A stretch of 64,000 nt of DNA, taken from Loripinus fragilis. Lineage: Eukaryota > Mollusca > Bivalvia > Lucinida > Lucinidae. Each line of letters begins with the position of its first letter. The first letter of the stretch is position 1. The translations under genes and the position numbers were made by a program. The notes beneath the pieces were generated by a model that saw nothing but the letters and a program-made list of their open reading frames with translations, was not told the origin of the DNA and did not search any database. Below are positions 1 to 64,000 of the stretch, piece by piece. The stretch lies in the NCBI GenBank assembly GCA_964019695.1, contig OZ026515.1:133384849-133448848 (forward strand), given 5' to 3'.

Positions 1-2
1 TA

Positions 3-249
3 GAACCTGATTTCCCGTGTGTGGCAGATAAAATAGCCGAACCACGCCCAGATATGAATATTAAAGTTGCCGCCTTTACAGTAAGCGAAAAGTCTATTAA
101 TATCCAAATTAACCCTCCTTGTCTGTTAGTCAAAAAAGGTTTCTCTATCAGATATAACCTTTGCAAACAGGATGGAACCAGCTAAAATCCGACACATTGT
201 CGTGCCTAATCTGAATCCAAACCGTTTGACACTTTGGAGATATTCCTAA
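3..249 (+). pseudogene. Broken exon fragment, possibly a fibronectin-III-like receptor domain
   Basis: An open frame without ATG runs from base 3 to a TAA at 183-185. It encodes about 60 residues of good amino-acid variety, including the stretch F-S-I-R-Y-N-L-C. A second frame that opens around 170 continues with H-I-V-V-P-N-L-N-P-N and stops at about 249. The two pieces together have the rhythm of a fibronectin-III or cytokine-receptor ectodomain, with a tyrosine strand, then an N-L-N-P loop, then an aromatic strand. They sit in different frames, so a one- or two-base shift, or a missed splice, separates them. The fragment lies at the window edge and nothing downstream continues it. It could also be a chance open frame. 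Confidence 0.3.
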
Positions 250-296
250 AAGAAAGTTAACTAAACTGGCCTTTTTGACCGCATCTTCGAAGTACA

Positions 297-849
297 TTTT
301 TTGTGTCGCCTGCGAAGCATGGTAGACACATAGGGATCATGACTCCGGCGTCGTCGTCGTCTTCGTCGTCGTCGTCGTCCGCGTTGTCACACTTTTGGTT
401 TTCGCTCGATAACTCTTGAAGGGATGCATACCTTTACAGAAGGGACAAGCATCATTAAATACAGGTCAAGTTCGAAAAGGGGGTGATCCACAAACTTTTG
501 ACAGAGTTATGCCCCCCTTTTTTATTTAGATTTGGCTAAATTGTGGTTTCTGATCAATAAATTTTGAAGGGGTGCAACAATTTCATTCAAATTTTACAGA
601 AGGGTACAGCATCATAAAATACAGATCGAGTTCGAATTTGGAGGTCATTTACAAACTTTGGACTGAGTTATGGTCCTTTTTGAATTAAGTTTAGGCGACT
701 GCAAAAGCAATATTTGGCTATTTTGTTGAATAAACTTCACATTTCTCCAAAAATATTACATCTGACAACTTCTCACTATATGCCATGATGACCAAGTGCC
801 TGAAGTTAAGCATGACACTGATCAATATTTTTCCCAATCTCCTGACCCC
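297..849 (-). repeat. Left arm (outer part) of a large inverted repeat
   Basis: The reverse complement of 13830-14360 aligns along this stretch over more than 500 bp. Shared landmarks are a gggatcatgactcc start, a GTCGTC-rich segment, two blocks with 'gaagggatgcat' and 'catcataaaatacag', and the end segment 'ccaagtgcctg'. No coding frame is seen. The alignment breaks exactly where the Harbinger-like insertion starts and resumes at 2481. Confidence 0.75.
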
Positions 850-852
850 TTA

Positions 853-2477
853 AGCTAGTATCTCACTGGGATGCGAGCAATTTGCGACTATTTCGAGACT
901 AATTTGAGACACGTTTTGGCGACAGAAATACGACATTGCAACCATAATCACATTGCGGTCACACCGAAAGGGTGATTAAGACATATTTGCGACAGTCGCA
1001 CGAATGTCGTACGATTGTCGCACGAATCATTGGCGAATGTTTCACGACATTCGCGCGACATTCGCGCGACATTCGCACGACATTCGCGAGACACTCGCAC
1101 GATGTATTCCCGATTAAATTGCGGACATTTATTACCATCGACCGCCTCACGACGTTCTCACAAACGTCGTGCGACTGTCGCGCGAAGGTCGTGCGACTGT
1201 CGCACGATAGTTTTGCGAGTAATGATAACCCAAGAAAAATAGACATTCTAGCAAGCACAGAAACTTCAGACTAGGAAGGTACCACGCTGTTGGAAGGAAC
1301 TAGAGGGCTGGAAGGAGCTAGATTGTTGGAAGGTGTCACGCTGCTGGGTGGTGTTGGACTGTTGAATGGTAGCAAATATTGAGTTAGAAAAAAATTAACT
1401 CGTTTAAACTGCACAGTTATGATGGCCCATCAAGCAGCTTAAGAAAGTCAGTCGAGAACGCACATGCTCTAATTGCCCATACGTATGGCATGATAAGCCC
1501 AATCAAATCAAAATTGCATTGAGTTCAGATGAGCCTCGTCCTGTGAATATCTATTTTATACAGTTATGCGCACAACAAAGGCACAAATCACACTGCATCG
1601 ATACGCATTCTAATCAGAATCTTAGTTGTCCGCTGCAGTGATAATTTGTTTATAGGGCTCTGTATGCCAAATTCAAACCTAAGAAGGGCTGCTGAGACTA
1701 AGCAGGCTGTTGTAGGCTAACCAAGACACAATACTAATACCTTTATACTGTAATAGAAATAGTAAACATTTATGTAGGCCTTATAAAACATGCTTAACAA
1801 AATTATCCTCTCAGAATGCAGAACCATTTTAATAGGTGAAATTACTCCAAACGGTATACATGTAAGTAAGCCTAATCAATATACATGTACCATACTTATA
1901 TGAAACTATCCTCTCAGATAGCAAGAATACTTGACATCTGGAATTAGTCAAAACTGTATACATTTGTACTTAAGTATGCCTAACCAAGATCTCGTACTAG
2001 GAAAGAAATATCATCTCAGACAGAAGGAACTCTTTTAACGAACATTTGGCGACATAATTGCGAGTAATTTAAGATACTCGCGCGATAGTTGTGAGACGTT
2101 CGTGCGACTGTCTCACGACGTTCGCCAGAACATCGCTTAGTTTAATTTACTCGCAATGTTGTCGCGAAGTGTCTCAATTAGGTCGCAATTGGTTTGCAAT
2201 TCTGTCTTATTTATCTCGCAAATATGTCATGTTCCAAAATAATTGCGACTAAATTGCGAGGGGTCGGCGACAAGTTCGCGACGGGTTCGAGACACCCGCG
2301 ACGACTTTGCGACTATTTTGCGAGGAATTTTGTCGCATAAAATTTTTGAACATGTTCAAAATTTTCGCGACTACTTTGCGCCACTTGGCGACACATGCGA
2401 GGATATTACGAATCACTGGCGACTGTTTCGAGACTGCTTTGCGAGCAAAACAGTCGCAGTCCAGTGAGATAGGGGCT
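853..2477. mobile_element. Non-autonomous PIF/Harbinger-like DNA transposon, 1.6 kb
   Basis: The element splits the left inverted-repeat arm and is absent from the matching point of the right arm (near 13815), which acts as a paralogous empty site. TTA is present on both sides (850-852 and 2478-2480). The ends are inverted: AGCTAGTATCTCACTGG on the left and the complement of AGCCCCTATCTCACTGG on the right. A 3-bp TTA duplication is typical of PIF/Harbinger elements. Both subterminal regions (about 900-1250 and 2040-2460) are dense in short GCGAC/GTCGC motifs in alternating orientation. This also creates spurious overlapping open frames on both strands. No transposase is encoded. The family call rests on the TSD alone. 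Confidence 0.6.
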
Positions 2478-2480
2478 TTA

Positions 2481-2850
2481 GGTGTGGTAAAAGGTCAAAT
2501 ATTTAAACTCAGTCAGTTGTCAATATTTTTACTGAAATTTAGCATGCACACAGAGGTACATACCAAACGTTATTTTAGATTGAAGTCCTGGGTCCCACCC
2601 CATGAGTGGACTTATGGGGTTTGGGTCAAAGGTCAAAATTCACTTTTTTTCAGAACATGATCATGTTGCATATCAAATTAAATGAAATCAAAATGCAGCA
2701 ACATAGTAGCAAATATATTGCCCGCAGACCAAATTAAAGGGAATCACGAATGCAGCAACATGGTAGCAAATATTTTGCCCGCAGACCCTCCCCCTGACCC
2801 TGGGGATTGAACAATAGTCAACTTTTTCAAACATGGTCATGTCAGTGAGA
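2481..2850 (-). repeat. Left arm (inner part) with about 1.6 units of the 135-bp repeat
   Basis: After the Harbinger-like insertion, the sequence continues collinearly with the reverse complement of 13830 down to about 13600. It shares 'tcaatatttttactgaaattt'-type and 'gtcaaaattca' blocks, then enters the 135-bp unit recognised by 'gcagcaacatggtagcaaa' and 'gcccgcagacc'. Only about one and a half units are present, against about thirteen in the right arm. Confidence 0.7.
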
Positions 2851-3069
2851 TAGATGTATGTAGAGATGTGCATTTATGATTATTTATAAATAAAGTTGTC
2901 TAATCATAAAAATGGTCGAGGTAACATTGTAAGCAGCCTATCCAGTACTATAAAGATTATGACTTTGTGATTAATTAACGATTCTGTGATGAGGGATGAA
3001 ATGACATTGTTAACATAGGGCCATTTAAACAAAAATAATTTGCGTAAAATTGCGAATATTTTCTTATCC

Positions 3070-3627
3070 ATTATGGCATGTCAGGCGTTGCAATATTGTA
3101 TGTGGAAATATATGTGTTGTATATCGAAATATTTATGGGCTAAAACATATATTTGTGGACTAAAAAAAATATTTATGTGCTAAAAAGTATATTTGTGGAC
3201 ATAAAAATATATTTGTGGACATAAAAATATATTTGTGTACTAAAAAATATATTTGTTGACATAAAAATATATTTGTGGACATAAAAATATATTTGTGTAC
3301 TAAAAATATATTTGTGGACATAAAAATATATTTGTGGACATACAAATATATTTGTGGACATAAAAATATATTTGTGGACTTAAAAATATATTTGTGGATA
3401 TAAAAATATATTTGTTGGCATAAAAATATATTTATGGACTAAAATATATATATATATATATTGTGTATAAAAAAATATTTGTTGTCTATAAAAAATATGT
3501 GTTGTGTAAAAAAACTATTTATGTTCTAAAATGTATATTTGTTGTCTATAAAATAATATATGTTGGGTAAAATTAGCATTGTGGGATATTAGCTATTTCC
3601 TCAACGGTCGTGTATGAATGTGTCGTG
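3070..3627 (+). repeat. Left terminal inverted repeat with 20-bp tandem units
   Basis: The core of this arm is about fourteen units of ATATATTTGTGGACATAAAA with small variants (gtgtac, gtggac, gttgac). Sixty bases make three units and twenty codons, so periodic open frames appear on the opposite strand; these are not genes. The arm ends inward at the TTAGC..AGCTATTTCCTCAACGG block that is matched at 6157-6213. Confidence 0.8.
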
Positions 3628-6156
3628 TGTGCAGCGGTGCCCTATGGATAGTTCAATTCATTGCAATTCTTTACGAACCAGAACATGAGAATACGGTACT
3701 GTCGGGTTGTCGTGCAATGAAGGCTCAGATAAGCCTGGGAAAATGCGCATGCTCGTCAGAGTCCCACCAAAAGACCAGGATGAAGTAAGATTAACACTTG
3801 AGAAAAAGTACCGAATCACTTCTGAAACTCACATTTTACATGCGACAGATACATTAAACTCAAATACCTGCTGGTGTAGTTCTAGGCGTTGTTGTCGAGG
3901 TCGTGGTTTGAATCTCGCTAGAGGCGAAATATTTACAGCATCTATCGGCTCTGTTGATTTACGTTTTAATTTGCAATCCCAACCAAACCAACCCCATCCA
4001 CCTCTACCCTACTGTAATATACTTGCCACATCCTAGTCTACACTACCTCAAGTCCGCATCTACATATTGAAACTACCCACACCCCGTACATTGCCCCGCC
4101 CTACCGTACATTTTTGATCTGATATAGTAGTGACGTAGCCTTTTTGTTGTATAACGCAAATGTGCTTAATGGATATACCCTGTCTTGCACTCCACGCCAT
4201 ACAGCCATTTTTTATAGGCCAGCACTCTCACCTCAAGTAATTGTTTTGTTTTTGCATAACTCTAATCTCTGACAACCGCTTCTGAAAATCAACATTTTGG
4301 CTAGTTGGTAAGAGCATTGTAGTCAAGATTCAGTTCCCAATCATGGCACAGGATTTTTTTTAGCTTTGGTCTACATTTGTTGCGGCTGTTATATCTGTTA
4401 TCCTAGATAATTTGCATATTTTATTACACCTAATGGCTGTTGTGGGTTAGTAAGGAGCACGTCACGTCGAATTGTTACTGCTTTATCCCCAATATTTTCT
4501 ACACCTTACCCATCCTTTTATATTATAAGAATCCATTTTGAGTGTGAGGGTAGGGTAGAAAATACTTGCACATCTTACCCAGGCTGTCACCTAAGGGTTC
4601 TCTACACAGGTTGTGTTGGGTATGTAGCGGAACTCACGCACATGACAGTCAAGTCACGCCATTGTTATGTTAAAGTGACGTCATCATCTTATGTCCCATC
4701 TCAGCTTATTCATGAACTTCTTGGATCCCCTTTTGTTTTACCGTCTAACTGTGAGTCTGTCGCTTTCCCATTGGTATTCTTGGTCAGGTGTGGTACTTGA
4801 TTGTATAGATTCCTGATCTTTGCTCTGTTACTTACTTTTAAGTATAGGGTATGTAAATGAAGTGACTGGTCCCGTCTGTCTTGCATTTGTCACATGCAGT
4901 GACATATCTTATATATGTCACTGTCACATGGCAGTCGCTAGTATACTACGAAATGTAAGACAACAGCAGAATTTCGCGCCTACCTGCGGCAAACGCGAGT
5001 AAAGGCAAATTAACTAGCACCATACCATCATCCGAGTTTGGAGGAGACCAGGGCTAGACCTGCCCCATTTTAGAAAAATGTACAGTTTTTCACCTTTTAC
5101 AAAGTGTGTAAGTGCCACAAAGTACGCTGGCAAATAGTTTTGTATGCGTGGATCACCGAACCTGTCCCGACGTAAGATGCCGAACTAGCCCCTGACAGAC
5201 TATTTCCATATAGCACGTGACAGCTCCTTTTAGGTTGCAAGAGATGAATTTAAAAATGTGTTATACCAAAGAACCTTATCCTCTCGTACTAATCATATAA
5301 AATTTGAATCAGAATAATAACACATCTTTAGAAAAATGAAAAAAAAAATGTAGTTACTATGGAAAATTTACTGATGCATCATTGAAGAAAACGAGTTTTC
5401 GGTTACAAATCAGCGCATCCTTCTATAATGCAGCCATTCTATGCTCAAGCAAACAAACTCGTCCCAAGTAATGTCCAAATATGTTTCCGAGCATCATATC
5501 TTAATCTGCATGCTCAATATAGTCATATGCCGTACATGCTCCGGGGTCGTACTTGCCCCGGTCTCCCCTATCCATAATTTAGACAGAGAAGGCGATGGCC
5601 CCACATAAGAAGGGTATGCCGTGTAAAGAGAGATCGATGAGTAGGGAGAACCAAAATTTATTTAATTGTTTTGAGCACTTCGGATCGGTTCAAATTTAGA
5701 TAGATAGGCATAAGTTGGGTTTTCTTTTGTTCCTGCTCATTAATTCTCTTTTTACAGGCATGTAGATGAGTGCGTTATCAAATATTTTCTTATTTTTCTA
5801 CCAAACGTGTTATTGCTACTCAAATAAACCGTTATAAATTCTAGGCACCAAAAACAACATATGTTGTGAATACTCAAAGCATTCTTCAGGAGACGCTTCC
5901 TTTGAGAGCCCAAAACACATGGGAAAGAAAGCACTTGAAAATTTATGACGAAACGCACGATGAACTCACAAACCTCATAAGACATCGTAACGTAGCCCTA
6001 TGTTTCACAATTTCTGTGAAACTGCCTTGTGACAGTCTTGCAAGTTTGCGGGGCTACCTCACGACTGTCATGCGGCTGCCTTGCAAAGACTGCGGCTTTA
6101 AATTTGCAAACATCGAGGAACTCGTGAGATAGCCGTATTAGCATCGTCAGTGAAAC
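3628..6156. other. Interior of the inverted-repeat element, no gene seen
   Basis: Open frames here are short and of low quality. Positions about 4740-4840 match the tail of the Penelope-like family ('ctgatctttgc..cttactt'). Positions 5855-5925 resemble the dispersed AACATATGTT hairpin. Positions 6000-6140 resemble the GCGAC-rich subterminal sequence of the Harbinger-like element. The rest shows nothing recognisable. Confidence 0.5.
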
Positions 6157-6771
6157 AGTCACACGACCGTTAAGGAAATAGCTAGTATCCCACAATGCTA
6201 ATTTTACCCAACATATATTTTTTATAGACAACAAATATATATTTTAGAACATAAATATTTTTTTTACACAACACATATTTTTTTACACAACACATATTTT
6301 TTACACAACACATATTTTTTTACACAACACATATTTTTTTACACAACAAATATTTCTTATACACAATAAATATATATTTTAGTCCATAAATATATTTTAA
6401 GTCCATAAAAATATTTTTTAGTTCACAAATATATTTTTAAATCCACAATTATATTTTTATGTCCACAAATATATTTTTTAGTACACAAATATATTTTTAT
6501 GTCCACAAATATATTTTTATGTCCACAAATATATTTTTATGTCAACAAATATATTTTTATGTCCACAAATATTCTTTTATGTCCACAAATATATTTTTTT
6601 ATTACACAAATATATTTTTATGTCCACAAATATATTTTTATGTCCACAAATATTCTTTTTAGCACATAAATATTTTTTTAGTCCATAAATATATGTTTTA
6701 GCCCATAAATATTTCGATATACAACACATATATTTCCACATACAATATTGCAACGCTTGACATGCCATAAT
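6157..6771 (-). repeat. Right terminal inverted repeat with 20-bp tandem units
   Basis: This is the reverse complement of 3070-3627. It uses units of TTTTATGTCCACAAATATAT and ends outward at CATGCCATAAT (6771). Small differences in unit order and some unmatched CACAACACATATTTTTT units near 6260-6350 show independent drift or unit turnover in each arm. Confidence 0.8.
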
Positions 6772-6782
6772 CCATCAGTTTA

Positions 6783-6860
6783 AAAATATGTTTTGGGTGC
6801 TCAAAAGAACCGTCTCATCGAGACGGTTCTTTTGAGTACCAACAACATATGTTTTGGTTG
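6783..6860. repeat. Dispersed hairpin repeat, copy 1 (GAGACGGTTCTTTTGA stem)
   Basis: A nearly perfect palindrome has arms CAAAAGAACCGTCTC and GAGACGGTTCTTTTG around a three-base loop, flanked by AACATATGTT. A near-identical hairpin lies at 43040-43116 and a decayed one near 42874-42940. The following bases (ttggttgaggaataag) also match the copy near 42940, so the hairpin is the end of a small MITE. Confidence 0.7.
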
Positions 6861-6861
6861 A

Positions 6862-8924
<2,063 letters not shown>

Positions 8925-9192
8925 GTCATGAACACCAGCACCGTTACCAACACAAGTACCAGCAGCAGCACTACTACTACCAAGCCCACCACAACAAGCA
9001 TCACAATCAGCCGCAGCACCAACACCATCACAGCCAAAACCACAGCCACCACCGCCACCATCACCTACAATCATCATCAGCAACATTTGCAAAAACAGCA
9101 ACAGAATCCACAACTACAATAACCTCAACAACAAAAGCAGCAGCAGCAACTAAAACAACAATAACAACAACAGCAGCAGCAGCGACGCCGAT
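8925..9192. repeat. Degenerate CAG/CCA/CAA low-complexity tract
   Basis: The sequence is a mixed trinucleotide purine-poor tract (cagca, ccacca, caacaa) grading into the pure (CAA)n that follows. It reads as Thr-, His-, Gln- or Val-rich peptide in several frames, and none shows other coding features. Confidence 0.8.
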
Positions 9193-9416
<224 letters not shown>

Positions 9417-9698
9417 ACTGTGTGCGTCTCCTGGTCATTTCCAAAGTATTTTAGATATAAGGCTGGCACAAACGCCTATATATTGACTTTACCACAAGAC
9501 TAAGCAATAGTGACAGTGGTAGAGGCCCCGCCTTGTTGACTATAAGAGGGATTCCCTACAGACAGACACAGCTAGAGGGAGCCACAGCTGATACGCTTTA
9601 TCACTTAGGTAACCTTTTCTTTTAAGTTTTTTTTGTATTGTTATATTTTGAATAGAAAATAAATCCAAAAATCACTTTGTAGAAATAGAAAATATATT

Positions 9699-9948
9699 TT
9701 AACCCTAAAAATGAGCCAAGAAAAAAATTCATCTGAAAATGTCGTCTGCTGAAGTCGTCTGCTGCAAATAATTGCCTAACATTAATGACAAATTAAGCAT
9801 AGAAGCAAACAGCGTAGACCCAGAACAGACTGCTTCTATAGGATCAGTCTGATCTGGGTCCACACTGTTCGCCATAGAGGCTTCTTAATCATTTTTGCAG
9901 ACTAGAAAAGCAGATGACTTTTGTTGCGTTTGGCGCATCAAGGGTTAA
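9699..9948. mobile_element. MITE family A, copy 1
   Basis: The element is bounded by TTAACCCT at the left and AGGGTTAA at the right. It shares internal blocks (gtcgtctgctgaagtcg, taattgcctaacatta, aacagactgcttctatagga, gaggcttcttaa) with an inverted copy at 43611-43856 and a diverged one at 39890-40100. The length of about 250 bp and absence of coding sequence fit a MITE. Confidence 0.65.
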
Positions 9949-9979
9949 TATAAAGCAGAACAGACACAGGTAGCATACT

Positions 9980-10285
9980 GCTGTATCTGAACTATGGAAT
10001 AAAATTCCCGCCGATACTCTATGTGTCCAATTTAGTTTTTGTTTTTTAAGATTGCAATTTTATTTCGTAAATTATGTCATTGTATCACGTGAATTGCCTT
10101 ACTATAACAGCTTTGATCATCGGATGTTGCTTAAGAATTAAAAAAATAGTACAAAGTTAACTATAAATAGCATAAACAACATAATAAAGTGACATGAAAC
10201 AAGCATTGAATATTGTCGGTAATACCGCGCGTATTTCTATTCTATATATTTTGACGCCAGAGGGCGCGCTTTCATTTATAATTTA
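9980..10285 (+). repeat. Dispersed repeat B, copy 1 (ends in GACGCCAGAGGGCGC)
   Basis: About 300 bp starts ATGGAATAAAATTCCCGCCG and ends TTTTGACGCCAGAGGGCGC. Both ends and scattered interior blocks recur in inverted orientation at 42490-42790. The GCCAGAGGGCGC end resembles a CTCF core site, but that is only a motif-level resemblance. Confidence 0.5.
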
Positions 10286-10394
10286 TAGGATATCCCTTTT
10301 TCGGAACTCATCGAATAATTTCGGAAAACGGTGCCAGGAGTCATTTTGACTGAATGCTTTATCCGAAAATACTTTTTTGTGGCTTTCCTGGGTA

Positions 10395-10557
10395 TAAACC
10401 AGTTACACCGGGTTGGTTTAAGATAGTGTGTTGGTTTTATGTCGGGAACACCCAAAGGCTCACACCGAAAGTGGTTTTATGGAGAAGCCGGGAATCGAAC
10501 CTGCGACCCCTGGTTTACAAGGCATAGCACTTATCCACTACACCACGGCGGCTTCTT
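10395..10557 (-). mobile_element. tRNA-derived SINE, family 2, copy 1
   Basis: On the minus strand the head reads as a tRNA-like promoter. An A box TGGTGTAGTGGAT is followed 40 bp later by a B box GGTTCGATTCC with a CCGGCTTCTCC end. The acceptor stem does not pair, so it is not a working tRNA. The body (aaccagt..ctgggttggttt, atgtc.ggagcaccc) recurs at 41331-41488. Confidence 0.65.
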
Positions 10558-10569
10558 GCTTTATCCGAA

Positions 10570-10625
10570 AATGTGGTACTTGATTGTTTCGATTCCTGAT
10601 CTTCGCCTCTTTCTTACTTTTGGCT
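10570..10625 (+). repeat. Penelope-like element 3' tail, 55-bp fragment
   Basis: The segment tggtacttgattgtttcgat..cctgatcttcgcc..cttac matches the terminal part of the retroelement family whose larger copies lie at 36715-37390 and 51341-52754. Confidence 0.6.
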
Positions 10626-10647
10626 TATTTTCAAATAAATATATCAA

Positions 10648-10745
10648 AAAATTCAGGACTTGTTTACGGAAGCGTATATACGCCACCACTTGCTACTTAA
10701 ATCCGTCAGAAAAAGACTGTTTTTCGCACTAAATATTTTATTTTT
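10648..10745 (+). repeat. Dispersed repeat C, copy 1
   Basis: The block tacggaagcgtatatacgcc..cttgctacttaaatccgtcagaaaaagactg recurs inverted at 38154-38240 with few changes. No coding capacity is seen. Confidence 0.5.
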
Positions 10746-11364
10746 TCTCGCGTTAATATCAACTTTTTCGATATGTTTTACTTGAAAAAGCGAATAAAAA
10801 ACACGACACGATGCATTAAGTTATTACAATGTGCTATTATTATGTCGCATTGTCTTGATATTTTCGTTTATTGTTACATAATTAATTCTCTTTCAAGAAA
10901 ATGTTTACGCAATTCGAAGAGATATCGCTACTAAACAATTCATTAAAGCTCTTTGCGAGAAGAGTTTTAGCTGTCTACGCCATACCTTTAGTACTCTGAG
11001 GCTGTTGAAGATAGGAGGTTTGACGATGGTCGAAAAAAGGATTTTTTTTCTGGGGCAAAAGGTAAGTATCCAATCATTTCAAAGTGTTTTTATAGTAGTA
11101 TATATCTCATAATATAGAGAAGGTGACTACTGTACAGTATAATATATATATTAACTGTGTAAATCACAGATTTTGGATAACTGTTTTTCCTCTACGTGCC
11201 ACGTGCCGTGGTTGTTTGAATTGGGTTGGTTCTGAAAATTTTCAACGTGGTGTGCCATTGAGTGTTTTTATAATTATGACTAGAATCCACCCTGACTAGG
11301 ACAAGGTGCGTTGTTGTAGGGCTATTTTCAACCGTAATTTTTTACACTTCGTAAATTTCAGGCC
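10746..11364. other. Unannotated AT-rich DNA
   Basis: No open frame, repeat unit or RNA structure was recognised. Confidence 0.4.
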
Positions 11365-11800
11365 GATGAATTGGTACCAATTCTCACATCGCGTGAATAA
11401 TTGATACCAATACGTCACCGATTTCATACCAATATTTTTCATGTGTGAGAGAAATATGCACGTAGTCAAAATTCATGTGGCAATCATGCAAATTCCTCAC
11501 ATCGATAAAGTACCCCACAAAGCTGCTGCATTCTATATTGGCACGAATTCCATAATTAGAAGTCGCAGGCAACTATATATCTAAATGAGATTCTTCACAT
11601 GTGTGAATTATTGGTACCAATTCTTCTCTAAGTGAGGAATTGGTGCCAATTCTTCTCATGCGTGAGGAACTGGTACCAATTATTTGGTTTTGATGTAAGA
11701 GGAATTAGTACCAATTCTACACATGTTAGATGAATTGGTACCAATTTTTCACACATGAAAGAGGAAAAAGTAGTACCAATTATTCACACTAAAATTCCGA
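11365..11800. repeat. Array of GAATTGGTACCAATTC palindromes
   Basis: About nine intact or mutated copies of the 16-bp palindrome GAATTGGTACCAATTC occur at about 32-bp spacing where regular. They are separated by a second palindrome of the type CACATGTGTGA. Copies lie near 11372, 11398, 11605, 11640, 11667, 11701, 11730 and 11768. Decayed traces (ttcacatgtatgaggattttgtacc) reappear at 14400-14500, beyond the repeat arm that follows. Confidence 0.75.
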
Positions 11801-11929
11801 GATTAGGATGTGTTGCCTTGCCAAACAGAAGTCAAACAAGGCAAATATGTTAAATTTATATCCCGGGCAAAGGGTAACCTTAGAAAATTTATAAATCACA
11901 AAACATAAATCTCATTTCTCCAACCCCTA

Positions 11930-13690
11930 AGTTCACCTTGAGTGGGGGCGTGTTTGCGAACAAAATATGTGTTACAATGTTGCTGCATTTATGATTCCCT
12001 TTAATTTTATATGCAACATGACAATGTTCTGAAAAAGTTAACTTTTGACCTATTGGCCGGGTCAGGGGCATGGGGCCAGGCAAAATATTTGCTACCATGT
12101 TGCTGCATTTTGTGATTTCATTTAATTTGATATGCAACATGACCGTGCTCTGAAAAGGCTGAATTTTGACCTATTGACCCGGTCAGGGGCGTGTGTATGT
12201 GTGTGTGTGGGAGGAGCTGCAGACAAAATATTTGCTACCATGTTGCTGCATTTCGTGATTCCATTTAATTTGATATTCAACATGACCATGTTCTGAAAAA
12301 GTTGAATTTCGACCTATTGTCCCATCCCTAGGGTTCTCGGGGAGGGGGTATGCGGACAAAATATTTGCTACCATGTTGCTGCATTCGTGATTCTCTTTAA
12401 TTTGATATGCACCGTGACCATATTCTGAAAAGTTGAACCTTAACCTATTGACCCCATCCCCAGGGTCGGGGATGACTGCGGGCAAATTATTCGCTACCAT
12501 GTTGCTGCATTTGTGATTCTATCTTTAATTTGATATTTAACATGACCATGTTCTGAAAAAAATGAACTTTGACCAAGTGACTCAATCCCCAGGGTCGGGG
12601 TGGGGTAGTTGGGTAGGGATCTGCGGGCAAAATATTTGCTACCATGCTGCTGCATTTAGTGATTCCCTTTAAATTGATATGCAACATGACCATGTTCTAA
12701 AAAGTTGAATTTTGACCTGTTGACCCCATCCATAGGGCCCAGGATGTCTGCGGGCAAAATATTGCAGCATTTGTGATTCTCTTTAATTTGATAAGTAACA
12801 TGACCATGTACTGGAAAAAATGATTTTTTACCTACTGATCCCATCCACAGGCTCGGGGGTGTAGGGGGGGGGGGGTCTGCGGGCAAAATATTTGTTACCA
12901 CGTTGCTGCATTCGTGATTCTCTTTAATTTTGATATGCAACATGACCATGTTCTGAAAAAGTTGAATTTTGACCTACTGACCCCATTCCCAGGGTCGGGG
13001 CGAGGGGTAGGCATCTGCGGGCAAATATTTGCTGCCTTGCTGCTGCATTTTCTGATTCCCTTTAAATTGATATTCAATGTGACCATATTCTGAAAAAGGT
13101 AAATTTTGACCTATTGGCCCCATCCCCAGGGTCGGGCTGTCTGCGAGCAAAATATTTGGTACCATGTTGTTGCATTCGTGATTCTCTTTAATTTGATATA
13201 CAACATGACCATGTTCTGACAAAGGTGAATTTTGACCTACTGGCCCCATTCTCAGGGTCAGGGGTATGGGGGTCTGCGCGCAAAATATTTGCTACCATGT
13301 AGCTGCATTCGTGATTTTCTTTAATTTGATATGCAACATGTCCATGTTCTTAAAAAATGTTTTGACCTACTGACCCCATCCCTAGGGTGGGGGGGGGGGG
13401 GGTATTGGGTCTGCGAGCAAAATATTTGCTACCATGTTGGTGCATTCTTGATTCTCTTTAATTTGATATGTACATGACCATGTTCTGAACAAGTGAATTT
13501 TGACCTATTGACCCCATCCACAGGGTCGGGGGTGTAGGGGGGGGGGGGGGGGTCTGTGGGCAAAATATGTGCTACCAAGTTGCTGCATTTGTGATTCTCA
13601 TTAATTTGATATGCATCATGGCCATGTTCTGAAAAAGTTGAATTTTGACCTTTTGACCCCACCCCCTAAGTCTCGGGGGTACGGACACAG
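11930..13690 (+). repeat. Tandem array of a ~135-bp unit, about 13 units
   Basis: Each unit carries gtctgcgggcaaaatatttg, ctaccatgttgctgcatt, tttaatttgatatgcaaca and gaccccatccccagggtc. Spacing of the ctaccatgttg block is 120-147 bp. Poly-G runs of different length near 12870, 13390 and 13535 mark unit-specific slippage. Minus-strand frames across it repeat the same peptide and are not genes. Confidence 0.9.
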
Positions 13691-14362
13691 GCCTTCGATC
13701 TAATATGTTCGTATTTTTTGTACCTCTGTATGAATGCGAAATTTCCGTAAAAATATTGACAACTTTCTGAGTTATAGCGAAATTTAAATATTCGACCTTT
13801 GACCCCACCTACAGGGTCAGGGGGGTGGGGTCATTTTCTTATCACTGTCATGCTTATCTACAGGCACTTGGTAATCATGGCCCATAGCGGGAAGTTGTCA
13901 GATATTATAGGTTTGGAGAAATGTGAAGTTTATACCACAAAAAAGGCCAATGTAGCTTTTGCATTAGCTTTAACCTAAGTCAAAAAGGGCCATAACTCAG
14001 TCAAAAATTCGCAAATGACCTCTAATTTCAAAGCTTGACCTGTACTTTTTATGCTTTACCCTTCCTTAAAATTTGAAAGAAATGGATGCATCCCTTCAAA
14101 AGTTATTGACCGGAAACCACAAATTGACAATTTAGCCAAAATCTAAGTCAAAAAAGGGCCATAACTCTGAAAACATTTTGCGGATTACCCCCTTATCAAA
14201 ATTGACCTGTATTTTATGATGCCTGACTCTTTTGTAAAGTTTAAATGAAATTGATGCATCCCTTCAAGAGTTTTCGATCGGAAATAAAAAGTGTGGCGCC
14301 GCGGACGACTACAACGCCACCACGGGAGTCATGATCCCTTTGCAGGAGGCACAATAAAAACC
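13691..14362 (+). repeat. Right arm (outer part) of the large inverted repeat
   Basis: This is the facing copy of 297-849 plus 2481-2640 and lacks the Harbinger-like insertion. It ends outward near gtcatgatccctttgcagg..cacaataaaaacc. Repeated 'gggccataactc' and 'gatgcatcccttcaa' blocks show an internal duplication of about 160 bp. Confidence 0.75.
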
Positions 14363-14399
14363 AGGTCACAGATGTGACGAATACTTAGCAATTCTTTCC

Positions 14400-14934
14400 A
14401 TGCCAGAAAGTATCAATAAATATTTCACATGTATGAGGATTTTGTACCATTTTTCACATGTATTTGAGAAAAAAGTAACACAAGTTCTTTTACAGAAGTT
14501 ATTCACACGTCAGAAAGCACCCAAAATCTATTATCGTTGACCGTACGAAATGATAAATTTACAGTTCAACAAGGCTATCTTTGAATAGAGCTACTCCATA
14601 GCTGTATTCGAAGGAAGCCTACGAATACAGCTACTGCGTAGCCTAAGAAAACACCTACTGAAGCGTTCGAATATACCATTCATGTAGCTGTATACATATC
14701 TTGAAGCATAACATGTTTTCACCAAATACAGCTATCCTTGCTTTAAATTATTGACTTACTCTTACTCTAATCAAAACTCATAGCAGCTATTCTGTGAGAC
14801 AATGTTGCTTTGGTTACAGCATTCCCCAATCCAATAAACTTTTTGTCCTTTCCCTTTATCTATATACTGCCTGAAGCCCTCACAAGCATGATCGTCAGGT
14901 ATACTTTGTACACACTTGGTAGCGAGATGAAAAA
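14400..14934. other. Decayed palindrome-array remnant, then short GAATACAGCTACT repeats
   Basis: Positions 14400-14500 continue the TTCACATGT / TTGTACC array seen before the repeat arm. Positions 14575-14740 hold five short variants of GAATACAGCTA in both orientations. No gene is visible. Confidence 0.45.
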
Positions 14935-15455
14935 ACGTAAGAAGGCAAAGATCATAAATCAATATACGCCTGACCAAGGACACCACATGAGAAATTGACA
15001 AAACACAAAAAGCTTCACATACAAGCAAACCAAGAGGTAAGCCATTTCCAAGCAGGTGCCCACGAGGCTACATAAACAGACAAGAAAGCATGACACGCAC
15101 GAAGCATAAATAACAAAAATGGTCCACAAGAGAAGCACCGCCTTGGAACGGTCAGGAAAACTATTTTACTGCAGGGCTTAAACAAGTTTCACAGTACCAT
15201 CGCCCTTAGTTCTAATGTGGAATAAGACACATAGATGTTTGGTTTGCATGAAATACCTCTAACTTATCCATGAATTATCTCCAAAAACATATAAATTTAG
15301 ATTTAAAAAAGGAGTTAAAGCAAACATAAGGACTCAAGAGTACATAAAACTGAATACTGGAGCAAAAGAAATCCAATAGTTTAACCCCCGTGGGTCTGAC
15401 AACAGCCAAAGCGTCAGGCCCCAACCATCGCATCCATATATAAGTCCTTACGTCC
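14935..15455 (-). mobile_element. Penelope-like element, 3' region fragment
   Basis: The minus strand matches the untranslated 3' region of the family: tail (aagaaggcaaagatcat..), the ctgcttggaaatggcttacc block, the accgttccaaggcggtgc block and the ttaagtcctta block. No reverse-transcriptase part is kept in this copy. Confidence 0.6.
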
Positions 15456-18400
15456 GAACTGTCATAGAGGCGTACACGTAACCATATCTAAATTAACGCA
15501 GGGTTCTTTAACCTGCACAAGGGGTGTCTTTCCCTGCACAGGGGGTATCCACTTAACGATTCGAAGGACGGTACGCTTTTCTAGTGTAAAGTATAGTTAC
15601 ATACGTTAAATAATATATTAAGCAATAGGTTTAATAGTTGCAATTCTTCTTCGAATTTAGCTACTCAAACGCATCGGCTTATCAAGTATCTCAATTCGAA
15701 GTAGCCATTTTCGGTACGACGGTGCCTAATTTAAAGTATATCTTATTTTTTTTCCATATGCTATTGGTACTTAAAAGAACCGCATTAAAGAAAAAAAAAG
15801 GTTTTAAATCTAATTCTAGTATAGTCGCCATATTGGATATTGTCATTTGGCCGAATAAAAACTACCAGATGACCCGATGCCCAAAAATATCAGCTTGATG
15901 TGTCAACATGAAACATTATACAGATGACCACCATGGTGATAGCATTTTGATGTTACATCTTTGATCCCCTATAATATCTAGATGCAACTAACAAAATGCC
16001 AGCATTATACAACTGGAAGTTAGGGAATAAAATATGAAAATCGATTGTTTTTCAAAATGACAGCCATGGCAGCTATTTTGTGAAACCCTGTTATCATTAA
16101 ATTATATTCTTATATATAAGTCCTTCCAATATTTTATCTGTGCCAGTACAGTCAAAATGTTCTAATTGGTTCAGAAGACAGGACAGACAATGTGCCGGTT
16201 CAGTCTCAATATTTTTATTAGTTCAGAAGACAGAACAGACAAGGCTATTCTATAGATTTAAATGAGTCTGGCGACCTTGTAAACTAGATCAAAGTCACCA
16301 AAATGTAATCAGCCATTATGCCCTCCCAATGGTATATCTTTACCAGTATTGTCTGAATCTATTCATTGGTTCAGAAGAGAGAGTGCCTTAAAAGCTTATT
16401 CATATAGCTACGTTTGTATATGACCCTGGTGACCTCGAGTATTAGGTCAATGTCATGAAAATATAATAATTCCTTTCGATTGGCCTTAGTAAATATCTAT
16501 GCACGTTTGGTTGAAATATATCAGACGGTTCAGCTACACTCACGCTGACAGGATCTTTACTCTTCTCAAAGTTGGACAGGATTCCCACTAATCGATGATC
16601 CACTGTGTATTTAAGTGTCTGTCAGTGCAAAGGTCTCGGGCTGATAGGAGGAATCGATACTACGAATACATTTTCTCATGTTTTACCCATGTTGTGATAC
16701 CTTAATATTCACATTTTGCTTATACTTGTGCATGCTAATACGACTTGTGCTTGCACAATTTATATGATGTTTCTGAAATAAAATAATAAATAAAATAGCT
16801 CTTAAATTGGTAAAACAAAGACTTATTTGATACTACTAAATTGTTGTTATATTTTGTAGGCGATTGACTTTGTGCTTACTATTGGTAGCGTGGATGCAGT
16901 GTTCCCAGAGCCTGGTAAAATACAAATTTAACAGATTTTGTTTGGTACTATTTTGAACAAGGCTACATCAATACAGACATCCTGTATATCAATCGGTGTC
17001 AGGACATTACAACAACGAATATCAACTAGACACAATTCGTGTTGCTGACAATGTCAAAGCTCCATCAGAGCTGCTGTATCAAAAGTAATGAAATTATTGT
17101 TTACGTTTGTCAAGGTTGTAGATCTTTATGGATACAATATGAGGTGTGAGTGTACAACAGAAAACAGCAATGCTTATTTTGAAGACAATGGATCCTGATG
17201 GTGAACGACTTTGTAGTATTCACAAACAAAGTAGGCGTGGTTCCGATTTGTTGGTACATATGGATAGTTATTACAATCTCCTACCATAAGAGTTTCCCAT
17301 TCCTGGTGCTAAAGATGGGTTCTCCAAGGATATACTGTGGGGCTAAGACTTTTAACACCAAAAAATCCCAAGTATGTGGCAGGACTAAATTACGATTACA
17401 AGCACACAAAGCAAATCAGGAGAATCCCAAGGATGATAAGAAGAGAGGCTGGCACAGAAAACTCGCTTGTGAAAGACATTCGAATTCTACTAAGATATCA
17501 ACATGATGATAAAGTTGCAGGATCAAGAAGCTTTTCTTTATGCAAAGCAGCTAAAAGAAGCATTGTGTAGTAGCTGTGTAATGCGCATTTTGGAAGACAG
17601 ATCTGGTAGATGAGATAACATTTTATAGTGCTAGCTACGACCATCACGGCTTGGTCTCTCAAATGTTATAAAACATCACTTAGACATATTCTGTAGTTAC
17701 TGGAACTGCCACATAATCAGGGCCAATAACAACAGTGACGTGCAGTCTGGAACACAAGATGTTACATATCATTAATTCATTGTACTTTGCTCTAGTGACT
17801 ACTTCTCAGTACAATCGTGTACAATGGGTGAATGGTATGAGTCAATTATATGCGTGATGATCAATATTGATGTGCTGTCCCATACAATAACTGTGATGAT
17901 CAATATAAGGGCGAAAAGCAGAAGTATCAGAGATGGTTCTACTTCCTCAGTCGTCAGAGGATAATGAATTGCTTTTAAAGGCATCGCTTGCACAGTTTTA
18001 GGAAACAACCCAGTACCTTATAAATTAAGCAAGATTGTATGTCATCTATGTGGTTAATTTAACTATTTTGCGTTTCTGTGATAAAGGTATAGGTTATATT
18101 TTGTATATGTTATATAATATACATTATCAGCTCCATTGTAAATATTCTATAACCCGTACATAACATAAATAACCTGTATAGCCCTGACCCAGCTGTTTCC
18201 TATGGTTGTGGCACACTAGATTTAGATTTTGAAACATATATTGTGTTGCTATTTGTTGAACTTTTGGAATAGAAGGGTTTCAGTAAACAATTATTGGTGT
18301 GAGAAAAAATAGTTTGACCATTTTTAAGCTCAAATAGAATAAATAATCTAAGATGTATAATACTCCGTTTGCTTAAAATCGAACATGTAATTGTGTAAAC

Positions 18401-19654
18401 ATGGTTTCTATGATGTTATAATCATGTGATGCAAATTACCCTCCATGTACATCCTAGATCTGATTCAATTGAATGGGCCCAAGAGTTCAGAATGTTCATT
18501 GAATAGACTGTCATTTCTATTCTAGCCATGTATGCGTTCAGATTTTAATGCATTACACTAAGCATTCAGTTAAGACTCAGACAACCAGTACATACACTAT
18601 CTGGCAGGAGTCTTTGGTGATACGCGATTCTCATAGCTGAAATTCTTAGCTTTCTTTCTACAGGCAACAAAGGCTCTCCTGATTAGACTGTGTAAATGCC
18701 TATACTAAGCATATCGGACAATTCTCTTTGTGCAAAAACATAGCGTTTCTTCAATTTATGGTTTTGCTCACACGTCAAAAATGCTTCTGATACTTTATTC
18801 ATATATGAGTAAGAACCCAGTTAACAAACATCATATAGCCTTTGCTTAAGAAAAGCTGTCATTGGGGTTCCTGTCAATGCCATGAGTCTTTAAAAATAAG
18901 TTCTATGACAGAAAGTTCTGAAAAAAAAGATTCTGCGACCGTTTCTGAACTACGCTTAAGTTATAAACTCTAACTTGTAGAGGCAAACATTGAGTAAGAC
19001 TTGGAAATGTCACAATCACACACTGTATACCAAACTAGGGTAACGTGACGTCAAGATGACAATTTAAGTAAAGCAGCCAACTCTCTCTTCCCCAAAATAG
19101 AAAGGCACTGAATACTGCACAACATGGTTCAAGCAATGGTATTTATCTTTTTCCCGCCATTCAGGAAATTGTCATCTCTAAGCTTATCTTCTAGCGTATA
19201 TGTTCTTTTAAAGCATATGCCTAGTATTTTGCGAACAATTTAACAACACAAACTGTTTGGACCCATGAGAAAATCCATAGGACCAGTTGGTAAAGTGTTT
19301 CCATCTGCACTTTTCGGAGGCTGTGCTGTCTGGGATTTAAGAATAACGTTATACACCATAAGATAATTTTTATTATGTGACCATCTAAGGTCATACATGT
19401 GATAGATAGCCTATTTTCATCTTCACCCCATACGCAATTATAGTGAGAGATATGAACCTCAATGAGTCTAAAAGGAAAATGAGATCACCTTACGAGTTTT
19501 AGACAGATTTTAAGCATATCTGACATTGACCATAGACCGCAAGGTCATATTGGTAATCTGAATAGCGTTCATTGTGCCAAATATTTTAATCTAAAAATGA
19601 AGATTTAACTTTATGTGACCTTGTCATTTGGCCCCGAGGTCATATAAGTGACCT
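15456..19654. other. Long gene-free stretch
   Basis: Positions 16140-16400 contain three degenerate repeats with ggttcagaagacag. Positions 17170-17570 have somewhat coding-like composition in short overlapping frames with several stops, but no family motif could be read. The rest is unremarkable AT-rich DNA. Confidence 0.35.
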
Positions 19655-19712
19655 AAAGAACATAAGTAAGAAAGGGGGCAAAGATCAGCAATCGACACAA
19701 TCAAGTACTACA
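19655..19712 (-). repeat. Penelope-like element tail fragment
   Basis: The short segment taagtaagaaagggggcaaagatcag..tcaagtac matches the extreme 3' tail of the retroelement family. Confidence 0.5.
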
Positions 19713-20522
19713 CCTAAATGACATATTGCCATCTACATCCCTAGGCAATAGTTGTTCCAAATATCAACATCACCTTATAAAAATGAATAAGGAGTCCACA
19801 GTACGAGCATCAGTGACTGACAATGAGCAACTGCACCACTGGTGCCCAACTCCTTCACAAATATTTGAAAAAAAATCACCAACAGGTCATCATGAAACAA
19901 TTTGGACGGATAACAGAAAGAGACAGTTAAATTTAATTTAACATTTTATCTGCTATAAATGTCAAATATATGCTTTAATTGTTTAAATAGTGCAAGATGT
20001 ATTTCCCACTTCGAATTTCTTAGTTGTATATCGTTTCTGATGAAAAGAAAACAACAACGCCAACTGCATTTTCCACAGCATTGTGATGGTTTGGACAGCG
20101 ATCAGAGTTTTGACATCACTGTCTCTTTAAGACAATGTCAAAGATTGGACTTTGATACAGTCATGGTCTGGCTAAGATAGTCACAGCATGGCTAAGACAG
20201 TTTAACTGCAGAGTTAATCCAGTTTTTCACTACATATGTTTTATATTGTTCCTTTTCTCATAATTTTGAGTTGAATTACTCAATACTTAATGGCTTTATT
20301 GAATAATCCACTGAACTGGGTCCCGAACTGGGGACATAAGTTATTTGTTAAGACCCAGATTGGATGCCATAGAACGCAACCTCTCGGCAGTCTTTGTTGC
20401 TGGCTTCAGAATACCATATAATTTTCAAGCATTTTTACATATCTTAATGCAATAATCAGATAACAGTGATGAAAAATAGTAAGTGAGTATAAACATGCTT
20501 TACTGCTACATAAACATCTTAA
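19713..20522. other. Unannotated DNA
   Basis: Two short frames of 71-73 residues occur but show no recognisable domain. No RNA gene or repeat family was recognised. Confidence 0.35.
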
Positions 20523-22908
20523 AGGCCCCTCACACTGGTCAATGTAAACGCACCGGTGGTTGCTACAACGAGCTGGTGGTTGCATTTGTCAGCACAGGTG
20601 GTGGCGTAAAAGGTAAAAAAATATCTATACCTGTTGACTTTATTATTTATTTATAAACTTGCATTTATTTTATTTGTGATGACACCTGGCGCACAGACCA
20701 TCGGCAACATTGCAGTTTATGGCTCTGTCAAGCAATTGGTGAATTAATTCATGGTTTTGACTGCAAATCCAACAAAGTTCTGGAGTTTTGCCGTGACAGG
20801 TGCTTTTTTCTAGTGTAACTGCCTAAATTGGGGGAAATCTGCATGTCTAAGCGCAGCTGTTGTCATATTCCCATGAAGTAACATCCAAAAAACGATTACT
20901 ACTTTGTATTTTTTCTTGGTAAACTAGAAAAAATTTTATTGAGGAATTTTATTACAACGCACTGGGAGCATTTTTGACGCATTGATACAGCGCACAGATG
21001 GTTGCACAGAAGTCCTGTGGTTGCTGGTGCAGACTCACCACATCATTCACTGTTCAAATCGCCATTTCAATCAGCACATGATATTTCGATACTGTGAAGA
21101 AGGCTCAGACGAGCCTGTGCAAACGTGCAGAGCCTTTTCTGACAGCACAAGAGATCTTGATATTTATTACATTGTCCAGTGACTGCCTGCGGAAATGTGC
21201 AGACTCACCAGAGTATTCGCTGCTGGCGTGAATAGCACACAAATCGCCATTTAAGGCAGCAAAAGAGATTTTGTACAGTTACAAAGGCCAAGGTAAGCCT
21301 GTGCAAATCTGCAGACTCGCCAGATCCTTCGCTGCTCGCACAAAGTTGCATTCAATCGCCATTTGAGTCACCACATAAGTATTTTGAACTGTGACGAAGG
21401 CTCAGACTAGACCAAGCAAATGTGTAGATTGCCCAAGCCATCCCTGTTCGCATGAATGACACCCAAAAATAGTAAGTGAGTATCACAATCACAAACTGCA
21501 GACAAGCCCATGGCACTGAGAGGAATAGCCACACAACAATCACGAGACACCAGGAAGACAAACTAAGCAAGCAGATAGCCTTCTCTCTTCCCCATCAAGA
21601 TGATCGCAAAACAAGTATGGACATAAAGTAACAAAATATAGAACAATTACAGAATCCTGTAATGGGAGTAACAATCTACGACGAATCAACAACAACAGAA
21701 TCACCTCATTAGACCAGACAGCAGCCTATATCTCTGGGGTGCTAAAATTGCATTTTACTGGTACCAAATCTTTGCCCTAGATTCTGCTGTTGTTGAAGCA
21801 AAAAAAAATAAGCTCGCATGGAGGCTTCTTAACTATTGTCATGTATCATAACGTACAAACAATCTCATTAAATTAAAAGTTTTGTGCCAATCTGGAAAAT
21901 AGGCGTGAACACTCCCAAAGTGCGAACAGGGCTAGCTCTGGAGCGTCTCTGGTGAGACTACACATTTGCAGAGTCACGCTTGAGCCTTCATCAGTGTACA
22001 AAAACCACAAAATCTATGCCTATTGACTGTATGATTTCTTTATAAGCTTGCATTTATTTTACTTTTGATGACCCAATGCGCACAAACCGCCAGAAACATT
22101 GCAATTTATGGCTTGTTTTAATTCATGGTTTGACCAACACAGTTGTTGAGTTTGACAGTGACAGGTGCTTTTTTCTATTGTGACTGCCTAACTTCAGGTA
22201 ATTCTGCATGTCTAAGCACAGCTGCAGCTATGTTATCATAATCCCATGAAATAACATCAAAAAACGATTACTACTCACTATTTTTCTATGCAGAGAAGGC
22301 TCTGGCAAGTCTGTACATTTGCACAGGCTCACCTGAGTCTTCGTCCTGGTACTGAAATATCATGTGCTGGCTCAAAAAAAAACGATTTATGTACCGTTTA
22401 TAAGAACAGTGAATGCTGTGGCGAGGCTGCACCAGCAACCATGGCACATCTAGGCAACCATCAGTGCGTTGTATCAATGCGTCAAAAAATGCTCCCAGTG
22501 CGTTGTAATAAAATTCATCAATAAAACGTTAGCTAGTTTACCAAGAAGAAAAGATACAAAGTGGTAATCGTTTTTTGGATGTTATTACAAGTAAATATGA
22601 TAACAGCTGTGTTTAGACATGCATATTCCCCTCAATTTAGGCAGTTACACTAGAAAAAAGCACCTGTCACGGCACAACTCCAGAACTTTGTTGGATTTGC
22701 AGTCCAAACCATGAATTGAATTAAATCACCAATTGCTTGGCAGAGACATAAACTGCAATGTTACCGGTGGTGTGTGCGCCAGGTGTCATCACAAATAAAA
22801 TAAATGCAAGTTTATAAATAAATCATAAAGTCCTGTGCTGAAAAATGCAACCACCAGCTCGTTGTAGCAACCACCGGTGCGTTTACATTCACCAGTGTGC
22901 CCCTGGGG
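20523..22908. mobile_element. 2.4-kb element with ~510-bp terminal inverted repeats
   Basis: Left (20523-21045) and right (22395-22908) arms are inverted copies. They begin GGCCCCTCACACTGG and GGGGCACACTGG, then share aatgtaaacgcaccggtgg, aacgagctggtggttgca, atttatttataaacttgca, caggtgcttttttctagtg and aaaacgattactac. A third, direct partial copy lies inside at 22000-22290. The interior 21046-21999 is a degenerate tandem of units with gcctgtgcaaa..tgcagactc..cgctgc. No transposase frame is present. Confidence 0.7.
22000..22290 (+). repeat. Third internal copy of the inverted-repeat arm
   Basis: The segment shares ataagcttgcatttatttta, caggtgcttttttctattgtg, ctgcatgtctaagcacagct and aaaaacgattactactcac with the left arm in direct orientation. 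It is more diverged than the two ends are from each other. Confidence 0.65.
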
Positions 22909-23540
22909 GTTCTGAAAACCCTTGCTTTACTCTCTCAGGTTTCAGTGCCACTTTTGGGGCCCACCAGATGTTAATGCATAGAAAATCATGTTTGACACCT
23001 ATATAATTATACCTCACGTGAAATCCCATACAAACTTCCATAGATGAGCCACTGATATGGCTTCGAGGAATATTGCCATCCCCACCCCTTGACAAAATAT
23101 TAGTCTGTACTTTCATTTACTTCTCCGCAACAAGTTTGCTACTACTGTAGCAGTGGCAGTTCAGCTGCCACCATATTGGCTGTAAAGTTACACCCTTTTT
23201 TGTATTGTCCCCTGCTGAAAAAATAAAATGATGTATTTGCTGTGGCTAGCCTACACTTTTTGGGCTGATTCAATCAATCCTTCGCTTCTCACATATATAC
23301 GCTAAGTACATATTCTCATGAGTAGAGTTGTCCTGATTTCAAATAATTTCAGGTGATCAGTTACCAGGATTTAAGATTCAAAGGTTTTTGTGTGTTTTGT
23401 GTCAAAAAATAAATTTACCTGTTCACGCGGATTACAACAAATGTCATTTGCTCTTTTTTATTGCTGAAATGATCAGGCTGCGTCTACAACTTGCTTAAGT
23501 CAGTATTGTAAGTACATGTACATGTAATCTACATGCAATG
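22909..23540. other. Unannotated DNA
   Basis: No coding frame or repeat was recognised. The blocks 'ttaatgcatagaaaatca' near 22971 and near 56318 are similar and may be a short dispersed repeat. Confidence 0.35.
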
Positions 23541-23606
23541 ATGCATCTAAAATGGTGTCTGCTGCATATCTCTGATATATGCAGCAGACACCATTTTCAG
23601 ATGCAT
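23541..23606. repeat. 66-bp foldback hairpin
   Basis: The arms, ATGCATCT..ATGGTGTCTGCTGCATAT and its complement, pair over about 28 bp with two mismatches around a loop of a few bases. The inner sequence (gcagcagac) resembles one end of MITE family A, so it may be a head-to-head remnant of two ends. Confidence 0.75.
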
Positions 23607-24019
23607 TATCGCAGGCGCTATAAGGATTAACTTATCAAGGATGAGTGACAAATACATACTGATATGTTGTCCATCTTGATAATTATCCATTGACGGAACA
23701 ATGAAATTGGTGGAAATGGATAAGTTTCCCATAATATAATATTTCAAATAGTTGTACAAACAATATTCTAAACATAATTCAATAATAAAGCAAAGCATGG
23801 GCGGATTCATGCTAAATATTACTACCTGTCATTGTTGTAGTTACCTATGGACCAGAACAATCAAACAGAACATAGATTACAAACAATGAAAAGTCTACAT
23901 CAGTAGCAGAGAAAGTTCAGATGCCACACCATTGGATGTAAAGTTCACTAATTTTACAGCCTATATAGTTATTACCTATTTATACTCCGACATTTATGCC
24001 GAGGGGTAAATAGTTTTCA

Positions 24020-25260
24020 TCTTTCCTTTAATCCGTTTGTCCGTTGGTAAGTTTGTTCATTCATTCTTAACAATGACAACGTTTTTGATTATTTTTTCCA
24101 GTGATGTGTGTCTCAGTAACCATTGATCAGAAAGCACTGATATTTGAAACATAGTTACCCTGGAGGGTTGGCATTTACATCATGACTTCAGACCCCAGGG
24201 TCCTTGCCCCTCTGTGGGACTGGAGGTCAAAATATAGGACATCTTTAAAAAGTATGACAAAGTTTTAGTAAGAGTTTCTAGAGTGGTACATATCTCTGTA
24301 AACCCATATCAGAAATCATTCATATTTGGACAATAGTAACCCTGTATGATTGGCATTTACTTCATGCTTCCAGATATAAAGATCCCTGTCCCTGGGCGAG
24401 GCTGGAGGTAAAAATCTAGGACACCGTTAAACGTGATTTGTTTCTTTTCGACTTACACAAGATAACTACCTACCATTTGTTAGAAAGCATTCGTGCCGTG
24501 GACAATTGGTATCAGTTATAGTTCACTTTGACTTGACTGATTCAGAGCCTTGGGTTGATGCCCCAGGGTGGGGTTAGAGGACACAATCTAGATCATCTTA
24601 TTTTTTTTCTTTATAGAATCATTTGTTTTGAACAATAGATACTAATGAAGACTGACTTTGTGTGACCTCACACGTTAGGGTTCATGACACAGAGTGGGGC
24701 TTTAGGTCAACATTTATCTAATCTTTAAAGTGCTGTTTTATTTTTCTGACTTATGCATATATTTTACCAACCATTGATTAGAAAGCATTAATGCATTAAA
24801 CCAGGGTAGGGGGGTCACAATCTAGGACAACTTTGAGAAAGCTTATTTTATTTTTCATCTTACCCCCAATAAACATTTATGGGCATTTGATATCTTTTAT
24901 GACAGGCTTCGACTGGGCAGCTTCAAACTCTTTGGTGGGTTTGAGGTCAAATCTAATGTCAATGACATCTTAAAGATTTTTTGTATGTAGTCATTTGAAT
25001 TTAACAACCTACCTTTTTCAGGCTGACTTTCTCTCCGCTATATCAGTCCTCGTTATTTATGGCCCAGGGTAGGGCTAGAGGTCAAATCTTGGACATCTTT
25101 AAAAAGTGCTAGTTTATTTTACTGACTTGTGTAGATATTTTACCAACATTGACACTATTCATATTTGGTATCATGCATGGCTTGCTTCCACTTGACTACT
25201 TTAGATACATGGTTACTTGCAAGAGTTCAAAATCTAGGACACATTTAGATTTGAGGGCAT
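24020..25260 (+). repeat. Degenerate ~200-bp tandem repeat
   Basis: Blocks recur about six times at irregular spacing: 'aggtcaaaatctaggacatctttaaa', 'attttaccaaccattgatta', 'gaaagcatt' and 'ggcccagggtagggctagagg'. The order is constant and the units are strongly diverged. This indicates an old tandem array. Confidence 0.6.
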
Positions 25261-25747
25261 GGGGGAGTTTTTACTGGGACAGAAAGGACATCAGCTATGG
25301 ATATACATGACTCTCAAGACACTTTTTCAAGTATTTGATCCTCTGACGAAAAGTTGCTTGATATTTTGGCTTTTTGTGCTCTGTCCTTCTACCCCATTAG
25401 CCCGTCCATGGCTGCATTACTTTAAATTATTGTTTAGACTTTCGTGCAACTTTGTGAGATTCTTTGTGAAGACAATGGAAAATTGGTGGTCCAAACATTC
25501 ATTTCTCAAATCACTTCTGCTGTCTTTGAATTTATGTGAGTAGCGCATTCCTGTCCGTTTTTTTTTATTGAGCCACATAATCCCATCCCACCACATGGAG
25601 TACAATACTGTTCATCAATTGTAATGTACAATACCACTGCTTTACAAAAATGCAGAAACATTTTGCATAGAATTGCATGCTTTTGATATTTTGTTTTTCG
25701 GGGGTAGGGAGTTTCTATACCAGACTAAAAATCCCCATTTATACCAA

Positions 25748-26290
25748 AGTAAGAGAGAAAGCAAAGATCAGGAATTTATACAATCAAGTACCACACTTAA
25801 CACAGGACACCATAAGGGAAAAAGACAAAAGCACAAGAACCATCCCATATAAGAGAGCGAATATGTTAACACTTTCCAAACAGGTGGCCACAAGGCTGCA
25901 ATTAAAATATATCACAGAAGGCAATGACAAACACAAGAATCACCTTGGAACGGTCAGTAAGAAAATTACTGGAGAGCTTAAACTAATTTCACGATGTCAG
26001 CCTTCCCATTTGTTTTGGTGATTCGAGACACATAGCTGTTTGGTTTTCATGAATTATCCCTAACTTATCCATGAACTATCTCCTAGAACATATAATTCAA
26101 GGTATTAAAAAGGAAATAAAACAAAAAGGATCTAGCAGTACTTAAAACTGAATACAAGAGCAAAATAAACCAATAGTTCAACCTCTGTTGGGTTGACAAC
26201 AGACGTAGCATCAGGTCCCAACCATCCCATCTATAGATAAATCTTTAAAGTCTTTGAAATATTAGATAAACTTTAAGGTAGGGATTCCAA
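25748..26290 (-). mobile_element. Penelope-like element, 3' region fragment
   Basis: This minus-strand copy matches 14935-15455 and 51345-51900 through the tail, the central accgttccaagg block and the aagtctttaaag block. It lacks reverse transcriptase. Confidence 0.6.
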
Positions 26291-26434
26291 TGTGACCAGT
26301 TTGTTTACATATATAAACTACTGTACCTCATAATTTAATTTAAGGCGATGTGGAAAGTCAAATATACCCTGCAGAACTTCAGTTACATAAAGCCAATACC
26401 ACTAATATTGAAGCCTCGTTTTTTACTTACATTT

Positions 26435-27350
26435 GACCAAAATTTAGGATAAGCGTGACGATTATGATTTTGAAATTGTCAGTCTCCCATTTAAGATGGT
26501 AATGTTCCTAGCTCTACATCCTATGGTGGTTATATTTCTCAACTCATCCGATTTGCTAGAGCTAGCTATGTTACTGCTTTCAACACTCGCAATTTACTGT
26601 TAACTTAGAAACTTCTTAATCAAGGTAATATGTCTCATAAACTTCGCAAAACTTTTTCAAATGTTACCGCTGATGCTATGATTTGGTATTCAAATTCAAT
26701 ATTGGACTTAAATCTCTCTTCAGAACCAGAGTTTTACGGCAACTAAGTGTATAAATGAATGGAAATTGTTGGATCCAATAATTTTTTGATGCAGTTTATT
26801 AAAATAATTGCTCATTATAAGATTTGTTAAAACAATTAATGCATTGTGTCCGACTGCATGCTTGGTTGTAAACCAAATCACCGTTAGCAACTTTGCTTTC
26901 CTCTTTAATTTTAACGCTGGCGGGTTGACCTAAGATTCTATGATGGTTTTGATTTCAAGACTTATTTAAAGATGAGAGAGTTAGGGCCTGATGCTTTGTC
27001 TGTGGTTGAGCACACCTGCATTTAACGATTTGAATATTTGACTTCAGTATACAGATGAATTTACTGTTGAGTTCTTATCTTTGTTTCATCTCTTTTTTTT
27101 TAATCTTGATTTATATTTACTAGAAGACGATACATCGATCAGTTAGGGATCTTTCACACAAACCAAACATCATTTGTCTTGATCCACATCAAAAATAAGG
27201 GTGCAGTTGGCGCTGTCAAACATGTTTGGGCACTCCAGTAACTTTTTACTGACCATTTTAAGAAGGTGCTTCTTTTGTTAATCCTTTTTTGCTATTTGTG
27301 TTGCATGCCAGAGGAGGGGCTGACCCCTTTTGTGTGTGATTTTTTTTTAG
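26435..27350 (+). pseudogene. Penelope-like reverse-transcriptase C-terminal fragment and 3' region
   Basis: On the plus strand the DNA encodes the region after the catalytic core. Landmarks are a D-K-R-D-D motif, a 'tcatcctatggtggttatatttctcaactcatccg' equivalent of S-Y-G-G-Y-I-S-Q-L, then 'ttcaacactcgcaattta', in several frames with stops. It continues through 'gactgcatgcttggttgta' into the 3' untranslated part. It is the opposite orientation to the adjacent copies, so this locus has received several insertions or rearrangements. Confidence 0.6.
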
Positions 27351-27544
27351 TTTTTGTCACTTCTCATATGGAAATATCTTTTAATTGGACCAATAAGTTT
27401 ATCTTAAATCAAATTTTGAGTCAACCCATTTAAACAGAATGTATTTTCCCATCCTTATCAATGGGACCAGTCTATTTCCGTTGCAATGGTTGTTAGATGG
27501 TATTTTCATCTTTATTTAATTTCTAATATAATATTCTGTAAGCA

Positions 27545-28150
27545 AATAGTTAAAAGTAAGAAAGACGGCAAAGATCAGGAAACGATACAATCAAGTACCA
27601 CACCTGACCCAGGATACCACATTGGAAAGTAACAAAAAAAAACAATAAACATCACCAACACGAGCCAAGAGGTCAGTCCTTTCCCAGCAGGTGAACACAA
27701 TGCAGCAATGAATAGACACGAACGCATGAGAAACATAAGACACAAGAACACAAATGATCCACGAAAGAAGTACCGTCTTGGAATGGTCATAAACCCCTGA
27801 GCTGATGCTCCTTTATGCGTCGTTTAATCTGGGTATAGACTGTTTTCCTATGTGTCACCAAAAGGTCGCATTGTATACATGGTGTAAGTAATGTAAAGAG
27901 TTGAAAAAATCATATGCAGACAAATTGGTCGCAGTGCTTTAAATTTATCTTTTACTTAACGTGAATTTTTAATAGACAAAAATAGATTGTTACCAGATCT
28001 TTCATATTTTTTTCGTGGTACCTTATTACATGCTTTTTGATAGTATTGGAATCAATATTCACATAGGTATTGGTAATGATTTTATTAAAATTATACATAG
28101 TATATCTAATAAATTTATTTTATTTAGGGCTAATGTTTAGGAATTTCTGT
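27545..28150 (-). mobile_element. Penelope-like element, tail joined to upstream part
   Basis: Positions 27548-27790 match the 3' tail. Positions 27890-28150 match the part upstream of reverse transcriptase seen near 34730-34880 (aaaatagattgttaccaga, ttattacatgctttttgatag). The reverse-transcriptase region between them is missing, so this copy is internally deleted or chimeric. Confidence 0.5.
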
Positions 28151-31100
28151 ATAAATAAAGTAATTTGGAGCAAAGGAAATCACGGATCCATTTATTTTAA
28201 AGATACTATGTAAATCGAAAAACTTCATACTTTTGTTAATGGCATTTATTGATGACCTCAGAATCGATATTAGGACAAAGAAAATGCTAAATAAAACATA
28301 ACACCTTGTAAAAAGGGCTTCGTTTTATGATATGTTAGCTATATAGTAAATTTATTAGCCTCTAGCTCTAAATTGCGTAAAACTGAGCAAGGTAAATAAC
28401 TAAGAAATGAATCTTAACTATGGTTACCGTCCTTATCCAAAACAACTGAAAGATATTTTAGAGAAGTATTAATGCTTTCTTCTGCACATAATTCACACTA
28501 AACGTTGTTTTTTTTTCTACGTTAACCATGAGATCTAACTTAACGCTTCTTACATTCAAAAGAGAAGGAACATCAAAATCGGACATTTTAGAAATATGAT
28601 ATTTTTGGCATAGATGTATCTTATAATTTTATCCATTTTAATTCAGTTTCGAGTTTTTATATCTTAATTTAGATGAAGAATTTGGATCATAAATGATGTT
28701 TTCAGCTTTCAACTTTGCTAGGTGAATGGCCTGTTTGGTATAAACGGCAATACAGAAAAGTGTCAATTTTTAGGCCTTTTCATCTTAATAAAGTACTCAT
28801 GAAATCTAGTCTCTAAGGATCCACCAGACTGCTAAACATATTGCATGCCACAATTAGTAAAAAATAAACCAGATCAGATGATGTTAAGTTCAAATCATAA
28901 TTATTGATTATGGAGAACTGTCTACTATATACAGATGAGGTAATGGTACGTTTTGTACATAAATGTGTGCAACAGACACACCATTTGGCATTGCAATTTG
29001 AAAACGTTGAGAAACATTCCTCGACTCTTAAACACATGGAATGGTTAAGTATACTTCCTAAGAATAGGTGACCCAAGAGGGGATGCCCTAATGGAAATGC
29101 CTTAATTCCCAAGCATGGTAAAGGAGAAACAGAATCGTAGCATATCACTAAACAAATGCTACAAATGATTGAAACATTCTTGTTTTGACTGCACTCTGAT
29201 TTAGTTAGATGTACAAAAATCAAAGATAACAAATAAAGGTTAATGCTAATTTAATAATCAGTAACACAAGCGACAAATATATGCATAATAACAGTTTATT
29301 AATATTCCATTTGTGTTGCCTGGTCTCCTCTCACTCCCTCAAAGACCCTTGCAAATTTGATTGAAACTTAAGCTTGAGGAGATCCCAGAAGAAACAACTA
29401 AAGATTGTCTATGGAATAAGGCATGACAATTACCTGATTAATCCAAGGCATAAGGTGAATGAGCTCACCCAATTGGCAGGTGACCCCACCAGATACAGCC
29501 AATAGAAAGGTAGTCTCACCATGGAACATGGAAGTGATCATATCTGTTGCTTAGGGTAGGATGACCCAGACCCTTTATGGAATATTAATGCAGAAGGCGA
29601 ATTATCACGCCCCTGGATTAATTCTTAATGATGAAAGGCGACTGATCTCACCAAGTTTGGCAGATGATTCCACTACATACAGACAATAGGAAAGTGATCT
29701 CTGCTTTGAACAGGTAAGTGATCTTACCTTTAGCTATATGTCATGAAACGAATTTGCCTCATGATTTGCATAAATGATAAAGGACTTAAGAACTATATTC
29801 TATTGATGTAGCCTCATGATTTGAATAAATGACAAAATATATTCTAATGGTGTAGCTTTTAATTTGTCATAAGATCATAGTCTCCTCTATACTAACTAAA
29901 GATTGTTTTAACCATTACAGAGACATTGAGGGTACACAATGAAATAATTGATCTGATCAAATGTAAACAAATGAGAACTTGACATAAAAATAATACCAAT
30001 ATATGATCACCCCATGCAATGTATTTGCCATCCAGCAAAACCCAGTCCTGTGCAAGAGGTATAAAAGCTGTGGATTTCCTACATTGGGAGGTGGGTGGCA
30101 ATCCAACACCCAGTGATCAATTTTGATATCCACAGAATATAAACCTTTTTCAAGGCTATACCAATTTTTGTATGTACAATTAAATGATTTGAAAATCTCG
30201 TGAATTAAAATTGCCCCGATCATTATTATTTTCATATGCACATTCATCTAGCACTTGTGACAAAGGTCTAGTTTGACTGAAAATCCTAGTTTACTCAATA
30301 CTGGATGAACCTTACCGTCATACATTCCAATCTATTGGATGAAATGATTGGAAAGGTCAGTTCATTATAGTAATGAATAATTAATAAACGACTGAAAAGT
30401 GGTGGCGTTGGCTGGGTTAAGCATTCTGCCTTGCCTTGTGCGGTTTAATGGGCAAAAGTTAAGCGGTCTTTCAGAAAAGTTGTCTCTCGATCCACGTATT
30501 TTTTGGTTAAAAATGCAAAAATATGCTTTTTAGAAGCAAAAATGGTTTTGAGTGAAGTTTTATATCAAATTTAATTTCAGTTGGTAACAAACTTGTTTAG
30601 CCGACTTCAAAATAACAACAAGGACTTGAAATTGTGTCAAAAGTAGATGTCTTACGCATTTTTTAAAATATCATATTTTTTCAGTATTTTGCAATTCATT
30701 TGTAGCTCGTGCTAAAATTGTTGTACGCATTTTATTTTATCTTTACAAGACAGTCCAAACAGTATAGAACTTTGCCATCTTTCTAACTTTGATTCGTGCA
30801 TTTTATGGTGACAAACATTCCACTGCTGCTGCGCGCTTCTGGTTTGAATGTAAAACTTAAAAGTCAATTTGACTGTACTTTGCATTATTTTTTTTTCAAA
30901 TTCTAAAGTAGAATAGTGACATCTAGTAGTAATGAATACTCGCTGAAAATTTCAATGCCGTGTTGCAGATAATAAGGCGTGCAGAACAGTGCCAACTTCC
31001 TATCAAAATTGTATGCTTAAAGCTTGATTCCTATGATCAAGCTGCTGGTAGTGTTTGTCTTCATGCTATTACGTAACAGAAACGAGGATTGGAGCAAATC

Positions 31101-32593
31101 ATTTAAAGCATTTTTGTTTCTGATCACGGTAGTCAGACTCATCTTCAAACAAGCAAAAATACAAATGGATGGCGTCTCTGTGGAATATTTCATATGGTAG
31201 AAAAAATGTGACATTTTGAAATGGGGGTACCTTTACTCTAGCATCATCTGTGCAAGAAGTACTAGTCATTTTTAAATGAAATGACCTGCAGAGGTTTGGT
31301 TGGTCTATAGAAGCATGCATTTTGTATAAACCAATCTTACTTTCAAAACTAGTGTACAAATGTAAGGTGACCAATTAGAAATTTTGCAAAGTGTATATTT
31401 TGTATTTGGTCAAAATTGGAATTACAATTTTAATACGTTGCGATCTTTGTCAAGATACCATTTCAACATAAAAACTGCCCATATATGTTTAGAATATGTT
31501 GGCCAAATTCCTTAAAAATAAGGAACGGTAACATTTTTTCTTACTTGTAAACATATTGTCCTAATTCGTAAAAATAAAAATAAACAACCATTATGTTTCG
31601 TTATAAAACATGCTTGAATACTGACTTAGTTTGAATAACCATGCTTATTTTAGTGGCAGAGGTTGATATGTTCAGTATTTTCCCTGTTATGGATTCGCAA
31701 ATAAATAACACCATTCTTTGATTGTAAAATTCAACGAGTTTTGTTTAATGAAGTACTTACACAATAGTTTTGCCCAAATTGATACAATATGATAAGAACT
31801 CTACTTAACTCATTTAGTTGTTACCGTTAAAGCTACATCTAGCACCAATTTCACACTTTATATGTAAAATTATTAAATTCATACAGAAGACAAAACTTGT
31901 GACAGGTCAATTCATACAGAAGAAGAATCTTACATCTATGATTTCATTATTGGTCAAAGGCTTCATTAAAAATCCAGTTCAAAAAGTTACTCCCTATCAT
32001 ACCTATTGGTTAAAATTAACATTTATTCAAAGAAGCATTTGGCCACAAAGCTATTGTTCTGTAAAATGGATGAAGATATTCATCAAAGAGTAACATTTAT
32101 ACTTTAGCTAGCTACGTAGTCCAGACATACAACTTCGTTCCTTGGTCTCACTTGTTCATGTAGAACACTGTTCTGTGATATCACTCACTAGACTCTGTTA
32201 CACTTTATCCTTGTCATGGCACCACTGTGTGGTTAAAATGTACCCGAATGTCATATATGCTTGTAGTCTGAACGCTACTTTTTATACATCCTCTAAGAGG
32301 GTAGGACTTGAAAGGGTGGCGAGGGAAGGTTAGGTCATGTAATTCTAGAAAGCCAGGTGGAAGTGATAGGTATCAAAGTGACAAGACGAAAGACATGACA
32401 AGATTTATTTTTAGCGGACCATAAACTAAACTATAATTAACAGACTATTTTTTGGTAGACAGATTGGATGATTGTATTGGATAACTGTTGATAAAGTGCG
32501 ATAAATAGGGGTATGATAGATGATCTTAAACCTAAAACCATGCCTTCCCACCAACTTTTAACTACCATTTCTAACTATAATTCATACTATATG
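28151..32593. other. Long gene-free stretch
   Basis: A 139-residue minus-strand frame at 28813-29232 has no recognisable motif and unremarkable composition. I do not consider it a supported gene. Positions 29370-29720 contain two diverged ~190-bp units with 'gatctcaccaa..ttggcagatga'. The rest is AT-rich and featureless. Confidence 0.35.
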
Positions 32594-32830
32594 GTTGCGA
32601 AGTGCAGTTGGTAACGTGTCTGGCTACAGTTGTGAGTCTGACTGCAGATCAAGGGGTCACAAATTTGATACTGCCCGTTCCAATACTTTCGTGGAAATTG
32701 ATCATGATATAGTTTCTAGTGTCATTCTTCACTGTTTGGCCCAAATCATTCAAGAAGGGTCGTTGCCAGTTACAAGCGAAAGTATATGCATGAAGTATTG
32801 GCTTGGAAAAAGTGTGGTAAGGTTTACTGA
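32594..32830 (+). mobile_element. tRNA-derived SINE, family 3, copy 1
   Basis: An A-box-like GCAGTTGGTAACGTGTCTGG is followed by a B-box-like GGTCACAAATTTGATACTG. Then comes a body with 'gaaattgatcatgatatag' and 'ctagtgtcatt' that is shared with 60910-61080. The tRNA head is decayed. Confidence 0.5.
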
Positions 32831-33159
32831 ACGTCCTGCCATGACCATAGCTGTTGAATTGGGGCGTAAAGCAACAAAAGAAACCAAAAAACTATAATCC
32901 TTAACGATAAAAAAACACTTCCTTACCCTAACTTAGGAGACTCATAAAACTATCACGAATCTACGTTCACCTTTGCTGTATAACCTTTCCTGCACTAAAC
33001 TGTTGGATATGTTCAGCGGACATGAGAGAGCTGATTTTTTTTCAGGACCTCTGTGTTATTAGCTGCGTAAGGACTGTGGGTGACAGGATAATACAGAGAT
33101 GTTGTCGACTGGATAATTTTATTTTTCAATAATTCACAGAATAGGACGTAAGAGAGTTA

Positions 33160-34880
33160 ATAGATACAAAGACTTGTAGTATTAGAAGGACTCTAGGACC
33201 TCATATGGGGAAAGTGACAGAACAAGAAAACATTACACACAAGTAAACCAAGTAGTCAACCCTTAGCCAACAGATCACCACAGGGGCTGCAAAAATGAGG
33301 CTTGGCAGTATGACAAAGACAAAAACACACAAATAAGACCCATAAAAGAAGCACCGCCTTGGAATGGTAAATAAGAAAACTACTTGAAGGCTTAAACTAG
33401 TTTCACGATACCAGCCTCGCCTTTAATTCTGACATAGATCAAGACATGGATGTTTGGTTTGCATGAAAGATCCACAATTTAACCTTAATCATCTCCTAGT
33501 ACATATAAATCAAGATATAGCATGGAAATAAATCTAAGATCAGGACTTACAACTAAATACCTGAGCAAAAGTAATCCAACACTTAAAAGCTAATGGGCCG
33601 GAAAACAGACGAAGCATCAGGCACCAATCATTTGATATATGGACACAGCTTTAAGTCAGAACCATAATAGAATATGAGGTCCGACCAGCCGACGTCCAAT
33701 CAAAGAGGAAAGCAAAGTTTCAAATCGTTATTTGTTTAATTACCAAGCAACGCAGTTTGTTGAAATACATAAATATTATAGCCAATCTTTTTATAATGAG
33801 AATTTATTTTGATAAACTGTGATAAAAAATTATTAATGCCAATGGTTTTCTTTAATTTATCACTAAGTTGCCACAAAACTCTGGTTCGGAAAGACCTTGG
33901 CGCAAGAGAGATTTAAGTGAGAGATTTAAGTCTGCCATTGAGTTTAGATATCAAGTCAAAGCATCGGCAATACAACTAAGAAAAACATTTACGAAGTTAA
34001 TGATACAGATAGGCTTGTTTAAGAAGTTTATAAAGTTAAATATTTTTACGAGTGTTGAAGTCTGCAACATGACAAGATGCTCTAGCAGATCGGATAAGTT
34101 GACAAATATAAACTCCATATGATGTAGAGTGAGTAACATCACCATCTAAAAATGGGAAACTAACGATTTCATAATCAAAACCGCCATATTTATCGTACAT
34201 TTTGGTAGAAACAATATCATTAGAAACGGAAGAATGCAAGTCCAAAAACACAGCTTTGGTATCAGAGGTATTAGTTATTAAGTTGGAGCTCTGAAGAGTA
34301 CATCTGAATTAATATATCGTCAAAAAGTATATTATGTATGCTTAAAATATCATCCAAATATCTGGATGCAGTGTTAAACCCCTGAATAATGTAAGCCTAT
34401 TTATCATCAGAAAGAGACATCATAAAGTCCCTCTCAAAACAAAATTAGAATGAATCTGCAATCTGGGGAGCACAATGGAACCCCAACGACTTGTCTATCC
34501 AATTAAGTGACCCCAATCGTCTAAAAATGCATTCCAACCAAACAATCATTTTAACAAGACCGTGCATGATATATTTTCGGCTGTTCTGAAGTGAAACACG
34601 TGTTTCTGTCATTTCATGCAAGGTAAGGAGAGCCTTCTCTTTGGGAATTTCGTTCAATCAGGACATTTAGTTTATCATTAGTTAAAATATGAGGTTAAGT
34701 AGTTTAAAGCGTGGAAAACGCATATGTAGACAAACTGACCGCATTGAAATCCCTAGTTTTAAGTTTATCTAATACTTCACCTGAATGTTTACTAGACCAA
34801 AATAGATTCTTATCAGACTAGTTATTAACTTTTTCGCAGTGCTTTATTACATGGTTTTTGATAGCGGTAAGACAAGAAGT
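33160..34880 (-). pseudogene. Penelope-like element with decayed reverse transcriptase
   Basis: The 3' tail lies at about 33165-33700 and reverse-transcriptase remnants extend to about 34690. Visible parts on the minus strand are H-C-A-P-Q-I-A-D (the GTNCAP-type box, near 34450), and a later block with K-M-Y-D-K, F-P-F-L-D-G-D-V and S-Y-G-V-Y-I. Frameshifts and stops separate them. Positions 34700-34880 match the upstream region also seen at 27890-28150. Confidence 0.65.
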
Positions 34881-35224
34881 TAACAAGGATCTCTGACAGT
34901 CTTAAAGAAGAATTGTCCATAAGAAATGGCCATAGACAGTCAAAATCCTTAAGAACAAAGTATTACAAAAGTTTATTAAGCGTTATTTTGTATAAACATG
35001 TAGCTTATCATCAATTTACAATTGCATGTATACAGTATGTAGTTCTGATACACCTTAGTGAACAGGACAGACTGATTGAGCTGGAATCATAACATGTATA
35101 ATCTATGTTTTAGCCATTTACAGGTAATAGTGAAAAGTCAAAGTCTTTGACAGCGGGGTTTGTAGTGTGTTAATTTGATTAGAGTGTTTCTCCATGATGA
35201 TACATTGCAATAGTTAGAAGGCGT

Positions 35225-35690
35225 CCATGCGTACCAGGGTTTGATTGTTGGATTTCTTTTGCTCCAGTATTCAGTTGTATATGCTGTTGAGTCCTTATCT
35301 TGGTTTCATCTACTTTTTATATCTCAATTTGTATTATCTAGTGGATGTTGCATCGATGGGTTGGGGATCTCTCATGCAAATCAAACATATATTTGTCTTG
35401 GTTCACTTCAGAAATAATGGTGAAGTTGGCACCCTATAACATAATTAGGCCAACTGGTAATTTTTTACAGGCTGTTTTTCTGTGGATCTTTTTTGTTTTT
35501 TAAAATTTAATATCAGTTATGCTGTCTTGTCTGTTCCTTGCGATCACCTGCTGGGAAAGGGCTTACCTCTTGGCTCTCTTTACGTGATATTTTCTTTCGT
35601 TGTTGTCACTTTCCTGTGTGGTTTCATGGGTCATTTGTGGCATTAAATTGCATCGATTCCTGATTTTTGCTTTCTTCCTTACCTTGTGTG
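35225..35690 (+). mobile_element. Penelope-like element, 3' region fragment
   Basis: The plus strand shows the block ttggatttcttttgctccag, 'tatatctcaatttgtattatc', 'cacctgctgggaaagggct' and the tail 'gattcctgatttttgct', all family landmarks. Confidence 0.6.
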
Positions 35691-36714
35691 AAGTACAGCT
35701 TACTTATATGCTATAATGATGGTAACTGATGATTACACGTAAGAGTGCTACAGGAACATGGAGGCCTGGCTAGTGTATGTACTGTTCGAAAAAAGTAGGA
35801 TAAATTCGAACATTAAAAATTATATCACTTACACAACCAATATTAACTAGTATTACATTTTCTAATTAGCAAGTGATCTCATGCATATATAGGATTGATC
35901 CAGTCATGTGTTTCTCAGACAACAATATTTCGACCAGGGGTTGACTCTCATATTTCACAAGGTTGACTCTCATATTTCACAAGTATATCTTGTTGACGGT
36001 AATAAAGCAAACAATATCCCCTATTCTTTACTTTTTGTAAGTTCAGAATATTTTTTTCTCTCTTAGTCCTCAGTTTCAGATCCATATGGCTATAATATCT
36101 AACAAGTTTCAGTGAATCGTCACAGTTTTTAAATGTTTTCTTCGCCTAGCTTAACAGAATTGACGATTATGGTACTAAGAATGCACCCATAGCAGACAAA
36201 TCTGCGGCATCGGCTGCTGCCCGTTCTAAGGCGTTGGTTCTGTTGTTGTTGTTAACTCATTGTTCATTGGGACTGCCATTGTTTGCGGGGTTCTTGATGG
36301 TGGTCCATTTTTGTTGTGTAGTATTAAGTGTCCTTTCTAGTATTGCAGTCCTCTTGTTTGGCTTTACTTTTCCCTTCTTCTTAAGTGCATGTGATTGTTA
36401 GTGTTCAGGGCTGTAGTGTATGATTTGTCATTACTGATCATAGTCATTTACTTTCTAAAGAAGCTAGCGTGTTCATTACAGTGCAGTATAATTCCCATCT
36501 TATTATATTTCGAAAGTATTATAGATGAAGGCCCATGAGTGTTAGGACATTTCATATAGTGCACGTATAACTTTCCCTAAATTTCAGGCTGATCGCAACA
36601 AGGCAGACCTATTAGACTCGACACTGTTCCTTTGTTGCCCAGACCTGGTCCGCTGTTTATGCTAACACTGATATACGCAGAAAGGAATTTATGAGAATTG
36701 AAGAAACAACTCTG
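35691..36714. other. Unannotated DNA
   Basis: A local duplication 'gttgactctcatatttcacaa' occurs twice in tandem near 35940-35985. No gene was recognised. Confidence 0.35.
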
Positions 36715-37390
36715 CAGGGTCTTTGAACTAATGGCAACAGACTGCATGCTTGGTGGTCAATCCAATCACGGTTGACAACTTTGTTTTCCTCTTTAATTGC
36801 ACGCTGGTGGGGTGGGACTTCCGACTCTATGACGGTTCCGACTTAAAGACTTATCTATTGATGAGATGGTAGGGGCCTGATGCTTTGGCTGTTTTTGTGG
36901 AACCCACCGGGGATTACCTGTTGGATTTCTTTTGCTCCAGTATACAGTTTTATTTACTGTTGAGTCCTTGTCTTTGCTTTATCTCCTTGTTATATCTTGA
37001 TTTATATGTTCTGGGAGATGATGCATTAATAAGTTAGGGGCCTTTCATGCAAACCAAATATCTATGTATCTTGATTAACATCTAAATTAAGGGGGGGGGG
37101 TGGCGCCGTGGGGCCGGTTTGAGCTCTTCAGTGAAATATTTTACTGACCGTTCCAAGGCCGTACTTCTTTTGGGAATCTTTTATGTTTTGTCTGTCTTGT
37201 GTTTGCTATGCCTTTGTGCGCGTCTGTTTGTATGTGCCTTGCAGTCACCTGCTGGGAAAGGGCTGACCTCTTGGCTTGCGTTTGTGGTGTCTAACTGTGA
37301 GTTTGTCACTTTCATATTGGTATCCTGGGTCAGGTATGGCACTTGATTGTATCGATTCCTGATCTTTGCACCCTTACTTACTTTCATGTA
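36715..37390 (+). mobile_element. Penelope-like element, 3' region with end of reverse transcriptase
   Basis: It begins inside the C-terminal reverse-transcriptase part (gactgcatgcttggtgg, 'ggttgacaactttgttttcc') and runs to the tail 'cctgatctttgcacccttac'. A poly-G run near 37090 lies inside. Orientation is opposite to the copies at 33160 and 51341. Confidence 0.65.
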
Positions 37391-38153
37391 CTTTTATTAT
37401 TTAAAAGAAATACTTTCAACATTGCTTGATCAGATCTAAATCAGAGAAATAATTTATACAACTGCTTGATCGCATCAACATTGCGTTTAAAACAATCGTC
37501 TTATTTCACAATATTTAAGAGAGAAAATGTGAAAACAACTATCACCTGCGTTTTCTTCGCTATAATGTCAATATATTTATTGGCAAAAATGATTTAACAA
37601 GAAGCAAGACTTTAAAATTATTAGCACTGCTAATTATTTATTTGGCACGAAACTTATTTAAAAACAACACGCGATAATTATGTTATCAAAAGTAAAATAT
37701 TTTGTGATCGCGTCATAATTATGTATAGTTCTTTGATAAATAGCATTAATTTCGTTAAACGTTTTAAAAAATCTCAAAGTGCCAAATATAATTTTATCAA
37801 AACAACATACTCCACAGGCTCAGCTAAACATTTATGTAGCTTGCTTCTTATTTCTTCTTATTGCAGGAAGTAATACTGCCAAGATGCAAAAAGTTCTAAC
37901 GAAAAGCAATAGTTTTAAGCTAGATGCAAAAATATTGCTACAACTCCTTTATAGCAATATCTTTTTTGCGAGGAGCTACATACTTTTTTTGTCAATTGAG
38001 ATAATAATTTGCCAGACAAGAAAATAAGACGTGCATGCTGTTTCTTTAGTCCGTTTGTCGACAAAAGATTGACCATTGAAATAAAAATTACTATCTAAAC
38101 GCAATATATTTGAATATTCTAAATATTATCGCATCAAATCCACTTATTTCTGA
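37391..38153. other. AT-rich DNA, no gene seen
   Basis: Short inverted blocks (tagcaatat..atattgcta near 37925-37960) are present. No coding or RNA gene was recognised. Confidence 0.35.
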
Positions 38154-38240
38154 CATTTTCGCCAGAAAACAGTCTTTTTCTGACGGATTTAAGTAGCAAG
38201 TGGTGGCGCATATACGCTTCCGTACTTGTTGGTTTCAATT
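38154..38240 (-). repeat. Dispersed repeat C, copy 2
   Basis: The inverted copy of 10648-10745 shares cagtctttttctgacggatt and 'ggtggcgcatatacgcttcc'. Confidence 0.5.
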
Positions 38241-38609
38241 TTTGTCCTCTTGTAAAACGTTTGTTACAGGATGCAAGATAAATTTCTTGCTAAAACATCC
38301 ATTTAAACTCATTTAAATGAACCTTAACAAAAATGAATATCAACGAAAACATTACAAAAATGAAAATGTCTTAAGTTTAAAGGGAAGCAACCTAGTAGAA
38401 ATACAAGTTAAAATTTTAAGAAAAGATTAGAAATTAGCCCAGTACAATATCTCATTATGTACAAGGTCTACACTGATGTATGTGGTATAAAATAGCTATT
38501 CGAAGTTTGTCCACCTGTATGTAAGATAATTCACTCGCTAAAGCTTGTGGATTATCTCCAAATACAGGCGGACACGATTACATATATGAATGATGAAAGG
38601 AGAAGATTC

Positions 38610-39370
38610 CAGCAGCCATGATCAACCCGCCAGTGAAAGGACATAACGCCATTTAAATGGTGTTTCGCTGGCGGGCCGATGATGGTCCACTAAAAAAAGG
38701 TATTTGGATCCTCTCTCTCCCCTCATCAACTGAAAAAAATTGCCAGAGTTGGAGCCGTTTGACCCCCTACACTGGATGCGCGCATGGAGGAGGTGCCCAC
38801 AACATATTTAGAAGACGGCTTGTGTGCCATATGATCTGTCTTCAAACAATGAAGCCAAACCTTTCTACATGTATAAAAAGGGAACACCTTCTTAGCATTT
38901 ATTTACATCCCGACACCAGGATCTTATATCGTGAAATTTCGAACTTAGCACAATAGCGAACCAAGAAGGCTGAGCTGAGTCTGTGCAAATGTGGAATCTC
39001 GATAGAGCCTTCTCACCGAATGGACGTCGATGAAAGCTCAGAATTTTGGTATCTAGACAAACTAAATATTGTAGATGTTTCATCCCTAAGATGTAGATGG
39101 TCATATACTATAAACAGTTATGACTTTAATTCAAACTGTTATGACTTTAATTCAAACTATTGACAATTTGAAGAAGAAAAGTCCAGCATGCGCAGATCAA
39201 GCTTTTTTCAGAGTGGTCCAACTCTGACAACTTTTTTTATAGTTGATAAGGAGAGAGAAGATTCAAATACCATAAAAAGTGTATCATCATTGGCCCGCCA
39301 GCGAGACGCCATTTAAATTGTCAGCAAACCGCCATTTAGGTGGACCAATGATGGCCGAACATCAAGAAAG
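38610..39370. mobile_element. Pair of facing CATTTAAATG hairpin elements
   Basis: A palindromic block (cgccagtgaaa..cgccatttaaatggtg..cgctggcgg) followed by 'gatgatggtccac' occurs at 38615-38690. A facing partner lies at 39270-39345, and the flanking 'gagagagaagattcaaatacc' and 'ggtatttggatcctctctct' pair as well. A third single copy lies at 49700-49810. This is consistent with a MITE whose two ends face each other 600 bp apart. Confidence 0.55.
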
Positions 39371-39555
39371 CTGGCTTGGAAGTTTTGTGATATCCGGGGT
39401 GACCAGTATCGCTAAGGAGCCCTATAACTAACTGATCTTCCAAGGGGTTCAGACCCCTGTCCCCTACCCCATATCCCACCTACGGATCCACCCATGCCTC
39501 GAACTATCGAGAATTGACCTGTTTCTGGAGCCTAATGAGCCAGCACAAGGGATTT

Positions 39556-39705
39556 TGGAGGGTCTTAATGGGGTACCTCTAAAATCGCTAATCAGTATAA
39601 TTTAGGCGCACAGATCGCTAATCATTAAAAAAGCCCCCAATCGCTAATCAGTAAAAGAATGACCCCAAAATTAGTAATCAGTAAAAAATTGACAAAATCT
39701 GTATT
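39556..39705. repeat. Minisatellite of ~30-bp 'CGCTAATCAGTAA' units, array 1
   Basis: Four to five units of (a)atcgctaatcagtaa..ccc are seen. The same unit recurs at 40785-41015. Confidence 0.75.
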
Positions 39706-39889
39706 ATATCTTAGTAGACATGCCATTTGGGCGATAAAAAACTAATTTTCAAGACTACTAGATGCAAATGACATGCAGATATAACGATCAATTCTTTGTC
39801 AGGAGTTGTGGCTTTATTGTATACTGAATGTTACTATGCAACAAAGTGTATATTAGATACAAAATAAGTCACAATATAAGCATTTAAGC

Positions 39890-40100
39890 ATTTAAGCGGC
39901 AATCGCAACAAAAAAAACTGCATTTGTCGTCTTTGGGAAAGTTTTAGAAGCCTCATTGACAAACTGTCTAGGTCAGACTGTTCCTGATGTAGGAGAGTCT
40001 GATATGGGTCCACACGATCTGCCTGTATGCCTATATGCAGCAGATAACTTTAGCAGATGCCATTTTCAGATGCAGTTTTTGTTTGCGCTTTAATTCCTAA
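39890..40100. mobile_element. MITE family A, copy 2 (diverged)
   Basis: It starts ttaagcggcaatcgcaacaa and ends 'tttgcgctttaa'. It shares 'agaagcctc', 'cagactgttcctg' and 'gcagatgccattttcagatgca' with the other two copies. Confidence 0.5.
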
Positions 40101-40784
40101 GGCAAGGGAAACATTATTTGCTCCATGGTCACTAATAAATGACTAGCCGGCCACTTCTTACCTCCAACTGTTTACTGTGTATACAAATGGATCTTTCCTT
40201 CTGGTTTGATACAATAAACTTTGGATAGGCCACTGTACATACCTTGGGGTGTCAGGTTATAGTTTTTAAAAGTAGTGTTTGTTTGTTTTCGTCTGAAGAT
40301 CTTTTTTACCTAACAAACAGTATAGACCTTGAAGAAATGCCGCATAATGTGGCATTTCATCTGTGTCTTCACTGTTTATAAAAGTATCCATTATGGGGTT
40401 TCTCGTATACAATGCATTGCCAAATTATTAAAAGTAAGTTACTGTCACATGAACGTGCTTGAACGGTAGTTTGACTTATATTTTTTCAGCACTAACGGCG
40501 GCGAACTAAGCCTCGAACTGACACATCAATCAATGGCTTCAGGGTTAAGTGATCTGTGAATCAGAGAAACTTTCACCCAGTAGATCAGCCTTGATCTGTA
40601 TCAACCAAGTCTGATCAGTTTTCGCTGTGTGCTCAATGGTACATGTATCTATGTCTATAAAGTTTTCATACTTCATATTAATTGATGGACCATGAAGGGC
40701 AATCTGACAACTGCGGATAGATCATTAAGACAGATCATTAAGACGGGTTACTGTAGAACGACATGGAATAACTTTTTTCCATCA
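40101..40784. other. Unannotated DNA between minisatellite arrays
   Basis: Nothing recognisable apart from a short direct repeat 'gacagatcattaagac' near 40720-40745. Confidence 0.35.
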
Positions 40785-41015
40785 AATTCGCTAACCGTTG
40801 AAACGCCCCATTCCGCTATTCGGTAATTTTTAACCCAAAATCGCTAATCATTATATTTTAGGCCAAAATTCGCTAATCATTAGCATCCCTCATTCCGCTA
40901 TTCTGTAAAATTAACCCTAAAAATTCGCTAACCGTTAAATTTTAGGGACGAAATTCGCTAATTGATAAATTTCAGGGCCATTATTTGCTAATCAGTAAAC
41001 CTATTGACACCCTCA
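40785..41015. repeat. Minisatellite of ~30-bp 'CGCTAATCAGTAA' units, array 2
   Basis: Seven or eight units of aattcgctaatcattaaat..ttaggg are seen with unit-level variation (ccgctattcggtaa, cgctaaccgtta). Confidence 0.8.
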
Positions 41016-41330
41016 TTTTGTACTTGTTGCATTTACGACCACCAAAGACACAGTCTCACCAGGCACAAATCTGTTCATTTGGTGTTGTTGTTTCTTTTAA
41101 TAATTATGTCTAGCTTATTTTACAGAGGATGGGGGTGGGGCGGGGTCCAATTTGTCTATTTTAAAGGAAGCTAAAATTATATGGGCCAGTTCATTTTTTC
41201 CTTGGGGTAAGGGTCCATTTGCTTATTCCTATGGAAACCTTTACATCTTATGATTTTCAATGTCAGGAGTCTCTGTCTCTCTGTCGAACCCACCCCTCTG
41301 GATGATACTGTTTTTGTGGCTATTCATTGG

Positions 41331-41488
41331 CTGTAACCAGTATTGGTCTGGGTTGGTTTGTTTTTCATTTAATGTCCAGGAGCACCCGACTGCCAGGCTC
41401 AACTAGTATTCGTTCTGGTTTGAAAGCCTCTTGGAACATGCGGCCTTGGCTTAAAGTATGATCCGGTAATTCACTATACCGCGGCGGC
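41331..41488 (-). mobile_element. tRNA-derived SINE, family 2, copy 2 (decayed)
   Basis: It shares 'aaccagtattggtctgggttgg' with 10395-10557, and 'tgtccaggagcaccc'. It ends in a decayed head (ttcactataccgcggcggc) that corresponds to the A-box end. Confidence 0.5.
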
Positions 41489-41761
41489 AACATTAAAACA
41501 TTTAACCGACAAATGGCGTATTATATCTCCTAAATAAAAATGTTTTTTTCAAATAGATATGAGTTGACTGAGATGACGCCTTTTTTTCTCATTTCGTTGA
41601 AATTTCATTTTTTTTTCATATAGATAAACAGTCAATTCAGTTGTAGAAAAAATATACTTTATAAATGCATCAGCTCTCATTACAACATGATAAAAAAGAT
41701 ATATATATGTCAGCTTGAAAAATAAAGGGAGGTAAAGTGAGTCAAGACAAGTTACATAAAA

Positions 41762-42177
41762 TGAGCTATGACATGATTTTTGTTTGTTTGATTTGATTCT
41801 TTACGTCCCATCAACAATCTTTCAGATATAAAGGGACAGATCTTCCTGGGTTGAACCAGTACTAAGCTAGGATTAATGTATCTTGCTAAAGGACACAACG
41901 CAGTGACACCGGCGAGGCTCTAACCCGTGGCTGCTCTGTCTCGAGTCAAGCACTCTACCACTGAGCCACTGCGCTCCCAGCTGTGACATGAGATTTCCAA
42001 CAATGCGATATGTGCAATCGGAGAGGCTCAGACCAGCCTGCGCAGTCTGGTCAGAGCCTTTGACAGCTGCTTGAATATTCACATGAACTGCCTAAGCTTT
42101 AAATAAGGCTACACAAGCACATCTGAGTCTATTCATGTCAAAATGCCACATTATTGGAAATCACGTGTTGCAGCTCA
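41762..42177. mobile_element. MITE family D, copy 1, split by a SINE
   Basis: The ends TGAGCTATGACATGA and 'aatcacgtgttgcagctca' are inverted counterparts of those at 43237-43397. The left end is interrupted by a SINE at 41777-41978. The centre contains the 'gctcagacc..cctgcgcag..ctggtcagagcc' palindromic core. Confidence 0.6.
41777..41978 (-). mobile_element. tRNA-derived SINE, family 1, copy 1, with 13-bp target duplication
   Basis: On the minus strand it starts gggagcgcagtggctcagtgg (A box), then a B box GGGTTAGAGCCT-like, then the body 'cgcagtgacac..gttgtgtccttt', ending 'gggacgtaaagaatcaaatc'. The flanks AGCTATGACATGA (41764-41776) and AGCTGTGACATGA (41979-41991) differ by one base and are the target duplication. 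The insertion is inside the end of MITE D. Confidence 0.8.
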
Positions 42178-42269
42178 TATATTGATGTGTCCAAGCTTGT
42201 CCGGATGTGAGGCGGGAATGAATGAATGACCCAGTAATAGATCTACATATGTTGTTTGTGTCCAAGCTT

Positions 42270-42402
42270 GGCTTTTCTCAAGCCTCACCGGTGTCAAAGC
42301 GTTGTGTCCTTGAGCAAAACACATTTATCTTTCAACCTAGGAAGATCCGTCCCAACGTAACTGAAAGATTGTTGATTGGGACGTAAAGAATCAAATCAAA
42401 CA
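42270..42402 (+). mobile_element. tRNA-derived SINE, family 1, copy 2 (5'-truncated)
   Basis: The copy starts inside the B-box end (agcctcaccggtgtcaaagcg) and contains 'ttgtgtccttgagcaaaac' and 'aactgaaagattgttgattg'. It ends in 'ggacgtaaagaatcaaat'. Confidence 0.75.
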
Positions 42403-42489
42403 AAAAATACATAGGGGTAATTTCTAGGTAAAAGAAATCACCCATAACACCGTTTGCAACGAGTGCTACTTGTTTGGGAGAAATTATTA

Positions 42490-42790
42490 ATTTCCAATAA
42501 TTCGGTGCGCCCTCTGGCGTCAAAAAACTAAGCATTTTCACTTTTGAATTATGACAACCCAGTCCTGCTTTATGACAACCTAGTTCTGCCTATTTACAAC
42601 CTAGTTCTGCCTTTTGAAAACTGAGAAATGACATGATCTGAATCTAAATACGAGTGAAACGACTATTAAATGACAATTTGCATATTATAATGACACAATT
42701 TACAAAGTAAAATGAGATTACCAACATACAAAAACAAACTCGTATGCATAGAGTATCGGCGGGAATTTTATTCCATACTGAACCGTAGGT
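42490..42790 (-). repeat. Dispersed repeat B, copy 2
   Basis: The inverted partner of 9980-10285: it begins gcgccctctggcgtcaaaa and ends cggcgggaattttattcc. An internal triplication 'gacaacc(c/t)agt(t/c)ctgc' at 42552-42615 is private to this copy. Confidence 0.5.
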
Positions 42791-42869
42791 CTAGATACAT
42801 TATAAAAATAATAAAAACAATAGGCGTAAAATTTAGAATAGTATCTTATCCATCAGATTCAAACATTAG

Positions 42870-43120
42870 TCTTGGAAGCCCAGAAGAGCCGTCTCGTTGA
42901 AATGATTCGTTTCAGAACCCACAACATATGGTTTGGTTGAGAAATCAGAAAAAGAACTTTTGAAAACGCACTAGAGGACTTCAATAATTCAGGCCTTTAG
43001 TTAAGAGTACGTACCGAAAAATTTATTTTTCTTACTTCTCAACCAAAACATATGTTGTGGGTACTCAAAAGAACCGTCTCTATGAGACGGTTCTTTTGAG
43101 CAGCCAAAACATATGTTAAA
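42870..43120. mobile_element. Small MITE ending in the GAGACGGTTCTTTTGA hairpin, copies 2 and 3
   Basis: Inverted 'aacatatggtttggttgagaa' and 'ttctcaaccaaaacatatgtt' face each other at 42930 and 43030. The right one is followed by a near-perfect hairpin (43055-43105) almost identical to the one at 6795-6833, the left by a decayed hairpin. Confidence 0.6.
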
Positions 43121-43236
43121 ACTGATTGGTAAGGATATACGCTCAAAAGTTTTGTTTATCTAAACCTGTGCATATTATCCTGGCCCACCTGTTTTGTTTA
43201 CTGTACTGTTTTGTAGCTGGATTGCAAAATTATAAT

Positions 43237-43397
43237 TGAGCCGCGACATGTGATTTCCAACATTGTTGCAGCTTAACACTCATAGAATGTTCAAGCGACG
43301 AACAAAGGCTCTGATCAGACTGCGCATATGCGCAGGCTGAGCTGAGGCTTTGCTGGTCACATATACCACATTGTTGGAAATGTCATGCCGCGGCTCA
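43237..43397. mobile_element. MITE family D, copy 2
   Basis: The ends TGAGCCGCGACATGTGATTT and the complement of TGAGCCGCGGCATGACATTT are inverted over about 30 bp. The centre holds the core 'ctctgatcagactgcgc' + 'atatgcgcaggctgag'. The length is 161 bp. Confidence 0.7.
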
Positions 43398-43610
43398 TAG
43401 GCATACATTTTAACTGCGTCAGGGGTGAGTTTTTCATGCCTATCTTTACAGCATAATTTCAGCGTGCACATGCGCTTTTGTCTCAATGGCTCAGACCCAC
43501 CTAAGCCTCGATCACGCATGCTCTCGGATTTGATGTAGTTTATTTCTCAGACCAAGTCGAAATTTAGAAGTCTTGCTCCGATAGACGTACATGCATCAAC
43601 ATTGGGAGCA

Positions 43611-43856
43611 TTAATCCTTAATGCGCCAATCGCAACAAAAGTCGTCTGCTTTTCTCAGCTGCTGAAATGTTTAAGAAGCCTCTATGGTAAACAGTGTTGA
43701 CCCATATCAGACTGCTCCTATAGGAGCAATCTGTTCTGGGTCCAAGCATTTGCTTCTATACTTAATTCGTCAGTAATGTTAGGCAATTATTTGCAGCAGA
43801 CGACTTCAGCAGAAGACATTTTCAGATGCATATTTTCGTGGCGCTTTAAGGGTTAA
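43611..43856. mobile_element. MITE family A, copy 3
   Basis: Ends TTAATCCTTAATGCGCCAA and CGCTTTAAGGGTTAA are inverted. Interior blocks match 9699-9948 in reverse orientation over the full length. Confidence 0.7.
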
Positions 43857-44434
43857 GGAGGCATTTGCGTATATGCAATAATTAACAAGGACAGTTATAT
43901 AGCTTGGTATCAGCCAATGGTGTACGCACATACACTCGCGCACGCACGCACGCACGCACACACTGTATTTTACACATTTTCATTACTTTTAAATATGTGT
44001 TGCATGTTGAAACTGAATAAAATGATAGTTAGAACGTGGGAAATATCAAGAAATGTGTACGGAACCCCGGAAGGGACATTTTCTTTCTTTTATAAAGAGA
44101 AAAGAAATTATAAAGAGAAAATCGGAAAAGAAATTTAAACAATCAAATTAGCATGGAATTTTAAACCCGAAAACATAATAGGAATGTCGTTTGTTCAACA
44201 TAATTCTTACATCTCATTGGCTAAATTGTATCTTTTAAACGGCTTATTATCTGTTAAAACAGAAAAGAATTTAAGACAATAAACAAGAATGGAAATTTAA
44301 ACAATACCGGCATGATGTTGAATAAACATTCAAACTATATATTTTAGCCAATGTACGGAAGCGTCCGTACCATTCTGATTTATTTGTTTTATTTCTATTC
44401 TGTTTTCTGGTTTAAAATTCTACGATCTCATTGG
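43857..44434. other. Short CGCA/CA tract, otherwise unannotated
   Basis: An alternating cacgcacgcacgcacgcac tract lies at 43930-43963. The remainder is AT-rich with no recognisable gene. Confidence 0.4.
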
Positions 44435-44694
44435 TACGGAAGCGTTAAAGGGCCCCCGTCAACGCAATAATTATCTCCATTTAATATTCTTCATTCAATA
44501 TTCTATCTACGTTTCCAATAAACTTTATTGAATTATACACTAAACATCTTTTGTGTCGAGACATATAGTTATCAATAAGATCAAATAGTTTATGTTATTT
44601 TCACATATTTGTCATGTTTCGCATCTTGTCAAGTATTTTAAGCCAACACTGGAAATAATTATTGCGTTGACGGTGGCCCTTTAACGCTTCCGTA
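44435..44694. mobile_element. MITE family E, copy 1 (260 bp)
   Basis: Inverted ends TACGGAAGCGTTAAAGGGCC and the complement at 44675-44694 flank 'cgtcaacgcaataattat' on both sides. The interior (atagttatcaataagatcaa, cgcatcttgtcaagtatttt) recurs in the copies near 46.4-46.95 kb. Confidence 0.75.
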
Positions 44695-45499
44695 GATAAC
44701 TATATATCTCGACATGATTAATAATTGCCATTTTATCTACGAAAATCTTTTTGAAAAACATAGAAGTATCACCAAAGGTGTAAATCTATATGAAAAAGCG
44801 GGAAATATTATCATTCTTGACGATTAATTGTTGTACAGACTGTACTTTTCTATCTATTTATAAGATTATGTGCAGAAAACAGAAGAGTCGTCAGTAGTTG
44901 CGCTTTCTTTTTATGCTAAAGAATGAAGTTTCTCTTCATATATTAAGGTATTTGCAAGTTACTCAAAGAGTTATCATTCTTTGCAATTGCATATGTTCAA
45001 GACAATAAAGAGTTTCTACTTTTGTATGCATGGCCCTTGGGTCTCCAACACTATATGAGTCCGTCAGTCATTGTCTGAGCATGCGTCGATATTAAATGAT
45101 CGACCTTTCTGCTATGGCACATTTCTGCTGAAATGCGTTTTGCGTTAATATGCGGTATGCATTGCTCAAAACACTTTAAAAATAGCAACCGGGGAATAAT
45201 CCATCTATGGAAATATTGAGCCACCTTTGATAGCAATACCATAACAATGATTTGCACTACAGAATTTAGCGATAAAATGATACTATTTTCTACACTAAAG
45301 CACTTTTGAAAACATTTTGCACGTGGCCAGGTTTATGCAAACGTTTCAGTGACACGTGGTGATGCAGATAGATAGCAAGATTAAATCACCAATTGAACGA
45401 ATCACATGACTTCATGATCTGTCCGTCTGTGGTCAGTATGAGAAAAGTATGTGAAATGGTGACAAGCGTTTGCCAAACATCATTTTAACCGTTCGAGGT
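44695..45499. other. Unannotated DNA
   Basis: No gene, RNA or repeat family was recognised. Confidence 0.35.
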
Positions 45500-45905
45500 A
45501 TTTCAGGGAAAATGCTCATAACTCTTGAACCACACAGTATATTTTGATCAAACTTTGCATACGTATGCATAAGGTAAACGTAAGGAAGAAGCGAAGATCA
45601 AGAGTCTATACAATCAAATACCACACCTGACTCAAGACACCATATAGGAAAGTTACAATAGCACAAGAAAACATAACTTTAAATAGAGCATAAAGATCAG
45701 CCCTTGCCCAGCAAGTGACCACAAGGCTGCATCATGTCAAGTTTCGTGCAACAACTGGCAGGCATAACATCCCTTTTTGATGGATGTGGCTGTGCTAAGC
45801 AGCAGTCCAGCCTGTCATGGTCAGTTAGTGAGAATGCTCATCACTAATGAACCACATGGTACATTTGTATGTTATCAAATTGCATACTTTTTTATTTAAA
45901 CATTG
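45500..45905. repeat. Dispersed repeat split by a Penelope-like tail
   Basis: The block 'aatgctcataactcttgaacc..tttgcatac' appears at 45512-45560 and again at 45833-45885. Between them, 45570-45740 matches the minus-strand 3' tail of the Penelope-like family (agaagcgaagatcaagagtc, ccttgcccagcaagtgacc). Confidence 0.5.
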
Positions 45906-46369
45906 TCCAGCTACTGATATGCAAAGCTGTGACGAGGCTGCTAGGAAAATTTTAAACGTAGAAATCTGCAAAATTCACATATCTATTTTAACAACAATAG
46001 CAGGTCAATATTTCAAAGACTGGTTGTCGAAATTTGCACGACCCACTGGAGTGCACTATAATCACTGTGTGAGTCCAACAATCCGTTCATTTGCTTTTCA
46101 CACTTTTGCTGGCACCTGATACTGATTAATCTCCTGTATGTTCACCACAGGTCGTGCACATTACAGACTGCAGATTTGGTATTGTCGACAGCAAAGATCT
46201 TTTTTTCTTTTATCTATAAAACGTATCACAATTCTATATTCCCAACAAATATTTGTCGACTAGAATGAAAATTCTTCTTGGTTCTATACATAAATGTTAC
46301 TACTTGATAGATTTTTCTTGCTCTTTTATAAAACAATGTCGTAAAGAATGATAACTTTTCTACTATATT
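45906..46369. other. Unannotated DNA
   Basis: A 90-residue frame near 45847-46119 overlaps repeat sequence and shows no domain. Nothing else was recognised. Confidence 0.35.
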
Positions 46370-46600
46370 AATATAATATTTTTCATTTAATATTCTATCT
46401 ATATTTACAATAAATAATATTGAATTAGACACGAAACATTTTTTGTGTTGAGATGTATAGTTTATCAATAAGATCAAAAAGTTTATGCTATTTTCACATA
46501 TTTGACGAAAGAAGATCGTAAGTTTTGCATCTTGGCAAGTATTTTATGTCGACGCCAGAGATAAATATCGTGTTGACGGTGGCCCTTTAACGCTTCCGTA
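46370..46600. mobile_element. MITE family E, copy 2 (left end decayed)
   Basis: It matches the interior of 44435-44694 (taatattctatct, gtttatcaataagatcaaa, ttgcatcttggcaagtatttta). It ends in the intact right terminus (ggtggccctttaacgcttcc). Confidence 0.65.
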
Positions 46601-46604
46601 GTTA

Positions 46605-46797
46605 GGGAGCGCAGTGGCTCAGTGGTAGAGTGCTTGATTCGAGACCGAAGGGCCGCGGGTTCGAGCCTCACCGGCGTCACTGCGTTGTGTCCTTGAGCAA
46701 GAACATTTATCCTAGCTTAGTACTGGTTCAACCCAGGAAGACCCGTCCCTTTATAACTGAAAGATTGTTGATGGGACGTAAAGAATTAAATAAAAAA
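46605..46797 (+). mobile_element. tRNA-derived SINE, family 1, copy 3, full length with perfect 13-bp TSD
   Basis: The head has an A box GTGGCTCAGTGGTAGAGTGC and a B box GGTTCGAGCCT, typical RNA polymerase III promoter boxes. The body (cactgcgttgtgtccttgag, aactgaaagattgttgatgg) ends 'gggacgtaaagaattaaat' plus A-rich tail. The perfect duplication GCTTCCGTAGTTA lies at 46592-46604 and 46798-46810. The target is the terminus of MITE E, so the SINE is younger. Confidence 0.9.
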
Positions 46798-46810
46798 GCT
46801 TCCGTAGTTA

Positions 46811-46948
46811 TCAATAAGATTAAAAAGTTTATGTTATTTACATATATTTGATTCAAGAAGAGCGTATATTTCGCATCTTGTCAAGTATTTTAAGCCGTCA
46901 CTGGAGATAATTATTGCGTTGACGGTGGCCCTTTAACGCTTTCGTAGA
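46811..46948. mobile_element. MITE family E, copy 3 (partial)
   Basis: It starts within the interior (tcaataagattaaaaagttt) and runs to the right end (ggtggccctttaacgctttc). Before the SINE inserted, copies 2 and 3 formed a partial tandem dimer. Confidence 0.65.
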
Positions 46949-47579
46949 ATGGAAATTAAAACATGAAAACAGAAAAGAAATTTTAACAATAAAAATAGAA
47001 TAGAAATTTAAACAAGACAATAGAAAAGAAATTGATTCAATATTATGTCAGAATGGAAATTTAAACAATTACAGGAATTTTGCTAAACAAACGAGATAAT
47101 AAGTCGCTTAAGCGATATATTTCAGCCAAAAAGATTCAAGAATTATGTTGAACAAACGAAAGTTTTTGTTTAATTCCTATTCTGTTTTCTCGAAAAAATC
47201 TTTCAGGAATACCATCAGAATACCATCAGAGTGTCAAACAGTTTGGATCTAGATCAGGCCTGCATTATGTTGGCCTAACTGTGCCCAAAATGTTCTTAAT
47301 GCACCAGTCATTTGTATCCCCCGCCCCTCTGGGCTGCGGAATAGCGGGGCTTTTAACTTTTCAATTTTCAAAGCCATGCTAAAAGCCGTGCACTGCTGGC
47401 ACAAATTTGTGGTAAAATCCCTGATTAAAGCCCGCGCTCCCCGGGGGTTTGTCAATAATGAATAGCAACAAATGATTAACGACAAATAGATTATTTGAAA
47501 AACTTTCCATCTTTTCCCCTATTCCATGGTTGTGCCACATGAAATTTGGCTTCAGTTAGCCCAGTGGTTTCAGAGAAAT
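46949..47579. other. Unannotated DNA
   Basis: Repeated 'aaacaataaaaatagaa(t/a)agaaa' phrases near 46960-47050 and a GC-rich patch at 47310-47450 are present. No gene was recognised. Confidence 0.35.
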
Positions 47580-47945
47580 TACGAATATTTTGGCCAGTGA
47601 GAGCTTAACACAGAACTATAGGAGGTATCAACTTGAAACTCCACTGGTAGATAGATCTCGATGAGGATAAGTGCAGTGAACAAGAACCGTACCTCTCTTT
47701 TACATAATTTAGGAGTTATTGCAATTAAATTTGGTCCGGAGCATAACACAACAACTACATGTATAAGAGGTATCAATTGAAACTTCAATGGAAGATAGAT
47801 CTCAAAGAGGAGAGACACAGTGTACAAGAACCATAACTCTCTTTTGCATAATTTAGAAGTTATTTCCCTTTGTTATACTTGAATTTTGTCCAGAGCATAA
47901 CATTAACACTATTCATTAGAGATATCAACATGCAGCCCTAATCGA
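47580..47945. repeat. Degenerate ~128-bp tandem repeat, about 2.5 units
   Basis: The blocks 'acaagaacc(g/a)ta(c/a)ctctctttt', 'cataattta(g)gagttatt' and 'gagcataacac' recur in order at about 128-bp spacing. Confidence 0.6.
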
Positions 47946-48624
47946 ACAACCGTAGGTAAATGTTTAGGTGTGCTGTTAAGAGGACCTTTCAGACAAATTC
48001 TTTCAGTAGTGGCCGATTTAAGCGGGAAATTACCCCCCCCCCCCCCCACACACACACACATCCACGATACTGCGAGGATACATCGTAGGACAAATCGCGG
48101 CACTTAAGCCCCGCTATGATTTTGGTAACCTTAAAGAAATGACTGGTGCACAAATGTTATCAGCAGACGACACTAGTTAGCATAGTTAAAGCAGACGTGG
48201 TTTTCGGAAAGGTGAATTGTGTCTGATGAATGTGCGACAAATCTCACGTCTCCTTGCACCAGTTAGAACCAAGTATAAATGAAAGACTAGAATATATAAA
48301 AATAATATTACATTGATATACATAGAGAAGTTCCACCAACCCCACACGGCACAACGCAAGCTACGTCGACCAATAAATACTTGTAGTTTGAATCGAATTA
48401 TTATTTAAACAATCATACACACCTGCACAGTTGGACTACAGATGAACATTTTGATCCGAGTCTACATCGTTTTCCATTTTTGTGTAAGCGAGAAGCGAGT
48501 GCTCTGTTGAGACTGCGCGGATGCGCAGGCTCAACTGTGCATTAGTTGCTCGCCAAAAGGATTGATTTATTGCTACAAAATTTAACGCAATTTCTCAAAA
48601 TATAATTCTCTCTGACGTTTCAGT
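47946..48624. other. Region upstream of the receptor-like gene
   Basis: It contains a C14 run followed by (CA)n near 48033-48060. It also contains a copy of the palindromic core 'gactgcgcggatgcgcaggct' at about 48510-48530. No confident TATA box or initiator was found before the start codon at 48625, so the promoter or 5' exons may lie elsewhere. Confidence 0.4.
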
Positions 48625-49614
48625 TTGCTTATGGCCATAACAATGGCTGCATGGAATCTAGTTGTAGCTCTATTGTTTGCCAACGGCTTATCTCAACACA
48701 TATTCAAAGATTCTACACGTCTTCAAGATATAGTATCTTCGTATTGTCCATACGCGAGGCTGTGCCACAGCCCTGCGGAACTAAAAACGAATGGAAGTGG
48801 AACGGGCTCTTGTTGTGCACCTTGCTCATGTGATGTGGATTGTTCGAGCTTCAGTAACTGTTGTCCTGACACGACACTCAATGAAAAAAGTGGTAGTGCC
48901 TTTGAGTGCAAGTCGACAATGACGAAAAGCTTCAATTCAACCGATATTGTACTCAACGACGTCGACAATAGTAAATATTGGATACTAGACAGATGCCCTT
49001 CAAATGAAGTCAATGAAACCCTGGTACAGAAATGTAACGGAAAAAGTAAGGAATCTCTGGCAGATTATGTCTGGGTATCGGACAAGAAAACTGGGAGAAT
49101 TTACCAAAACAGATACTGTGCGATGTGCCATAGAGTGAATGAATACACAAGCTGGCTGATTCGTACTCGATGTCCTGCAGTAATGAGAGAACAGGATATA
49201 CCAGTAGCTAAACTTCTAACAGGTGAATGTGACATTGTAAATGAAGTTCCAAAGTCGGAAGAGATCGGTTTGGAAACATTTAGCTGCCATAATGACTCAT
49301 ACAGTGAATGCAACATTACAGGGTTATGGGCGAGTCACGACGAGAGTATTGAGAGAGCGTGCAAGGAGATACAGTGGCCCTTCTTCGACGTGAACCCAAA
49401 CGCAGGTCTATCCCAAGCTTACCGAAATGTATTTTGCTACATCTGTAATCAGCCAGACGGTGTAACAGCGCCTGCTAATGACTGCAAAAATCGTGATAAG
49501 GATGGAACTCGAACAGATGCAATGGGATACAGCGTGCTACTAAGATCGGTAGATTATATTGAAGCAGATCAAACTGATGGATGTCGGGAACATGAAGTAT
49601 GGGACTCTTACGTG
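48625..49614 (+). CDS. Cysteine-rich receptor-like ectodomain protein, exon 1
   Basis: The exon encodes 330 residues. Residues 1-24 form a signal peptide with a hydrophobic core (N-L-V-V-A-L-L-F-A); Met3 and Met7 are alternative starts. Residues 63-95 match the somatomedin-B knot: the spacing C-x-C-x3-C-x5-C-C-x-D is exact in C-S-C-D-V-D-C-S-S-F-S-N-C-C-P-D. The rest is a cysteine-rich ectodomain with Y-C-A-M-C and F-C-Y-I-C-N pairs and several N-glycosylation sequons. A strong donor GTGAGT follows at 49615-49620, in phase 0, and joins in frame to the exon at 56609. This architecture is familiar from expanded molluscan families of orphan adhesion/secretin-like GPCR ectodomains, where a seven-helix domain follows. 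That part is not visible here, so a secreted form is also possible. Confidence 0.85.
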
Positions 49615-50089
49615 GTGAGTATGCTACATTCATAACCAGATCTAACTCAATCCGAAAATCAACTCTGCAACTCTGAACACTTTTTTCTTTCCTTTTTTAG
49701 TTTACGAGGGAAGAGAGGATCCAAATACAACTTAAAGCGGGCCATCATCGGCCCACCAGCGAAACGACATTTAAATGGCGCTTCGCTGGCATGCGATGAT
49801 GGCCCAATATTGAATGCTGGCTTAGTAGCTTTGTAAATTTCCAGGGTATCCGGACCAGTTTTGCTAAGAAAGCCTTTATTTTGTTATTTTTCATGTATGT
49901 GTGTATGTGTGGGGGTGTTGGGGGGGGGGGGTTTCCGGATCCCCTGTTCCCCCTCTTGATCCGCGCACGTTTAAAACGAGAAATAACGGTCTTCTTAAAT
50001 CATCTCATTAATTCTAAACAATGGTGGAGAGAAATCAACATATATATGCTAACCAATTCTGAATAAACAAGAAGCCTAGTGGGCAACGA
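49615..50089 (+). other. Start of the 7-kb intron
   Basis: Intronic sequence holds the third copy of the CATTTAAATG hairpin element (49700-49810) and a poly-G run near 49915. The in-frame stop soon after the donor (49633-49635) supports splicing here. Confidence 0.6.
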
Positions 50090-51155
50090 TCGCTCACCTA
50101 GGTTGGAGATACCATAATTTATAATGCTCAAAGGCAGGTAACTCTGAACTGAAAACAGTGAACAGGAACTAATTCAAAAAATAAGATATTATGCCAGTCC
50201 TGGTTATCAGCAAGTATTAAAACGATCTAAATAAAATAGTGAAAGTGTATTTTCAGATGCTCAAGGACAGCTTACACTGTAGTCAGTGACGGGATCTGAC
50301 CAATCCATACTTTAATGTATGTCCTGATAACCTACAAGGATGAAAATAATCAAATGAATAGAGTGGTTACAATATTATACAGCTATATTTTAGATGATCT
50401 AGTGCATCTAACTCTGTAATTTGTGATTGGATAATCTAACTCATTCAAGCGTTTATGGGTGTGCTTGTTACCTACAAGACTGAGGAAGATCCATCCCAAA
50501 ATGAAGGTGCTAGAGTGGTCACAAAAGATCCCCGACTTTAAGTCTATGCAATAGTTTTATGAAATCAAGGGCAGTTAACTCAACAGTCTGAGGTTGGTTC
50601 TATTTTAAGTTCAAACTCATCCAAGCTTTTGTAGTTGTCCTCGTTACATGAAATAATAGATAAAATATCCAATCAAAAATGAAGCGGATAGAGTGGTCAC
50701 AACAATATCCATCAAGTTTTAAGATGCTCCAGGGGAGCTAACTCTATAATAGGTGATTAGATTTTGACGAAATATAACCTCATCCAAGCTTTTATAGTTG
50801 TCCTTCAAATCTGCAGGAATGAAGAAGATCAATTCGAAATTGAAAGCAAAAGAGTGGTCACACCATTTCTCCCATTATAATTGTATGGAGATTTTCCAGA
50901 CGCTCAAGGGCAGCTAACTCCACAGTCCAAAGTCTGATCTGGCCAAATTTTGAACCCATTAGAGAATTTATGAGTGTCCTTGTTGCCTACTAGAATGAAG
51001 AGGATCCTATAAAAAATGAAGGCACTTGAGCGGTTACAGCATTTTTCCACTATAAGTCTATGGGGATTTTTCAAAATGTTCAACGGCAGATAACTCATAA
51101 AGTCCCTAGTCAGATCCTGCAGAATTTCGAACTCATCTAAGCTTTTATGGTTTTC
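50090..51155 (+). repeat. Degenerate 130-180-bp tandem repeat in the intron
   Basis: About seven units carry 'ctcaagggcagctaactc', 'aactcatccaagcttttatgg', 'gtccttgttacctac' and 'gagtggtcacaac' in constant order. Unit spacing drifts from about 130 to 177 bp. Confidence 0.7.
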
Positions 51156-51158
51156 CTT

Positions 51159-51340
51159 GCAAGCCTCGTGGTGCCAACAAGCGTTCTCAAAGCCTTGCCT
51201 GGTAAACTTGATATGAAAAGACACCCACCTAGTATTCTCTATGTATCTGCAAGCATCGCGATGTCAACAAGCATTCTCAAAGTCTTTCCTGGTACACTTG
51301 ATATAAAAAGACACTCACCTAGCATCCTCTATGTATCTGC
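51159..51340 (+). repeat. 90-bp satellite, first two units
   Basis: Two exact-length 90-bp units (starts at 51159 and 51249) contain gcaagcctcg, 'gttctcaaagccttgcctgg', 'aaaagacactcacctag' and 'ctatgtatct'. The array is cut by the retroelement at 51341 and resumes at 52755. Confidence 0.85.
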
Positions 51341-52754
51341 AAAGTAAGTAAGGGTGCAAAGATCAGGAATCGATACAATCAAGTACGACACCTGACCCAG
51401 GATACCAATGGGAAAGTGACAAACTCACAGTAGACACCACAAACGAGAGCCAAGAGGTCAGCCCTTTCCCAGCAGGTGACCACAAATATAAACAGACGCG
51501 CACAACGACATAGCAAACACAAGACAGAACAAAAACATAAAAGATCCACAAAAGAAGTACCACCTTGGAACGGTCAGTAAAATATTTTACTGGAGGGCTT
51601 AAACCGGTTTAACGGCGCCAACCTCACCCTTAATTCAGATGTGGATCAAGACACATATATATTTGGTTTGCATGAAAGACCCCTAACTTATCAATGCATC
51701 ATCTCCTAAAACATATAAATCAAGATATAACAAGGAGATAAAGCAAAGATAAGGACTCAACAGTAAATTAAACTGAAAACCGGAGCAAAAGAAATCCAAC
51801 AGGTAAACCCCGGTGGGCCCGACAAACAGCCAAAGCAACAGGCCCCTTCCATCTCATCAATAGATAAGTCTTTAAGTCAGAACCATCATAGAGTCTGATG
51901 TTCGACCCACAGGCGTGCAATTAAAGAGGAAAGCAAAGTTGCCAACCGTAATTGGGTTGACTACCAAGCATGCAGTCTGTTGCAATACATTAATGTTATA
52001 GGCAATCTTTTTTATAATGGGAAATTATTTTAATGAACTGCGCTGAAAAATTATTAGAGCCAAAAATCTTCTTCAATTTATACACCAAGTCACAATAGAA
52101 ATCAGGTTCGGAAAGTCCTTGGCGCAAGAGAGATTTAAGTCCAACTTGGAATTTAGAAATCAAATCATAGTATCGTCTGTAAAATTTTGAAAATGTTTTG
52201 CAAAGTTTATGATACCGATAGCCTTGTTTAAGAAGCTTCTAAGTTAACAATTTATTGCGAGTGTTGAAGTCAGCAACATAGCTAGATGCTCTAGCAAAAC
52301 GAATGAGTTGAGAGATATAGACTCCATAGGATGTAGAACGAGGAACATCACCATCTAAAAATGGGAAATTGACAATTTCAAAATCAAAGTCGTCACGTTT
52401 ATCATAAATTTTGGTAGAACCAATATCATTAGAAATAGACAAATGCAAGTCTAAAAATGCGGCTTAGGTATCAGAGGCATTGGCTTTATTCAGCTGGAGC
52501 TCTGAAGGGTATATTTTACTAACCATATTGTCAAAATAAACATTATTAATATCTAAAATATCGTCCAAATATCTGGAAGTAGTGTTAAACGCATCAATAA
52601 CATTAGCCTGCTTATCATCAGAAAGAGACATCATAAAGTCCCTCTCATAGCAAAACAGGAATAAATCTGCAACCAGGGGAGCACAATTAGTGCCCAAAGG
52701 AATCCCAACTACTTGTCTATAGAGCTTGGTGCCAAATCCAATAAAACTGTTTAA
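51341..52754 (-). mobile_element. Penelope-like retroelement, 5'-truncated, inserted in the 90-bp satellite
   Basis: The element's 3' end is at 51341 (minus strand). It comprises about 550 bp of 3' untranslated sequence and about 860 bp of reverse-transcriptase sequence, truncated at 52754. The 90-bp satellite is found on both sides, which defines the insertion precisely. It is the longest and best-kept copy of a family with at least ten fragments in this window. No GIY-YIG endonuclease part is visible, so the Penelope-like assignment rests on the reverse-transcriptase motifs. Confidence 0.7.
51890..52754 (-). pseudogene. Reverse transcriptase of a Penelope-like element, broken
   Basis: On the minus strand the frame reads M-G-T-N-C-A-P-L-V-A-D-L-F, then R-Y-L-D-D-I-L with the catalytic Y-x-D-D box. 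It continues to a K-I-Y-D-K-R-D-D and F-P-F-L-D-G-D-V block and S-Y-G-V-Y-I-S-Q-L. There is an in-frame stop near 52464 in the middle, and the frame is lost after about 52239. The GTNCAPL box and the block after Y-L-D-D are characteristic of the Penelope-like and related bivalve reverse transcriptases. The 5' half (fingers) is missing. It is inactive. Confidence 0.75.
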
Positions 52755-53615
52755 AGCCTCGTAATGTCAAGAAATGTTCCCAAAGCCTTGTCTGGTAAGC
52801 TTTATATCAAAAGACACTCACCTAGTCTTCTCTATGTATCGGCAAGCATTGCGATGTCAAAAAGCGTTCTCAAAGCCTTGCCTGGTAAACTTGATATCAA
52901 AAGACACTCACCAAGTTTTCTCTATGTATCTGCAAGCCTCGTAATGCTAAACTTAATATCAAAAGACACTCACCTGGTACTCTCAATGAATATGCAAGCC
53001 TCGTAATGCCAATAAGCATTCTCAAAGCCTTGCCTGCTAAACTTGTTATCAAAAGACACTCACCAAGTTTTCTCTAAGTATCAGCAAGCCTCGTTATATC
53101 AATAAGCGTTCCCAAAGCCTTGGCTGCTAAACTTGTTATCAAAAGACACTCACCTAGTATTCTCTATGTATCTGCAAGCCTCCTAATGTCAACAAGCTTT
53201 CTCAAAGCCTTTCCTGCTAAACTTATTATCAAAAGACACTCACCAAGTATTCTCTATGTATCTCGGCATGCCTCGAAATGTCAATAAGCGTTCCCAAAGC
53301 ATTGCCAGCTAAACTTGATATCAAAAGACACTCACCAAGTTTTCGATGTATCGGCAAGCTTCACGATGTTAACAAGCGTTCTCAAAGCCTTGCCTGGTAA
53401 ACTTGACACATAGTAATCTCTATGTATTGGCAAGCCTCGCGAAGTCAACAAGCATTCTCAAAGCCTTGCCTGGTGAACTTGACATCAAAAGACACTCACC
53501 TAGTATTCTCTATGTATCGGCAAGCCTCACAATGTCAGCAAGCGTTCTCAAAGCCTTGCCTGGTAAACTTGATATGAAAAAACACTCACCTAGTATTGTC
53601 TATTTACAGCATCTC
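52755..53615 (+). repeat. 90-bp satellite, remaining ~10 units
   Basis: Units begin near 52755, 52842, 52932, 52994, 53084, 53174, 53266, 53354, 53430 and 53520. Most are 90 bp; the 52932 unit has lost 28 bp and the 53354 unit about 14. Because 90 is a multiple of three, a 30-residue peptide repeat reads through, but stops and deletions argue against coding. Confidence 0.9.
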
Positions 53616-53848
53616 TTCTTGTGACACATCTCTTCCCTGTCATACTAATTTCTCCCACTTGAATATTATGCCAAGTATCCTGCAAAAAATGAACAAAATA
53701 TACTTGACAGCAAAAGGAACACATATTATTCATTACTTATTTGACATTTGAAACCATAACAAAATTGACCCTAAATAGTATAATATGTCGGACAGGGATC
53801 ATAGACTAGTTCCGGACTAATTTATTACTCGTTACACAGTAAGTTAAT
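53616..53848. other. Intronic DNA, nothing recognised
   Basis: No repeat or coding feature was recognised. Confidence 0.35.
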
Positions 53849-53852
53849 ATTT

Positions 53853-54089
53853 GGGCCTCGTCGCGACAAAACCTGTCTTCGGGGTTTCCGACAAGGCGAG
53901 TTTCAAACCAGTCTTCTCAGCTACAGAGACTAGGTAGAAAATTAAAATTTCACCTGTAGTAAGATAACATATAATTCTTTCCAAAAAGCGAATAACGAAG
54001 GCGCTGATCAGACTGCGCGGATGCGCAGGCTGGTCTGCGCCTGTGTTGTTCGCAAGCCACCGAAGACAGGTTTTCTCACGTCGAGGCCC
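53853..54089. mobile_element. MITE with 29-bp TIRs and ATTT duplication
   Basis: Ends GGGCCTCGTCGCGACAAAAC and the complement of GGGCCTCGACGTGAGAAAAC are inverted over 29 bp to CCTGTCTTCGG. ATTT flanks both sides (53849-53852 and 54090-54093). The interior carries the core 'gctgatcagactgcgc' + 'ggatgcgcaggctggtc', shared with MITE D although the ends are unrelated. Confidence 0.75.
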
Positions 54090-54093
54090 ATTT

Positions 54094-55161
54094 GTTCTAA
54101 ATAATGTAAAATAAAGCAAAAGTAGTGCTGTACGTTGGAAGAGACATAATTTGAACCTGATTTCACAGTATATTGCCACAGCACAATGTAACACATTAGA
54201 AAAAAAAAACGGTTTAAAACTTTTAAAATCATTGCTGTATCAGATATACTGCAGAAACAAACATCTTCATTTTTTGCATTTTTACATTGAGATTGAGAAC
54301 GGCCAAAAACTCTTAGATGCAAGTAAGTCTGGTACACCTTTCGTGGTATCAAGTGATGTACTGTCTAACAGAACCATTTGAAACACTTTTTTGGAAGCTA
54401 ACGTGCCTGTCGTATACTCACTTCAGGCTTATTATCTGACAATGCAACTCTTACTCATTGGTTTGCCTTGAATAATTCTGGATGATTTTATCTTCAAAAG
54501 TAGCCTGTATTACCTGATTACGACGCAGAGAGATTTTCATTAAAATGCGTTCTGTGGTTATTGGGTAAACAGCATCTCGAAGTTCGTGTTAATTATGGAT
54601 TAATGTATAATGCTCAGAGTTACCCCCCTTTATTAACATTATTCCGAAGAGCCAAGCGTTCAATATGCCTTTGTTTATGCACATATTCCATGCATCATTG
54701 GTACCTTTCATATCATTAGATTATTGTTTAACATCCAGTAATTAAAATATGCACTTCTTCGGCTCTGAAGTATATAAAGCGATGCTCTTGATGCGATAAG
54801 TACACTTATTGCTCAAGGCCCCCCTAGCCTGAGAAAATTATTATGCAAATGAATCATTCATGTGATATTCTATCAATATGATGCATGCCTGCTTAATTGA
54901 AGTCAATCACTATTCAACGTTTATTTGATCAACCCCTCGTCACCACCCCTTACAATATAATGAGCTAGTAGCAAATTCATAAGCATGTCGCTTATCACTT
55001 CACACAACCCCAAATTGGAAACAAACTCATTTAACTTAAATTGATTTGAGAGTTCATTTGGCTTAGATAGGGAAGAGGATAACGATCTGTCCCTGCATGG
55101 TGTTATAAATAGACAGTCCATAGGTAGGGATCAACAATGATTTTCAATGCAGTTACATTTA
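54094..55161. other. Intronic DNA, no gene seen
   Basis: Positions 54900-55140 have a 66-residue minus-strand frame of coding-like composition but no readable domain. Nothing else was recognised. Confidence 0.35.
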
Positions 55162-55203
55162 CTGGGCCCCTCGGGTGGTGTTGAACAACCCCGAGGGGCC
55201 CAG
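55162..55203. repeat. GC-rich hairpin
   Basis: CTGGGCCCCTCGGG pairs perfectly with CCCGAGGGGCCCAG around a 14-base loop. No coding frame adjoins it, so it is not an obvious terminator. Confidence 0.7.
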
Positions 55204-55569
55204 CAGATGTTCATGTATAAAAAGGGAGGTAATTGATTGCTATTATTGCATAAAGGCATTTTGTTGCTCAAGAGAAATGATAAAAATGAACAAAAAAACT
55301 GCTTCGAAAAGTTCCATTTTGTATTAGGTTAACACGTACCGTATAATGGCGCGCAAAGGCATGAACGATGCATAGGTTTCAAAGACTTACGTCATCCTGA
55401 CGTAGCTAAATTATGTTTACATCAATGAACTTTACTGTTGATGATGTCAGCATTTGTGATGGCCCAAGAAACTGCAAACTTACTGGAGGTTACATCAGAC
55501 TTAAGCTTCTAAGACCTGGTGGTGAAGAAAAGCCAGTGCATTTGTTGGCGTTGGGCCGGGTAATACCCT

Positions 55570-55808
55570 GTGAAACGACATGAATCGGGATGGTGACAGT
55601 CAAACAATTGGTACATACCTCTGCGGCACGTGAATTTCCTTGTTAATACGCTGTTAAACGACCTGAACTGGGATGGTGACAGTCAAACAATTGGTACATA
55701 CCTCTGCGGCACGTGAATTTCCTTGTTAATACGCTGTAAAACGACCTGAACCGGGATGGTGACAGTCAAACAATTGGTACATACCTCTGCGGCACGTGAA
55801 CATCCTTG
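55570..55808 (+). repeat. Three tandem 83-bp units
   Basis: The anchor gacagtcaaacaattgg occurs at 55595, 55678 and 55761, an 83-bp period with only a few differences between units. The third unit runs directly into the foldback element at 55809. Confidence 0.9.
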
Positions 55809-55812
55809 TTAA

Positions 55813-55938
55813 TACATGGGGTTGTACCAGTTAAAACGCGACTGTTGATAGTGTGCGACACGGCTTTTTATGCAATTGCATAAAAAGCCATACCGCAAGA
55901 TATTTACAGTCATGTTTTAACTGGCACAAACCCATGTA
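55813..55938. mobile_element. Foldback MITE with TTAA flanks (piggyBac-like)
   Basis: The whole 126-bp element is an imperfect palindrome: TACATGGG..CCAGTTAAAAC outward, and the 28-bp perfect palindrome centred on TTTATGCAATTGCATAAA. TTAA lies on both sides (55809-55812 and 55939-55942), as expected for piggyBac-type target duplication, although the TTAA could be part of the palindrome itself. Confidence 0.6.
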
Positions 55939-55942
55939 TTAA

Positions 55943-56608
55943 TCAGGCAAATCACGATATGTTTATGCACGACTCTTATTACTTGACCCATACGCATTCT
56001 GGGCCGTCACAAAAATTGACGCCATCAAAAGTAACGTGCAGAGAAGTAAAAATAATTTAGTGACGTCAAGATGACGTAAGTGTTTGCTCTTGAACAGGCG
56101 TTTTTAAAACCTACGAATCCTTCATGCTTTTGAGCTCCATCATATGAAATAAAAAAGAACTTTTTGAAACATTTTCCCAAAGCATTCAAGCGGCAAAATG
56201 ATTTTGTGCAATAACAACAATCACACAAAGTTTGTTTTTTGATGCACTGACATCTGCTAGACCCATCGGCGGTCGTCAAAACTCCAAACACTTGTCTTTC
56301 AGGCTAGGGTTTCAGCTGTTAATGCATAGAAAATCACGTTTGATCCCTGTATTATAATATGATGTCGCTTCTGGGAGTGAAATAACGCCATGCATTCAAA
56401 TCGACCAACCTCTAGTGGTTTACATATTTTGGTAAAGTTATGTATTGATGTCCGTAATAACGTCGCGTATGTATGGCAAAATCTTAGCGTTTTTACCCAA
56501 AAACGTTATTTCAAAGTAATTTTAGGGCCAAATGATAAAAAAGAATCTAAAAAAGTGTAAGATTCGTGCTTCTGTATTCAATCATGTAAAAAACTCTATC
56601 TATTACAG
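55943..56608. other. End of the intron
   Basis: The intron ends in tctatctattacag at 56595-56608, an ordinary acceptor with a short pyrimidine tract. No other feature is recognised. Confidence 0.6.
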
Positions 56609-57262
56609 GGTATTTGCCGAAGACTATTTTGCCCCTTTGGGAAAAGACCATCTCATGGCCAGTGTATCAACATTGCATTGAGCACCACTGGATTGTCAGT
56701 AGGAGTGTACTTCAGCTTGGAAGTATTATGGAATGAGACATCCATCCCGGAAACCTACATGAACGCCACCAACCTTAACACCGTAGGACGTAAAATATAT
56801 AACAAAGCTGGCAAGGCATTAGGTTTCAAAACCGCTGGTTGTTTTGAGTGTTCCGGCGAGGTGCTATTACCTCCGGGACAATCTGATAGCTGGAATCGCT
56901 TTTTTCTAGGCCTTGTATATCATACAATAGATAATTGTTCGCTAGATTTTGTTATTGAAACAGCTATGCAACTTATGGGTAAGAATCTGAGTATAAGTCT
57001 AGGTGCCAATGGTGACATGTCTTTTAACATCAGTCAAAATGACTTTTACACTAATGATAACTTGTATCAATATGCCTACTTCAAATCTAGGCGCATTTTC
57101 TGCGTCCCCAGTGTCATTTTGAGCGAAATAAAAAGATGTCCTGAAATTAATATCAGTTTGGCTGAATTTGGTCATGTAACAGATGCAAACAGGAGAAAAA
57201 TTGTCCCCTCTCTGTTTGGTAGTTCTGAATATGCCATGAACGCTTCGACATCCATATGTCTG
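56609..57262 (+). CDS. Cysteine-rich receptor-like ectodomain protein, exon 2
   Basis: The exon starts in phase 0 after the acceptor and encodes 218 residues in frame with exon 1. It opens G-I-C-R-R-L-F-C-P-F-G-K, a conserved junction motif in this type of molluscan receptor ectodomain. It continues with a folded region with few cysteines and several N-x-S/T sequons, and ends near S-I-C-L at a candidate donor GTAAAT (57263-57268), also phase 0. The frame runs on unspliced to a TAA at 57386-57388, adding a hydrophobic tail that I take as intronic read-through. In related receptors an autoproteolysis-like region and seven helices follow. No such exon lies before the provirus at 61.5 kb. Confidence 0.8.
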
Positions 57263-58554
57263 GTAAATTATTTTGACATTATTTCACAAACTAGTGGTCA
57301 AGGTTCAGTGTTTCGTAGTCGTACTATAGCCCGGCGTCTTGTCAATTTGGCATTTATTATTCAAATCTTGCATCCGTTTTACAAGTAATTATAATGGCCA
57401 GTTGAAAAGTGGCGCATAAAGATGACAATATTACAAATACCACATCCACTTGGTTTAATGATAAAATTTACCACGAAAGGTTATATATTTCTAGATTACT
57501 GGAGTTAGATGTTCTCCTCTTTTAGATATTCATAGATGTAATAAATCACATCATGGTGTATGTAAAATGGGAATTAAAATTCAAACACAGACATGTTTTT
57601 AGACTTTCTGTTTAAGCATCACATTCAAGCATTCAGATCACCATATAACTTTTTCACGTTTAATAACTCAAACTATCTCCTCATCTCCTAACTTGGATAT
57701 TTAGGTTAATAAATTTTATGATAGCGCTCATTGACTTCATGACGCAGCACTTCTAACAAGGTGTTATACTTAACATGCTCTTTGGTTTTTATAGACTCTG
57801 AAATAAACAATATTAGACATTTTATCAAAATTAAATGTCAACAAAGAGATTGATTTCATTAAATTAGTTCCCAGTATAGTTATAATAAATCTGCCATCTC
57901 TTCTATTCTTGCTTATTTTGAATACGGAATCTCCTATGATTTGTTATATACTGAACGAAACTTCTAAACCGCCAGTTAACACAACACATTTTTCAATATA
58001 GCTGCTTTGTTATTAAACGGTTTGCAATGATATTTGACACAGTATATCTGGGCACATGTATCCGTCGATTGAACTTATAAAGTTTGATTCAATAAGGATG
58101 TTGATTTATGTGTAACAATAGAGTACTAATACCTGTTTTGCACATGACACACGTTGCTTAATGTTTTTCGCCTTGTGTATACTCGTTTTTTCATTGACAA
58201 CTATCCAACAACTTTATTTTATCACAAAAATGCCAACGTTTGGGTTGTATGAGTTTAAAGTAGAGGGATCAAGCTGTGGGTTCAATCGAAAACAGGGCCT
58301 TGCTGAGACGGGTTCATAATTCATCATAAAGTTTTACATAATTTGATAGAGTCGACAGTTTACACCACAACCTGTCGGCCATTTTTTATTTTTGCACTCG
58401 TATGAGGAGAAAAATCGACAAAAACTGAGTATACCGTGTCATAAAATGTCCTGCATAGTCCACCATACTTTTGTGCGGTGATGCATAAATGCTGCATTGG
58501 AACGTCGGAAGCGTCGAAACTTAGGTGCAGTACACGGTAAATGGGTGACAGATG
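57263..58554. other. Downstream intron or intergenic DNA
   Basis: No coding exon with hydrophobic helices was found. The rest is AT-rich and featureless. Confidence 0.4.
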
Positions 58555-58885
58555 TTTCAATAATATTGCAAACAAAAATATTCCATCACCATAAACCCAT
58601 TTCTGTGTTCTTTTAGGCCATATGGGCCTCCATAGGAGCACTGATTTGCACGAAAATTGCTCATTTATTACTAAATAAATACGATAGTGTTCAATAATGT
58701 CCATTTACAGCACCAAAAAGTTTCAATAATATTGTTGACAAAAACATGTCATCTCCATAAAGCATTCTCATGTTGTTTTATGGCATATGGGCGTCCATAG
58801 GTACAATGTGGATTACCTGAAAATTCCTACTTAATTAAAGCGAAACACAAAAATGTTCATGTTGTCCATTTATAACACCATAAAG
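58555..58885. repeat. ~170-bp direct duplication
   Basis: The blocks 'ttcaataatattg', 'ccatatgggc(c/g)tccatagg', and 'tgtccattta(c/t)a(g/a)caccaaaa' occur twice in order, at about 170-bp offset. Confidence 0.6.
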
Positions 58886-59419
58886 TTGGTGTTTTCCACT
58901 TTAGGTCCCTGGAAAACTCGATTTTATGCGATGAGTTCAAGTTTTAGCGTTTGTGTGAAAATGAAATGCGATGGTGCCTTTATACAGTCTATCAATTGAG
59001 CATGTTAATTTCAATTTATGATAATGAACTTTTGACAGGTTCTTTTCAATTGATTTATCCATATTGAGTGTAAAATGTAGCCGTGTAAGTATCATAAATG
59101 TTAAGATATATGAGAAAATATTGAGTGGCGGTTTGGAAGTTTCGCTCAGTATATATGGCCTGGTCATTAAAATTAATGGTTCCAAGAAATGCAGACACTA
59201 TTGTTCCTGAAATAAGTTGAGACATTATATAACCAACCTATAAGTAAATCTGTTAAAACATATTATTTTGCAAACTTTGATTCAAATATACCATTCAAAA
59301 GTTATCAGCATTTTCACTAAAATACCTCGACCGGCCAAAATTATACTCGGCAAACCCTCGACACTCTTTCACATACCAGTGACAGACACACATAGTGATT
59401 ATAGTGCAGATCCAAGGGT

Positions 59420-59545
59420 CATGCAATAACATCAGCTTGATTATTGTCAGCAGCCTCTCTCATAACAAAAGAAAAACAAATCTGCAAATTTTAGAGGAGT
59501 ACAATTAGTACCCATTAGAATACCTACATTTTGTCTCTACGATGG
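59420..59545 (-). pseudogene. Small Penelope-like reverse-transcriptase fragment
   Basis: The minus strand aligns with 52590-52730: 'aataacatcagcttgattattgtcag', 'aaatctgcaa', 'gagtacaattagtacccattag' correspond to the GTNCAP-box region. It is too decayed to read as a frame. Confidence 0.55.
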
Positions 59546-60429
59546 TCATTTGGAAAATTCGTAGCATGGTATCATAACTCCACAATGCGTTGATGAAATG
59601 CTATCAAATAATACATTTTTGGACACTAGAATTCAACGGCTACTTGGTGGGTTTATTGATCTTTAAAAGGACTTTGCGTGCACGCGCAACGCATGCTCAA
59701 AATGAGTAGGGGTTTATACACTAGCGGAAATTTTTATTAAATACTTGAAAAAAAAATGAAGGAAAATTGGGGACCTTATTTATGATCATGATTTGACTAA
59801 TTAACGATTTGGTGCAACTTATTTTTTACTAAAATGTATTAGATCACTGCTTGTACGAATAGCACCTTTTTATTCGGAAAATGTTGACTAATAGAAAATG
59901 GTAAACTTTCAAAATGGGACATTTTTCTATTTTTCTCTATACCTTTGTTTTAAATTGTGTCATTACAGGAGCACGAAAAATGCCTATTACGTATATGCTT
60001 TGCTTTATATGTAGCAAACAATGCATAAAAAATCATTTCGTCGAGCAAAAAGTGTGGCTTGTTTCGTTCAGTATTTAAGAAAATTATTCCTAATTACACT
60101 ACCCTTACTTATCAAGAAGTGGGTTGGGCAACCCAATCCCTCATATTTTGTTGATGGCATAAGAACTTCGCATGGTATCGCGTTAACCATCATAAAATTC
60201 ATTCATTTCTACTCTGAAGGTGTTTTTACTTTTTTGTTTGCCACTGTTTTCAATTGAAATGAACCCGAACGTCAAGTCATAGCTAAACTCTTTCTGCCCT
60301 ATGGGACGATTTTAAAAGTTATCTTTCCTTTGTTCTGGTTTATAAAATATATTTTGGTTTCAATACAAACAGTATAAAGTGTGCTTGACAAAATACCTAC
60401 GCAGGGCATTTTTCAACTACTGTCGGTTA
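59546..60429. other. Unannotated DNA
   Basis: A 78-residue plus-strand frame at 60021-60257 has no recognisable domain. Nothing else was recognised. Confidence 0.35.
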
Positions 60430-60504
60430 TATACTGTAGATTCGGAAATTTTCGCGACAATTTTATTTTCGCGAGAAGTAATTATGTCTCTTTAGCCCCA
60501 CGTA

Positions 60505-60540
60505 CTGCGCATGCGCGGCGGCCATATTGGATGACGTCAT
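60505..60540. promoter_or_regulatory. NRF1 / YY1 / CRE motif cluster
   Basis: A consensus NRF1 palindrome TGCGCATGCGCG (60506-60517), a YY1-like GCGGCCATATTGG and a perfect CRE TGACGTCA (60532-60539) lie within 36 bp. A second CRE is at 60664-60671. This grouping is typical of CpG-rich housekeeping promoters in animals. No matching gene start is visible on either strand nearby, so it may be a promoter relic, an unrecognised gene's promoter, or part of a repeat. Confidence 0.4.
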
Positions 60541-60557
60541 CATTAGCATCAACTTTA

Positions 60558-60871
60558 AAAAAAGGTCCCTTATGACCATACAAAATTGTGTAAAAAGGTC
60601 CTTTTTAACAAGACAAATGGATGCTGTAGAATTATAGCATCAAGTTCAAGGTCACTCTCGTAATGACGTCATTTTCTATTTTTAATAACTGACACGTTCA
60701 GACCTGTTTATCTATATTTAGACATTATGACTTCTTACACTCTGAGCCCTTTTTCTTCTGACACCTATTCAGACAGCTGTATGGAGAAAATCAATTTTAA
60801 TGACCGCTATAAAAGAAGAGCAATAAGATGCACCTGGCCCATTTTAAGGTCCCTTATGACCACACAAAATG
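60558..60871 (+). repeat. 25-bp direct repeats bracketing ~290 bp
   Basis: AAGGTCCCTTATGACCATAC at 60558 and AAGGTCCCTTATGACCACAC at 60847 continue identically into AAAATG/T. The bracketed segment ends with 'tctatatttagacatt', also found at the tail of the following SINE. Confidence 0.5.
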
Positions 60872-60909
60872 AATGCTTATTGGCATAAAGACTGTATATG
60901 TATGATAAA

Positions 60910-61080
60910 TACCTACGGGCGCGTTAGGCAGTCAGCCAGAGTGCAGATACTTGTCTGTCTGCGGATCCAGGGGTCGCGAGTTCTATCCCGACCAGGTCCC
61001 ACTGAGATTGATCTTGAAATAATGTCTACTGTCATTGACCTCTCTCTCTTCGAAAAGGTTCATTGTCATACATGTTTCGA
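60910..61080 (+). mobile_element. tRNA-derived SINE, family 3, copy 2
   Basis: A tRNA-like head (gcgcgttaggcagtcagcc) and B box (ggtcgcgagttctatccc) precede a body with 'gagattgatcttgaaataa' and 'tctactgtcatt' shared with 32594-32830. It ends near 'tctatatttagacattg'. Confidence 0.55.
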
Positions 61081-61480
61081 CCTGCACGTCTATATTTAGA
61101 CATTGATTATGCATTGACGTGTACGAAATTGGCCCAGAAGCTTTAATATAAAAGAGTTTTGGGGCAATAATTGTTTAGTTTTCTCCTATTTTTCAAAATG
61201 AGAGCATTTGTCATTTCACTATGTGTGAACTTCAGGACAAAGGAAAAGGGCCTTATACTGAAATCAGCACACTTCTGTCAGAATATCTTGTTATCCAAGT
61301 TCAGGAAGGCATCAAATCAAATGTTCAAATTGTGTTGCATGCCTTGGCAGTAGTGAACGTAAATGTAGTCTTATCTTCTTTGATAACAAACTGTATACAT
61401 GTGGTACTTCTGGTTTAACATAAAGGGCTGATTTACTAAGTAAATAGACCCAACAATAGGAGTCTTACTTTTTTTTTATT
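61081..61480. other. Junction region before the provirus
   Basis: Two overlapping short frames (61171-61418) have no readable motif. The left end of the provirus must lie here or further upstream, but no terminal repeat could be identified because its partner is outside the window. Confidence 0.35.
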
Positions 61481-61572
61481 AACCAGTGACTCGCAGTTGA
61501 TCTGTGAATTGTCACTCATGAATCGTGGATCAGATCGGATCGCCACTTACCTAACGATCCACAGCCCTAGCA

Positions 61573-61719
61573 ATGATGCCTCATAGATACATGTTTAAGT
61601 GCCCCATATGCGATAGAAAGGACGTGCTAAATATAGTACGTCATCTCAAGACTATACATAACGTAAATACTGATGACTGGTTGTCTAAGGCGAAATTGTT
61701 AAACTTAATCATTTTATAA
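61573..61719 (+). CDS. Small C2H2 zinc-finger protein (48 aa)
   Basis: The frame starts with two adjacent ATG codons (61573, 61576) and ends at TAA 61717-61719. Residues 10-29 form one zinc finger of the pattern C-x2-C-x10-H-x4-H: C10 and C13 in F-K-C-P-I-C, H24 in V-R-H, H29 in T-I-H. Small single-finger ORFs of this kind are common passengers in virus-like DNA elements; a nucleic-acid or protein contact role is likely but unknown. It lies 185 bp before the BIR gene on the same strand. No CACTTATAA promoter is seen upstream, unlike its two neighbours. The short length makes it uncertain, but the finger spacing is hard to get by chance. Confidence 0.6.
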   Translation: MMPHRYMFKCPICDRKDVLNIVRHLKTIHNVNTDDWLSKAKLLNLIIL

Positions 61720-61850
61720 ACATGGCCTCTTTCAAACCAAAAAGTAACTGTTGAACCGTAAATGTAACTATCGATAGTGTGTAAATAATAGAAAGTTTTA
61801 TGACTCAATAAATAGCACCAGTAAAATCCATAAATACCCACCAATCACAT

Positions 61851-61883
61851 CACTTATAAGATGTTTATAGACTACAGTTCAGC
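61851..61883 (+). promoter_or_regulatory. TATA + initiator core promoter of the BIR gene
   Basis: CACTTATAA lies at 61851-61859 and TTCAG at 61878-61882, 24 bp from the first T of TTATAA. Transcription would start near the A at 61881, giving a leader of about 23 bases before the ATG at 61904. The same layout precedes the TBP-like gene. Confidence 0.65.
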
Positions 61884-61903
61884 GATACATCCTCATTCTC
61901 AAC

Positions 61904-62356
61904 ATGAATATTACCGACTGCGCATCTACCAAAGAACACATGGAATATTACAAAAATAGGTTGAAAACATTTGATACCTACCCCAAGCAAATGCTACCTG
62001 ACAAGATCTTATTAGCTAGAGCTGGGTTATATAATACTGGGAAATCAGACGTGTGTCAGTGTTTTCTCTGCCACATGAAACTCAATGCATGGGAACGAGA
62101 CGATGGCGCCATTAAAGAACACTATAAATGGTCGCCTCAATGCGAATACATCAAAATGGTGGGAGCGCCACAAAAAACAGGATTCACATTCGGATCAAGT
62201 ACTTCATCTTTTGGAGAGTTTGGAACAGGGTCTAGTAATTATGTGAAACCGCTGGATCCTAAAACCTTTCACATTTGGAGTAAAAACAGAGATGAACCTA
62301 TGTTTACATTGTTAACATGGTGTCACGACATTAATGACTTTTGCGTTATAAGATGA
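61904..62356 (+). CDS. BIR-domain (IAP-like) protein of the provirus, 150 aa
   Basis: Residues 19-84 are a BIR domain. R19 and T22-F23 open it, A-R-A-G-L-Y-N-T-G sits in the middle, and the zinc ligands C53, C56, H73 and C80 follow the exact pattern C-x2-C-x16-H-x6-C. BIR domains of IAP proteins bind caspases or their antagonists, and viruses of invertebrates use them to delay host-cell death. That role is inferred here. No RING domain follows; the tail (residues 88-150) is Ser/Gly/Phe-rich and of unknown role. Another frame (+1) opens at 62352 and runs to a stop at 62472-62474 with a charged helical stretch. The protein may therefore once have been longer and lost its end by a shift. The start is fixed by the promoter spacing. 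Confidence 0.85.
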   Translation: MNITDCASTKEHMEYYKNRLKTFDTYPKQMLPDKILLARAGLYNTGKSDVCQCFLCHMKLNAWERDDGAIKEHYKWSPQCEYIKMVGAPQKTGFTFGSSTSSFGEFGTGSSNYVKPLDPKTFHIWSKNRDEPMFTLLTWCHDINDFCVIR

Positions 62357-62474
62357 ACTGTTTTTGTGGATAAGATATCGTCAGTTACGTCAAGAGGCCA
62401 GGGAGGCAGCAGAGAGGTTGATCGAAGTGTTTGAGGCACAAAATAATGAACATTTGTATAGTACTGTATTGTAG
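62352..62474 (+). pseudogene. Possible out-of-frame C-terminal extension of the BIR gene
   Basis: The frame has no ATG, begins right at the BIR stop codon, and encodes about 40 residues rich in R, E, A and L (R-Q-E-A-R-E-A-A-E-R-L), suggesting a helix. It could be the former C-terminus of the BIR protein after a +1 shift near 62350, or a chance open frame. Confidence 0.35.
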
Positions 62475-62515
62475 ACTGTATTATTTTGTCATGTATGTTT
62501 TGTAAGAATGCTTAA

Positions 62516-63645
62516 ATGTTTAAATTTGTAATAAAAATGACTGACTGGAAAGAATATCTGTCTCCTTTGTATTTTAATCCCAAATTACCATCCAGTTACT
62601 TAGGACCCGAAAAATTATACCAAATTGTTAAATCTCATGGCCGATTCAAAATAGGTAGACACCGTATTGGTGAATGGCTGCAAGAACAAGAGGCTTATTC
62701 GTAAGGTAAATATACAAGATCACGTGTCATAGTAGCTGGTATAGATAGTCAATGGGATATGGATCTCATGGACATGGTTGACCTAGCCAAACAGAATGAT
62801 GGTGTTAAATATGTCCTGGTTGCCATAGACATATTTTCTCGCTTTGCTCACTGTCAACCCATCAAAACTAAAAAAGGAGAAGATGTCTTACAGGCCCTCA
62901 AACTGATATTATCTGGAACATGAAAACCAAACATGATCAGAACAGATCGAGGCCAGGAATTTCTTAGCAAAGATGTCAATGCCTATTTAAAGGTCAAAAT
63001 ATTCATCACTTTTACGCCTTGATCACTGAAATTAAAGCCAATTATGCTGAAAGACTGATCAAGACTTTGAAACATAAACTATTTAGATATATGCTATAAA
63101 ACAGAACTCAACGTTATATCGACATCCTACAAGATGCAGTATACAGTTACAATCGTACCATACATCGAAGTTTGGGTAAGCCACCAGCAAATATCACAAA
63201 GGAAAATGAAGGTGAGAGTAGACTACAGCAATATCTATTAAGGCTAGGCACGGCTAAACGGTCCAACAAAACTAAGAAAAGGGCCAGGAAGAAGTACAAA
63301 TATAAGATTGACCAGACTGTACGTCTGTCTCATGTGAGAAGCTTGTTTGACAGAGAGTATTCTCAAAAATGGACTGGTGAAATATTCAAAATTCACACCA
63401 GGTTTAGACGAGAAGGTGTACCTGTATATACCATACTTGACTGGGATGGTGACAGGGTGGAAGGCACATTTTATGAACCAGAGTTACAGGCCATGAACGT
63501 TGACCCTTCTACGGAATACCACATTGAAAAACTATTAAAGAGACACTTACGAAACAAACAAAAAGAAGTCCTGGTGCGTTGGTTACTCTGGCCAAAGAAA
63601 TACGATAGTTGGATACCAGAAGCCGATGTGAAAGATTATTCTTAA
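62516..63645 (+). pseudogene. Polinton-type DDE integrase with chromodomain, broken
   Basis: An integrase catalyses strand transfer of the element's DNA ends. The N-terminal part (from 62516, or Met at 62534) has Y-L-G-P-E-K-L-Y and W-L-Q-E-Q motifs. The catalytic triad is still visible: Asp at 62762-62764 in W-D-M-D-L, Asp at 62945-62947 in T-D-R-G, and Glu at 63049-63051 in A-E-R-L. The second Asp and the Glu keep the D-x34/35-E distance. The last part (about 63508-63645) is a chromodomain with V-R-W-L-L-W-P and Y-D-S-W-I-P. Lesions are in-frame stops at 62702-62704, 62921-62923 and 63097-63099, and a frameshift between about 62985 and 63000. The last 157 codons (63172-63645) remain open. 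The copy cannot make an intact enzyme. Confidence 0.85.
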
Positions 63646-63673
63646 CTCTCATCTCAAAATCACGTGACTGAGA

Positions 63674-63704
63674 CACTTATAAATACCCTGGCGTTGTCAT
63701 TCAG
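63674..63704 (+). promoter_or_regulatory. TATA + initiator core promoter of the TBP-like gene
   Basis: CACTTATAA lies at 63674-63682 and TTCAG at 63700-63704, 23 bp from the first T of TTATAA. An E box CACGTG lies just upstream (63661-63666); the BIR promoter has the related ATCACAT. It falls 29 bp after the integrase stop, so the gene is separately transcribed. Confidence 0.65.
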
Positions 63705-63722
63705 AGCTCAGTCATCATCAAC

Positions 63723-64000
63723 ACGAAGATTACTAATGTTGTATATAGCGCTCATTTAGGTTGTTCTATGGATCTGGCTGGATTGTGCCAGCGACTATGG
63801 AACTGTCGGTATGATCCAAGGACATTTCCAGGACTTATTTGGCAACATCGACTTATTGATGGAAACTGTTTAGTGTTTGCCAGTGGTGCCATCAATTGTA
63901 ATGGTAAGGCGGTCAGCTTTGAAGAGGGTCGTCAAAGATTACAAAAGTATGCCAGAAAACTTCAAAACCTAAGATGTCCAGTACGCCTCAGGGACATCAA
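63723..64000 (+). CDS. TBP-like protein of the provirus, N-terminal part (runs off the window)
   Basis: The open frame continues to the window end, 92 codons from an ACG at 63723 or 77-78 from the first ATG at 63768. It matches the first repeat of TATA-box-binding protein: N-V-V-Y-S..H-L-G-C..D-L, then Y-D-P-R-T-F-P-G-L-I, then L-V-F-A-S-G, then Q-K-Y-A-R-K-L-Q. The two phenylalanines that wedge into the DNA minor groove in TBP are both present (residues 35 and 52 counted from the ACG), at exactly the family's 17-residue distance. Homology extends upstream of the first ATG, so the ACG is the likely ancestral start position. It aligns with the ATG of the BIR gene in a similar leader. A role in transcribing the element's own TATA promoters is inferred. 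The second TBP repeat must lie beyond the window. Confidence 0.8.

Follow-up and report, generated by a model that had tools for sequence, protein, structure and literature searches.

A TATA-binding-protein gene in Polinton-type elements of the bivalve Loripinus fragilis and its possible role in transcription

Known systems and the carrier element

Polintons, also called Mavericks, are positioned close to the origin of several groups of eukaryotic DNA viruses. A published account of vertebrate Mavericks gives them two gene modules, duplications of 6 bp and ends of the AGT type (PMC8097293). The words "TATA" and "TBP" are absent from the main text of the Polinton and related papers compared, and no TBP-bearing Polinton was found in the part of the open-licence literature that was searched. 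Homologues of the TATA-binding protein (TBP) are encoded by Megavirus chilensis (PMC11464507) and CpV-BQ1 (PMC12085832), and occur in 59% of mirusvirus genomes (PMC10132985). The giant viruses and mirusviruses have in common with the element described here a virus-encoded TBP homologue, but their genomes reach several hundred kb and include a large number of genes for transcription, whereas the element is about 14 kb in length. A possible analogue in mode of action is given by the late-gene TBP mimics of herpesviruses, BcRF1 of EBV and ORF24 of KSHV: these viral TBP-like proteins bring host RNA polymerase II to one class of viral promoters. These mimics are hard to find by sequence, whereas the TBP of the element is plainly homologous to cellular TBP.

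The window, i.e., the whole stretch of 64,000 nucleotides of L. fragilis DNA that was analysed, includes the left part of a complete insertion of 14,390 bp, which extends from position 60474 to C2:133459711. The carrier of the TBP gene is firmly identified as an insertion of the Polinton/Maverick type. Its left terminal inverted repeat (60474–60813, forward strand) starts with AGAAGT, and the partner ends with ACTACT at C2:133459711 (L010:3212); the repeats are about 340 bp long and share 88% identity over 356 aligned columns (90% over 340 with blastn). A perfect target-site duplication of 6 bp, TTCGCG, is located at 60468–60473 and is repeated directly after the far end (C2:133459712–133459717). 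The two arms of a 1.2-kb inverted repeat, 92% identical, lie to the left and right of the element outside this duplication (57947–59153 and L010:6567–7743).

The gene order of the element is BIR, integrase, TBP, ORF119, ORF150 and capsid candidate, with small frames, ATPase and polymerase B on the opposite strand. The BIR (inhibitor-of-apoptosis) domain gene (61904–62356, forward strand) encodes 150 amino acids and has a Pfam BIR score of 72.6 bits (cut-off 22.9); a BIR gene is also found to the left of the integrase in the loci L015 and L018–L021. The chromodomain integrase gene (62537–63645, forward strand) is interrupted in the window copy, where only the C-terminal frame, 63172–63645, is open (Chromo 28.8 bits, cut-off 25.1), and an uninterrupted relative in L032 gives 44.6 bits with rve and 37.8 bits with Chromo. 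To the right of the window, a DNA polymerase B of the viral/organellar type was matched on two pieces (DNA_pol_B_2, 57.6 and 74.3 bits, cut-off 25.8). The putative packaging ATPase frame, of the A32/FtsK kind, scores below the curated cut-offs (AAA_22, 22.4 bits against 27; Pox_A32, 18.3 bits against 22.8). The candidates for the capsid protein and the protease were assigned solely from their place in the gene order, and searches of Pfam, PDB and PHROGs gave no hit in their support.

An earlier note on this DNA had proposed a Polinton-like provirus, and the inverted repeats, the 6-bp target duplication, polymerase B and the chromodomain integrase bear this out. Among the genes which that note proposed to look for in the right flank, polymerase B was found, while the ATPase and the capsid candidate, the latter placed by its position, stand as just described. 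The alternative contents considered for this flank, an intron-bearing host TBP gene without viral genes, are absent, and element genes are present there instead. The element shares with the Polintons/Mavericks (adintovirus-like) its terminal inverted repeats, AGT-type ends and 6-bp target duplication, the polymerase B of the protein-primed type, the rve integrase with chromodomain and the two gene modules, with an ATPase candidate as a further likeness, and differs from them by the addition of a TBP gene and, in the lineages A and C described below, of a PC4-domain gene.

Identity, residues and origin of the element TBP

The TBP-like gene starts 77 bases after the stop of the integrase and on the same strand, in the arrangement that the earlier note had seen. 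In the window it comprises repeat 1 (63723–64000, forward strand) and continues to about C2:133449091. The frame 63723–63998 matches the Pfam TBP family with 56 bits (E value 3.6e-15, cut-off 22.9), so that the profile search agrees with the TBP homologue recognized from its repeat-1 landmarks. A second repeat was also sought and is present in intact relatives: one full copy shown contains two TBP stretches with 98 bits together (same cut-off), and in an intact element TBP the alignment to solved TBPs extends over both of their halves (query 3–164, E value 1.1e-20 for the single sequence; E value 9e-29 for a seven-sequence profile). By profile match and alignment, the two tandem repeats of the saddle-forming arrangement are present, and all seven aligned members match Pfam TBP. 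Full copies elsewhere in the genome are 174 codons long where they belong to lineage A or B and 172 where they belong to lineage C; they are intronless and begin at the TBP core itself, without an N-terminal tail. A single-sequence structure model of the window repeat 1 is weak (mean pLDDT 53.7) and has its secondary structure in the order of TBP. On these sequence comparisons, we assign the product of the element gene firmly to the TBP family.

The columns F35 and F52 of alignment A1, which correspond to the repeat-1 pair of phenylalanines 17 residues apart that had been picked out in the window frame, are invariant in all seven sequences, as are F125 and F140. All four are aligned with plant TBP, and we take them to be the four DNA-intercalating (DNA-kinking) phenylalanines. 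Element and plant TBP also agree in the Asn and Val of repeat 1 and in the second-stirrup Pro-Glu, and this Pro-Glu is presumably the TFIIB contact site. In yeast numbering, as we assign it, the element TBP has kept F99, F116, F190, F207, N69, V71 and E188, whereas N, T, S and C stand in place of T124, N159, V161 and L205, respectively. Position 205 is Ser in lineage C, and E186 is kept in A and B and replaced by Thr in C. Repeat 2 has lost two DNA-contact residues of cellular TBP. This pattern suggests that DNA bending and TFIIB contact have been kept, and that base or promoter preference may be altered, since minor-groove contacts are changed.

The window copy differs from the intact ones. 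Codon 1 at 63723, which is Met in intact copies, has ceased to be a start codon, and the coding sequence of repeat 2 changes frame at a break beyond the edge of the window. Because the start codon is lost and repeat 2 is frame-broken, this copy is a pseudogene, which cannot make protein as it stands. The family and the provirus context given in the earlier note hold; the gene at 63723 is not itself intact.

The host TBP gene is separate, being located on C1 in five exon pieces. Cellular and element TBP share the two repeats, the four intercalating phenylalanines and the stirrup Pro-Glu, but the element TBPs have only 32–35% identity with host TBP and lack introns and the N-terminal tail, whereas host and plant TBP are 83% identical. 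A recent capture of host TBP is not compatible with these identities, and a host TBP gene or retrocopy was ruled out by the same values and by the location and exon structure of the host gene. A small tree of 10 rows unites the element TBPs in a single clade (support 100/100), opposite a group that comprises host TBP, plant TBP and two viral TBPs from IMG/VR. No relative of the element TBP outside this genome was found in IMG/VR scans with alignments A1, A2 and A5. One IMG/VR match (L014) was rejected as a chance match, as it covers 26 residues and the other frames of its contig are phage-like.

Substitution rates were estimated by the method of Nei and Gojobori over 170 codons. In all 24 pairs between lineages A and B, dN/dS is 0.09–0.12 (dS 1.38–1.89), and the element TBP is under purifying selection between these two lineages. 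In 19 of the 20 pairs with lineage C, dS is undefined. Within lineages, dN/dS ranges from 0.37 to 2.0 (20 defined ratios among 21 pairs). The pattern fits a TBP that was needed while the elements multiplied, with selection relaxed after insertion.

Lineages, copies and linked genes

The TBP gene is present in at least three diverged Polinton lineages of this genome, A, B and C, described here from a set of loci. Lineage A, to which the window element belongs, has the order BIR, integrase, TBP, ORF119, ORF150 and capsid candidate, with ATPase and polymerase on the opposite strand. The genes of lineage B are all on one strand, in the order polymerase, integrase, TBP, small membrane-like protein and ATPase. 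Lineage C, with three copies that are about 99% alike over 8.5 kb, has a PC4-domain protein, TBP, ORF127, integrase, ORF143 and capsid candidate, with the ATPase opposite. The TBPs of A and B are 74–76% identical, and those of C have 58–60% identity with both.

A genome search with an A-type protein query gave 195 candidate TBP copies, 150 of which were scored. By identity, these comprise 23 A-like, 124 B-like and 3 C-like matches, the border being approximate for short pieces. Of the scored copies, 136 are near full length (at least residues 2–170), and 113 of these are without internal stop (8 A-like, 102 B-like and 3 C-like); start codons were checked for part of the 113. Copies of B type are often found within giant palindromes, e.g., L011 (C13:40000–49999) and L013 (C16:83968000–83977999). 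The arms of the L011 palindrome measure 2465, 489, 1054 and 710 nt and are 99–100% identical around a centre of 110 nt, and L013 has almost the same 110-nt centre as L011, in opposite orientation. Among the 150 scored copies, 36 pairs within 10 kb face outward and none is convergent. It may be that the TBP-bearing palindromes arose from the element as defective derivatives of the snap-back kind.

Linkage to other element genes was assessed with the 420-residue capsid candidate. A search with a C-type query, in which 100 of 1021 candidates were scored, gave 103 matches that were merged to 97 loci. A scored TBP lies within 21 kb of 60 of the 84 loci with at least 54% identity, where chance would give about 0.003 per locus. 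With the initial TBP list, which linked 57 of the 84, TBP was on the same strand at 2–6 kb in 16 loci and on the opposite strand at 11–20 kb in 41. The other 24 of the 84 have no scored TBP nearby, which may reflect loss, decay or a TBP among the unscored candidates, and none of the 13 distant capsid loci (34–42% identity) has a scored TBP. The gene is therefore not universal, or has often been lost, among the Polintons here, and since some related and all 13 distant loci are without it, it belongs to one Polinton branch of this genome rather than to all.

A PC4-domain gene accompanies TBP in several elements. The lineage C protein (L024) has 28.1 bits with Pfam (cut-off 25) and an E value of 5.1e-5 with PC4 in PDB, and contains a hydrophobic, membrane-like stretch near its start. 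In lineage A, a PC4 gene to the left of the BIR gene scores 46.8 bits on an open piece in L019 and is frame-broken in L019 and L020; no match to PC4 was found in the window and L009. Eight of 12 A-type PC4 copies are within 21 kb of an A-type TBP. At two B-type places, PC4, capsid candidate and TBP lie within about 16 kb (C4:29735, 30298 and 44803; C2:133793816, 133794534 and 133808843, respectively).

Another element, L039 (C10:88095500–88098999), encodes two PC4 domains in a frame of 178 amino acids (68.3 bits). This two-domain protein is greatly amplified, with at least 150 copies (150 scored of 1186 candidates); among 138 such copies in a further list, 42 outward-facing pairings within 16 kb were counted, some copies twice, and no convergent one. 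L039 also contains a second, different A32-like ATPase frame (L039:1–1065; its 20.5 bits with Pox_A32 fall short of the 22.8-bit cut-off), the first 130 bases of which match a stretch between the integrase fragment and the centre in the palindromes L011 and L013.

A possible role in transcription initiation

A promoter-like block, so named from its sequence, precedes the TBP gene at 63661–63685 (forward strand) and consists of CACGTG (63661–63666) and TATAAATA (63678–63685). Among four aligned upstream rows of lineages A and B, TATAAATA is present in all and CACGTG in three, and the leader behind the block has diverged. In lineage C, TATATA is found at -62 of the TBP start, and a TATA-type match lies 40–62 bases upstream of TBP in all three lineages. 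Among 25 positions taken as gene starts, of which two are doubtful, a TATA-like match occurs within 130 bases in nine (at -40 to -80 in six), and 16 are without one. The motif TAAGAAT was rejected as a gene-start signal: it occurs 1–6 times per stretch and in none of seven stretches exceeds the highest of 100 shuffles.

We consider it probable, at roughly 0.6, that the element TBP serves as a basal factor of viral type and guides the RNA polymerase II of the host to the promoters of the element. The TBP gene would be transcribed by host machinery from its own E-box/TATA promoter; the product, with its four DNA-kinking phenylalanines, would bind element promoters through the saddle and use the retained Pro-Glu stirrup to recruit TFIIB and RNA polymerase II of the host, and where an element PC4-domain protein is present the two would work together, with the outcome that element genes would be transcribed in preference. 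This is supported by the TBP match over both repeats in a complete Polinton context, by the occurrence of the same gene beside the integrase or the capsid module in A, B and C, by the linkage to 60 of 84 capsid loci and the A–B dN/dS of 0.09–0.12, and by the conserved Phe, Asn, Val and Pro-Glu, the TATA-type match 5' of TBP and the PC4 genes of A and C. Against it are the 16 of 25 gene starts without a TATA-like match, the capsid loci without TBP (24 of 84 related and 13 of 13 distant), the within-lineage dN/dS of 0.37–2.0, the loss of two DNA-contact residues in repeat 2 and the negative IMG/VR scans. In cells, PC4 is a coactivator of RNA polymerase II initiation and also binds single-stranded DNA; the former fits a small initiation module, while the latter makes a role in replication possible. 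More tentatively, this Polinton branch may have assembled its own initiation module from a diverged TBP and a PC4-type coactivator, thereby reprogramming the host RNA polymerase II to a class of promoters specific to the element.

Other roles of the protein have to be weighed against the same observations. The element TBP might compete for DNA, TFIIA, TFIIB or TAFs and so damp host or antiviral transcription instead of driving element genes. The presence of the conserved core alone, the changes in some repeat-2 minor-groove contacts and the BIR-domain gene of lineage A, which belongs to a class often linked to host defence control, would agree with such competition, but the retention of the four DNA-kinking phenylalanines and the stirrup Pro-Glu across three lineages and the PC4-domain genes of the same elements argue against it, and we regard it as unlikely. 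Somewhat more doubtful is a structural factor that has given up its part in transcription and bends DNA in the course of replication, packaging or integration. TBP alone bends DNA and needs no partner for this, and its gene adjoins the integrase in lineages A and B; such a factor, however, does not account for the retained Pro-Glu, known as a TFIIB contact, or for the linkage to PC4-domain genes in several elements.

That the gene is a mere passenger, i.e., a captured cellular TBP that has no role and decays in the elements, is largely refuted and very improbable. The broken window copy and the within-lineage dN/dS values are as expected for a passenger, but they are opposed by the low ratio in all 24 A–B pairs, by the maintenance of the gene in three lineages with 113 of the 150 scored copies near full length and free of stops, and by the divergence from host TBP, which leaves no room for a recent capture.

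With a viral basal factor as the preferred reading, a conserved TBP, often accompanied by PC4, in elements so small would mean that an integrating virus could seize transcription initiation with one or two genes. If this is true, integrating elements of 14 kb have a strategy for transcription that has up to now been observed in DNA viruses of far larger size. The element TBP is also an old, independently diverged lineage in which changes of TBP specificity may be studied, and it offers a testable promoter switch.
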